Notes under the pieces: generated by a model
The model's database searches: none
What the model saw: only the letters and a program-made list of their open reading frames with translations
Told to the model about the DNA's origin: nothing
Shown here: positions 1 through 56,236 of the stretch, in pieces
How positions within the stretch are numbered: position 1 is the first letter of the stretch
Layout: each line of letters starts with the position of its first letter
DNA from: Acholeplasmatales bacterium
GTDB lineage: Bacteria; Bacillota_I; Bacilli_A; Acholeplasmatales; Acholeplasmataceae
DNA: 56,236 nucleotides
Direction: 5' to 3'
Assembly (NCBI GenBank): GCA_031284605.1
Contig: JAITXV010000130.1
Location: 1 to 56,236 of the forward strand
Translations under genes and position numbers: made by a program

Positions 1-94
1 TGGTGGCATTTTGGATAAAGTTGGTGGCATTTTGGATAAAGTTGGTGGCATTTTGGATAAAGTTGGTGGCATTTTGGATAAAGTTGGTGGCATT
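1..94. repeat. Tandem direct repeat, 21-bp unit TGGTGGCATTTTGGATAAAGT, about 4.5 copies, running off the window edge
   Basis: Exact unit repeats at 1, 22, 43, 64, 85 (last copy partial). Confidence 0.97.
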
Positions 95-206
95 CTCCCC
101 CTCCCTTGTGCCTCCGTCAAAATGCCACATATGCTTTGCATATAATAAAAATATATTCACAAAATTAAATCATTAAAAGACATATATTTGAACTTAGGAT
201 TATTTT

Positions 207-542
207 TTAAATATTAGGATTAACGTTCCAGCCGCTTTCAATTTTTAACTCTAGTAATACGCTAGTAAAATTATAGGTATCTTCTACTAATTTTCCTTTA
301 ATGACTTTAAAATCAGGAGACATAATAAAAACAAACACATAAATATGGTCTTTTGTTTCTAAAGTATAAAATGTTAAATGTCTTTTGTAATCATCTTGAG
401 ATAGATAATATACCATCCCATTCCATTTTTCTTCTAATCCAATTTCATTAACAATTAATGATGATTCATTTTTAAGCTTGGTTTTCATATCATATATGTT
501 ATCAGGAATATCACGCTCATTAGTAATTTGTTTTCTTTCCAC
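207..542 (-). CDS. C-terminal part of the same lipoprotein (frame -1)
   Basis: Starts immediately after the A AAA AAG run on the minus strand; no RBS of its own is obvious. Confidence 0.55.
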   Translation of the reverse strand: MERKQITNERDIPDNIYDMKTKLKNESSLIVNEIGLEEKWNGMVYYLSQDDYKRHLTFYTLETKDHIYVFVFIMSPDFKVIKGKLVEDTYNFTSVLLELKIESGWNVNPNI

Positions 543-973
543 TTTTTTAAATCTATAGGTAAACCCCAGTCATTTATATTTTTTAGTTGCTTAGTTAGAG
601 TTCCTTCTAGCTCTTCTTTTGAATTCTTTCTAATAGAACTTATATTTGGATAGTAGTAGGTATATTTATCATCGTAGTTTTGACAAATAAATAAAGTAAT
701 CGAGCGTTGATATTTTATAGTGTCATCACTTATGAATGCGCTATCAAAACTAGCGATTAAATAAAAAAGAGTTCTACCATATTCGTCGTTTTCAATAATT
801 TCAATTTTGCTTGTGTCACATTGAAAAGCAGGAACTTCACTTGCAGCCTGTGCCCATAATTCTATATTTTTTCCATAATATTTATAAGTAAAATGGTTCC
901 AATCAAAACAGGAACTAATAAAACATAAACAAGAAATAATAATTAAAATAAAAATAGTTTTATTCTTATTCAT
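485..973 (-). CDS. Lipoprotein N-terminal part (possible immunity lipoprotein), split at A6 run from ORF 207..542
   Basis: Signal peptide with lipobox-like FISSC; continues in the -1 frame at TTA AAA AAG into ORF 207..542. Confidence 0.6.
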   Translation of the reverse strand: MNKNKTIFILIIISCLCFISSCFDWNHFTYKYYGKNIELWAQAASEVPAFQCDTSKIEIIENDEYGRTLFYLIASFDSAFISDDTIKYQRSITLFICQNYDDKYTYYYPNISSIRKNSKEELEGTLTKQLKNINDWGLPIDLKKWKENKLLMSVIFLITYMI

Positions 974-1314
974 ACATATTCCAATAAAAGGTGTATAACA
1001 ATGACCAAAACCAATGAGATAACCTTTTATTGACCCATGCTAACGCATTTTTCTTACTATAATTAGATTTAATTAGATTTTTTGTATCAGGAAAAACTTC
1101 TTTTCTCATCATGCCACTTAGTTCTTTATCAAATATCATTTTTTTTCATTTGAAAGTCCTTTCCCTTTATTTTGTGAACTAATGAGCGTAAGACTACCAA
1201 ATGTATTTGAAAATAATGTTTTTTCTTCTTTCATCTTTTTTGCATGTATATTGTCTTTTCTAATATTGGTTGGGTGATGGTTTTGAGTACCACACTCTTT
1301 ACTAATTAAATTAT
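966..1314 (-). pseudogene. Fragment of HNH nuclease of DUF1524-like type (toxin tip), split at an A8 run
   Basis: Minus-strand reading ..GTQNHHPTNIRKDN..LFSNTFGSLTLISSQNKGKGLSNEK(K)MIFDKELSGMMRKEVF.. resembles the 'lgNLtLls..N..lSn' motif of DUF1524; frames join at GAA AAA AAA TGA. Confidence 0.5.
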
Positions 1315-1493
1315 ATCATAGGAAGAGAAGAGGTAATATTAATACTTTGTCTAAAATGCAAAATATTTTAGATAAATAAAAAATCTAATAACGTAAATAA
1401 CTATTAGAAGTTACTCTTAATTTTGATATATAATCTATTTTAATAAATCTTTGATAAGTATAATGATATAATAAAAGAAAAAGGGGTGTTTTT

Positions 1494-2465
1494 ATGGCTA
1501 ATATTGCTGGTAAAAAAATTAAATTATTTTCGTTAAATGCTAATAGAAAATTAGCTGATGATATAAGTTTAGCTTCAAAAATTCCATTGTCTGAGGTAAG
1601 AGTTGTTAAATTTTCAGATGGTGAAATTAATATTTCAATTACTGAAACAGTGAGGGGACATGATTGTTTTGTGGTACAATCTACAAGTAGACCAGCAAAC
1701 GATAATCTTATGGAATTATTAATTATGTGTGATGCCTTAAAAAGAGCTAGTGCTAAAAGTGTAACTCTTATAATGCCTTACTATGGTTACGCAAGACAAG
1801 ATAAGAAAGCAGAATCAAGACAACCAATAACTGCTAAATTAGTTGCTGATTTATTACAAACAGCAGGGGCTAATAGAGTTATCTCTATTGACTTACACGC
1901 TGCTCAAATCCAAGGGTTTTTTAATATTCCAATTGATAATTTCCCAGCTGGACCATTACTAGCTAAATGGTTTATAAGGAACAAAATAACTAAAGATATT
2001 ATTGTAGTCAGTCCTGACCATGGTGGAACTTCAAGAGCTAGAAGTTTTTCTAAAATCTTTGGTGATAACACACCAATAGCTATTATAGATAAAAGAAGAC
2101 CAAAACCTAATGAAGCTGAAGTTATGAATATAATAGGTGATGTAAGAGGTAAAACTGCTATTATTATCGATGATATGATAGATACAGCAGGAACTTTAGC
2201 TGCAGCAAGTAATGCTTTAGTTGATGCAGGCGCTACAAAAGTATATGCTGCTGCTACTCATGCTGTATTAAGCGGGGATGCTTTAACTAAAATTAATGAA
2301 TCTAAAGTTGATAAAGTTGTGATAACAAACACTATTAAATTAGAAGAAAATATGAAATCTGATAAAATAGTTGAACTATCTATAGGTAAAATATTAGGAG
2401 AAGCTATAGTACATATAGTAAATGATGAAGCAATAAGCCAGTTATTTGATAATCCTGCTGAATAA
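1494..2465 (+). CDS. prs: Ribose-phosphate pyrophosphokinase
   Basis: Full-length PRPP synthetase motifs (RANDNLMELLIMCDALKRASA, IIIDDMIDTAGT). Confidence 0.97.
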   Translation: MANIAGKKIKLFSLNANRKLADDISLASKIPLSEVRVVKFSDGEINISITETVRGHDCFVVQSTSRPANDNLMELLIMCDALKRASAKSVTLIMPYYGYARQDKKAESRQPITAKLVADLLQTAGANRVISIDLHAAQIQGFFNIPIDNFPAGPLLAKWFIRNKITKDIIVVSPDHGGTSRARSFSKIFGDNTPIAIIDKRRPKPNEAEVMNIIGDVRGKTAIIIDDMIDTAGTLAAASNALVDAGATKVYAAATHAVLSGDALTKINESKVDKVVITNTIKLEENMKSDKIVELSIGKILGEAIVHIVNDEAISQLFDNPAE

Positions 2466-2469
2466 AAAA

Positions 2470-3390
2470 ATGGATAACTTAAATGAAACCTTTGAAAATA
2501 TTAGAATTGAAAAATATAAGCGATATAAAAAATATATTTTTCTTATGTTTTCTTTTTTAGGACTTACTGTTATTGGTTTCTTTATAACACTATTTACTAT
2601 AATATTTGGTAATAGACAAAATATATTCTTAATAATATTACCTTTCGTATCATTTACCTTACCTATAGTACCTACAATAGTTTTTGGTGCTATGGCGATA
2701 GTAACAAATTATAAGTTTTCAAAAAATGTAAAATCACAAGCACTTCCAGAGATGCTAAAAACTGTTTATAAAAATTCTTGTTATGAATTAAACGGAGGAA
2801 TTCCATTAAAAGATATTCTTATGACTAAGATGGTGTATGCACCATCTAACCATAAGAGTGAAGACTATATCAAAGGAATATATAATAATATATTTTTTGA
2901 ATCTTGTGATTTAACTCTTAAAACTACTTCTACAGATGGTCAAGGACATACAACTGAAACTGTATATTTTAATGGTTTATGGATAATATTAAAAAAAATA
3001 AGAAATGAAAACAATAGTGTTTTAGTTTTAGAAAGAGGATTTCCAAGTGGTAGTATGAAAGGGTTAGAGAAAGCAGAAGTTGAAGGTATCTTATTTAATA
3101 AGAAATTTAAAATATACGCAACAAGTAAGTTTGATGCTTTTTATGTATTAAAACCTGTATTATTAGAAAAGTTAGTTGCTCTTGAAGAAGAGCATAAAGG
3201 AACAATAGCTTTTGGATATGTTGGAAAAGATTTGCATATTGGAATTAATGATTTTAAAAATCATTTTGAATTTAGTATTAAAAAACCACTAACTTCAGAA
3301 AATGTTGCATTGTTTAGAACAAATATTGATATTTTCAAAGATTTAATTGATATTTTCAAACTTCGTAACGCAAATGATGAAAGCATATAA
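2470..3390 (+). CDS. DUF3137-family membrane protein (start probably 2470 rather than 2446)
   Basis: Two N-terminal TM segments, soluble domain; pairs with LemA downstream. Confidence 0.7.
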   Translation: MDNLNETFENIRIEKYKRYKKYIFLMFSFLGLTVIGFFITLFTIIFGNRQNIFLIILPFVSFTLPIVPTIVFGAMAIVTNYKFSKNVKSQALPEMLKTVYKNSCYELNGGIPLKDILMTKMVYAPSNHKSEDYIKGIYNNIFFESCDLTLKTTSTDGQGHTTETVYFNGLWIILKKIRNENNSVLVLERGFPSGSMKGLEKAEVEGILFNKKFKIYATSKFDAFYVLKPVLLEKLVALEEEHKGTIAFGYVGKDLHIGINDFKNHFEFSIKKPLTSENVALFRTNIDIFKDLIDIFKLRNANDESI

Positions 3391-3476
3391 AAGATTTTTT
3401 GAAAAATAACAAAAACAATATCAAAAATAATTTATATTATGATATAATTTATATATAACAAAAGGAGGATTTAAGT

Positions 3477-4043
3477 ATGGGATGGTTAGTTGGAGGAATA
3501 ATACTTATAGCAATAGCACTTGTTTTATTAGCAGTTTTAATAACATATGTTACTATTAGTAATTCATTAAAAAAATGTACAGTAAAAATTGACGAGGCAT
3601 TGTCAGGAATTGACGTAATGCTAGTACAAAGGTATGATTTGCTCACTAAGTCAATAGAAGTATTGAAAGGTGCTAAAAACTATGAAAAAAGCACTATCGA
3701 GGATATAGTTAAACTTAGAAAACTTGATACTAACTCTACTTTAAAAGAAAGAGAAGAATATGATAAAGAAATAAGTTCTGGTTTTAGTAAAATAAATGTT
3801 TCATTAGAAGCATATCCTAATTTAAAAGCTGGTTCTAGTTATTTATTATTACAAAAACAAATATCCGAATGTGAAGATAACTTACAAGCATCAAGGAGAA
3901 CTTATAATTCTAACGTTAGCTACTATAACCAAAAGTTAGTTAGCTGGCCATCAAGTATTATAGGAAGATCATTAAAACTTGAAAGCAAATCATTTTTTGA
4001 AGCAGATGAAAATAAGAAAGGTGACGTAGCTATAAATTTATAG
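3477..4043 (+). CDS. LemA family protein
   Basis: Single N-terminal TM then NSLKKCTVKIDEALSGIDVMLVQRYDLL; RBS aaaggagg upstream. Confidence 0.85.
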   Translation: MGWLVGGIILIAIALVLLAVLITYVTISNSLKKCTVKIDEALSGIDVMLVQRYDLLTKSIEVLKGAKNYEKSTIEDIVKLRKLDTNSTLKEREEYDKEISSGFSKINVSLEAYPNLKAGSSYLLLQKQISECEDNLQASRRTYNSNVSYYNQKLVSWPSSIIGRSLKLESKSFFEADENKKGDVAINL

Positions 4044-4091
4044 TCTGTTACTACAGATATTATTATATGGTATTACGTTAGAAGGAGTTTT

Positions 4092-4388
4092 ATGGCAAAA
4101 GAAAAAAATACAAAAAGTAATTCAATAGGTATGGTATTAGGATTTTTATCTTTCTTTGGACTTCTTTTTTGGAGTATAATAACACTTTTAGGAGTCTTTG
4201 GAGTTAGTCTTCCTGGACCTTTACCTTTTATAAGTCTATTATTTTTGTTACTTACTTTGTTTTGGAGTGCTTGGCTATTTGTGAAACATAAATCAAAGGG
4301 TTGGAAAATATTATATGCAATAATAGTTGTAATTGCAATTCTAGCTTGGGTTTGGGGTTCTGGATGGTTAGTTTTCTGGAAAAAATAA
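4092..4388 (+). CDS. Small membrane protein, unknown
   Basis: Three predicted TM segments; RBS gaaggag. Confidence 0.6.
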   Translation: MAKEKNTKSNSIGMVLGFLSFFGLLFWSIITLLGVFGVSLPGPLPFISLLFLLLTLFWSAWLFVKHKSKGWKILYAIIVVIAILAWVWGSGWLVFWKK

Positions 4389-4400
4389 AAAAAAAATCAT

Positions 4401-4440
4401 AAAATACACCTATTACATTATGTAACAGGTGTATTTTTTA
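4401..4440. terminator. Bidirectional hairpin terminator
   Basis: AAATACACCT...AGGTGTATTT stem flanked by A/T runs. Confidence 0.85.
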
Positions 4441-5790
4441 TAACAAACCAACCATATATATTGGTAAATGTATTATTTCATCTTTAACCATATAGTCACG
4501 ATCATAAATAATATAAGATTTCCCAATGTGTATAGAAAATTTCTTTCTTATTTTATCTAATGAAGAGTGTTCAGTATAAGCTGATGATTTTGTTTCAAGA
4601 GGCGAAAGTTTTGATCCAATTCTTAATAAAAAATCTATTTCAACTGGTCTTAGGTTTTCTTCTTTATCTAAATTATAATAAAATATCTGCTCATGATTGC
4701 TAGACGCTATTTGTTGTGCAACAACATTTTCTGCAATCATTCCTTCATTTATATGAAGTTTATCAAAAAGTAATTTGTTATAAATTTCATCTTCCATAAT
4801 TATTTTTTGACCTAATGCTAGAGTAACGAGTAATCCTGTATCATTTATAAATACTTTTCTTTTGTTATAATCAAGAGTAAATGCGAATGCGATGTTTGGA
4901 ACGCTAGTTGCGAAAAATTGATTAATTAGCTTCGCTTCTTCTAGCCATGTAAAAGTTGTATCAAAATTTCTAGTTTTAGCATTCTTGCCCATTGATGTAA
5001 TATTAAACTTTTTATTAGGGTTTGAAAGTTGAGAAGGAATTTGATTATATATATCTAGTACTTTTTCGCTAGATATTTTAGGTAGCTTACGCATATCGTC
5101 TTTGTATAAAGATATTATATTTTGTTTTATAGAATCTACTTTTCTAAAATCTTTACTACTAATGTATTCATTTACTGCTTGTGGCATACCACCAACTATC
5201 ATATATATTCTAAAATCTTTCATAAATTTATCATGATTCACACCAACACGTTTTTGTTTTGTGTAACATTCCCTAATAAAATTAAATTGTTGTTCCCCAT
5301 TATCATATAATGCCCACATAAATTCCTCGAAATCAAATGGATGTAAAGTAATTTTCTGTTCTTCTGAAGGTATAGTGATATCTTTAATATTCTTTTTTAT
5401 AGAAATAAGAGAACCTGTCTCAATATAATCATATCTTCCATCTTCAACGAAATGTTTTATTAGTTCTCTTGCGTGCGGATACTTTTGAACTTCATCAAAA
5501 ATAATTAAAGTATTTCTTATATAAAATGTAGTGTTAACTACGGCTGATAGTTCAGCAAAAAATAAATCTTTGTCATCGAATCCTTCTTCAAATAAACTAA
5601 TAATTCGTTTATTTTTCATTGAAAAATCAATAACAATATAACTTTTATACTCATTAGCACCGAATTCTCTAGTGATAGTAGACTTTCCAACTCTTCTAGC
5701 ACCTTCTATTAAAAGTGCTGTTTTTCCATTACTTTCTTTTTTCCAATTTACTAATTCCTGATATATTTTTCTCTTTAACATAAATATCAC
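4438..5790 (-). CDS. AAA+ ATP-binding protein with DUF4143
   Basis: Walker A EGARRVGKST, IIFDEVQ Walker B, C-terminal nuclease-like EIDFLL..LETKSS. Confidence 0.92.
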   Translation of the reverse strand: MIFMLKRKIYQELVNWKKESNGKTALLIEGARRVGKSTITREFGANEYKSYIVIDFSMKNKRIISLFEEGFDDKDLFFAELSAVVNTTFYIRNTLIIFDEVQKYPHARELIKHFVEDGRYDYIETGSLISIKKNIKDITIPSEEQKITLHPFDFEEFMWALYDNGEQQFNFIRECYTKQKRVGVNHDKFMKDFRIYMIVGGMPQAVNEYISSKDFRKVDSIKQNIISLYKDDMRKLPKISSEKVLDIYNQIPSQLSNPNKKFNITSMGKNAKTRNFDTTFTWLEEAKLINQFFATSVPNIAFAFTLDYNKRKVFINDTGLLVTLALGQKIIMEDEIYNKLLFDKLHINEGMIAENVVAQQIASSNHEQIFYYNLDKEENLRPVEIDFLLRIGSKLSPLETKSSAYTEHSSLDKIRKKFSIHIGKSYIIYDRDYMVKDEIIHLPIYMVGLL

Positions 5791-5833
5791 CTTCTATAGT
5801 TAAATTATATCATAACAAAAGAAAAACAATATA

Positions 5834-5895
5834 AAAAACGCACCAAATTGCATAATTCAAATTGAGAAAAACGCACCAAATTGCATAATTCAAAT
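5834..5895. repeat. Two direct repeats AAAAACGCACCAAATTGCATAATTCAAAT, 33-bp period, in upstream region of the 4438..5790 ATPase
   Basis: Exact repeat at 5834-5862 and 5867-5895. Confidence 0.97.
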
Positions 5896-5971
5896 AAAAT
5901 AAAGACTACAGTTCTTACTTAGGTTTTAGATTATAGATGGATAGTTTTTAAAAAATAAGAAAATTAATCAT

Positions 5972-6010
5972 AAAATATACCTGTTACATTGTGCAATAGG
6001 TGTATTTTTT
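5972..6010. terminator. Hairpin terminator homologous to that at 4401-4440
   Basis: AAATATACCTGTTACATTGTGCAATAGGTGTATTT followed by T run. Confidence 0.8.
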
Positions 6011-7351
6011 ACAATAAACCAACCATATATACTGGTAAATAGATAGTATTTAATTCTTTTTTAAAATCTTTAGTATAAATAATATATGAATCACCAAGCA
6101 ATTTAGAAAACTTGTTTTTAATTGCATCAAGCGATGGATAGTTTTTATAACTTGATGATTTTATCTCAAGAAGTGATAATTTTTTATTATTTTGTATAAT
6201 AAAATCAGTATTGTGGTACTTCTTAGAACCTTTTATAGCATTCCCATAATAGTATACTAAACTATTGTTTGAAGCAACTAGTTGTTGAGCAACTATATTC
6301 TCAAAAAACATTCCTTCATTTATGTGTAGTTTATCTAATAGAATTGATTTAAAAATATCTTTATCAACCAATTCTTTATTCTCTAAAGCGAGTGTAATTA
6401 ACAACCCCGTATCTAAAAAATATATTTTTTTCTTAGAATAGTCAATATTCGACTTTAAATCTAAAGTTGGTAAATTTGTAGCTTTGCTTATATTAATCAT
6501 TTTAGATTGTTCTAACCACTTAAACGCAGTATCAAAATATCTATTTGTGGTATCTGGAGAAACTGCAGAAAATTGAAATTTTTTGTTTATTTTTGATAAT
6601 TGTGCAGGTATTGATTCAAATATTAGCTTTACTTTTTCAATAATTTTTCCATTTGCTTTACTTATATCGTTTCTATATAACTCCAAAATTGACTTTTTTA
6701 TTTGTTCGACTTTTTCATAGTCGTTGGTACATATATATTCTTTTACAACACCCGGCATCCCTCCAATAAGCATATAAAGTCTAAAATCTTTTAAAATAGT
6801 TCGGTGAATGGCTTCGCCTAATGGCATTTTGTTGATAAAATATTGTCTTATATTATTAAAAATAACATCTTTGTTTATTGCCCATAAAAATTCCTCAAAA
6901 TCCATTGGATTTAGAGTTATCTTATATTCTTCAGAAGGAATTAGTATATTTTTTATATTTTTCTTTATAGAAATAAGAGAACCTGTTTCAATAAAATCAT
7001 AACGCCCATCTTTTACAAGTGCTTTTAGGGCTTGTCTAGCTAGAGGAAACAACTGAATTTCATCAAATACTATTAACGTTTCTCTTTCATAGAATGTAAC
7101 ACCAAATACAGTAGACAAAGAAAAAAGAATTCATTTAGGTTACGTAAACCTTTTTTAAACACTTCCTTAAATAAATTAATATCAACAGAAAAATCAATAA
7201 TCAAAAAGCTCTTATATTCATTCCTTCCAAATTCCTTTACAAGCGTGGTTTTTCCAACACGTCTAGCACCTTCAATTAACAATGCAGTCTTGCCTTGTGA
7301 TTCGTTTTTCCATTTTAACAAATTACTATACAATTTTCTTTTAAATGCCAT
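6009..7351 (-). pseudogene. Second AAA+ DUF4143 ATPase, split into ORFs 7073..7351 and 6009..7118 at a T6 run (coding strand)
   Basis: Walker A in ORF92, Walker B onward in ORF369; alignment to the paralogue is collinear after a one-base shift at 7121-7126. Confidence 0.85.
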
Positions 7352-7392
7352 TATAATAATCTACTTTTAAATATTATAATATGTTTTATAAA

Positions 7393-7445
7393 AAATTATA
7401 GGTTTTTACACCTTTAGAAATATAGTAAATTGCAGGTTTTTACAC
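7393..7445. repeat. Two direct repeats AAATTxxAGGTTTTTACAC, 34-bp period, upstream of second ATPase
   Basis: 7393-7411 and 7427-7445. Confidence 0.9.
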
Positions 7446-7651
7446 GTTCTAATTTTTTTGTAAAATAAAAAATTAAACGTTAATATCATATTAAACAAAA
7501 TCAATATATGATATACTATAAGAGAATGCTAGTGTTCATTTATTTGAGTGTAAAACCATACTGAAAGTCCTTAAATTGTTTTGTAAACTCTTGGATTTTC
7601 ATATGAAGTGATGATAAAATAATAATATATTAATTAAGGAGGGGACTAGTT

Positions 7652-7975
7652 ATTAGTATAATAAGAACTAAAAAAGAACTAAAAAATGAAAAAGATATTT
7701 TAGAACAACTATCTAAGGATATTTGTAAAAAACTTGAAGAAAAATTATATAAATTTAAGTGTGCCTTTTATAGTGGACATACATATAAAGATAGTTTAGG
7801 TAATTGGAAAGAGTTAGAATACCATATTCCAGTAATAACTGTTGAAAATATTTGTGATTTAGAAATTACTTTAGATACAATTAGTATCTCTACAAAGCTT
7901 ACTAATGAAGAAGCGTTGTTATATGATTGGGAAAATATTGAAGAATATTTTTTCGAAGTATACGAAAGTAGTTGA
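7652..7975 (+). CDS. Hypothetical protein, ~107 aa, no ATG/GTG/TTG start; candidate ATT start 7 nt after AAGGAGGGG
   Basis: Open frame ISIIRTKKELKNEKDILEQLSKDICKKLEEKLYKFKCAFYSGHTYKDSLGNWKEL..; strong RBS at 7636-7644; absent from ORF track. Confidence 0.5.
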   Translation: MSIIRTKKELKNEKDILEQLSKDICKKLEEKLYKFKCAFYSGHTYKDSLGNWKELEYHIPVITVENICDLEITLDTISISTKLTNEEALLYDWENIEEYFFEVYESS

Positions 7976-8147
7976 CTATTTATCTGATTATTATAATGAA
8001 CTACATAATATTAAAAAGTTGTTAGAAAACATAAAAAATAGTGGTGAAAATGAAATAGGAATCTCTTTTACCGTAGATTTAACAAAATCTTTTGATTATA
8101 TAATCAAAATTATCAATATATTAAAAGATGGAAGTTGTTATTACTAA
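7905..8147 (+). CDS. Hypothetical protein, likely the frame-shifted C-terminal half of 7652..7975
   Basis: Frames can be joined at the T6 run 7948-7953 (..DWENIEEYF/SKYTKVVDYLSDYYNEL..). Confidence 0.45.
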   Translation: MKKRCYMIGKILKNIFSKYTKVVDYLSDYYNELHNIKKLLENIKNSGENEIGISFTVDLTKSFDYIIKIINILKDGSCYY

Positions 8148-8207
8148 GTATGCTTGTATGTGGTTAAAAAGTTTGAAAAATTAATCTAAAATTATCAGAC
8201 ACAAGTA

Positions 8208-8257
8208 TTATTACTCGCCAAATGTAGTATATTTTATGAGGATTTGGCGAGTAATAA
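8208..8257. ncRNA. Hairpin copy 1: 16-bp stem TTATTACTCGCCAAAT / ATTTGGCGAGTAATAA with 18-nt loop
   Basis: Perfect inverted repeat; loop GTAGTATATTTTATGAGG identical to copy 2. Confidence 0.6.
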
Positions 8258-8306
8258 ATTCAAAAATTCTTTTTTATGTGTTTATTAAGATAAAAACGTT
8301 ATAACA

Positions 8307-8356
8307 TTATTACTAGCCAAATGTAGTATATTTTATGAGGATTTGGCTGGTAATAA
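8307..8356. ncRNA. Hairpin copy 2: TTATTACTAGCCAAAT / ATTTGGCTGGTAATAA with identical loop
   Basis: C:G in copy 1 replaced by A:T, one additional G.U wobble; lies just before the RBS of the 8373 gene. Confidence 0.6.
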
Positions 8357-8372
8357 TTTTTAGGAGAACAAA

Positions 8373-9761
8373 ATGAAAATAATAGGAAGAGAAGAAGAAA
8401 TAAATAAGTTAAAATTTTTACACAATTCTAATAAACCTGAATTAGCAGCAGTATATGGAAAGATAGGAGTTGGTAAAACTTTTTTAATTGAAAATTTCTT
8501 TAATAACAAATTCTTTTTTAATTATACTGGTTCAAAAAATATAACTAATAAACAGGAATTAGAAAGATTTTCTAAAGAATTAAACATTTTTATTAAATTA
8601 AACAATTGGGATCAAGCGTTTAATGAATTAAAAAAAATAATACAGGCTTCTAATAATAATAGTAAAAAGGTAATATTTATTGATGAAATATCTTTCTTAG
8701 ATAAACATAAGTCAGGCTTTTTAAATTCGCTTGAATATTTTTGGAATAGCTTTTGTATTTCTAGAAAAGATATACTACTAATAATATGCAGTTCTGCTAC
8801 TAGTTGGATAATTAATAAAGTATTTAATAAAACGTGCGGATTGTATGACAAAATAGCTTCTAGAATATGTATTAATGAATTTAATCTTAGTGAGTGTGAT
8901 GAATATTTAAAAAACATAGATATAAAATATGATATGTATTCTATAACAAAAGCATATATGGTGTTTGGAGGAATACCATATTATTATAGTTTATTTAATA
9001 AAGAAAAATTAGTAGAACAAAACATTGATAATCTTTTATTTAAAGAAGATGCTATATTAAAAAATGAATATTTAAAAATAACATCATCTTTGTTGGATAA
9101 TAAAGATGAGTATTTAAAAGTAATAAGAGCAATAGCTACTAAAAATTCTGGTTTGACTAGAAATGAAATAATTGAAATAATAAAATATAATAGTGGAGGA
9201 ACACTTACTAAAATATTGAGTGATTTAGAATTAAACGGATTCATAAGAAAATATAATAGTGTATCTTTTACTAAAAAAGAATCTGTATATCAAATAATTG
9301 ATAACTTTACTTTGTTTTATTACAACTTTTTAGAAACTAATGTTTTAAAGTCTAGGTCACCTTTTTTACTAGACAATAATGATTCATTTTTAAGCAGTTG
9401 GAAAAATTATGCTTACGAATTAATATGCTTAAAACATGTGCCTCAAATAAAAAAAGCTCTTGGAATAGGCGGAGTAAGTTCTTGTACGTATTCGTTTAAG
9501 AACGAAAATACACAAATAGATTTAATAATCGATAGAGCAGATAATGTTATAAATATTTTTGAAATAAAATTTTCACTATCACAGTATAACATAGATAAAT
9601 CTTACGATATTGAATTAAGAAATAAATTACAAACATTTATTGAAGCTACAAAAACTAGAAAATCTTTGTTTTTAGTATTTATTACTACTTTTGGATTAAA
9701 AAACAGCATATACAATGACCTTGTTACAAAAGAACTAACACTAGAGGATCTATTTGTTTGA
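8373..9761 (+). CDS. AAA ATPase, archaeal-type ATPase/DUF234 family
   Basis: IGREEEINKL, Walker A YGKIGVGKT, IFIDEIS, C-terminal DUF234-like QIDLIID..IFEIKFS. Confidence 0.88.
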   Translation: MKIIGREEEINKLKFLHNSNKPELAAVYGKIGVGKTFLIENFFNNKFFFNYTGSKNITNKQELERFSKELNIFIKLNNWDQAFNELKKIIQASNNNSKKVIFIDEISFLDKHKSGFLNSLEYFWNSFCISRKDILLIICSSATSWIINKVFNKTCGLYDKIASRICINEFNLSECDEYLKNIDIKYDMYSITKAYMVFGGIPYYYSLFNKEKLVEQNIDNLLFKEDAILKNEYLKITSSLLDNKDEYLKVIRAIATKNSGLTRNEIIEIIKYNSGGTLTKILSDLELNGFIRKYNSVSFTKKESVYQIIDNFTLFYYNFLETNVLKSRSPFLLDNNDSFLSSWKNYAYELICLKHVPQIKKALGIGGVSSCTYSFKNENTQIDLIIDRADNVINIFEIKFSLSQYNIDKSYDIELRNKLQTFIEATKTRKSLFLVFITTFGLKNSIYNDLVTKELTLEDLFV

Positions 9762-10700
9762 TGTTTCTTCAGCTTCTGTATTTTCATATAACGCTAGAGC
9801 TTTTTGAAAATTTTCTTTAAATTCTTTACGCGATTTGGATGGTTCTAATATTTCTACATTATATGTAAATCTAGAAAAATAAACAAATGCTTGTTTTCTA
9901 CTGCAATAAAATGTATAAATATCGCCATCTTTGCTTTTTAAGAATGGTCTGTTGATTAACCTCATATAATAATCACTTATGCCTTGTTTTGTGAACCTTA
10001 CTTTTATATCATGAGATGGAAATGTAATAAATTGCGGACCGTTTCTATATATTTCTTTTATAATTTGTTCTTCTTTTTCTTTTATTTCTTTGGTTACTTT
10101 TATACCTTTTTTTGGTACGGATACTTCTAACATATTCATAATTTTGATAGAGTGAGAATCGTTTTTTTGATCGATTCCAACAAAGTAATGAAAGGTACTT
10201 TCCTTAGCAGGAAAAACTCCAACCTTATGAAGTGTAAGAAGTGCTTTCTCAATTGTTAATATACTTAGCGTGTCTGCTCTTTCAATTGCTATAAATTTAT
10301 CCATAAATAATAATTCTTGTCTATTAATATAAAGACTTCTAACATAAGACTCAATTATTAACTTCATTAGTTTGGCTACGTTATAGCCACACCTTAAAGC
10401 AACACTTTCATCGTTAACCTTCAAAGTGTTAGCATATTCAATCATATTTTGTGTATCAACATTGATTCTTCTCTTGCTATAAGAGTTAGCATCTTTTAAA
10501 TCTAAATACGAAAATTCTAATTTAATATTAACTCTATCAGAATATTTTAAGTAATTAGCTACGATAGTATTAATGATTCCATTATACGTAGCTTTCCCAT
10601 CTGCAAAAAATGTATTAATATCCTCTTCTATAGTGCTAGTAGCTAATTCTGTAAGATTTAAATTAATAATATCACTTGTAACTTCAAATTTTTGTGCCAT
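9750..10700 (-). CDS. WYL/WCX-domain-like regulator
   Basis: C-terminal ..KVRFTKQG...DGDIYTFYCSRKQAFVYFSRFTYNVEILEPSKSRKEF.. resembles WCX; divergent from the 11166 operon. Confidence 0.55.
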   Translation of the reverse strand: MAQKFEVTSDIINLNLTELATSTIEEDINTFFADGKATYNGIINTIVANYLKYSDRVNIKLEFSYLDLKDANSYSKRRINVDTQNMIEYANTLKVNDESVALRCGYNVAKLMKLIIESYVRSLYINRQELLFMDKFIAIERADTLSILTIEKALLTLHKVGVFPAKESTFHYFVGIDQKNDSHSIKIMNMLEVSVPKKGIKVTKEIKEKEEQIIKEIYRNGPQFITFPSHDIKVRFTKQGISDYYMRLINRPFLKSKDGDIYTFYCSRKQAFVYFSRFTYNVEILEPSKSRKEFKENFQKALALYENTEAEETSNK

Positions 10701-10823
10701 AACATACCTCCGTGTAACGCTATGTATACATTATACCATATAAAATCATTAATATGTTAAAAAGTGTTAACAAAAAAATTATGCTTTTGCATTCTTCCAT
10801 TTTTGTTACTTTAATGTTATACT

Positions 10824-10852
10824 TTAAGTGGTGCTTGAAAAGCACCACTTAA
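10824..10852. other. Perfect 13-bp inverted repeat with 3-nt loop, TTAAGTGGTGCTT-GAA-AAGCACCACTTAA
   Basis: Direct reading; T-tract 10859-10865 downstream. Confidence 0.95.
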
Positions 10853-10872
10853 TAGTCATTTTTTTAGTATAA

Positions 10873-10992
10873 AAAAGATTTGTATTATGGAATATTGATG
10901 TTGAAGGAAGAGTAATTATCACTAAAGTATTAAAATATGGTTTTGAAATAAAAAATATTTTTATTTATTCCTACATAATTAACAAAAAATAA
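10873..10992 (+). pseudogene. Remnant resembling DUF6922-type small protein
   Basis: Open frame ..FVLWNIDVEGRVIITKVLKYGFEIKNIFIYSYIINKK*; no start codon/RBS. Confidence 0.3.
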
Positions 10993-11086
10993 CCAAAATA
11001 TTTAAGTTTAGTACAAAGTGTATACAAAATAGTAATAAATATGTGTGTTTTGATTAATATTGTTAACAAAAAATAAGTGTTATTGC

Positions 11087-11115
11087 TTGACAATGATTAT
11101 GTACTATGATATACT
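11087..11115 (+). promoter_or_regulatory. Sigma-A type promoter of the 11166 operon
   Basis: TTGACA (11087-11092), 17-nt spacer, TATACT (11110-11115). Confidence 0.8.
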
Positions 11116-11165
11116 ATTGTTAGTTATAAAATAAAAAAGAGTTAAAACAAAAGGAGATTTAAAAA

Positions 11166-11630
11166 ATGGAACAAAAGTATTATAAAGTTAAAGCAAAATG
11201 TGGTCATGTTGGTAATGGTAAATACATTATAGTAGATTTTCCTGTTATTGCACAAAGTGCTAAGGAAGCTGCAGAAATATCTAAAAATATTCCTAGAGTT
11301 AAGCATCATTTAAAAGGTGCCGTTGTTGAAGTTATACAAATCTCTTATCAAGATTTTTATTCGCTTAGAATAAAAAACAATAGTAACTCCTATTTGTTGT
11401 GCCACAACAAAAGAGAACAAAAAGAGATGTGCCCAGACCTAAGTAGTAAAATTATGAAATTAAATCCAGAAGTAGAAAAGAAAGAATTATGTAAAACGTA
11501 TAAAATAAAGAAACAAAAAGAGATATGTGAATATCTTCCTAAACATTTATATGATGAAATATATGAAGAAGAAATAGAAGAACAAGTATATGAAGATATA
11601 GATTATAGTTACAGCTATGATGCTATATAA
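11166..11630 (+). CDS. Small conserved-looking protein with KCGHVGxGKYI..DFPV motif, unknown
   Basis: RBS aaaggag; first gene of operon. Confidence 0.7.
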   Translation: MEQKYYKVKAKCGHVGNGKYIIVDFPVIAQSAKEAAEISKNIPRVKHHLKGAVVEVIQISYQDFYSLRIKNNSNSYLLCHNKREQKEMCPDLSSKIMKLNPEVEKKELCKTYKIKKQKEICEYLPKHLYDEIYEEEIEEQVYEDIDYSYSYDAI

Positions 11631-11647
11631 AAGGAGAAAAGAAAAAT

Positions 11648-12010
11648 ATGGAAATTAGACCAAAATTGATAGAAAGTTTAGAATTATATGTAAAACAACA
11701 ATTAAAAAGAAGTGTTAATGCTGACTTGTTATATAGCATAAAATTATCTAAAAGTACAAAGAGTTTTTATATAAAGATTTTTTATATTAGTAATAATAAT
11801 AAGCGAATATTTAAAACTACTAGAATATCTGATCACAAAGTTATAGTTAGAGAACCTAAGATATGCAAGGTTGTAACAGATAATACTAATTTTAAATCAT
11901 TATGCAAAGCAATAGATAATAATATAAAATCACTAAAATATAGAAAAATGGATATATTGTTAAAAGAAATAAGTATACCAAAAGCAAGTTGTTACAAAGT
12001 GGCTGCTTAA
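11648..12010 (+). CDS. Hypothetical basic protein, 120 aa
   Basis: RBS aaaggag; in operon. Confidence 0.65.
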   Translation: MEIRPKLIESLELYVKQQLKRSVNADLLYSIKLSKSTKSFYIKIFYISNNNKRIFKTTRISDHKVIVREPKICKVVTDNTNFKSLCKAIDNNIKSLKYRKMDILLKEISIPKASCYKVAA

Positions 12011-12034
12011 TTAAATTGAAAAGGAAAATAAAAG

Positions 12035-14122
12035 ATGAATGAAATTGAAAAATTATCAACAAAAATTTTAAAACAAGCACTTGGAAGTAGTGCAGAATTT
12101 AGAGAAGCACAATTAGAAGCTATTGAATCTGTTTTTTCAAAGAAAAAAACTTTAATTGTTAGGAAAACAGGGTGGGGTAAATCTCTAGTTTATTTTATAG
12201 CTACTAAAATAAATAGATACAGAAACAAAGGTGTTACTATAGTAATAACCCCGTTGCTTTCTTTAATGCAAAACCAAATATCACAAGCTAAAAAATATAA
12301 TCTTGAAATAGCGCATATGTGCTATAAAAATAAAATAAATCATGACACTATTATAAAAAGACTAATCAAGAATGAAATAGATGTATTATTTACTACACCC
12401 GAATCATTGTTTAGTGCATTAACTAAACACCTAAAAAATATTACTATAGGTATGTTCGTAATAGATGAGTGTCACTGTATAACTGATTGGGGCCACGATT
12501 TCAGACTTTCTTATACACAAATCAAAAACGTTATTAAGTTTTCAAGTTTACTTTCTTTTCCAATTCTTTGTACTACAGCTACAGCTAACACTAGAATCAT
12601 AGATGATTTAAAAACTCAAATAGGAGAAGATCTTTATATATCAAGAGGCCCGCTGTTTAGAGATAATATTTATATTCAACCTTTAGAAATAAACAAAAGA
12701 GAACAAAGATATGCTTGGATATTAGATTTTTGTACTAAGACTAAAAAACTTGGAATTATATTTTGCTTAACTACTGCAGAATGTGATTCTTTAGCTAAAT
12801 TTTTATCGACAAATAGAATAAACGCAGAAAGTTATCATTCACATAAAGGCTCAGAAGATATTGCTCAGAATATTTTAAACAAATTTATTAATAATAATAT
12901 TCAGGTTTTGGTCTCTACTATTAAGTTAGGCATGGGATTTGATATGCCTAATATATATTTTGTAATCCATTATAATCTACCAAAAAATTTACTAAATTAT
13001 TACCAACAAGTTGGTAGAGCTGCTAGAAATATAGAAAAAGGATATTCAATTATAATAAGAGGTAGTAATGATATTAGCACACTACAGTATTTTGTAAACA
13101 ATAAGTTTCCTAGTGAAGAAAATATGAAAAAAGTATATAACGCCATTGCAGATGAAGAAATTAGAACAATAGAATCTTTATTAAGTCGTAAAAACGAAAA
13201 AAAAGGGGAGGTTGAAAAATGCATAAAGTATTTGTACTATGAAGGTTTTATAACGAGTTCTTCAGAACATCCTCGTACATATTTTAGAAGAGTAGATAGA
13301 ACTTTTAAATATAATAAAGAGCATTATGATGAAATAACAAGATTATCAAATATGGAGTTAGCAGAATTAGACAAAATATATTCAGGTGAATGCATAAATA
13401 AAATAGTTTTGAATTCATTAGATGACTACAGCATTGAAAAATGTGGGGTGTGTTGTAATTGCAACGATAAACCTTATTTTACTGCTAATATTAAACCAGA
13501 ATATTTACTTTTAGCAAATAATTTTTTAAATACTGACTATATGCCACTAGAATGTAAATATGAATGTGACTATATACCAGGATGTGGTAATCAATATTCA
13601 CATTATAATACTACCGAAGGGATTATTCTCTCTAAATATGGAGACGAAGGTATAGGAGGCGAAGTAGCTTCTTGTAAACACAAAAATATTAACTTTCCAG
13701 CTGAAGTATTAGATAAAGCAGTTAATGTATTAAAAATATATTTTAAAAAAAATGATACTAGTGCTGATATAATAACTTGTATACCTTCATTAAACAATAC
13801 TTTGGTTGACAACTTTTGTGAAAGGTTGTCAAATGCATTAGGAATACCTTTTATAAAAACAATCAAAAAAATAAAAGATACACATCAAAAAAGTATGTAT
13901 AATAAATATTACCAAAAACAAAATGTCGTGGATTCTTATCAAACGATTAAAGATGAATCAAAATTATTGTATAATAAAAGGGTACTGTTAGTTGATGATA
14001 TGGTTGACTCAGGTTATACGTTAGCTATATTAGGACTAAGTTTGTTAGAAAATAATAAGGCAGATAAAGTTATACCACTAGCTTTAGCCGATAGTTCTAG
14101 AAAGGACGCAGAAGATGAATAA
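12035..14122 (+). CDS. RecQ-like superfamily 2 helicase fused to C-terminal phosphoribosyltransferase domain
   Basis: RKTGWGKSLVYF (motif I), VIDECHCITDWGHDFR (DECH + RecQ aromatic-rich loop), QQVGRAAR (motif VI), EKCGVCCNC zinc cluster, PRPP loop VLLVDDMVDSGYT. Confidence 0.92.
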   Translation: MNEIEKLSTKILKQALGSSAEFREAQLEAIESVFSKKKTLIVRKTGWGKSLVYFIATKINRYRNKGVTIVITPLLSLMQNQISQAKKYNLEIAHMCYKNKINHDTIIKRLIKNEIDVLFTTPESLFSALTKHLKNITIGMFVIDECHCITDWGHDFRLSYTQIKNVIKFSSLLSFPILCTTATANTRIIDDLKTQIGEDLYISRGPLFRDNIYIQPLEINKREQRYAWILDFCTKTKKLGIIFCLTTAECDSLAKFLSTNRINAESYHSHKGSEDIAQNILNKFINNNIQVLVSTIKLGMGFDMPNIYFVIHYNLPKNLLNYYQQVGRAARNIEKGYSIIIRGSNDISTLQYFVNNKFPSEENMKKVYNAIADEEIRTIESLLSRKNEKKGEVEKCIKYLYYEGFITSSSEHPRTYFRRVDRTFKYNKEHYDEITRLSNMELAELDKIYSGECINKIVLNSLDDYSIEKCGVCCNCNDKPYFTANIKPEYLLLANNFLNTDYMPLECKYECDYIPGCGNQYSHYNTTEGIILSKYGDEGIGGEVASCKHKNINFPAEVLDKAVNVLKIYFKKNDTSADIITCIPSLNNTLVDNFCERLSNALGIPFIKTIKKIKDTHQKSMYNKYYQKQNVVDSYQTIKDESKLLYNKRVLLVDDMVDSGYTLAILGLSLLENNKADKVIPLALADSSRKDAEDE

Positions 14123-15512
14123 ATCGGAAATAACAAAATTATTATGTTCAAATTTATGTGTTGGAAAATACAAACCTTTTACTACATTAGAATTTAATAA
14201 AATACTAATACAATTAGAAAAAACGAATACTCCTCTTGAGTTATTAATAGAAGTAGAGAAAAAAGACCTTCCTTTAGTGTTTTATAACCCTTCTTATATT
14301 TTAAAAGAAAAAGATTTATCCTTTATTGAGAGAATCTGGGGTTTATTACAAAGACAAGGTAGCATTATTTTTGATTATATGGATTTGGAAAAATGGGGTA
14401 TATCTATAGTAACTATATTTGATGAAGACTACCCTAAACAGTTAAAAGAAAAGTTAAAAGATAAAACTCCAGTTTTATTATATTACTGTGGAAAACTCTC
14501 TATTTTAGAAAACAATTTTATTGGTTTTGTAGGTTCAAGAAATATAAATAGTGATGATGAACGTTACACAAAAGAATGGATAAAACAAGTTAAAAATAAT
14601 AATTATGGTGTTGTATCTGGAGGCGCTAGTGGAATAGATAGTGTAGCCTCGTTTGAAGCTATAAAAAATGATTTATATGTGGTTGAATTTTTATGTGGTG
14701 CTATGATAGACAGAATAAAAAATAAATTAATTAATAAATCAATATATGAAGGTAAAACTTTACTGTTATCAGAAACACTTCCATATACTAAATTTGAGCC
14801 CGGTTTCGCTATGGCTAGGAATAAATATATATATTCTATATCTTCTAAAACAATTGTGGTTGTAGCTACCTATAAAAAAAATGAAAAAGGAATTAAAACT
14901 GGTGGAACTTGGAATGGTGCAATTGAAAATCTAAATAGTAAGTTTCCAAACACTTATGTTTGGAATAATCTAAAATACAGTGCTAATACTGAACTAATTA
15001 ATGATTTTGGTGGAATTCCAATTAATGAATCTAAAGACAAAAAATCAATAGATGATATATTCTCTTGTAAAGAGGAACACATATATACAGAAAATAATTT
15101 AGATATTGATTTGTCTAAAATGGATTTGTCTAAAATAGACAAAATTGATTTAGAACAAGCTTTAATGATCGAAGAAAATATAAATAATATAAAAACAGAT
15201 ATAGATTTAAAAAAAATAGACGGAATAAGTCATACTGTAAAAGAATTTATATTATCAAATAATAATAATGAAAAATATTTTCTTTCAAAAGATTTATTAA
15301 ATATAGAAACTAGATACATAATATTAAACAAATTTATTAACTTAGATATTCCTAGCAGTGTTAAAAATATAGGACACATAAATAAAATAGAAGATGCTAA
15401 AATTATAACAAAGAAAACAAATTCGATTTATCCTTTATTAATGCTAAATATCCCTGCAAAACTAAAAAAAGAAATACTTGATTTAGTGCTAACTATTTCA
15501 CTTTTTGACTAA
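14115..15512 (+). CDS. DprA/SMF-family protein
   Basis: NFIGFVGSRN..GVVSGGASGIDSVA..LLLSETLP....F.MARNKYIYSIS Rossmann motifs; 8-nt overlap with upstream gene. Confidence 0.9.
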   Translation: MNKSEITKLLCSNLCVGKYKPFTTLEFNKILIQLEKTNTPLELLIEVEKKDLPLVFYNPSYILKEKDLSFIERIWGLLQRQGSIIFDYMDLEKWGISIVTIFDEDYPKQLKEKLKDKTPVLLYYCGKLSILENNFIGFVGSRNINSDDERYTKEWIKQVKNNNYGVVSGGASGIDSVASFEAIKNDLYVVEFLCGAMIDRIKNKLINKSIYEGKTLLLSETLPYTKFEPGFAMARNKYIYSISSKTIVVVATYKKNEKGIKTGGTWNGAIENLNSKFPNTYVWNNLKYSANTELINDFGGIPINESKDKKSIDDIFSCKEEHIYTENNLDIDLSKMDLSKIDKIDLEQALMIEENINNIKTDIDLKKIDGISHTVKEFILSNNNNEKYFLSKDLLNIETRYIILNKFINLDIPSSVKNIGHINKIEDAKIITKKTNSIYPLLMLNIPAKLKKEILDLVLTISLFD

Positions 15513-15546
15513 ATAAAAAAAACAACTTAAATTAGGAGATAAAAAC

Positions 15547-15786
15547 ATGAAACTAAAAATACTAGATGATTTTGAGTACAGTACTAAACTAGTGTCCTTT
15601 TTGAAAGAAAAGCACACAGAAGAAGAAATTAGCAATTACTTTGATGAAATTAAAGAATATTATTCTTATTTTAAAGGTTCTTCTAGAAGTAAGGCAATAA
15701 TTAAAAATATAGAAGTTGTAAGAAAAACAATATTTAAGATGATAAAATATGCAACTAATGAATTAAAAACAGATAATATTAAATAA
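15547..15786 (+). CDS. Small hypothetical protein (79 aa), last gene of operon
   Basis: RBS taggag; 34 nt after the DprA-like gene. Confidence 0.6.
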   Translation: MKLKILDDFEYSTKLVSFLKEKHTEEEISNYFDEIKEYYSYFKGSSRSKAIIKNIEVVRKTIFKMIKYATNELKTDNIK

Positions 15787-15914
15787 CATTTAAGATCTTA
15801 TAATTATAAGTTCTTTGTTTTATGCACTAGAGAATTTATGTTAATGTATTGTAGAGAAGAAGAAGTAATAATTCATATGTGCAATTTTTCAACACCACAC
15901 TCCTTAAGACTGGA

Positions 15915-15972
15915 TATTGTGTAATATTTGCACAATACGGGCGGAAAGTGGATAAAAAATGTGAATTCCGCC
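15915..15972 (+). other. Two consecutive short hairpins (TATTGTG/CACAATA and GGCGGAA/TTCCGCC)
   Basis: 15915-15921 with 15931-15937; 15940-15946 with 15966-15972. Confidence 0.7.
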
Positions 15973-15973
15973 T

Positions 15974-16138
15974 ATGTATTTAAAAATAAACAGAAAAATC
16001 AATTTGTTAAGAGAAAAAATAAATAAAAAATGTTCTATTAATCTAACTAATATTACTACATTTGAAGTATTAAATAAATATTGCTACAGTACTATAAGTT
16101 CTTTTGTTGAATTAGACGATTTATTTGTTAAATTATAA
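15974..16138 (+). CDS. Short ORF (54 aa), possible Spo0E-like protein
   Basis: MYLKINRKINLLREKINKKCS..EVLNKYCYSTISSFVELDDLFVKL has the Spo0E-like I..LR..i.......L...S...D.L pattern; weak RBS. Confidence 0.35.
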   Translation: MYLKINRKINLLREKINKKCSINLTNITTFEVLNKYCYSTISSFVELDDLFVKL

Positions 16139-16139
16139 A

Positions 16140-17540
16140 TTAAAATTCAGCGTTTTTAGGAGTTCTAGGGAAAGGTAAAACATCTCTTATATTTTCAACA
16201 CCAGTTAAATACATAATTAATCTTTCAAAACCCATACCAAAACCACTATGTACACAACCACCATATTTTCTCAAATCTAAATACCATTCAAGACCTTTTT
16301 CACTCATATTAAGTTCTTTCATTCTAACAACTAATTTATCGTAGTCTTCTTCTCTTTGAGAACCACCACATAATTCACCACTTCCAGGAACTAATAAATC
16401 AACAGCAGCAACTGTACGATTATCTTTATTTAATTTCATATAAAACGCTTTTATCTCTTTAGGCCAATTAGTAACAAAAACAGGACCATTAAAATGCTTT
16501 TCTGTTAAAAACTTTTCATGTTCTTTTCCAATATCTTCACCATAAGCGGGAACATTTTCAAACTTAACTCCATTTTTTGAAGCTTCATGAATTAACTTAA
16601 TTGCATTATAATGAGTAATTCTAGCAAATGGTTTTTTAAGAATTGCTTCTAATTTTGTAATTAATCCTGGACTTACAAACTTATCAAAAAACTCTAATTC
16701 AGGTCTTAGTTCCTTTAATGAATACTTAACTAAATATTTAAGCATATTTTCCATAATTTTCATATCGCCTTTTAGATCACAAAATGCCATTTCAGGTTCT
16801 ATCATCCAAAATTCAGAAGCATGTGTTAGCGTATTAGAGTTTTCTGCTCTAAATGTAGGACCAAACGTATAAACATTACTAAAAGCTAGAGCGTAGCTTT
16901 CTGCTTCTAATTGACCAGTTACAGCCAAATTTGTTCTTTTTCCAAAGAAATCTTTTGAATAATCTACCTCTTTAGAATCATTATATGGGATTTTGTCTAA
17001 ATCAAATGTCGTAACATTAAACATTTGACCAGCTCCTTCCCCATCATTACTAGTGATTATAGGAGTATGCACATAAACGAAATTTTGTTCTTGAAAAAAT
17101 TTATGTATTGCATAAGCAACTTTACTTCTAACTCTAAAAACAGCGTTAAAAAGATTAGTTCTAACTCTTAAATGAGCAACTTCTCTTAAAAATTCTCTTG
17201 TGTGCCTTTTTGGTTGAATTGGATAGTTTTCAGGAGAATCACCAGCTATTGCTACATTTGTTGCTCTTAATTCATATTTTTGAGCATTCAAAGGAGTTAC
17301 TACTACATTGCCTTCTACTACAACTGCAGCACCAACTCTAATATGGCGTAAAGTTTCAAAATCTGAGTCTTCTTCTGCATATACTACTTGAACATTATCT
17401 AAAGTAGAACCATCATTGATAGTCAAAAATCCAAAAGATTTTTGATCTCTATTTGTTCTAACCCAACCAGATAATACAACTTGTTTATTTTCTAGTTTAA
17501 CGTATTTTGTTTGTAATTCTTTATTAGTTATTTTCATCAT
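16140..17540 (-). CDS. asnS: Asparaginyl-tRNA synthetase
   Basis: OB-fold + class II motifs (FRAENSNTLTHASEFWMIEPE, GFGMGFERL). Confidence 0.97.
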   Translation of the reverse strand: MMKITNKELQTKYVKLENKQVVLSGWVRTNRDQKSFGFLTINDGSTLDNVQVVYAEEDSDFETLRHIRVGAAVVVEGNVVVTPLNAQKYELRATNVAIAGDSPENYPIQPKRHTREFLREVAHLRVRTNLFNAVFRVRSKVAYAIHKFFQEQNFVYVHTPIITSNDGEGAGQMFNVTTFDLDKIPYNDSKEVDYSKDFFGKRTNLAVTGQLEAESYALAFSNVYTFGPTFRAENSNTLTHASEFWMIEPEMAFCDLKGDMKIMENMLKYLVKYSLKELRPELEFFDKFVSPGLITKLEAILKKPFARITHYNAIKLIHEASKNGVKFENVPAYGEDIGKEHEKFLTEKHFNGPVFVTNWPKEIKAFYMKLNKDNRTVAAVDLLVPGSGELCGGSQREEDYDKLVVRMKELNMSEKGLEWYLDLRKYGGCVHSGFGMGFERLIMYLTGVENIRDVLPFPRTPKNAEF

Positions 17541-18837
17541 CTATTTCCTCTTTATTTTCTAATTCTAATATATTAACATCTTTGATTTTATCAAATTGTT
17601 TTTGAATTTTTATGCTTGTGGTACTTATTTCTTTAGTAGTATCTGAAAGATTATTAACATTAGAAACTAATTTTTCCCATCTTTTACCAAATGCTTCAAA
17701 CTGTTTAGATAATTCATCTAAACTTGTTTTAACAATTTTAGTGTTCTTATTAAGTTCAATATTTCTAGCAGCAGTATTAATTAAGACAGTTACAGCTAAC
17801 AATGTAGTAGGAGATGTAAGCCATACTTTAGAATTATTAGCTTTTTCAACTAATTCAGGAAAATTAGCATTTATTTCCGCAAATATCCCTTCACTTGGTA
17901 TAAACATAAGTGCTAATTCAGCTGTCTTATCTTTTTTAATATATTTTTTAGAAATATCTTTAATATGTTTTTCAATATCTAATTTAAAAGCTTTTCTAAA
18001 ACCTTCTTTTTCTATGTCATTATAAGCGTTATTATACATATTTTGATAATTCTCAAGGGGAAATTTAGAATCAATACATAAATCATTTATAGGAGAAGGA
18101 CAATGAATAACTGCATCTGGAACAACATCACTTCCATCAACTTTATAATCTAATTTAAATTGTTTAGAATATAATTTGTCATTATCTCCATATACAGAAT
18201 TTAATATTTGGTATAAAGCGGTTTCTCCGTAAGTTCCACGTTGTTTTTTATTAGCTAATATGTCTTTTAATGAAACAACATCAGTCCCAAGCTTTTCAAT
18301 ATTTTTTTGTGCAGAATCAATTTTAGTTAACTGTTCAATAACTTTAGTAAAAGTTTCATTTGAATTTTTAAATCCTTCACTTAATTTATCGTCAACTTTT
18401 TTATCAATAGAATCAATTCTTAAATTTATATTTTGAATTAGATTTTCAGATAACTTATTATGCCTTAACGCATTATCTTCAATTATTTTAGAAATACTAT
18501 TATTTAAATAATTAGATATATTATTTTTTAAATCTCCAAATTCTTTTTGATTAAGTGTATTTGCATTATTTATTTTATCAATTAAATTATTAGATAAAAC
18601 AGAAAAATTACTATTGTTTTGAATGTTTGATTTATTGATATCATTAGTGATATCAAGTCTAAAATCAGCTAAGTTTTTACTTAACTTTTCGTTTAATAAA
18701 ACTATTTCTTTAGAATTATCAGAATTGTTTTCATTTTTATTTTTAGTTCTTTTTATAACTATTATTATTAATATAATTGCTGCTAAAAGAACAGCTATTA
18801 ATAGAACTATTATTATATAATCCATTAAACCTCCCAC
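17524..18837 (-). CDS. rmuC: DNA recombination protein RmuC
   Basis: N-terminal TM, coiled coil, RGTYGETALYQIL..IDSKFPLENY. Confidence 0.93.
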   Translation of the reverse strand: MGGLMDYIIIVLLIAVLLAAIILIIIVIKRTKNKNENNSDNSKEIVLLNEKLSKNLADFRLDITNDINKSNIQNNSNFSVLSNNLIDKINNANTLNQKEFGDLKNNISNYLNNSISKIIEDNALRHNKLSENLIQNINLRIDSIDKKVDDKLSEGFKNSNETFTKVIEQLTKIDSAQKNIEKLGTDVVSLKDILANKKQRGTYGETALYQILNSVYGDNDKLYSKQFKLDYKVDGSDVVPDAVIHCPSPINDLCIDSKFPLENYQNMYNNAYNDIEKEGFRKAFKLDIEKHIKDISKKYIKKDKTAELALMFIPSEGIFAEINANFPELVEKANNSKVWLTSPTTLLAVTVLINTAARNIELNKNTKIVKTSLDELSKQFEAFGKRWEKLVSNVNNLSDTTKEISTTSIKIQKQFDKIKDVNILELENKEEIDDENN

Positions 18838-19694
18838 TTGTCAATATTATTTTTTAAGTAATATACATTTTGTCTACCTGCATCATCAAGTTTAACATAC
18901 AAATACATATAAGTTTGATTTGATAACATCATATCAAACGATGATACAAAAAGACTTGTTTTAGCTATGTTAATTTTTCTATTTTCGTCTTTAGTACTAA
19001 ATATAGCACCCCAAGCTCTTGAAACTAAATCACCACAATAATATTTACTTTTTGTATTAAGAAATATTACAAAATTATATAATCCTTCGTCTTTACTATC
19101 AACAATTCTTTTAGCTTCCGCAGCTGCTGCGGCCTGAGTTTCTGCTGAAGAATTAGTGACTCTCAAACCAGCCCATTCATTAGTATAATACCCGTGATAT
19201 ATAGAAGTATCTCCATATCTTGGATTATTCCAATAATTTCCACTATCAGATGCACCAATATCTGAAAACTTATCATAACCACTGTTTGGGTATAAAATAA
19301 AATCAATAGGAGGTTCATCCTCACCTGAAAAACCAGTAGATTCATAAACAATATTATTTTGGCCTATTAAAGCAGTATGTCCTCCTACATAATAGGAAAA
19401 TATAGCATTCCAAGTTGGATTTTCAGGGTACGGACCATGAAAATTAACAAAAACATCACCAGGTAATCCTAAATATTCTTTATTTCTATTATTAAAAATA
19501 CTCATATCTGGATGCGGATTTTCTTTGTCAACTTCATAATATACTCTAGTATCACTTTCATATACTTTTTTAGCATCTTTAATAAACTCTCTAACATCAT
19601 TTTTTATTTTTAATTGTTCGTGTGTAACCACACCAGTATAAAAAATAAATAAGCTTAGAAAGAGTATTAAATAAACAAATAACACTTTTTTCAT
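18825..19694 (-). CDS. YiiX/permuted NlpC-P60-like papain-fold hydrolase, secreted/anchored
   Basis: GDVFVNF...GGHTALIG... and KYYCGDLVSRAW (His before Cys order). Confidence 0.65.
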   Translation of the reverse strand: MKKVLFVYLILFLSLFIFYTGVVTHEQLKIKNDVREFIKDAKKVYESDTRVYYEVDKENPHPDMSIFNNRNKEYLGLPGDVFVNFHGPYPENPTWNAIFSYYVGGHTALIGQNNIVYESTGFSGEDEPPIDFILYPNSGYDKFSDIGASDSGNYWNNPRYGDTSIYHGYYTNEWAGLRVTNSSAETQAAAAAEAKRIVDSKDEGLYNFVIFLNTKSKYYCGDLVSRAWGAIFSTKDENRKINIAKTSLFVSSFDMMLSNQTYMYLYVKLDDAGRQNVYYLKNNIDKWEV

Positions 19695-20326
19695 TATTTT
19701 TTATAACTTATTACGATTGCTCTATCTTCACCAGTACCAGTTGAATCACTAGAAATTCCTTCAAAATCTGAAAGTCTATTGTGAATAATTAGCCTATCGT
19801 AAGGACTCATAGGGTCTAGTTTAACTGATATCTTGCTTTTAATTACTTCTTTAGCAGTTCTAACAGCCAACATTTCTAATTGTTTCTTTCTATTTTCTTG
19901 ATATCCACCTATATCTAAATTAACTAATAAATTTTCATCACTTCCAGCAAATGTATTTAGATATTGTTTTAATAAATGCTGAATAGATAATAAGTTTTTA
20001 CCATCTTTACCAATTAATAACGGATTTTCTTTAGAAGTAACCCTAAACAATATTTCGTTATCACTAACCATTCTAAATTCCATTTGAACTTTTAAATTAA
20101 AAGCATCAAAAATACCATTAAGATAATTTTTACCTTCTAATGCTAAATTAATACTGCTTGTAGCTTCAAAATGAAGTAAAGATACTCCATTTTCAAGTTT
20201 TTTACCTAATTGACGTAAATTAATTTTATCTTCTGGTAAACCTAACAATTGTGCAGCTTTATCTAATGCTTTACTATCACTTTCCACATAAAATTCTACT
20301 TTTTTACCCATTGACAACACCTCCAC
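19694..20326 (-). CDS. jag: Jag/KhpB, KH + R3H RNA-binding protein
   Basis: Jag-N, LIGKDGKNLLSIQHLLKQYLN KH motif, R3H end. Confidence 0.93.
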   Translation of the reverse strand: MEVLSMGKKVEFYVESDSKALDKAAQLLGLPEDKINLRQLGKKLENGVSLLHFEATSSINLALEGKNYLNGIFDAFNLKVQMEFRMVSDNEILFRVTSKENPLLIGKDGKNLLSIQHLLKQYLNTFAGSDENLLVNLDIGGYQENRKKQLEMLAVRTAKEVIKSKISVKLDPMSPYDRLIIHNRLSDFEGISSDSTGTGEDRAIVISYKK

Positions 20327-22067
20327 TAATTTTTTGTAATCTCTTTGTCTTAATTTTTCTTAATAAACCATCCCAATATATTCCAACATTACTTGTAAAT
20401 ATTTTAAACCAGCCAAACAATCCTTTTTTAATTTTTGCATTAGCTATAGTTTCTTTCAAATCATATATTTCATTATCTATTTCTTCTATTTCTTTAGATA
20501 AAGTAAATGCTTTATATTGCTCTTTAGTACTACCTTTTCCTAATACTTCTTCTGCTTTGATTTTGTGATATTTTCTATCATTTAAAAACTTCATAAGTAA
20601 ATTTTGAGCTATAGAATAAATATTACCTATTATCCAATAAAATCCTAACGCATTATTATTAGTAAATGACATATATATCATCATAATACTCATAACTACA
20701 ATCATAGTTTTACCCATATTAGCCATCGGATTAGGAGTACCACTCTTTTGAGTTTGTTGAGTTTTATGATGAGCTTGAGTTTTCTTAATATATCTAGGTT
20801 TTCTTTGACCAATAAGCATTAAAGCTATATAAGTAATAGCCATAATAGCTACTAAGAATATATGACCAAATGACCATTGAGAATTACCTATGTTTAAATC
20901 TATTCCAAATAGAAAATGATTTTTAACACCAGCACTAAATTGACCACCTGCAACACCTATTCTTCTTACTACTTGCCACATAGCACTAAATATTGGTAAT
21001 TGAACAAGCATTAACAAACAACCTGTCATCTTAATTCCGTGCTTTTTATACAATTGCATCATCTCTGCTTGTTTAGCTTGAGCAGCTTGAGGGTCTTTTC
21101 TATTTTGATATTTTAATTCTAATTTTTGAATATCTGGTTGAGCTAAGCTCATTTTAAAACTCATATTATTAGAATTAGCGTATACTGGCCAAGCTATTGT
21201 TCTAACTATTATTGTTAATAATATAATACCTAATGCAAATATATCACCTAAACTAAACACACTCATAAGAAACGCAAAAGGAGCGATTAATATAGTATCA
21301 AACCAAGGAGATCCATGACCAAAATATATAGGTTCTTCACCACCTGCATTATACACGCTAAGAGATACATTTTGGTTATTATCACTTTCTAATTCGTGTA
21401 AACTATATACATATGTAGAACTTCCACCTCTTAAAATTGTTTTTAGTGGGTCACTAGGGTTCGAATTTTTACTTATATCTTTATTTACACTCATTGTTTG
21501 TTTATTGTAAGGCATAGAAGGTACACTTAAATGTCCTTTATCGTCTTTAGTATAACCTTCAATAAAACCATTAGAATAAATTATATAAAAATTAAGGTCT
21601 TCTGCACTTAGTCCTTCAAAATCAAATTCAACGCCTCTTACTTGAGTATATTTATTTTTATTAAGAAGACCATTAAATATAACTGGTGTAGCATCTCCTT
21701 TGCTAGTGTCTGTGTATCCACCATCTATTTTTAAATATTTAATAGAAGTAGTTAATTTAGAATTAGAACTTGTTACATTTAATATCCATACATTGCCATG
21801 TAATAGTTCTGATGTTAGCTTGTAATCATTTACTATAGCTGGGGCTTGCGCATTATTATATAAATAATATACATCTATATCATTAGTAGATAAAGTTGAA
21901 CTACTATCTTTTACCAAAGAAGTAACCTCTTTAGGTCTTACTATAATAGAACTAGGCTCTACGGTTTTTGAACAACTTGTAAGTACTAAAAACCCACATA
22001 CCAATATAACAAACAATACTATATACTTAAAATTCTTTTTAATCATTATTTTCTCCTTTTTTGACAA
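20304..22067 (-). CDS. yidC: YidC/Oxa1 membrane insertase with long N-terminal extracytoplasmic domain
   Basis: Lipoprotein signal LVLTSCSK; SLGDIFALGIILLTIIVRTIAWPVYANSNNMSFKM core. Confidence 0.95.
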   Translation of the reverse strand: MSKKEKIMIKKNFKYIVLFVILVCGFLVLTSCSKTVEPSSIIVRPKEVTSLVKDSSSTLSTNDIDVYYLYNNAQAPAIVNDYKLTSELLHGNVWILNVTSSNSKLTTSIKYLKIDGGYTDTSKGDATPVIFNGLLNKNKYTQVRGVEFDFEGLSAEDLNFYIIYSNGFIEGYTKDDKGHLSVPSMPYNKQTMSVNKDISKNSNPSDPLKTILRGGSSTYVYSLHELESDNNQNVSLSVYNAGGEEPIYFGHGSPWFDTILIAPFAFLMSVFSLGDIFALGIILLTIIVRTIAWPVYANSNNMSFKMSLAQPDIQKLELKYQNRKDPQAAQAKQAEMMQLYKKHGIKMTGCLLMLVQLPIFSAMWQVVRRIGVAGGQFSAGVKNHFLFGIDLNIGNSQWSFGHIFLVAIMAITYIALMLIGQRKPRYIKKTQAHHKTQQTQKSGTPNPMANMGKTMIVVMSIMMIYMSFTNNNALGFYWIIGNIYSIAQNLLMKFLNDRKYHKIKAEEVLGKGSTKEQYKAFTLSKEIEEIDNEIYDLKETIANAKIKKGLFGWFKIFTSNVGIYWDGLLRKIKTKRLQKISGGVVNG

Positions 22068-22392
22068 TAATTTTGGTTTTTTTAAACAAGGTAAACAGTT
22101 CTTGTTTCATTTCTTCATAAGTTAAATTTCTAGAATCAGGTTTTATTACTACCACAAAATCTTTTTTATCTAACTCTTCTTTATAAAAGTTAATTATTTC
22201 TCTAACTCTTCTTTTACAAAGATTTCTTTTAACTGCATTTCCATATTTTTTACCTATAGATAAACAAAACCTAAAATGCACTAAACAAGGTTCCCCAACG
22301 TATACTACGAAGTTAGAAGAACCTTTACTTACTCTTTTCTTAAAGATTTGATCTATTTCTTTTATTTTTTTTAAATGATAAGTTTTATTCAT
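22039..22392 (-). CDS. rnpA: Ribonuclease P protein component
   Basis: RFCLSIGKKYGNAVKRNLCKRRVREI. Confidence 0.96.
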   Translation of the reverse strand: MNKTYHLKKIKEIDQIFKKRVSKGSSNFVVYVGEPCLVHFRFCLSIGKKYGNAVKRNLCKRRVREIINFYKEELDKKDFVVVIKPDSRNLTYEEMKQELFTLFKKTKIIVKKGENND

Positions 22393-22399
22393 TTTTTTC

Positions 22400-22466
22400 T
22401 AATAAAAAAACTACCCATACAAAAAATGAAGTTTGTTTCATTATAATATTTGTTCGGGTAGTTTCA
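22400..22466 (-). terminator. Hairpin with U tract between rpmH and rnpA (attenuator-like)
   Basis: AAACTACCC ... GGGTAGTTTTTTT on minus strand. Confidence 0.65.
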
Positions 22467-22482
22467 AGTATCAAATATTTAA

Positions 22483-22623
22483 TTATACAGTTAATTGAGC
22501 TCTTCCTTTAGCTCTTCTAGCTGCTAAGACTTTTCTTCCATTTGCAGTAGACATTCTTTCTCTAAAACCATGAGTTCTTACTCTTTTGATTTTACTTGGT
22601 TGATACGTTCTCTTCATTGCCAT
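22483..22623 (-). CDS. rpmH: 50S ribosomal protein L34
   Basis: [46 protein letters not shown]; absent from ORF track because it is short. Confidence 0.98.
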
Positions 22624-22757
22624 GTGGCGTTCACCTTCCTTTTATTTATTAAAATCTAAATTATTATATAATTTTTATGAGAATTTGTCAAATGATATTG
22701 TTTTTATTATCTATGTTTTGTTAAAATTAGATTTAAATGACTAAAAATTAATAAATT

Positions 22758-23744
22758 TTAGAATAATCCACCATAATTTAATAGTGTACTTAAATCAACA
22801 AATAGTAACATAATTTTAGGGTAATATTCAGAAGTTATCATTTGGGTAACTTCTTCAATTGTTTTTGTAGGATAATCAGAATCTTTATAGCTAACTTTTT
22901 GATTGTCATAATTAACCAAAAAAGATACTTCTGTATCTAAAGATAAACCTTGTGCAGTAAGAATACCTTCTAAGTCTATCCTTGAAAATTTATAATCTTT
23001 TAAAACATAAAAACTAACTTTACCATTTTCTAAAGTTGCTTCGTCAGAAGAAACATATTCTTCATTTACATTATAAGAATAAACCGATGAAGAACCATCT
23101 AAAGAACTTGTTTCATTAGTAAAATACTTATAAAATTCACTTAAAAATTCATCTTTGTTATCGTCTGTTACTACAGGCAACAAAAATTCACTATTAGTTA
23201 AAGAAACTAAATAATCATATAAACTTTCAGGTGCGTTTTCTTTTAGTGATTCATCTGAAAGTTTAAACTTATCTTCAAATTTAGCACTACTTTTTTCTTT
23301 AGAAACTACTAAGTTATAATCTAAATAATAAAGACCTTTTGAAAAATTAATAATTACATCAAATTTAATAATATCAATTGTGATTTCTGAGACAACTATA
23401 TTAGGAAGTAATGCAATTCCTGTAGGAACTTTTACACCTTTAATTTTTAATTGCCCTTTAGACTCTACTTTTATTGCATTTAACTTGTTATTTTCATAAC
23501 CTGCTGTTAAAGTAGCACTTATATCTTCTGTTACACTATCAAGACTAACAGTATCAACGCTGTATTCACCAGAAGTACCTTTTATAGATACATCTATTTT
23601 TTTAATATCTTTTAGCGAATCAAGATTCTTTAGAGTTTCAAATATAACGCTAGAAGGCTCTTCATTTTTATGTGGATCTTTTTTACAAGAAACTAATACT
23701 AATACTAATAATACACTAAACAATAATACAATAATTTTTTTCAT
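22758..23744 (-). CDS. Lipoprotein, unknown
   Basis: Lipobox LVLVSCKK. Confidence 0.8.
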   Translation of the reverse strand: MKKIIVLLFSVLLVLVLVSCKKDPHKNEEPSSVIFETLKNLDSLKDIKKIDVSIKGTSGEYSVDTVSLDSVTEDISATLTAGYENNKLNAIKVESKGQLKIKGVKVPTGIALLPNIVVSEITIDIIKFDVIINFSKGLYYLDYNLVVSKEKSSAKFEDKFKLSDESLKENAPESLYDYLVSLTNSEFLLPVVTDDNKDEFLSEFYKYFTNETSSLDGSSSVYSYNVNEEYVSSDEATLENGKVSFYVLKDYKFSRIDLEGILTAQGLSLDTEVSFLVNYDNQKVSYKDSDYPTKTIEEVTQMITSEYYPKIMLLFVDLSTLLNYGGLF

Positions 23745-23888
23745 TCATTATTCTCCTTATTTACTATCTATATTTAATTATACCATACAATTATAATAAC
23801 CTTTTTACACTACTTAAATATTATAAAAAATAAAAAAAGTAATTTTTAGTCCATTTTACTATTATATATAATAGGAGGGATATAAAAT

Positions 23889-25484
23889 ATGAAAAAAATA
23901 ATGTTTATATTTGTTGTAGTTTTTTTAGGATTTTTAGTAGTTAATAATAAGAGTTATGTAAAAGGTAATACTCAAAACAATTATCCAATTGGAGTAAATT
24001 ACTTTGATATTAAAGATTTAGTACAAAACATAGGTGATCAAACTGCTTTAGTAAGCAAGGCTATTAAAGTTAAGCCAGAAATTGAATACACTTTTGTTAT
24101 GGGACAAAATGTATTAAATGAGGTTTGTTTTAGAGAGGATGAACCAGCGTATATAGTATATAGTGATAATAACATCACAAAAAGGTTGATTTTAGACCAT
24201 AGGGCACCCTATGAACAAGATCCAATAACTATGCAATATAGTTATATGTATTATAGAACTTTAGTATTTACTAGTAATCTAATAACTATTACAGAATTGC
24301 CAGTAGGCAATATGAAAAAGAATGAGATAATGTTGTATGAAGGAAGCATATCTTTATTTACTAAATTTGAGCCTTATGTTGGTGACAAAGGAATTACAAC
24401 CGACATAGTAATTGAAGCTTCTTGTGAGAAACTTTTAAGTGTTAATGAAATAGCTAATCACTTAAAAACTTATTATTTATCTAATCCTATTAGTAGTACC
24501 TACAAAGTAGCAAGAGATGAATACACTTCACACTACACTAATATAGGTGTACATAATATTTTATATTACATTTATACTAATTTAAAAACAATTAGTTTCA
24601 ATGTTAAAGTAAATGTAATAGATACTGTTTCACCAACAATATTTGGTCTTGATGAATTAACTTTTATGGATACAGACATAGTTGATGACAATAAAATATT
24701 AGAACAATTTGTAATAACTGACAATTATGATGAAAATGTTGATGTAATTGTAGAACACGTTAACACAAATAAAGTTAAAATAAAAGCAACAGATTCTAGT
24801 GGAAATAGCACTTTAAAAGATGTTGGTATTTCTTATATTAGTATACCTACTAATTCGCTTATTATAGGTCCTGCAGTTATCCATTTAACTACCGCAGATT
24901 ATCCATTAACATCTATGCAAATATTGTCTTTATATAGTAAAAATACATCACTAGGTATAAATATTTTTTCTATAAACAACAACTTTAACAATACTACCTA
25001 TGGATATAATCGTAATGAAGGTAGTTATAGTTATGGTATTGATGTTGGGTATAAAAGCGGAGTAAATAATCTTTATGAAACCTATGTTGTTTTAATAATA
25101 GTTTCGGATATTAAATATCCAACAGTAGTTGTTGATAACTTAACTATGCAAGTAAGCAATAAAAAAAGTAAATCACCTGAAGAAATAAGGGATTGGATAA
25201 TTAACAATTTAAAAGAGAAGACAGTTAATTTAAGAAACGTTAATATAGAACACAATGAATATATAGGAAATGAAAAGAAAGCAGGAGATTATAATGTCTT
25301 TTATTCTTATATGGATAATAATGAACTAAAAGTAGCTAAAGCTACTATTAGTGTAAGTGGAAATAGTGGTAATAATATTGTAACTATTATAGCAGTTGTA
25401 AGTGCGACTGTTTTAATAGGAGGATTAGCTACGTTTTTTATTCTAAAAACAGGAAGAAAGAAGAGAGTAATAATTAAAAAATAA
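23889..25484 (+). CDS. Surface protein with signal peptide, Ig/HYR-like domain and C-terminal TM anchor
   Basis: N-terminal signal; DTVSPTIFG..ITDNYDENVDV; C-terminal TM + KTGRKKR. Confidence 0.75.
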   Translation: MKKIMFIFVVVFLGFLVVNNKSYVKGNTQNNYPIGVNYFDIKDLVQNIGDQTALVSKAIKVKPEIEYTFVMGQNVLNEVCFREDEPAYIVYSDNNITKRLILDHRAPYEQDPITMQYSYMYYRTLVFTSNLITITELPVGNMKKNEIMLYEGSISLFTKFEPYVGDKGITTDIVIEASCEKLLSVNEIANHLKTYYLSNPISSTYKVARDEYTSHYTNIGVHNILYYIYTNLKTISFNVKVNVIDTVSPTIFGLDELTFMDTDIVDDNKILEQFVITDNYDENVDVIVEHVNTNKVKIKATDSSGNSTLKDVGISYISIPTNSLIIGPAVIHLTTADYPLTSMQILSLYSKNTSLGINIFSINNNFNNTTYGYNRNEGSYSYGIDVGYKSGVNNLYETYVVLIIVSDIKYPTVVVDNLTMQVSNKKSKSPEEIRDWIINNLKEKTVNLRNVNIEHNEYIGNEKKAGDYNVFYSYMDNNELKVAKATISVSGNSGNNIVTIIAVVSATVLIGGLATFFILKTGRKKRVIIKK

Positions 25485-25488
25485 AACA

Positions 25489-25531
25489 AAAAGAGGCTAA
25501 AAACTTGTTATTAAGTTTTAGCCTCTTTTTT
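25489..25531. terminator. Bidirectional terminator
   Basis: AAGAGGCTAAAAACT..AGTTTTAGCCTCTT + T run. Confidence 0.92.
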
Positions 25532-25824
25532 AATATAGTAAAAGAAAGGGTAACAAGGTCTTCATTATTAAGATAAAACAAATATATACAAAAATATAAA
25601 CTACAAAACAATATATAATTAAGGTAAAACAACAAGTATTTAAAATTAAATAACATTTTATAAATTCAATATTCAAATTAAGTATATCATAAACTCATAA
25701 AGCATATTTTATGATATAATAAAGTTGTTATTAAGTTGTCACATAATTTTTGATGTGTAACTTACAGCATATAATTAAGAAGAAAAAATATATTTAGTAA
25801 TATCTAAAAACAAGGGGATAATGA

Positions 25825-27243
25825 ATGAAAAAAATAATTATAATTCTATTTCAAATATTATTAATCTCTACTCTTGTATCATGCAAGACTAACAAGGTTA
25901 CAGTAACTTTTGATAGCAATGGTGGAAGTTTGGTAGAGAAACAAATAATTGAAGAAGGCAAGTTTGTTGTTAAACCCGCAGACCCAATTAAAGATGGAGA
26001 AACATTTAGTGGTTGGTATTTTGATAATGATGGAAATAATGAAGTAGTTTTTCCTTATTATCCAACAAAAAATGAAACTCTTTATGCATCTTGGGGAATT
26101 GTGAGCGGATTAGTAATATCAAAAGTATATACTGCATCTAGTATGGATAATAATTGTATAGAAATATACAATCCAACTAGCAATAATATTAACTTATCAC
26201 AGTATTCAATTAGATTTTATCAAAATGGTAGTACTACTGTTATGAAAGACTATACAGTAAACCTTAGTGGTACTTTAAGTAGCGAATCTAGTTTTCTCAT
26301 CTCTACAAATTCTGCTACAGTTGAATCAATTAATCAAAAAAGTGACTTCAAAATAGATAATTACTTACCATTTAATGGAAATGATGCAATTGGTTTATTT
26401 AAATCAAACAAACTTTTGGATGCAGTTGGTTTTATTGGACAAGATGTTGACTTTTCAAAGAATTTAACCCTAATTCGTGTAGGAGAACCTAATGATTTCC
26501 AACCTAGTAATATTTACACTAGTACTAAATTCATTTCTTACGTTCCTGAATGTTTTGAATATTTAAAAAATTTTGATTATGAAATAAAAACTATTGAAGA
26601 TATACTTAAAGGTCCTAGACTAGAAGACAAGTATCTTACAATGCCATATGTTGAAACTGGAAGCACTACAATTGGAGGAGGAGGAGCTGAAACTGCTACC
26701 CTTGGTGGTATAGCAGACGGAGATACCGCAACTTTCTCATTTCCTTCTAGAACTATAATTGGTGGAAGTTCAATGAGATATTATTACTTAAACACTCCTG
26801 AAGTTAATGGTGGAACAGTAGTACATCAACCTTGGGGTTATGTAGCTAGCAAATATAATAAAGAATATTTATTAAACAATGCTTCTTCAAAACTACTTCA
26901 AGTTCAATCACTAAAAGGTGTACAAACTACTGAAGGATACGGAAGATGCTTAGGTTTAGTATGGATAAATGGATATTTATCACAGTTTTTGATAGCTGCT
27001 GAAGGCTTATCAGTAGTATCAGGTAATTACGGAACTGCTGATATAGCTATGAATTATAAAAATATACCATATCTTACATTTTTAAGATTTGCGGAAAGTA
27101 ATGCAATAGAACATGGATGGGGAGTTCACGGATACCCTACAAAAACAGATGGTGAAAAATCACCTGATTGGAACTATGTAACTAATAAGACTGCAACTCA
27201 AAGCCCTGTATGGGTACCACACAATAAATTGCCTTGGCAATAA
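25825..27243 (+). CDS. Lipoprotein nuclease: InlB/Flg_new repeat + lamin-tail domain + thermonuclease (SNase)-like domain
   Basis: VTVTFDSNGGSLVEKQ..FSGWYFD; LVISKVYTASSMDNNCIEIYNPT; GIADGDTATFSF..LNTPE..QPWGYVASKY..GYGRCLGLVWINGY. Confidence 0.8.
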   Translation: MKKIIIILFQILLISTLVSCKTNKVTVTFDSNGGSLVEKQIIEEGKFVVKPADPIKDGETFSGWYFDNDGNNEVVFPYYPTKNETLYASWGIVSGLVISKVYTASSMDNNCIEIYNPTSNNINLSQYSIRFYQNGSTTVMKDYTVNLSGTLSSESSFLISTNSATVESINQKSDFKIDNYLPFNGNDAIGLFKSNKLLDAVGFIGQDVDFSKNLTLIRVGEPNDFQPSNIYTSTKFISYVPECFEYLKNFDYEIKTIEDILKGPRLEDKYLTMPYVETGSTTIGGGGAETATLGGIADGDTATFSFPSRTIIGGSSMRYYYLNTPEVNGGTVVHQPWGYVASKYNKEYLLNNASSKLLQVQSLKGVQTTEGYGRCLGLVWINGYLSQFLIAAEGLSVVSGNYGTADIAMNYKNIPYLTFLRFAESNAIEHGWGVHGYPTKTDGEKSPDWNYVTNKTATQSPVWVPHNKLPWQ

Positions 27244-27267
27244 AAATAAATAAGGAGTATTATATCA

Positions 27268-28821
27268 ATGGATGTAAAACAAGAAACAAAAGGATTAGAA
27301 ATTAGGTTAGAAGGTGTTTCAAAACACTTTCTAGATAAAAAGACAGGAAAAATAACAAAAGCTGTTAATGAATTTGACTGTGTGATACCAGCTGGTAAAT
27401 TAATAGGTTTGTTAGGGCCTTCAGGATGTGGTAAATCTACAACTTTATATATGATTGCAGGATTATATGCTCCTACTACTGGTAAAATATTTTTTGGTTC
27501 AGAAGATGTAACTGAATTATCACCAGAAAGAAGAGGTATAGGACTAGTTTTCCAAAACTATGCTTTATATCCTCATTTAACTGTTAGAAAAAATATACTT
27601 TTTCCTTTAGAAAACATTAATATTAGAAAACAATCTTTAAATGAAGCTTATAAGAAAGCTTATATTTTAGAAGGCGGAGAAAATGTTGCTAGATATTATA
27701 ATTATTTATTTGAATTAGAAGAATTAAAAAATATATATAGAGCAAAAGAACAAGACTTAGTTAAAAACTATAAATATGATTTAATGTTATTAACTTCTAA
27801 ATCAAAAAGTAAAGAAATAACTCAAGAAGAATTCAAAGCACAAAAAACAGAACTTACTTCAAAACAAAAAGCTCTATTAGAAGAACAGTCTAATGAATAT
27901 AGTGCTAGGAAAGAAGCTTTAACACCATCAGATATCCAAGAATTAAAAGAAACTTACAAAGACGCTTATAACAACAGAGTAAGTTCTTACAAAGAAGAAT
28001 TAAAAACTAATCCTGAAGCATCTAAACCAGAAAGTATAGCAATTGTAGAAAAAGCTAAAAAAACTAACTATAGATTAGTAATGGAAAACGATATGTTAGA
28101 AATGGCTAAACTTGTAGGTATTGAAGACCAGTTAGATAAAAAACCTTCTCAATTGTCAGGTGGACAACAACAAAGAGTAGCTATAGCTAGAGCTTTAATT
28201 AAAAAACCAAAAGTATTACTTCTTGATGAACCATTATCAAATCTTGATGCAAGATTAAGATTACAAACAAGAGAAGAAATAAGAAGAATTCAAAAAGAAA
28301 CTGGTGTTACAACTATATTTGTGACCCATGACCAAGAAGAAGCTATGTCAATTAGTGATGAAATAGTACTAATGAATTTTGGTGAAGAACAACAAAAAGG
28401 TGTTCCACAAGAAGTTTATGATAATCCAGATAACTTATTCGTTGCTAAGTTTTTAGGAACTCCTCCTATTGCTTTATATAACGGAAATATTTCCGCTTCA
28501 AACTTAAAAATAAATGGTAGAGTAATTCTTAAAAATACTAAACTTTCTCACTTAGGTGACCAAGAAGTAACAGTAGGAATAAGACCAGAAGGCTACACTG
28601 TAGACCCTAATGGACCATTAAAAGTTCAAGTTAATTTTATAGAAACTATAGGTAGAGATTTATCAGTAGTATCTACTAATGAAGCAGCAGTAACTTCTCC
28701 TTTTAGAATAATAATATCTGATAGAAATTTAGTAAAAGATGAATCAGGTAGTGCTAAGTTTAGTGTTAAAGAAGAAAAAGTTTTCGTATTTTCTAAAGAA
28801 GATGGAAGGAGACTATTATAA
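27268..28821 (+). CDS. Sugar-type (UgpC/MsmK-like) ABC transporter ATPase with large insertion
   Basis: [41 protein letters not shown]-like C-terminus; ~160-aa insertion between Q-loop and signature. Confidence 0.93.
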
Positions 28822-28824
28822 AAA

Positions 28825-29745
28825 ATGCTAGAGAACAAAAAAGATTATAAAGCTTGGTTATATCTGGCAATCCCATTGCTTTTACTAGGAGTATTTACAT
28901 TCTTTCCTTTAATAAAAACAATATTAATTTCTTTTGTGCCAGAATATGAACCTACAATGGATAGTTTTGGGAACTTTGGATTGAGCTTATACTCGTATAC
29001 ACATTTATTCGATCCTGGTTCACAATTTGTTACTAATTTAGGAAATACACTACTAATTGTATTCATTTCAGTTCCTGTATCTACTATTTTAGCATTATTA
29101 ATAGCTGTAGGATTAAATTCAATTAAATGGTTTCAAAAAATATTCCAAACTATATTTTTTATTCCTTATGTAACAAACACTTTAGCTATCGGTATGGTAT
29201 TTGCTACACTATTTGCTGCACCAAATACACTCTCTGCCTCAAATGGTTTAATTAATTATATATTCCATTTAGATGTGGATTGGGTAGGACCAAATGCAGA
29301 TAGATTGCATTGGATGACGGTTGTATTAATATATACTGTATGGAATGGCTTACCATTTAAAATATTAGTATTTATTGGTGGTTTACAAAACATAAGTAAA
29401 CAATACTATGATGCAGCTAAAATAGATTCTACTCCAAGTTGGAGAGTATTATCAAAAATAACAGTACCTTTGTTATCTCCAATGATAAGTTATATATTAA
29501 TTACATCTTTTATAGGGGCGTTTAAATCTTATGAATCGGTAATAGGTGTATTTACAAATATCAACTTAACAACTGCAGCCTATGCAAATAGAAATACCGT
29601 TGTTGGATTTACGTATAGTGTTATTGAAAGAACTGGTCCTGGGTACTATAGTTATGGTGCTGCAGCAGCAGTAATATTATTTGTAATAATTTTGGCTTTT
29701 ACACTTATCAACATGCTTGTAAGTAAGAAAAGCGTTCATTACTAG
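28825..29745 (+). CDS. ABC transporter permease (UgpA/MalF type)
   Basis: EAA-like loop YYDAAKIDSTPSWRVLSKITVPLLSP. Confidence 0.92.
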   Translation: MLENKKDYKAWLYLAIPLLLLGVFTFFPLIKTILISFVPEYEPTMDSFGNFGLSLYSYTHLFDPGSQFVTNLGNTLLIVFISVPVSTILALLIAVGLNSIKWFQKIFQTIFFIPYVTNTLAIGMVFATLFAAPNTLSASNGLINYIFHLDVDWVGPNADRLHWMTVVLIYTVWNGLPFKILVFIGGLQNISKQYYDAAKIDSTPSWRVLSKITVPLLSPMISYILITSFIGAFKSYESVIGVFTNINLTTAAYANRNTVVGFTYSVIERTGPGYYSYGAAAAVILFVIILAFTLINMLVSKKSVHY

Positions 29746-29748
29746 GCG

Positions 29749-30705
29749 GTGAAAAAAATGACAAGAGAATATAGTATTCAATCAAAATTAAAAGTACAAA
29801 AAACTACTAAAATTGGAAAAAATGTCATTTTATATATCTTTTTAGCTATAATGGCTATTATAGTTATAGTTCCGTTTTATTGGATGTTTAATGTTTCTTT
29901 ACAGTCAAGAGATGAAGTCTTAAAATTAGGACCTTTCGCTAATGATTTTAATCCTTCACTTTTCCCTCATGAATTAACTTTTAAAAATTATCCTGATGCA
30001 TTTGTATTCACAGAAACTACAACTGGTTCTATTAGTTTTCTTCCTGCTTTGCGTAATACACTAATAGTTGCAGTATTTTCTACAGTAATAGGAACAATAT
30101 TTAGTATACTAGTTGCATTTGCATTATCAAGACTTAATTTTAAAGGTAGAGAATTAATATTTACTGTTTTATTAGCTACTATGATGATACCTGGCGAAAT
30201 GATGGTATTATCTAATTATAAAACTGTAGCAGCTTTAGGATGGGTCGGATTAGGTGACACGGGGTACGGCAGTTTTTATGCAATGATTATTCCATTTTTA
30301 ATATCTATATTTCATATATATATGTTAAGACAAAACTTCAAACAAATACCTAATGAATTATATTATGCTGCTAAAGTAGATGGAACAAGTGATTTCAAAT
30401 ATTTAGTCAAAGTAATGGTTCCTATGGCTAAATCAAGTATAGTAACAATTGTCATCTTAAAATTAATGGGAACTTGGAATGCTTATGTTTGGCCTAATTT
30501 AGTAGCTAAACCTGAATATAAATTAGTAACTGCATGGTTAAGAATGGGTTTTAAAGATCCAGCGGGTGTTGGAGATTTAGCTAAAGTATTAGTTAACTTA
30601 CAAATGGCAGCTACTATTATAGTTACAGTTCCATTATTATTATTATTTATTTTCTTTAGAAAGTATATAATGAGTGGTGTATCAAGAAGCGGTATCAAAG
30701 GATAG
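29749..30705 (+). CDS. ABC transporter permease (UgpE/MalG type)
   Basis: EAA loop LYYAAKVDGTSDFKYLVKVMVPMAKS. Confidence 0.92.
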   Translation: MKKMTREYSIQSKLKVQKTTKIGKNVILYIFLAIMAIIVIVPFYWMFNVSLQSRDEVLKLGPFANDFNPSLFPHELTFKNYPDAFVFTETTTGSISFLPALRNTLIVAVFSTVIGTIFSILVAFALSRLNFKGRELIFTVLLATMMIPGEMMVLSNYKTVAALGWVGLGDTGYGSFYAMIIPFLISIFHIYMLRQNFKQIPNELYYAAKVDGTSDFKYLVKVMVPMAKSSIVTIVILKLMGTWNAYVWPNLVAKPEYKLVTAWLRMGFKDPAGVGDLAKVLVNLQMAATIIVTVPLLLLFIFFRKYIMSGVSRSGIKG

Positions 30706-30752
30706 TCAATGTATTTAATACATTTGATATAAAAAAAGAAAAGGAGTAAATT

Positions 30753-32432
30753 ATGAAAAAATTATTATTATTAATGGTATTGTTTATATTCTCATTTGGA
30801 ATATTTGCAGCATGTTCAAGGGAGGTTAAAGTTATTTTCGACTTTAATTACGAAGGTGGACCTGAAAATCAAGAATTTATCTTGAAAAAAGGTCAAAAAG
30901 TTGCCGAATTAGAAGTTCCAGAAAGAGAAGGTGCAACTTTCTTTGGATGGTATAATGGCCAAGAAAGATGGTCTTTTGACAAACCAGTTAAAAAAAGTAT
31001 GACTTTAAAAGCTAACTGGGATGGCGATAAAATAGTTGAATGGTATAATTTGAGCCAAGATGCTACATATTTAGGTGGATCAGTAAAAATATATTTCTGG
31101 CACAGGATGGGAGCAGTTAATGAACAAATATTACAAACTTTTATTAATGGTGGAACTATCGATTTAGGTAATAACAACATTGCAACTGAAAAAGTAACTG
31201 TAGAAGGCTTCAATGAGTGGGTTAAAAAAGAATTAGGTATTGAACAATCAAATATTGAAATAGTAGCTGAAAAGAAACCTGGATCTTATCCTGAATTAAC
31301 TCAAGCTGTTAAAATGGCATTACCAGTAAACGGAGAACCTCATTTAGTTGAATCTTATGGTGACCACGTAGCTGCTTATGCGCAAAGTAAAAAACCTCTT
31401 GCATTAAATAATTTTATTAGTAATCCTAATATAGGTTACAGTGCAGAAGAAATAGCTGACTTTGTACCTGGATATTGGAATGAAGGACAATTATACGATG
31501 GAGCTGGTACATTTTTAAATTTACCTGGTGAAGGTAAATCTACAGAAGCTTTATTTTATAACAAAACTTTCTTTGATCTTCACGGTTTAACTGTTCCAAG
31601 AACTTGGGAAGAAATAGAAGTTGTTGCTAGAACTATTAAACAAAATGCTGCAGCATGGGGTGTTCCTGCAGATAGCGTTCCACTAGGATATGATTCTGAA
31701 GATAACTTATTTATCACAGCTAGTGAACAAAAGAAAATACCTTACACAGGTTTTGATGATATAGGAAAAGGTAAAGTTTTATTTAATAACCAAGCAAGTA
31801 AAGATATGGTTAGTTATTTTAAGGGTTTAGTAGATGAAGGGTTATTAACTTCTAAACAATTACAAGGCGGTCAATATACTTCTGACTTATTCAAAGCTCA
31901 AAAATTATTTATGTCAGTTGGTTCAACTGGTGGAACTAGTTACAACGTTAGTCCTGATTTCGTAACTGCAGTAGCTCCAGCACCACAATTTGATTTAAGC
32001 AACAAAAAAATAATTCAACAAGGTCCAAATATTAATCTTTTCAAAAAAGATAATGAACAAGAAATGATAGCATCATTCTTATTCTTAAAATATTTATGCG
32101 ACCCAACAATTAGTTCAATTTGGGGTTCTAAAACTGGTTATTCACCTGTTAGATATTCTTCTTACGAAACTGATGCATGGGCAACATATACTGCAGCTTC
32201 ACAAAAAGCAGGTGCAAGCGCAGCTACTAAACTTATATATGACGTATTAGCTATGGCTAAAGAAGAAGCACCTAATTTCTTCACAAGCCCTTGTTTTGAT
32301 AGATCTAGTAAAACAAGAGATGAAGTTGGTTCTTTACTTGGTACTGTATTCCTAGCTAAAGAAACTGGTCAAGCGTTATTAACTTTAATTAATAATAAGT
32401 TTACAACTGCTTATAACGCTATTATGTGGTAA
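30753..32432 (+). CDS. ABC transporter substrate-binding lipoprotein with N-terminal InlB-type repeat
   Basis: Lipobox IFAACS; GATFFGWYNGQERWSFDKPVKKSMTLKANW; SBP family 1 pattern. Confidence 0.88.
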   Translation: MKKLLLLMVLFIFSFGIFAACSREVKVIFDFNYEGGPENQEFILKKGQKVAELEVPEREGATFFGWYNGQERWSFDKPVKKSMTLKANWDGDKIVEWYNLSQDATYLGGSVKIYFWHRMGAVNEQILQTFINGGTIDLGNNNIATEKVTVEGFNEWVKKELGIEQSNIEIVAEKKPGSYPELTQAVKMALPVNGEPHLVESYGDHVAAYAQSKKPLALNNFISNPNIGYSAEEIADFVPGYWNEGQLYDGAGTFLNLPGEGKSTEALFYNKTFFDLHGLTVPRTWEEIEVVARTIKQNAAAWGVPADSVPLGYDSEDNLFITASEQKKIPYTGFDDIGKGKVLFNNQASKDMVSYFKGLVDEGLLTSKQLQGGQYTSDLFKAQKLFMSVGSTGGTSYNVSPDFVTAVAPAPQFDLSNKKIIQQGPNINLFKKDNEQEMIASFLFLKYLCDPTISSIWGSKTGYSPVRYSSYETDAWATYTAASQKAGASAATKLIYDVLAMAKEEAPNFFTSPCFDRSSKTRDEVGSLLGTVFLAKETGQALLTLINNKFTTAYNAIMW

Positions 32433-32472
32433 TTTGGTTTATAATAAAATAAAATAAAAAAAAGGAGAAAAC

Positions 32473-35448
32473 ATGAAAAAAATTTTATTTATGATATTTG
32501 TATTTATTGGTTTTGCATTTCTAGTTAGTTGTAACAAGACGGATTATGCTAAATTAGGTATTGAAGAGGTGGCTATTACGTATGCTACTGGGGATAACTC
32601 CTCTAGTGTAACTAAAGATTTAAAGTTACCTACAAACGTAACTGTTGAAGGAAAAGAAGTTAGTATAGCTTGGAAATCTTCAAACACAGCTGTAGTAAGT
32701 AATTCTGGTAAAGTTACTAGGGCTACAGAAAACAAAAATGTTACATTAGAAGCTGTAGCTACTTATGGCAAAAAAGAAAGTCAACCTAGAAATTTTGCGG
32801 TTGTAGTTCTAGCTTTAGATCCAAGCGCAGGTTTATTACAAGATGCGAAAAACTCATTAATATTGAGCGTTGCAGACCCTGGAAATGTAGTATCTGACTT
32901 TACTGTATATACTCAACTTCCAAATAATATTAGTGTTAGTTGGAGTTCTAGTGAACCAGGTAGTGCAAATGTTGGAGAACCTAATGCTTCAAATATAGCT
33001 ACTGTTGCAATCAACAGAAGTGACGCTGATGTTACTGTAGTTTTAACTGCTACACTTACTTTAGGTAATCTTACTGAGACTAAAACATTTACTATTTTAA
33101 TTCCTGCAACTACTGTATTATTCCCTGCTATTTCTACAATTGCTGAAATATTAGCTATTACAGATGTAGCTTTAGATGGTAAAGTAGTTTCTACAACTAT
33201 TAAAAACGCTACTGTATTTGCTAAAGGAGACGATGCTGCATTCATTTATGATGGAACAGGCGTAACTGAAGTTTATGGTGGACAATTTACAAATTTAGCT
33301 GTTGGTAAGGTTTATGATGTTAAAGGTACTTTAGAATGGTACTTTGGTTTATGGGAAATATGTGATAGTATCGTTACAGAAGTAGTTGGTGCTGCTCCTG
33401 CATATCCTACAAAAGAAGTAGTAACAAGTGTTGAAGCTAAAATTGATGCATTAAATGCAGCTAATGAACATAAACATGCTGATATTATAAATGGTAGTTT
33501 ACAACCACAAATAATAACTGTTACTGGTAAAGTATATTTAATTCCTGCAGATGCAACTAATTATAACACTTGGATTATTGATTCAACTGCTACAGCATTA
33601 GTACAAGGTGCTGCTGAAGTTCCTGCAAGAGGATTTATGATTTATTATCATACTTTAGATTTTGCATATATTAAAACATTTGCTGGTAAACAAGTTACAT
33701 TAGATTTAGTAGTTTATACTTATAGAACTAACAATTTTGGTTATGCTGCTTATTATGTTGGAGGACCTAGCGGAATCACTGCAATCTTAACTGATCAAGA
33801 TATAGTTGAAATTGAAGCTGCTAAATTATCTCAACCTAGAACAGTATTAGAAAGTGGAACTCTTGCTTTCCCTACTACTGGTGCTGATGGAACTTCAATT
33901 GCTTGGTCAAGTGATAAAGAAGGCACTATTAGCGTTGCTACTGGAGCAGTTACTGTTGCTCCTGGCGAAAGTACAGAAGTTATATTAACTGCAGTTGTTA
34001 CATTAAATGGTGCTACATTTACTAGAACATTCCATGTTGTAGTTGGTGAACCTGATGCTACACCATTAAACGCAGTTACAACTACTAGTAAATATTATTG
34101 GGTAGAAGGTATTGTTACTGGTCATAATGGTTTGGACACAATATTTGTAGAAGATGCTACTGGTGCTATAGCAGTATATGGTGCTTCATTCTTAGCTCCA
34201 TTTGTTGCTCTTCTTGGTCATAATGTTAAATTTGAAGGTAAATATTCTCCGTACGGTGGATTACCTGAATTAGTAGATATTACTTTATCACAAGTTTTAG
34301 ATAAAGGCGAAGCAAGTATTCCTGCATACTTAGCAATTGTTAGTAGTACTGTTTGGGATGTTGCTGGATTAGTAGATCATATTGGAAGACTAGTTCAAGT
34401 TGAAGGTATTGTAACAGCTGTTGATGTTAATGCAACTTATGGTAACATTACAGTTACAATCATAGATCCTGTTTCTGGTCAAAGTATTAATTTATATTGG
34501 GATGCAAGAGCATTATTTGGAGGAACTGCTGAAACTCCTGCAAGTATAGTTACAGCTCTTAAAGGTTTAGCTGCTGGTGATTATGTTACTGTTACTTCAC
34601 ATTTAGCTGCTAGCGGAAACAAACCTAGATTAGTATTATCAAATGCTGCTGTAATAGTTGAAAGAGCTGCTACAGATGCTGAAAAAGCACAAGCTGCTAA
34701 AGCTGCTTTAGTATTATCTTCATCTAAATTCTCTGCTGCTGGAACTATTGCTTTACCTACTACTGGTTTATTTGGTGCTACAGTTGTTTGGTCAAGTGAT
34801 AATGCTTTAATTGATGCTGCTACAGGCGCTGTTGTTTTACCTGTTGAAAATGTTATTATAGTTGTTATTTTAAGCGCTTCAATTACTGTTGGTGAAGAAA
34901 CAATTATTAAGACATTTGAAATTAGAGTTGGTCAAGATGGTGCTAGTCAAACTGTTGTAGCTAAATGGCCTGGTGGAAGTGGTAATACTACTAATATGCA
35001 TACAAATGGCGATGCAAATGCTGCAAGTTTAATTGGTTTAGATCCTGCTGTATTCACTGTTGTATCTGATAAAGGTGGTGGTGGAAACCATGTTGGATTA
35101 AACCAAAAAGGTCATATGGCTTTATATTATTTAAGTGGTGGAAAAGGCGTAATCTTATCTATAACAATAGCTGAAGGTTATGAAATTGATAGTATCACTT
35201 TATTAGCTGCTAGAAATAATACTACAGCTCCAAATGCTATATTTACTCTTACTATTGATGGAAATGAAGAAACTAAAGAAGAAAGCGAAATAACTGTTGC
35301 TGCTTCTACTACTTCACTTGCTGACCCTTACGTTACACAAGAATTTAGTTTTGTTATAGGTGGAAAATCTTTTGCTCTTCAAAATACTTGTTTAGCTAAT
35401 ACTCAAATTTGGTTTACTCAAATATCTATAGTATTCCATGCTTTATAA
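32473..35448 (+). CDS. Large lipoprotein with atrophied bacterial Ig-like and OB-fold-like domains
   Basis: Lipobox FLVSCNK; WSSSEPG / IAWSSDKEG / VVWSSDNAL repeats; VDGKV/VEGIVT..IFVEDATGAIAVYG. Confidence 0.8.
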   Translation: MKKILFMIFVFIGFAFLVSCNKTDYAKLGIEEVAITYATGDNSSSVTKDLKLPTNVTVEGKEVSIAWKSSNTAVVSNSGKVTRATENKNVTLEAVATYGKKESQPRNFAVVVLALDPSAGLLQDAKNSLILSVADPGNVVSDFTVYTQLPNNISVSWSSSEPGSANVGEPNASNIATVAINRSDADVTVVLTATLTLGNLTETKTFTILIPATTVLFPAISTIAEILAITDVALDGKVVSTTIKNATVFAKGDDAAFIYDGTGVTEVYGGQFTNLAVGKVYDVKGTLEWYFGLWEICDSIVTEVVGAAPAYPTKEVVTSVEAKIDALNAANEHKHADIINGSLQPQIITVTGKVYLIPADATNYNTWIIDSTATALVQGAAEVPARGFMIYYHTLDFAYIKTFAGKQVTLDLVVYTYRTNNFGYAAYYVGGPSGITAILTDQDIVEIEAAKLSQPRTVLESGTLAFPTTGADGTSIAWSSDKEGTISVATGAVTVAPGESTEVILTAVVTLNGATFTRTFHVVVGEPDATPLNAVTTTSKYYWVEGIVTGHNGLDTIFVEDATGAIAVYGASFLAPFVALLGHNVKFEGKYSPYGGLPELVDITLSQVLDKGEASIPAYLAIVSSTVWDVAGLVDHIGRLVQVEGIVTAVDVNATYGNITVTIIDPVSGQSINLYWDARALFGGTAETPASIVTALKGLAAGDYVTVTSHLAASGNKPRLVLSNAAVIVERAATDAEKAQAAKAALVLSSSKFSAAGTIALPTTGLFGATVVWSSDNALIDAATGAVVLPVENVIIVVILSASITVGEETIIKTFEIRVGQDGASQTVVAKWPGGSGNTTNMHTNGDANAASLIGLDPAVFTVVSDKGGGGNHVGLNQKGHMALYYLSGGKGVILSITIAEGYEIDSITLLAARNNTTAPNAIFTLTIDGNEETKEESEITVAASTTSLADPYVTQEFSFVIGGKSFALQNTCLANTQIWFTQISIVFHAL

Positions 35449-35485
35449 TTTTTAAAATATAGAATAAGTATTAAATAATAATAAT

Positions 35486-35522
35486 AAAAAGCTGTAAGTC
35501 TCCACGGACTTACAGCTTTTTT
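35486..35522 (+). terminator. Intrinsic terminator
   Basis: AAAAAGCTGTAAGTC-TCCAC-GGACTTACAGCTTTTT. Confidence 0.95.
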
Positions 35523-35556
35523 ACAACTAAATATTAAATTTTGGTATAATTATTAT

Positions 35557-36024
35557 ATGGAAAAAAATGAAAGAAAGAAGAAAGTATTAGAATTTATTAA
35601 ATTTATGCTGTTTATGGCTGGTGCTGGTATCATCCAAATAGTAACTTTTACTATAATGAATGAATTATTACATTTTAGAGTTTGGTTATCTATATTTTTA
35701 TCTGTACTTTTTAGTGTCATATTTAGTTTTACTTTAAACCGTAAATTTACCTTTAAAGAAGCTAATAACGTAATAATAGCTATGATTGAAGTAGCACTTT
35801 ATTACGTAGTATTTACACCATTATCCACTATCTTTTCTGACTATATGGAAACAAAAATGAATGAGTATTTAATTTTAGCTATAGTAATGTTTACTAACTT
35901 AGTAACTGAGTATTTATATAATAAATTCTTTGTTTACCGAAAAAGAAAAAAGCCTGAAATTGAGTGTAAACCAAATACAGAAATTGATGAAGAAACAATA
36001 AAAAGCGAAAATATAGGAAATTAA
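35557..36024 (+). CDS. GtrA-like membrane protein
   Basis: Four TM; FSFTLNRKFTFKE. Confidence 0.75.
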   Translation: MEKNERKKKVLEFIKFMLFMAGAGIIQIVTFTIMNELLHFRVWLSIFLSVLFSVIFSFTLNRKFTFKEANNVIIAMIEVALYYVVFTPLSTIFSDYMETKMNEYLILAIVMFTNLVTEYLYNKFFVYRKRKKPEIECKPNTEIDEETIKSENIGN

Positions 36025-36087
36025 TAGTTCAAACATTTACTTATCTTAGTGTTACTATGATATAATATAAAAATAAAGGAGATAATT

Positions 36088-36558
36088 ATGAAAAAAATTA
36101 CGAAATTATTAGTTACTGGATTATTATTAATTGTATTAAGCTTTAGTTTATTATCCTGCCAAGGAAAAGATAAATATAAAGAATATGCTGGGGTGTATGC
36201 TGTTAGTGAATACTTATATTACACATACAACAACACAACAGGAGCTGCTCTTGTACCAAAGACAGCTGCAGAGTTGGCTGCTACTGACGAATGGATTGAA
36301 CTAAAAGCAGATGGAACTTTTCTTTATCACGAAAATGAAGAAGATTTTATAGGCGGAGAAACTCACGTTGTTAACGATAGTGGAACTTACACTGTTAGTG
36401 TAAATGATGGTGTAACAGAATTAACTTTAGAACAAAGCCATGACGGAATGGTAACTGTATATAAATATACTTATTCTAATAACACTTTGGTTTATACAGT
36501 ATATGCTGAACTTGGAGTTAACGGAGTTCAAACTAAAGTAACTTATACAAAAAAATAA
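36088..36558 (+). CDS. Lipoprotein, unknown
   Basis: Lipobox FSLLSCQG; RBS aaaggag. Confidence 0.8.
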   Translation: MKKITKLLVTGLLLIVLSFSLLSCQGKDKYKEYAGVYAVSEYLYYTYNNTTGAALVPKTAAELAATDEWIELKADGTFLYHENEEDFIGGETHVVNDSGTYTVSVNDGVTELTLEQSHDGMVTVYKYTYSNNTLVYTVYAELGVNGVQTKVTYTKK

Positions 36559-36579
36559 ATTAAATTGTACATCTAAATA

Positions 36580-36616
36580 AAAACCCAAGAATTAAAAATT
36601 CTCGGGCTTTTTATTT
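36580..36616. terminator. Bidirectional terminator
   Basis: AAACCCAAGAATT..AATTCTCGGGCTTT. Confidence 0.85.
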
Positions 36617-37191
36617 ATGTTTTTATAATAAAATGCTTCTAACAACAATTTAGATTGATAGCCAATATTAGGAGAACTATTAATTATATCCAAAATCTCA
36701 TTATATTTAATAACTCTAACATTAATACGTTCAGAAGGATCTAAATGTTGGCTAACAGGTGTTACTTCAACTTCTGCTTCAACTGTGATAATACTTTCAT
36801 CACTTAATCCAGGACTAGTAAAAAATGGTCCATCTTTTTTAATAACTCTCTTTATAATATATCCAGTTTCTTCCTCTAATTCTCTTTTAGCAGAAAAACT
36901 AACATCTTCATTTTCTTCAATTAACCCAGCAGGAAGACCAAGCAAATACTTATCTACCGCTATTCTATATTCCTCAATTAATACTACATAGATTTCATTA
37001 TCTTTTATAAACCATGGTAATATTCTTACTGCATCACTTTTAATATTTTTGAAGTTAAGCGCTAAATCTTCTATTTTAGGTTTTCTTGAAGCGAATTGAT
37101 AATATTTTTCCATATCTTTATCTTTTACCAAATACATATTAAGATGACTATTTTGTGTTTGTTTTATTATTTCTAAATTTTTCTTTTTCAT
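36592..37191 (-). CDS. NUDIX hydrolase (ADP-ribose pyrophosphatase-like)
   Basis: NUDIX box GLIEENEDVSFSAKRELEEETGY. Confidence 0.92.
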   Translation of the reverse strand: MKKKNLEIIKQTQNSHLNMYLVKDKDMEKYYQFASRKPKIEDLALNFKNIKSDAVRILPWFIKDNEIYVVLIEEYRIAVDKYLLGLPAGLIEENEDVSFSAKRELEEETGYIIKRVIKKDGPFFTSPGLSDESIITVEAEVEVTPVSQHLDPSERINVRVIKYNEILDIINSSPNIGYQSKLLLEAFYYKNINKKPENF

Positions 37192-37197
37192 ATCTTT

Positions 37198-38352
37198 TTA
37201 CTTTCTAAACATTATCCTTTCGCTGTTATACATTTTAGTTAAAATAAAAGTAATAAGTACTACATAAACAACATTAGAAACAATTGTTATAATAAACTGA
37301 GTTATATTGACGTTTATAGTAAATATTTGATAAAGTATTTGACTAGAATTATATAAAGGAATTAGATATAATAAACTATTTCCAGCTGACCCTGATGTAA
37401 TAAGAGTAGATAACCCTAAAACCATAGATAAAAACATAATTGGTAAACTCATAGTAGAAGCTTGTTGGATAGTTTTAGCATAAGCACTAATAATTGATAC
37501 AATCCCCACTATCAAACTAACTGTAAATAAAAGAGTAACTAATACTAAAATATATTCTTTAGCACCATAAACGTTAGATAAGGTCACCCCAGAACCAATT
37601 AATTTAGGTAAAGATAAAACTACTCCTATAAATGAAGATAATGAAGAAATACTAGCTAAGACTGTTAAAGACATTATTTTACCTAATGCTATATGAGTTC
37701 TAGATACAGGAGTAGCTAAAAGAGTATTGATAGTTCCTCTTTCTTTTTCACCTGCTATTGATTCAGGAGCGAATGCCATGCATCCTTGAAATAAGAAAGT
37801 CATAAGAAGCATAGGTAACATACTAGACATTACTAGAAGACTCATATTTTTAGAAGTATCTCCAGTACTAACATCCTCGTCTAAAACATTAAATCCAATT
37901 AAATCAGCACCATATTTAATTTGTAATAATTGTTCTCTATAAATACTAAGATAAGAAGTAATTTGAGCCGATAATTCAACAGAACTAATTTGTTCGCTAT
38001 TATAATAATATTTTACTGTTGGGGAACCACTATCTAATACTTTAGTTTCAAAATCTTCTTCAAAACTAATTACTATATCCCATCCCTTAGGATTTTTAAT
38101 TTTATCTTCTAATTCAGAATTTTTTATAACCACTATATTATATTCATTAGAGCTTTCTAATATACTAATAAATGTACTTGGAGCACTTTCTACTACTATA
38201 GTTTTTTTACCAGTATTTGTAAGACCACTACCAATAATAGTATATAACAAAAATATAAGTAATCCTGGAATAATAAATGCTGTTAGTATTAAAGTTTTAT
38301 TTTTAAAAACTCTCGCAAATTCTTTTCTCATTATTGTCCATATAATTTTCAT
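37198..38352 (-). CDS. ABC-2 type permease (NatB-like)
   Basis: TM topology, IAGEKERGTINTLLATPVSR. Confidence 0.88.
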   Translation of the reverse strand: MKIIWTIMRKEFARVFKNKTLILTAFIIPGLLIFLLYTIIGSGLTNTGKKTIVVESAPSTFISILESSNEYNIVVIKNSELEDKIKNPKGWDIVISFEEDFETKVLDSGSPTVKYYYNSEQISSVELSAQITSYLSIYREQLLQIKYGADLIGFNVLDEDVSTGDTSKNMSLLVMSSMLPMLLMTFLFQGCMAFAPESIAGEKERGTINTLLATPVSRTHIALGKIMSLTVLASISSLSSFIGVVLSLPKLIGSGVTLSNVYGAKEYILVLVTLLFTVSLIVGIVSIISAYAKTIQQASTMSLPIMFLSMVLGLSTLITSGSAGNSLLYLIPLYNSSQILYQIFTINVNITQFIITIVSNVVYVVLITFILTKMYNSERIMFRK

Positions 38353-38354
38353 GT

Positions 38355-39128
38355 TTACACCTCACGTACGTTTTCTTTGTATAAATCAAAAAAAACATCT
38401 TCTAAATTTTTTTCTTTAGTAATATTTGTAATAAGACCATCTTTTACCATATGTCCATTAATTATAATTCCAACTTTATTACATACTTTTTCAATTAAAG
38501 AAAAAATATGGGTAGACAAAATAATTGTTTTATTTTTAGCTTTTAATTCTAATATATAATCAGTTACAACTTTAGCAGTTAATACATCTAAACCATTAGT
38601 TGGTTCATCAAATATAATAATATCGGGGTCGTGAAGAAGAGAAATCGCAAGAGCGGCTTTTTGTTGCATACCTGTACTAAGTTCGCTTATCTTAACTTCA
38701 CTAAACTCATTAATCCCAAACTTATTAAAAAGTTCTTTTTTTCTCTCATCTTTAAATTCTTTAGTAAGTTTTCTTAAATCTGCATAAAAATCAAATAAAT
38801 AAGACGGAGTAAAAAATGGATCTAATTTTAAATCAGTAGTAAGAAAAGCTATATTTTCTTTGATTTTATTAGGTTCTTTATTTATATCTATATCATTTAT
38901 TAATATACTACCACTTTCGCTTTTAATAAGACCTGCTAACATTCTTAAAGTAGTGGTTTTACCTGCACCATTTGAACCTAGAAGACCATAAATATCTCCT
39001 TTTTCAACTTCAAAAGATAATTCATTCACTGCAATTTTTATTTTGTCTTTTGAATTATTTATTTTCATTTGTTTACTTGACAATATAAATGTTTTTTTAA
39101 TATTATCAACTTTGACTATAGCACCCAT
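38355..39128 (-). CDS. ABC transporter ATPase (NatA-like)
   Basis: GSNGAGKTTT, LSTGMQQKAALAISLLHDPDIIIFDEP. Confidence 0.92.
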   Translation of the reverse strand: MGAIVKVDNIKKTFILSSKQMKINNSKDKIKIAVNELSFEVEKGDIYGLLGSNGAGKTTTLRMLAGLIKSESGSILINDIDINKEPNKIKENIAFLTTDLKLDPFFTPSYLFDFYADLRKLTKEFKDERKKELFNKFGINEFSEVKISELSTGMQQKAALAISLLHDPDIIIFDEPTNGLDVLTAKVVTDYILELKAKNKTIILSTHIFSLIEKVCNKVGIIINGHMVKDGLITNITKEKNLEDVFFDLYKENVREV

Positions 39129-39229
39129 TGTATTTTCTCCTTTTAATAAAAATATTTTAAAATACTATCTATATTATACCTAAAACAATAATAAATGAAT
39201 CGTTTTATTACTTTTTGTTACTAATGTTA

Positions 39230-39370
39230 ATAACTTATCCACAAGATATCCATATTAGTGGATAAGTGGAAAACTTTATATTATGATAAGTGCCATAAAA
39301 ATGAAAAAAGTTATTCACTTGTCAAATATTTTTAATAAAAGTTATCCACATTTTTCGTGGATAACTTTTA
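39230..39370. other. oriC: Upstream oriC sub-region: DnaA-box cluster
   Basis: TTATCCACA 39235-39243; AGTGGATAA 39257-39265; TTATTCACT 39311-39319; TTATCCACA 39342-39350; CGTGGATAA 39356-39364. Confidence 0.85.
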
Positions 39371-39436
39371 GACATTTTTTAGATATTTGGATGTAATATA
39401 TGATAACATATAAGTATATCAAAAAAAGGAATAAGC

Positions 39437-40798
39437 ATGCAAAACATTAATGATTTATGGAATAAAATTTTATCAAATTTGAAAGAATATACTAATGAAG
39501 AAGTTTTTGAAGAAGTTTTTGGAAATATTAAAGATATTTATTCAGTAAAAGATAACATAGTTAAAGTTATTGTTGAAAATGCATTTTCTAAAAATAGAAT
39601 AGAGAGGCTTTATATTAACAAAATTAATGAATTAGCTAGTGGATTTGCGAAAGAGGAAATAGAATTTAAATTTATAACTAGAGAAGAAGCTTTAAAAGAA
39701 AAGCAAACAAATGATTCTAATCCTACTAATATTAATAAATTCATTGATACTAATTTAAATAAAACTTACACATTCAATAACTTTATAGTTGGAGAACCTA
39801 ACTTCTTCGCAAGTAGAATGGCATTAAAAGTAGCTGAACAACTAGGATGTGATAACCCTCTATATATATTTGGTGATGTCGGATTAGGAAAAACCCATTT
39901 GATGCAAGCAGTAGGCAACTACGTAGCAGATAAAAATGAAGTAAAAAAAGAAAAATTAAACATTTTATATGTTAAATCAGATGTATTTAGAGAAGATTTT
40001 ACTAAATCTTTAGGTTCTAAAAATATGGAAGATTTTTATAAAAAATATAGAAATTGCGATTTATTACTTGTTGATGATATTCAAATATTATCAGGTTCTA
40101 AACAAACTCAGTCAGAATTCTTTAAATTATTTGATTTTTTATATAATAATAATAAACAAATAGTAATAACAAGTGATAAACCAGCAACAGAACTAAAAGA
40201 TATAATGCCAAGACTAACTAGTCGTTTCTCTCAAGGATTAAGTGTCGATATAGGTACACCCGACAAAGAAATGAGAAAGAAAATATTAAGAAAGAAATTA
40301 GAATTAGAATATCCTTCTGAAGTGACACTTAATGATGATATTTTAGAATATATTGCTAGACTTTTTGATAGCAATATTAGAGAATTAGAAGGGGCTTTAA
40401 AAAGGGTAATATATTACTCTATGATTAATAACCATAGCTTTACTTTAGAGAACGCAAAAGAAAGCTTAGAAAGTTTAGTAAAATCTAAAAAGAAAATAAA
40501 TAATCTAACTCAAAGTAATTACTATAAAATTCAAAGCATTGTATCTGATTATTTTGGAATTACTATTGAAGAACTAATATCTAAACAAAGAAGCGCTAAA
40601 TATATTTTACCCCGCCACATTTCAATGTACCTAATAAAAAAGAATAATGATGTTTCTTTTAAACAAATAGGTGAAATGTTTGGAGGTAAAGATCATTCTA
40701 CAGTTTTAAGTGCTTATGAAAAAATAGAAAAAGATATTAAAAATAATGACCAAACTAAAAAAATAGTGGAAATGCTCACTAAAAAAATAAATATTTAG
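39437..40798 (+). CDS. dnaA: Chromosomal replication initiator protein
   Basis: YIFGDVGLGKTHLMQA, LLVDDIQ, DHSTVLSAYEKI. Confidence 0.98.
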   Translation: MQNINDLWNKILSNLKEYTNEEVFEEVFGNIKDIYSVKDNIVKVIVENAFSKNRIERLYINKINELASGFAKEEIEFKFITREEALKEKQTNDSNPTNINKFIDTNLNKTYTFNNFIVGEPNFFASRMALKVAEQLGCDNPLYIFGDVGLGKTHLMQAVGNYVADKNEVKKEKLNILYVKSDVFREDFTKSLGSKNMEDFYKKYRNCDLLLVDDIQILSGSKQTQSEFFKLFDFLYNNNKQIVITSDKPATELKDIMPRLTSRFSQGLSVDIGTPDKEMRKKILRKKLELEYPSEVTLNDDILEYIARLFDSNIRELEGALKRVIYYSMINNHSFTLENAKESLESLVKSKKKINNLTQSNYYKIQSIVSDYFGITIEELISKQRSAKYILPRHISMYLIKKNNDVSFKQIGEMFGGKDHSTVLSAYEKIEKDIKNNDQTKKIVEMLTKKINI

Positions 40799-40805
40799 CA
40801 TAACT

Positions 40806-40900
40806 TGTGGATAATTTGGTATAATAATAGTGTAGTTAAGCAAAAATTAGAGTTTTCCACTTATCCACCGATACTAATAATAATAACTATAATAAATAAG
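40806..40900. other. oriC: Downstream oriC sub-region: DnaA boxes and A/T-rich TAATAATAATAA element
   Basis: TGTGGATAA 40806-40814; TTATCCACC 40861-40869; followed by ATACTAATAATAATAACTATAATAAATAA. Confidence 0.75.
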
Positions 40901-40913
40901 GAGAAATAACAAA

Positions 40914-42044
40914 ATGAATTTTAGTATAAATAAAGATGTATTATTAACAAATCTATTAATAGTTTCAAAAGCATTAGCTTCTAAAACAGTTAATCAATTG
41001 TTACAAAGTATAAAACTAGATATAAATGAAGATACAATTACCTTAACTGCTAGTAATGGTGAAATATCTATTAAAAATAGTTTTAAAGATAAAAGTTTAA
41101 AAGTAATTGAAGGAGGAAGTGTTTTAATTCCTGGTAAATACTTTTTAGAAAGTGTAAGGATGATATCTTCTTATACTGTTGAATTTAATTTAATAGATGA
41201 AAACATCATTTCAATTAAATCAGGAACCTTAGAATACAAACTTAACTTATGGAATGTAGAAGACTATCCTAATGTAGACTTTTTAGACTTATTAGATAGT
41301 CTAAAAATAGGAAGCTCTACTTTAAGAACTATAATTAGAGAAGTAGCATTCAATGCTGCTATAAATGATAAGAAACCTATATTAACAGGTATTAATTTTA
41401 AATACTCTAACCATTTATTAACAGTAGTAGCTACTGACTCTTTTAGATTAGCTCGTAAAGAATTAGCACTTGAATTAAATTATAAAGATTTTGAAATAAC
41501 TATTCCTAATAAAAGTTTAGATGAATTATTAAAAATTCTTGAATCGTACGAAGAAGATGTTAATATTTATATAACTTCTAATAAAGTATTATTTAAAATT
41601 AATGATTTATATTTTCAAACTCGTCTTTTAGATGGTCAATATCCTGAAACATCTAGAATTATTCCTTCTTCATTTGATTGTATTTTATGTTTTAATAAAG
41701 TAGACTTATTAACTAGTGTTGAATCTGTTGCTTTATTAGCTACTAGAGAATCAGGAACTAATTTAGGATTTATTAATTTTAGTTTAAGAAGTGATAAAGT
41801 TCTTGAAATAAGAGCTAATAATTCAGAAGTAGGTAATGCTGTTAGAGAACTAATTCCATCAAATGATGTAATTGGTAATAATTTAAAAATATCTTTTAGT
41901 TCAAAATATTTAGTTGATGTATTAAGGAGTTTACAAACTAACGAAATAGTTATGTCTTTTGTGGGTAGTTTTAAACCAATTGTTATAAGAGAATTAAATA
42001 ATAATGAGTTAACTCACTTAATAATCCCAGTGAGAGTTGATTAA
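40914..42044 (+). CDS. dnaN: DNA polymerase III beta clamp
   Basis: Length, KPILTGINF, VATDSFRLARK, position after dnaA. Confidence 0.97.
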   Translation: MNFSINKDVLLTNLLIVSKALASKTVNQLLQSIKLDINEDTITLTASNGEISIKNSFKDKSLKVIEGGSVLIPGKYFLESVRMISSYTVEFNLIDENIISIKSGTLEYKLNLWNVEDYPNVDFLDLLDSLKIGSSTLRTIIREVAFNAAINDKKPILTGINFKYSNHLLTVVATDSFRLARKELALELNYKDFEITIPNKSLDELLKILESYEEDVNIYITSNKVLFKINDLYFQTRLLDGQYPETSRIIPSSFDCILCFNKVDLLTSVESVALLATRESGTNLGFINFSLRSDKVLEIRANNSEVGNAVRELIPSNDVIGNNLKISFSSKYLVDVLRSLQTNEIVMSFVGSFKPIVIRELNNNELTHLIIPVRVD

Positions 42045-42946
42045 TGAGAAAAGTACAAATAATTGCAGACTCAACAAGTGATATAAAAAATGTAAAAAGA
42101 ATCATAGATGATTCTAATGTTAATTATTTTTCTTTATATACTAAAAGAAATGTTAAAACACTTCCATTAGGTGTTGATATAGCAGGTATATACTACGCTG
42201 ATGGGGTAGACTTGTCAGTACCAAGTATGTTTGATAAAATTGAAAGTTCTAAAACTATGCCTAAAACAAGTGCTATAAGTCCTCAAAAATTTATAGATTG
42301 TTTTAAAGAATTTATTGATAAAGATATGGATATAGTTTATATATCACTTAGTAGTAAAATCTCAAGTACATATAACAGTGCAGTTATAGCGCTAGAAAGT
42401 TTTGATAAAGATAGAATTTTTGTAATAGATAGTGAATCTTTATCTGCTGGTATTGGCTTGTCAGTTATGAAAGCTTGTGACTTAAGAGATAATGGTTTAA
42501 GTGCTGAAGAAATATGTAATTATATTAATAAATATAAAAAAGGTGTTACAGCTCAATTTGGAATTAATTCATTAGAATTTTTATATAAAGGTGGTAGAGC
42601 TAGTGGTTTAACTTTCTTTATTTCTAAAATAGTTAGAATAAAACCATTGTTAGTTATGAAAGACGGTTCTTTAGTTATAAAAGATAAAATAATGGGTAAA
42701 ACTAAAAAAGTAATAGAAAAGCAATTTGAATATTTTTTAGAAGATTATAAAAATGGGAAAGTAGATACTAGTTATATTTTTGTTACTCATTGTTATGCAT
42801 ATGATTTAAAAGATTGTGTCAAAGAAATGTTTGTTAATGCTAATATCCCACTTGATAACGTATATGAATCTTTATCAGGATGTGTTATATCAAGCCATTG
42901 TGGAAAAGGTACATTAGGAATATTATACGGATTGTTAACTAAATAA
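42044..42946 (+). CDS. DegV family fatty-acid-binding protein
   Basis: IADSTSDI, TSAISPQKF, KGGRASG. Confidence 0.92.
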   Translation: MRKVQIIADSTSDIKNVKRIIDDSNVNYFSLYTKRNVKTLPLGVDIAGIYYADGVDLSVPSMFDKIESSKTMPKTSAISPQKFIDCFKEFIDKDMDIVYISLSSKISSTYNSAVIALESFDKDRIFVIDSESLSAGIGLSVMKACDLRDNGLSAEEICNYINKYKKGVTAQFGINSLEFLYKGGRASGLTFFISKIVRIKPLLVMKDGSLVIKDKIMGKTKKVIEKQFEYFLEDYKNGKVDTSYIFVTHCYAYDLKDCVKEMFVNANIPLDNVYESLSGCVISSHCGKGTLGILYGLLTK

Positions 42947-42952
42947 AAATAA

Positions 42953-42988
42953 TAAAAAAATGCCCTAAATAACTTAGGGCATTTTTTA
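42953..42988 (+). terminator. Intrinsic terminator
   Basis: AAAAAAATGCCCTAA..TTAGGGCATTTTTT. Confidence 0.92.
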
Positions 42989-43074
42989 ATAAAATAATAA
43001 TAATAATAATAATATAATATTAAAGAGTTTCAAGAAAAACATACTAGAAAATAAAAAAGTTTATTATTCTATTT

Positions 43075-43728
43075 TTAATAATAGATAAATTCAAATTTTT
43101 TTAGTTTACAGTAATCATTTTTGCTAAAAGCTATATAAGGTCTAAAACCTACCCAACAGCACCACATAATACCAACAGTTTCTCCACTTGTAGTAATTAG
43201 ATTTCCATACATTACATTTGTATCAAAGTCCCTAGTAACTACAGAATGATCACAACTATAATTATAGTTTGTTTCTTCTACTAATTTTCTATTTCTAATA
43301 TCTAAACTACTACTTTCATGTATTGATATTAGTGACACCTTATCTTTGCAATATACAGTCTTATTCTCTCTAAAGCCAGTTTTTACTGTACAACCACGCA
43401 TAACAGGTTCAATTAAATTTCTTTCTTCTTCATTAAACGCATAATCTAAAAATTCAATATTTAAATATGCTCTAGCGTTGCTATCATAAAAAGAAGTGTA
43501 TTTAGAATTCATATCATTACAAAAAATTTTACAACCACTACCAACAGGTTTCAAAATAATATCACTGATAAAATAATAATACTCATCGTCACTATATAAC
43601 AATGTCCATTTTAATGGTTGTATTAAGTATTTCTTCCCATCATTAACAAATATATCCTCTCCATCTTCAGTACACTCTTTCTGTGGATACTTCCCAAATT
43701 TAATCCTAATGTGCGTATGTTCATCCAT
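43075..43728 (-). CDS. DUF6273-like protein
   Basis: FGKYPQKE..IQPLKWTLL..SDIIL..SNARAYLNIEFLDYAFNEEERNLI. Confidence 0.6.
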   Translation of the reverse strand: MDEHTHIRIKFGKYPQKECTEDGEDIFVNDGKKYLIQPLKWTLLYSDDEYYYFISDIILKPVGSGCKIFCNDMNSKYTSFYDSNARAYLNIEFLDYAFNEEERNLIEPVMRGCTVKTGFRENKTVYCKDKVSLISIHESSSLDIRNRKLVEETNYNYSCDHSVVTRDFDTNVMYGNLITTSGETVGIMWCCWVGFRPYIAFSKNDYCKLKKFEFIYY

Positions 43729-44040
43729 ATCTCTATCTCTCCTTTTCTTCTACTTATAATAACTGTTTTTTAACTAAATATAAAGAGATTTATTTAATAT
43801 TAATATGACAGTTAAGTAATTTATAAAACTATACTTAAATTATACCAATTTTATTTATAAAACTATAAAATTAATACATTTGTCAATTAACAACAATAAT
43901 ATATAAGTTTTTTATATCCAAAAAGTTCTCTATATATTAATATATAATAGGGAATCATAAACAAAAAACTTAGTTATTTTTAGTTGTGCATTTCCTTTGA
44001 CAAAGTATCACAATTTAGTGTATACTAGATATTAGTAACA

Positions 44041-44104
44041 ATCATATATGTTTGAATTGATGGCTCAAACGTCTCTACCTCGTTGCCTAAAACGAGACTA
44101 TGAT
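44041..44104 (+). ncRNA. Purine riboswitch, guanine-class aptamer
   Basis: P1 ATCATA/TATGAT; P2 GTTTGA/TCAAAC with L2 ending UGG; J2/3 GUCUCUACC; P3 with L3 GCCUAA(A); J3/1 GACUAUG carrying the C74-equivalent. Confidence 0.88.
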
Positions 44105-44166
44105 AACTATTTTTTTTAAGATTTATTTTGATTGCGTACTAAAAAAAACAAAGAAAGAGGAAAAAG

Positions 44167-45180
44167 ATGAAAAAAGTATTTTTATTAATTTGTTGTATTT
44201 TTGTATTATTTTTTGGTGTTGCATGTAGTGGAGGTGGCGATGATCCAGATACGATTAATATTTGGTTTGTTCCTTCAAGAAGTGCACAAATTATTAGTGA
44301 CAACAAAGTTTTTATTGAAGAAGCGCTTGCTGCTAAACTAAATAAAAAAGTTGTAGTAGATACAGGTACTAGCTACAATGCAGTATTAGAAGGTATGTTA
44401 TCTGATCAAATCGATGTTGGTTTTTTAACTGCTCAACAGTACGCTGCAGCTTCTATTGATGAAGCGGGTAAAGTTGAAGCTATTTTGACAAGTGTAAGAG
44501 ATGCTTACCAAGTTCAGATCGATCACCCTAATGATTTTCCAGCTCAAATTGCTGCTATGAATTTACCTTCATATCACGGAGAACAAGCAGTTGAAAAAGC
44601 TTCTTCTTATAGTTCAATTTGTATCGTAAAAACAGAAAACTATGGTGCAGGTAAAATAGCTACTATAGCTGACTTGGCTGGTAAAACAGTAGCTGTTCAA
44701 GCTTCTACAAGCGGTGCAGGTTATGTTTATCCAAGTGTTGCTTTACATAATGCTGGTTTAAAATTTACTACTAATGAAGTTCCTGGTCCTAATGAAGTTA
44801 AAGCTATTACAATTGCACCTTATGCATCTGCAGTAACTGCTTTATTACAAGGTCAAGTTGACGCTGCATGGATATTCTTAGATGTTAGATATGCTAATTT
44901 TTATGTAACAGGAGATGACTTAGAAATATTCAACAAAACTAAAGTAGTTGCTATGACACCTGGTATCTATAACGACACAGTTAGTGTAAGAAGTAATCTA
45001 AAAGCTTCTTTAAAACAAAAAATTGCAGATGCTTTTATTGAAATAGCTGAAAGTGGTTCTAAAGAAGTTAAAGACGCTTTATACAATATTTATTCACATA
45101 CTGGTTATTTAAAAGCAAATGATAAAGATTATGATGGAGAAAGACAAGTTTGTCTTTTCAAAAGAGAACAAGAAGCTTAG
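44167..45180 (+). CDS. PhnD-like substrate-binding lipoprotein
   Basis: Lipobox FGVACSGG; VGFLTAQQYAA, LAGKTVAVQASTSGAGYVYPSVAL. Confidence 0.88.
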   Translation: MKKVFLLICCIFVLFFGVACSGGGDDPDTINIWFVPSRSAQIISDNKVFIEEALAAKLNKKVVVDTGTSYNAVLEGMLSDQIDVGFLTAQQYAAASIDEAGKVEAILTSVRDAYQVQIDHPNDFPAQIAAMNLPSYHGEQAVEKASSYSSICIVKTENYGAGKIATIADLAGKTVAVQASTSGAGYVYPSVALHNAGLKFTTNEVPGPNEVKAITIAPYASAVTALLQGQVDAAWIFLDVRYANFYVTGDDLEIFNKTKVVAMTPGIYNDTVSVRSNLKASLKQKIADAFIEIAESGSKEVKDALYNIYSHTGYLKANDKDYDGERQVCLFKREQEA

Positions 45181-45186
45181 TAGAAA

Positions 45187-45996
45187 TTGGAAACTTCTAA
45201 AACAGTCGTAATACAATTTAAAAATGTTAACAAAACTTATCCTAATGGTTTCCAAGCGTTAAAAAACGTTAACTTAGAAATATATAGTGGTGAATTTATT
45301 GCGATTATTGGTCTTAGTGGTGCTGGTAAATCAACACTACTAAGGTCAATAAATAAAATGCACCCCATCACAAGTGGTGAACTTTTCGTTGGTCAGTCTG
45401 ATGTAAGCAAGCTTCAAGGCAAGGAGCTTCGCTTACTTAGACGAAACATAGGAATGGTTTTTCAGTCTTTTAATCTTGTTAAACGTTCTACTGTATTAGC
45501 TAACGTATTAAACGGAAGAGTTGCTTATAACAACAAGTTTTTAATGTTTTTAGGCATCTTTTCACAAAAAGATAAAATAAGAGCTTTAGAATCTTTAGAT
45601 GACTTAGGAATTTTAGATAAAGCTTATGAAAGAGCAGATAGATTGTCAGGTGGTCAACAACAAAGAGTTGCTTTATCTAGAGCACTAACTCAGGAAAGTA
45701 CGATAATCTTAGCAGATGAACCAGTAGCTTCTCTTGATCCTATTACAACTATAAGTGTAATGGATGATTTTTCTAAGATAAACAAAAAATTAGGCATAAC
45801 TATTATAGCCAATATGCATCACGTGGATTTAGCTTTGAAATACGCAACTAGAATAATAGGGCTTAAAGATGGTCAGGTAGTATACGATGGACCTTGTTCT
45901 AATGTTACAGATGAAGTAATAACTTCTATATACGGGAGAAGCTTAACATCTAATGAAAAATTAGGAGAAGCAGTTAATGAAGAAACCACTTCTTAA
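45187..45996 (+). CDS. PhnC-like ABC transporter ATPase (TTG start)
   Basis: [31 protein letters not shown]. Confidence 0.9.
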   Translation: METSKTVVIQFKNVNKTYPNGFQALKNVNLEIYSGEFIAIIGLSGAGKSTLLRSINKMHPITSGELFVGQSDVSKLQGKELRLLRRNIGMVFQSFNLVKRSTVLANVLNGRVAYNNKFLMFLGIFSQKDKIRALESLDDLGILDKAYERADRLSGGQQQRVALSRALTQESTIILADEPVASLDPITTISVMDDFSKINKKLGITIIANMHHVDLALKYATRIIGLKDGQVVYDGPCSNVTDEVITSIYGRSLTSNEKLGEAVNEETTS

Positions 45997-46819
45997 GAAA
46001 CCAAGCAAAAAGTTGTTAATTCACGGAAAAGTAATAAGACAACCAATGAATATTTTATTATATGTAGTAATTGGAATATTCATTATTTTTTTTATTGCTT
46101 GTTGGTTTTTTATCAAGTTTCCTAAACGTATCCGTATAGACCAAGTTTTTGAGATTTTTATTGGAATGTTATCTCCAAGAAAAGGAAAAACTTGGGCTGA
46201 TTATTTCAAATATTTTGCAAATAAGGAGATGTGGAACAATATACGAACTACTTTAGAGATGTGTTTTATTGGTACTTTAGTTGGTTCATTGTTTAGTTTA
46301 CCGGTAGCTATTTTAACTTCTAGGAATATAGTAAAAAATAAATTTGTTGTTTATTTTATTAGAGTATTTCTAACATTTGTTAGATCAATTCCAATAAACA
46401 TAATAGCCTTGATAGCTTTATTTCTTGCAGGAATAGGAATATTTTCAGGAACAGTAGCTATATCAGTATTTACGTTTGGAATTATGTCTAAAATGTTATA
46501 TGAATCAATTGAGACTTTAGATATGGGTTCGTATGAAGCAGTAATAAGCACTGGTACTTCTAGTTTTTTTGCGGTAAGAAGAGCTACAATTCCACAAATA
46601 CTGCCTCTTTACATAGGATATACAGTATATGCTTTTGAGATGAATTTTAGAGCTTCAATTATATTAGGTTTAGTTGGAGCTGGTGGTATAGGTTTGTTAT
46701 TAGATAACAATATAAAAGAAAGATATTATGACAGAGTTGGAGTTATTGTATTTATCTTTATGGTAATTGTATTATTATTACAATTATTAACAAGATTAAT
46801 AAATAAGAAATTAAGATGA
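45977..46819 (+). CDS. PhnE-like permease 1
   Basis: RSIPINIIALI, FEMNFRASIILGLVGAGGIGLLL. Confidence 0.9.
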   Translation: MKKPLLKKPSKKLLIHGKVIRQPMNILLYVVIGIFIIFFIACWFFIKFPKRIRIDQVFEIFIGMLSPRKGKTWADYFKYFANKEMWNNIRTTLEMCFIGTLVGSLFSLPVAILTSRNIVKNKFVVYFIRVFLTFVRSIPINIIALIALFLAGIGIFSGTVAISVFTFGIMSKMLYESIETLDMGSYEAVISTGTSSFFAVRRATIPQILPLYIGYTVYAFEMNFRASIILGLVGAGGIGLLLDNNIKERYYDRVGVIVFIFMVIVLLLQLLTRLINKKLR

Positions 46820-47628
46820 ACGATAAAATTCAAGCAGCGTATAATAAAAAACCAAAAAAATGGATTTATAACCTATTGATTGTATTAATGATTATAGGTA
46901 TTTTTATCTTTTCAATTATTAATTCTAAAATGAAAATTAAACAAATGGATGTATTAGGAAGTTTTAAAAAAATGCTTTATGGGTTTACTCATCCTGATAT
47001 AGAACTACTATTTGGATATGGAAAATATAAAGGAGAATATGGTTTACCATATTTAGCTATGCAAACAGTAGCTATCGCCTTTATAGGTACAACTATTGCT
47101 TCAATTCTTAGTTTACCATTTAGTTTTCTAGCTAGTAAAAAATTATTAGGAAAATATAGTATAATTGGAGAAATAATAATTATATTAATAAGAACTTTTC
47201 CTGAAATACTTTTAGCTCTCATACTTTTAAAAATAGTAGGATTAGGCTCATTTACTGGGGTATTAGTAATATCCATCCATTCAATTGGAATGATATCTAA
47301 ATTATACGCTGAAAGCATTGATAATATGGATTCTGAAACCCTAGAAGCTCTTGATGCAGTAGGTTCTACTAAAATGTCAAAAATAAGGCATTCAGTTATG
47401 CCTCAACAATTACCTGATTTTTTATCAGTAGCACTATATAGATTTGATATTAATATAAGAACAGCTACAATATTAGGTGTAGTATCAGCTGGTGGTTTAG
47501 GGTATCCTATTTGGGTAGCTACTAGTGAATGGAAATGGTCTCAATTATCTTCAATTATTATTGTTACTATAGTAATGGTTACGATAGTTGATTTAATATC
47601 TAACTGGCTAAGAAAAAAACTGGTATAA
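46816..47628 (+). CDS. PhnE-like permease 2
   Basis: RTFPEILLALI, FDINIRTATILGVVSAGGLGYPI. Confidence 0.9.
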   Translation: MNDKIQAAYNKKPKKWIYNLLIVLMIIGIFIFSIINSKMKIKQMDVLGSFKKMLYGFTHPDIELLFGYGKYKGEYGLPYLAMQTVAIAFIGTTIASILSLPFSFLASKKLLGKYSIIGEIIIILIRTFPEILLALILLKIVGLGSFTGVLVISIHSIGMISKLYAESIDNMDSETLEALDAVGSTKMSKIRHSVMPQQLPDFLSVALYRFDINIRTATILGVVSAGGLGYPIWVATSEWKWSQLSSIIIVTIVMVTIVDLISNWLRKKLV

Positions 47629-47641
47629 ACCAGTTTTTTTT
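47613..47641. terminator. Bidirectional terminator
   Basis: AAAAAACTGGTATAAACCAGTTTTTTT. Confidence 0.88.
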
Positions 47642-47642
47642 A

Positions 47643-48923
47643 TTATTCTTTTAAATATTTATAAGCACTAAAATAATCTTTAAATATTATTTTTTTATTC
47701 AATTGAGAAGGCCAAATGCTACACCACAAACAAGCATAATGCGTCATAAAACAAGTACTAGCTATTAACAATGATAAACTTGGATTTTTAAATATTTCTA
47801 AACTAACTATAGCACATGCTAATGGGGTATGCGTTGCTCCTGCTAATACACTTAGAAATCCAATACTAGCCCATAAGCTTGTATCTAATCCTAAAAAAGC
47901 TCCAAATGCATAACCTGCAGTTGTTCCTATGAAAACAAGAGGTGCTACCATACCTCCACCACCACCAAAACTAAGTGTAATACAAGTAAACAAAATTTTT
48001 AATAAAAAATCATAGTATAATCCATTACCACCGTTTATTAAAGAAGAATAATAATTACCACCAAATCCTAAATAATTAGTACCAAAAGACAATGTTAATA
48101 CAATTAATACCACCCCTCCAATAATACCTTTTAAAGGTTTATATATATTGATACTATTACTAGTTTTTTTACAATATTCCAAACATACTATAACAAAAAC
48201 TATAATAATAGAAAAGAAAGCCGAAGCTAATATAGAGAAAGAAAAATTGCTAAGAATAAAACTAATATCTTGGTTCACTAAACTAAATTTTATCAAATTA
48301 ATATCAAATCCATATGTGTTAAATTTAAACAACGAAAACAAAAAATAACTAACAGCTGCAGTACATAAATATTGTAAGAAGTGCTTAAAATCAATTTTAT
48401 TATTTTTAAGTACTTCGCTTGCAAATATTGCTCCTCCAAATATTCCTCCTAAAATACAACTAAAAACTCCAGCTAAGGCACAAGTAACAAGAGTTTTAGT
48501 TTCTTTTGCATTAAGTTTAAATAACTTTGCTAGATAAAAAGAACCTATACTTCCCATTTGTGAAGATGGACCCGCTTTACCTATACTCCCTCCTGCTGCT
48601 ATTGTTATACTAGTACTTATGAAAGTAATAGGAATCCCAAGAATATTAAATGTACTTTTACTTTTTTTCAACTCTTTAATAATACCATTTGTTCCACTTG
48701 AATTAGGATGAAGCTCAATAACAAAAGATGAAAGAAAAAGAGCTAAAGGAAGAAACAAAAAATAATACTTAAATTTGGTTGTATTTGTGCTTATTTTATC
48801 AAGTGTGAATACAAATAGTCCTACTATACCAGAAACTAAAATTCCAACGCTTATACACATTATTATCCATTTAAATAAATATAAAATATTTTCTTTTATT
48901 TTTTTATATTTTTTATCTTTCAT
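47643..48923 (-). CDS. ClC-family chloride channel/antiporter
   Basis: GSIGKAGPSSQMGS, GGIFGGAIFASEVL, GGGGGMVAPLVFIG. Confidence 0.92.
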   Translation of the reverse strand: MKDKKYKKIKENILYLFKWIIMCISVGILVSGIVGLFVFTLDKISTNTTKFKYYFLFLPLALFLSSFVIELHPNSSGTNGIIKELKKSKSTFNILGIPITFISTSITIAAGGSIGKAGPSSQMGSIGSFYLAKLFKLNAKETKTLVTCALAGVFSCILGGIFGGAIFASEVLKNNKIDFKHFLQYLCTAAVSYFLFSLFKFNTYGFDINLIKFSLVNQDISFILSNFSFSILASAFFSIIIVFVIVCLEYCKKTSNSINIYKPLKGIIGGVVLIVLTLSFGTNYLGFGGNYYSSLINGGNGLYYDFLLKILFTCITLSFGGGGGMVAPLVFIGTTAGYAFGAFLGLDTSLWASIGFLSVLAGATHTPLACAIVSLEIFKNPSLSLLIASTCFMTHYACLWCSIWPSQLNKKIIFKDYFSAYKYLKE

Positions 48924-49058
48924 AATTTTATATTATACTCTTTTTTTGTCTGCTTATTGCTTGTATTATCTATTTTATACCAAATAACTACCATAAATTA
49001 CTAATTTATGGTATAATTAATATATATATAATATATATATTAAGAAGAAAGGAGAAAA

Positions 49059-49277
49059 ATGCCTACCTTTAACTTGGAAACTGAATACATAACCTTAGGT
49101 CAACTTTTGAAAAGTATAGGTATTATTTCGACAGGGGGAGAGGCCAAATATTTTTTGTGTAATAACAAAGTATACGTAGATGATATGTTAGAAACATCAA
49201 GAAATAAAAAAATATACCCCAATCAGAAAGTAAAATTTAATAAAGAAACGTATTTCATAAAAGCTTCCGATGAATAA
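49059..49277 (+). CDS. yaaA: S4-domain RNA-binding protein YaaA type
   Basis: S4 motif, position directly before recF. Confidence 0.9.
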   Translation: MPTFNLETEYITLGQLLKSIGIISTGGEAKYFLCNNKVYVDDMLETSRNKKIYPNQKVKFNKETYFIKASDE

Positions 49278-50310
49278 TACTCTAGAATTAATAAATTTTA
49301 GGATTCATGAAAACATTAAGCTTAGTTTTAATAAGAACATAATATTTATTTATGGTAATAATGGAGTTGGTAAAACTACTATATTAGAAAGTATCTATTT
49401 CTTGTCTACAACTAAATCATTTAAAACTTCTACTGAAACTGATATGATTATGAAAGATAAAGAATACGCTAAAATAATATTTCATTTTAACAACAACATC
49501 TATGAAATAGTTATTTCTAAAAAAGGTAAATATATTTTAGTTAATAACAAAGAAGTTAACAAAATAAGTGATTATATCGGTTTATTTAATACAGTTGTAT
49601 TTTCTCCTGATGATATGGAATTAATAAAAGGAGAACCTAAAACAAGAAGAAAGTTTATTGATACAATGTATTCACAAATTGATAAAGAATATTTAGAATT
49701 ATTGATTAGATATAAAAAAATGATTTCCCAAAGAAATAAACTATTAAAAGAATTATCTTTATCATCTTATGAAAATAGGGATTTTAAGGTGCTTGATATA
49801 ATTGATTATGAATTATCAGTATGTGGTATAAAAATAATGGAAAAAAGACAATATTTTTTAGATTTATTAAACACCCATATTAAGAACTATGTTAATAAAT
49901 ATAGCGTTCTTATAACTTACGTTAAATCAATTAAAAACGAAAATAATTATTTAGAAGTATTAAAAAATAGCCGCGTGTTAGATATAAATAATTTAACTAC
50001 TATGTATGGAATTCATAAAGATGATTTTATTATCAAAATGAATGATATACCCGCTAAAAACTATAGTTCACAAGGCGAACAAAGATTACTACTAATTAAT
50101 ATAAAATTAGCATTATTTCAAATAATAAAGGATAAAACAAGTAATCCAACTATCCTATTACTAGATGACATAATGTCAGAATTAGATAAAGACAATCAAA
50201 ACCTGATACTCTCTAATATCCCAGTATCAGATATGGTATTAATATCTAATAGCATTAAGATCTTGAATATGAAAAATATTCAAGAAATAGAATTAAAAAG
50301 AGGTATATAA
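49270..50310 (+). CDS. recF: DNA replication/repair protein RecF
   Basis: IYGNNGVGKTTILESIYFLSTTKSF; SSQGEQRLLLINIKLA. Confidence 0.96.
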   Translation: MNNTLELINFRIHENIKLSFNKNIIFIYGNNGVGKTTILESIYFLSTTKSFKTSTETDMIMKDKEYAKIIFHFNNNIYEIVISKKGKYILVNNKEVNKISDYIGLFNTVVFSPDDMELIKGEPKTRRKFIDTMYSQIDKEYLELLIRYKKMISQRNKLLKELSLSSYENRDFKVLDIIDYELSVCGIKIMEKRQYFLDLLNTHIKNYVNKYSVLITYVKSIKNENNYLEVLKNSRVLDINNLTTMYGIHKDDFIIKMNDIPAKNYSSQGEQRLLLINIKLALFQIIKDKTSNPTILLLDDIMSELDKDNQNLILSNIPVSDMVLISNSIKILNMKNIQEIELKRGI

Positions 50311-50312
50311 AA

Positions 50313-52370
50313 ATGGACAACACAAAAACAAATAGTTACACTGCAGATAATATAAAAGCTGTAGAAGGAATAGATCATATCAAACTTAGACCAAGTATGT
50401 ATATTGGTTCTACAGATTTAAAAGGTATGCATCATTTAGTATGGGAAATTGTTGATAATTCAATTGATGAAGTATTAGCGGGTTACGCTGATAAAGTTAT
50501 TGTTGAGTTATTAGATAATAACTATATTAAGATTTCTGATAATGGAAGAGGCATTCCTGTTTCTATTAATTCAGAAAAAGGCATATCTGCTTTACAGATG
50601 GTTTTCACCATCCCTAATGCAGGTGGTAAATTTGATTCAGATTCTTACAAAGTAAGTGGTGGTTTACACGGAGTTGGGGCTACTGTTACTAATGCTTTAT
50701 CAGTGCATTTAAAAGCTGAAGTATATAGAGATGGTAAATCATATATCCAAGAGTACAACAAGGGTATTCCTTTGTATGATACAAAGGAAACAGGAGATTC
50801 TAACTTAAACGGTACAGTAGTTACTTTTAAACCCGATAAAGATATATTTAGTGATGATCCACAATTTGATTATAACTTGATCAAAGAAAGATTAAGACAA
50901 TCGTCTTTTTTAAATAAAAAAACTCATATTATATTAATAGACTCAAGAAACAATCAAAGTATAAGTGAAGAGTTTTATTCAGAAAATGGATTAGTAGATT
51001 ATATTAAGTTTTTAAACGAAGGTAAGAATATTAAATTTCCTTTATCTAATACTGATAAAAAACAATCTAAAAAAGCCAAAAAACCTTTAAATACTGACTC
51101 AGATGATGAAAATATCGAAGAAAGCGAAAATTCAAGTAAAAACAATACTGATGGCATTGATTCACCTATATTTTTTGTAAATGAAACTGCTAATAATGTA
51201 AAAGTAAGTAGAAAAACTGAAAATATAGAAGTTGAAGCAGCTTTTCAATATTCACCAACTTCTTATGACACTATAATAGTAGGTTTCGCTAATAACGTAA
51301 GAACTTCTGATGGTGGAACCCATATTGATGGTTTAAAAGATGCTATTTCTAGTACTTTAAAAAACTATATTAAAGAAATTCAAAAGAAAGACTTGCCAGT
51401 ATCTACATCCGATACCCAAGAAGGACTAACTGCAGTAATATCTGTAAAACTATATGAACCAGAATTTGAAGGACAAACTAAAACTAAATTAGGTACTAAA
51501 GAAGTAAGAGGTGTTGTTAAAGATTTCGTTTCTAATAATTTTAATAAATTTCTTGTTGAAAACCCTGAGATAGGTAGAGTTTTAACAGAAAAAACATTAA
51601 CAGCTTTAAGTGCTAGAGAAGCAGCAGAAAAAGCAAGAGAAAAAATAAGAAGGAAAAATCCTTTAGATAATATAGGTTTCGCTAGTAAATTAGCAGATTG
51701 TAGAAGTAAAGACCCTAATGTTTCTGAATTATACATAGTAGAAGGTAACAGTGCGGGCGGAAGTGCTAAACAAGGTCGTGATTCCGAATATCAAGCAATC
51801 TTGCCACTAAGAGGTAAAGTATTAAATGTTGAAAAAGCTTTAGAAAGTAAAGCTTTAGACAATAATGAAATAGTTTCTTTAATTAAAGCTATTGGTACTG
51901 ATTTTGGTAATAATTTTGATATAACTAAAGCTAGATACAAAAAAATAGTAATAATGACAGATGCCGATGTTGATGGTAGTCATATTAGAACTTTATTACT
52001 TACTTTCTTTTTTAGGATGATGAGAGATTTAATTAATGAAGGATATATATATTTTGCACAGCCACCACTATATAAATTACAAGCAGGTAATAAAATTGAA
52101 TATGTATATAGTGAAAATGAAATAGATAAAGCTAAAGAAAATTTTGGTTCAAGATATTCAATTCAAAGATATAAAGGACTTGGAGAAATGGATCCTAGTC
52201 AATTATGGGAAACGACAATGGATCCAAAAGAAAGAATATTATTACAAGTGACTATGGATGAAGCAGAAATAGCGGATAAAGTGTTTAGTGAATTAATGGG
52301 TGATGATGTATTACCTAGAAAAATATTCATCCAAGCAAATGCTCAATATGCAAAAAATATTGATTTATAA
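50313..52370 (+). CDS. gyrB: DNA gyrase subunit B
   Basis: [39 protein letters not shown]. Confidence 0.97.
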
Positions 52371-52381
52371 GGTGGTATATA

Positions 52382-54889
52382 ATGAGTGAAGATATTAATA
52401 AAGAATTAACATTAGAAGAAAAATTAAGTAATAGTCGGGTTAAAGAAGTAGAAATTACTACAGAAATGAAAAAAAGCTTTTTAGAATACTCAATGAGTGT
52501 TATAGTTTCTAGAGCATTGCCTGATATAAGAGATGGTTTAAAACCAGTTCAAAGAAGAATAATATATGGTATGAATGAACTAAATATAACTAGTGACAAG
52601 CCACATAAAAAATGTGCTAGAATTGTCGGTGATGTTATGGGTAAATACCATCCCCATGGGGATTCTAGTATATATGAAGCTTTAGTTAGAATGGCTCAGG
52701 ATTTTAGTTATAATGAAACTCTAATTGATGGACATGGTAATTTTGGTAGTATTGATGGTGATGAAGCAGCAGCTATGCGTTATACTGAAGCTAGGCTTTC
52801 AAAAGTATCTAATGAAATGATTCGTGATATAGATTCTAACACAGTTGATTTTATGGAAAATTATGATGCTAGTGAAAAAGAACCTGTTGTATTGCCTTCT
52901 AGATTCCCTAATTTATTAGTAAACGGGTCTATGGGAATAGCAGTTGGTATGGCTACTAACATTCCTCCTCATAATTTAGGAGAAACTATAAATGGATTTT
53001 TAGCTTATATGGATAACCCAGATATAACTACTTTAGAATTAATGGAATATATTAAAGGTCCCGATTTTCCTACAGGAGCCCAAATAATAGGATTGTCAGG
53101 ATTAAGGAATGCTTATGAAAATGGAAGAGGAAGCATTTTAATAAAATCTAAAGCTGAGATTGTTGAAAAGAACGGTAAAAGCAGCATTATAATTACAGAA
53201 ATACCATATCAAGTTAATAAAACTCGTCTTTTAGATAGAATAGCTGAAGTAGCTAAAAATAAAATAATTGAAGGTATAACGGATTTAAACGATGAATCAA
53301 GTATGAAAGGTATGAGAATAGTTGTAGACCTTAAAAAAGATAGAACTATTGAGCCCGAGGTTATCTTAAATCAATTATATAAGCATACTCAATTACAAGT
53401 TTCTTATGGTATTAATATGGTTTGTATAGTAAATGGTGAACCAAAAACAGTTTCATTAATAGATATTTTTAAAAATTATTTAGAATTCCAAATTCAAATA
53501 ATAAATAGAAGAACTAAATTTTATTTAGAAAAAGCATTAGCTAGAATCCATATATTAGAAGCTTTAGTAACTGTATTAAATGATATAGACAATGTTATTA
53601 GAATTATTAAAGAAAATAAAACTCAAGATGCTGCTGGTGCAGAACTAAAAGTAGTTTATAGTTTTGATGATATCCAAGTTAAAGCTATTTTAGCTTATAG
53701 GCTTGGAGGGTTAGCTGGTTTAGAAATAGAAAAGATAGTAAAAGAATATAACGAAATATTATTAGAAATTGAAGAATATAGAGCTATTATTGTATCTGAT
53801 GATTTAAAGAAAGAGATAATAAGAAAAGAAATAACTGAAATATCTTTAAAATACTCTAATCCTAGAAAAACAATTATTACTTTATCTGATGATTTAGATA
53901 TAGAAGATGAAGATTTAATTCCAGTTCAAGATATAGTTGTTACCGTTACACACAATGGATATGCAAAAAGAATGAATGTTGATGATTATAAAGTTCAAGG
54001 AAGAGGTGGAAAAGGAGTTAAAGGAATAAATATTTATGAAGATGATTTTGTAGAGCATCTATTATTTTCTAATACTCACACAGACCATTTATTTTTTACT
54101 ACTGATGGTCAAGTTTATAAAACTAGAGGATATAAAATACCTTCAGGAGTTAGAGCATCAAAAGGCATACCTTTACAAAACCTTCTTTCATTTGATAAAG
54201 AACAAAAACTTGCATCTATTGTTACTATTTCTGATTATTCAGATATAACTCATACTTTAATATTTGTTACTAAAAAAGGTATAATCAAAAAATCTTCTTT
54301 AAGTGAATACGAACGTATTGCGAAAACAGGTAAAATAGCTATAAATATTAAAGAAGGAGATGAATTATTAACAGTATTAGTTTCTGATGGCACAAAAGAT
54401 GTAATATTAGCTTCAACTGACAATTTAATCAACAGATTTACAGAGGATAGCTTAAAAGTACAAGGAAGAAACACAGCTGGAGTTATAGGAAAAAGATTTA
54501 AAAACAAAGAAAACAGTGTTATAGATGCTACTTTAGTTGGAGAATATGATAAATTAATTAGTATTAGTGAAAATGGTTTTGGTAAAATATCATTATCTAG
54601 TGATTATAGAACATCAGCAAGAGGTTCTTTAGGTGTTAAAGCACTTCCTGGAAACCAAAAGAGTGGAAATTTAGCAGGTGTTAAATTAGTTAAAGAAAAT
54701 AGTGATATTATAATTATTACCGATAAAGGTGTAGTTATTAGAACCCCATTAGAAAAAATTAGTAGCTCAGGTAGAGCTGCATTAGGTGTTAAGATAATTA
54801 GAATGTCAGAAGACCAAAAAGTTTCTAATATTATAGTTGTTCCTTCTTATGAAACTGAAGAAATAGCAGTTGATGAAGCGAATGTTTAA
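52382..54889 (+). CDS. gyrA: DNA gyrase subunit A
   Basis: [46 protein letters not shown] GyrA box. Confidence 0.97.
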
Positions 54890-54908
54890 TTTATAAATTA
54901 AATTAATT

Positions 54909-54943
54909 AAAACCACACAAGTATTAACTTGTGTGGTTTTTTT
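54909..54943 (+). terminator. Intrinsic terminator
   Basis: AAACCACACAAGT..ACTTGTGTGGTTTTTTT. Confidence 0.93.
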
Positions 54944-55001
54944 ATGTTATAGATTTTAGAATGTAAATTATTTAATTAATATTGAGTCTAGTAAGAATCA
55001 A

Positions 55002-55546
55002 CTAATCAGAACCTAGTCTTGATATTTCTTTTCGAATAGTCTCGTTCGTACAATATTTTATAAAAGCATTTTTGATTTTTTTGCTTGGTACAAATGAACA
55101 ATATTTTTCACCAGTTTTTACAAGATTTGTTAATTCCTTTTTTTAAGATATGTAGTATCAATTGTAGATAATGACCACACTTTCAGCTTTACTCCGCGAG
55201 CGTTTAATATCATGTGGGATTTAACAAATTTAATGTCGTCCCACAGTATTTTTTGCAATGTGATTTTTCTAGATACTATTTTTATACCATCGTTTCCAAT
55301 AATTATTTTAGAAAAACGTGGTTTTGGCAATATAAGAAAAGGAATAAGAAAGACTGGTATAATTGTGAAACTAAAAAAAATATATATAAAAACTAAATCT
55401 GGGTGTTTTCCATTATCTTTTATAAAAAATACTGTAAATATTACAATAACCAAACCAAAAGTAGATAGCCATACTATTATGGTATTTTTTATGAAACTTC
55501 CGTATCTATAAAATTCTACACTATCTTCTAAAACGTCTTTTTTCAT
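55002..55546 (-). CDS. Membrane protein (two TM + PH-like region), candidate RHS-associated immunity protein; ORF ends early at an A7 run (55130) and continues in -1 frame to 55002
   Basis: ..DTTYLKK/KELTNLVKTGEKYCSFVPSKKIKNAFIKYCTNETIRKEISRLGSD. Confidence 0.5.
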
Positions 55547-55564
55547 TCGTTTCTCCTTTTTTTG

Positions 55565-56236
55565 TTACGCAAAACTGTTTGTTAATGAATTATATAAATT
55601 CTGTTTCTTTTTGTTGTCATTATTCTTTTCTTCTAAATAATATCTTATTAAATCTATTATAAATGTAATTCCCTCAAAAACAACTGTAAACCCATATTCA
55701 ATAAACTTTCCTATTGCTCCATCTACGAAATTAGCAAATGCACCTATAGGCAGCATTATAAAACTTTTTATACCACCTATTGCTCCGCTTATTATAGCAT
55801 TATCCCATTTTAAATCATCTTCATAATATATTTGATTCATACTATATTGAATTAAGTTTCCAGCAAATCCACCCGCAAACGCAATTCCAAAAGCTAGTAA
55901 TACAAACCACCCGCCCATTTCAAATAAAACTCCAGCTGCGACTAATGTTACTCCTGATATTAAGCCACCAATTGCGCCAAACAATGCCCCCATCCAGATA
56001 TTTGTCCCGCTTGCTGCAGCATATAGACCTCCCATCGCTGCTCCAATAACTACGCTAATTAATACTGCTACTAATATACCAACTATAAAACTTGTTATTG
56101 CAAACCGTCCGCTATAGTCCACATACATTACAGGATTGTTCTTACAATACATATATAAGTTAAGACCATTAATATCACTTAAAGTCTCATCTAATATACT
56201 TAGACTGTCGCTACTAATAAATCTACCTATCTTTGG
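55565..56236 (-). CDS. RHS-repeat-associated core C-terminus with glycine-rich membrane-like tail; gene runs off the window
   Basis: Minus frame PKIGRFISSDSLSILDETLSDINGLNLYMYCKNNPVMYVDYSGRFA.. is the RHS core end motif. Confidence 0.85.
   Translation of the reverse strand, partial: PKIGRFISSDSLSILDETLSDINGLNLYMYCKNNPVMYVDYSGRFAITSFIVGILVAVLISVVIGAAMGGLYAAASGTNIWMGALFGAIGGLISGVTLVAAGVLFEMGGWFVLLAFGIAFAGGFAGNLIQYSMNQIYYEDDLKWDNAIISGAIGGIKSFIMLPIGAFANFVDGAIGKFIEYGFTVVFEGITFIIDLIRYYLEEKNNDNKKKQNLYNSLTNSFA

Follow-up and report, generated by a model that had tools for sequence, protein, structure and literature searches.

The operon at positions 11166-15786 of the window (the whole 56,236-nt stretch of Acholeplasmatales DNA analyzed here) contains a pair of overlapping genes, at 12035-15512, that we read with a probability of about 80% as a PsyrTA toxin-antitoxin module, divergent in sequence and obtained by horizontal transfer, and retained, most likely, for defense of the abortive-infection type. 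The grounds visible in the DNA are the architecture of the pair, its intact motifs, the pairing with DprA-like genes in distant homologs, the accessory distribution of the module, and the homologs embedded in defense loci. PsyrTA with a complete antitoxin partner would now extend to an uncultured, small-genome gut lineage whose relatives are without DprA, and the pair would offer a clear example in which a DprA-like protein works with a toxin and not in competence. The PsyrTA core is already described, and the uncharacterized part of the operon is only the small genes that adjoin it; what should be new to specialists is the unannotated family of small leader genes found heading unrelated phage and defense operons.

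Operon organization

The operon consists of five closely spaced, co-directional ORFs on the plus strand, with intervals of 17, 24, −8, and 34 nt and with purine-rich ribosome-binding sites. These ORFs and the neighboring features are as follows.

8373-9761, plus strand: candidate defense protein PDC-S27, ATPase_2-type (full-length PADLOC match, 1e-159), adjoining the operon
9750-10700, minus strand: WYL-like protein, a possible regulator that is transcribed away from the operon (PADLOC WYL model, weak match at E = 3.9e-8, residues 172-302)
11087-11115, plus strand: sigma-70-type promoter, TTGACA-17-TATACT with extended −10 (TG), by consensus match
11166-11630, plus strand: 154-aa leader gene of an uncharacterized "KCGHVG...PRVKH" family found heading diverse operons
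11648-12010, plus strand: 120-aa small protein with a RISDH motif, from a thin family
12035-14122, plus strand: PsyrT/RqlH, 695 aa, putative toxin (RecQ-like helicase, zinc cluster, and C-terminal phosphoribosyltransferase [PRTase])
14115-15512, plus strand: PsyrA/RqlI, 465 aa, DprA-like partner and putative antitoxin (PADLOC PDLC03927, E = 1.4e-68)
15547-15786, plus strand: 79-aa orphan protein

The promoter is the top consensus match in the scanned region (9700-16200), with 11 of 12 positions plus the TG, against at most 10 for all other sites; weaker promoter-like sites occurred there at chance frequency (47 found versus 49 expected). A preliminary description, made from the letters of the DNA, had seen five packed co-directional genes behind a single strong promoter, flanked by accessory ATPases and housekeeping genes. 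The ORFs, their spacing, and the near-perfect promoter agree with the first of these points, and the Pfam domain content of the flanks, including asnS, agrees with the second; with asnS and gyrB present, the window appears chromosomal. On the minus strand at 6009-7351, an apparent frameshift near 7073-7118 splits an AAA_14/DUF4143 ATPase and puts its N-terminal portion, with the Walker A motif, in a different reading frame; the split could reflect either a pseudogene or a mistake in the assembly.

Identity of the helicase-phosphoribosyltransferase and its DprA-like partner

The 695-aa protein is matched over residues 5-691 by the PADLOC PsyrT model PDLC03928 (model positions 5-688 of 689; E = 2e-193, 642 bits). 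Pfam places DEAD, Helicase_C, and Pribosyltran domains in it (PF00156, 29.8 bits against a cut-off of 26.3), and the RecQ model TIGR00614 exceeds its cut-off of 219.8 at 242.6 bits. The helicase motifs (K49 in GWGKS, DECH at 144-147, and QVGRAAR) are accompanied by zinc cysteines C453/C470/C473/C476 and by a PRPP loop, VDDMVDSG (D654, D655), that aligns with the loops of homologs. In an alignment with five homologs at 29 to 36% identity, K49 of Walker A is invariant, as are the residues of the DE.H box, all four zinc cysteines, and the aspartates of the PRPP loop. Pfam and this alignment thus uphold the complete RecQ motifs, zinc cluster, and C-terminal PRPP-binding loop of the preliminary description, and the searches that it had proposed (Pribosyltran, DNA_processg_A, and RecQ) recovered all three families.

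Two other assignments of this protein were set aside. It is not the chromosomal RecQ, since the genome encodes another RecQ that exceeds the cut-off elsewhere, on contig C116, and the PsyrT model matches end to end. The RecQ-like DpdF helicases of the Dpd system resemble its helicase half (1e-70), but the best DpdF models cover that half alone (about residues 5-370) and score far under PsyrT over the whole protein; PsyrT fits best here, though DpdF outscores PsyrT for two matches elsewhere in the phylum (L077 and L078).

The PsyrA ORF lies immediately downstream and overlaps the PsyrT ORF by 8 nt. That this overlapping gene is DprA-like, as first described, is confirmed by its coordinates, by Pfam (DNA_processg_A, 120 bits), and by PADLOC, whose PsyrA model scores 230 bits while covering only about 350 model residues. 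The housekeeping dprA model TIGR00732 reaches 89.4 bits against a cut-off of 191.15, below its equivalog threshold. In the homolog alignment, the DprA GSR (residues 140-142) and SGGA..G.D motifs are kept. The C-terminal part carries no domain assignment: the last third of the protein aligns poorly and gave no match to a helix-turn-helix (HTH) family by Pfam or alignment; the DprA-like protein RqlI has a C-terminal HTH, which is dispensable there.

Because the PsyrT and PsyrA models far outscore those for ShosT and ShosA, and because the housekeeping DprA model falls far below its cut-off, the pair was identified as PsyrTA/RqlHI, a system already named and with PADLOC models of its own; judged by sequence, this identification is almost certainly correct. 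The pair is a divergent copy of that system. In common with it, the pair has a RecQ-PRTase fusion, a DprA-like gene that overlaps or adjoins the fusion gene on its downstream side, the same catalytic motifs, and full-length model matches; it differs in its low identity (about 29 to 36%), the divergent C terminus of PsyrA, the additional small genes in the operon, and a lineage whose relatives are without any DprA-like gene. The preliminary description was therefore right in kind in proposing a helicase-armed pairing of PRTase and DprA of a toxin-antitoxin or defense type, but the pair is the named PsyrTA/RqlHI and not an unrecognized relative of ShosTA. ShosTA likewise combines a PRTase toxin with a DprA-like antitoxin (for ShosA there is a PDB entry, 9vzo), and its models match the window pair more weakly (ShosT, 6e-8; ShosA, 6e-22). 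ShosT, however, has no helicase, whereas the PRTase here is fused to RecQ, and the ShosT model spans only residues 562-690.

Distribution and genomic context

The module is accessory in this genome. The 465-aa protein is the sole DprA of its genome (88% complete), and the preliminary description had allowed that an only dprA might mean simply core competence or repair; this alternative fails, as a DprA domain was found in none of the 87 other genomes of the bacterial family, and the candidate of a core competence dprA was dropped for the same reason. Full-length PsyrT is likewise absent from those 87 genomes, and across 396 genomes of the phylum the window's own is the only full-length match. 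Five further phylum matches at E ≤ 1e-100 span the helicase half only, and the two that were checked are DpdF-like. A genome-wide contig scan gave one relative (L022), truncated where its contig ends right after the PRPP loop. Scans of viral contigs gave no matches, whether the query was PsyrT, PsyrA, or the leader (as a single protein or as an alignment), and phage records gave matches to the helicase half only. The lack of DprA and of full-length PsyrT in the family, the lack of other full-length copies across the phylum, and the separate RecQ together mark the module as accessory, from which horizontal acquisition is the natural inference.

The PsyrT-DprA pair recurs in Proteobacteria and cyanobacteria. 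At the search sensitivity used, a PsyrA-like gene was found on four plasmids, all among the top PsyrT-matching plasmids, and in 4/4 it lies directly downstream of the PsyrT match. In a type I restriction-modification (RM) operon, hsdS and hsdR flank the E. coli plasmid copy, and the one E. coli chromosomal copy inspected has the same position; for the Acinetobacter plasmid copy, the flanking genes are BREX pglX and pglZ. The Nostoc plasmid copy adjoins parA/parB, and the surroundings of the Sinorhizobium plasmid copy include an HNH endonuclease, IS elements, and an integrase. Among 5426 genomes, the E. coli allele is sporadic, with 53 carriers at ≥99% identity, and it is nearly always chromosomal. 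A defense role is supported by the homologs that sit within type I RM and BREX loci.

In E. coli AVS0935 (NZ_CP124405.1), the PsyrT-PsyrA match is interrupted by an IS3-like element and a ComF family protein is annotated separately; the interruption, similar to one described in Shigella sonnei 53G, is a possible route to a detoxified PsyrT.

Proposed mechanism and alternative explanations

The PsyrTA/RqlHI system is known from Sberro (2013) and from Russell and Mulvey (2015), and Millman et al. (2022) reportedly tested PsyrTA as a defense system. In E. coli F11, rqlH and rqlI form one operon, RqlH is genotoxic via its PRTase domain, and RqlI physically binds RqlH and blocks its toxicity (Russell and Mulvey; PMC4670107). 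Gram-positive bacteria commonly carry RqlH without RqlI (PMC4670107), and toxicity is therefore not universal. Phage defense by ShosTA and by DprA-PRTase was linked to this system by Rousset et al. (PMC9122126). Speaking against defense, phage protection could not be detected in the native host E. coli NILS69 when PsyrTA was deleted or overexpressed, and overexpression gave only a growth defect (PMC12409345).

By analogy with these homologs, the window pair probably behaves as a toxin and antitoxin, and we lean toward an anti-phage role in its host. The RecQ motor would put PsyrT on DNA, where the C-terminal PRPP-binding domain, acting on a presumed PRTase substrate, would be the genotoxic effector. 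The DprA-like PsyrA, predicted to be translationally coupled, would bind PsyrT and restrain it. Binding of unusual single-stranded or invading DNA by the DprA fold, or loss of PsyrA, would then free the toxicity, and the released PsyrT would cause DNA stress and growth arrest.

Helicase, PRTase, and DprA are also the three activities of the separate proteins ComFA, ComFC, and DprA in natural competence, a domain parallel drawn by Russell and Mulvey and by a survey of polyvalent proteins (PMC5512222), and the pair might accordingly be a non-toxin module for DNA uptake or repair that works on single-stranded DNA, either incoming or damaged. That PsyrA is the sole DprA of the genome fits such a role. 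We nevertheless consider it improbable: the 87 DprA-free genomes imply no competence pathway in a family otherwise without DprA, PsyrA is not the housekeeping DprA (230 bits for the PsyrA model versus 89 for dprA), and homologs are located in RM and BREX loci. Those same insertions, together with the defense-like neighborhood, favor defense over a selfish addiction module kept by post-segregational killing. Addiction would be compatible with the toxin-antitoxin behavior of the homolog, with the plasmid copies, one of them beside parA/parB, and with the lack of protection in NILS69, but the window looks chromosomal, and we regard this explanation as unlikely, if less so than uptake or repair.

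The promoter and the close spacing of the genes would also suit a five-gene variant of PsyrTA that depends on the small proteins as sensors or inhibitors, as would a relative of the 120-aa protein near giant RecQ-like and WYL-like genes in another genome of the family. However, relatives of the leader, 120-aa, and 79-aa proteins were found at none of five other PsyrT loci (E. coli, Nostoc, Acinetobacter, Halanaeroarchaeum, and Defluviitaleaceae, the last on a contig that ends directly after PsyrT), and the leader family heads unrelated operons, so that we give a five-gene variant little credence. The pair thus recurs without the small genes; conservation of all five genes together, on which the preliminary description had staked its operon, was not found, and its idea that the two leading proteins are sensors or inhibitors of the pair gained no support. 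Going by the sequences compared, the three small genes do not belong to the conserved part of PsyrTA; they have the promoter in common with the toxin-antitoxin pair but were probably added locally.

The small genes and the WYL-like neighbor

Homologs of the leader occur in 8 of 88 genomes of the family and 20 of 348 of the phylum, counts that include the window's own genome. The core of the family matched no Pfam, NCBIfam, or PADLOC family, and its profile matched no PDB chain; a Dcc1 Pfam match of the leader was discarded as below cut-off and restricted to the C-terminal half, and an AlphaFold model from the single sequence was uninformative (pLDDT 37). Six relatives carry fused LRR_5 repeats. 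Of 14 loci with stand-alone copies, 10 have the copy as the first gene of a tight operon, compared with 16 of 168 background ORFs (p = 4e-7, which is overstated because ORF calling used a simple script and several of the loci are related to one another); with five ribonucleotide reductase (RNR) loci merged into one, the count is 7 of 10.

In the domain-checked member of those five (L060), a leader relative precedes an anaerobic RNR and thymidylate kinase, with nrdG, nrdD, and a phosphoesterase in the cassette. The other four (L054, L055, L057, and L058) have the same gene layout, L054 with a methyltransferase-like 818-aa protein as well, and the gut phage NatCom_17901 (L084) has leader-nrdG-nrdD-tmk. 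The domains of L060, the layout of the others, and the phage match led us to re-read as RNR/thymidylate kinase cassettes five loci taken for type III methyltransferase-like, and the cassettes in several Bacilli-type relatives may be prophage derived. Large Mokosh-like (MkoA) helicase operons (L052, L069, and L070) are likewise preceded by stand-alone members of the leader family, and leader relatives precede a type I RM system (L062) and an OLD-like ATPase (L059). Given these varied downstream operons, the leader is specific neither to PsyrTA nor to defense. A more speculative and rather doubtful idea is that the leader is a portable control protein common to phage or prophage RNR cassettes and defense operons (Mokosh-like, type I RM, and PsyrTA), which would here control or trigger PsyrTA, possibly with the divergent WYL-like protein.

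The 79-aa protein has no homolog among 150 other genomes of the order. For the 120-aa protein, 161 genomes of the order gave one convincing relative (121 aa, 32% identity, in G021) and one further weak match; the relative lies between a RecQ-like gene of 1591 aa on its upstream side and a WYL-like gene on its downstream side. At one of the RNR loci (L057), a relative of the window's WYL-like protein is divergent from the leader homolog. Between the WYL-like gene and the operon, at 10824-10852, there is a 13-pair inverted repeat with a T-rich tail, which is terminator-like or may be an operator.
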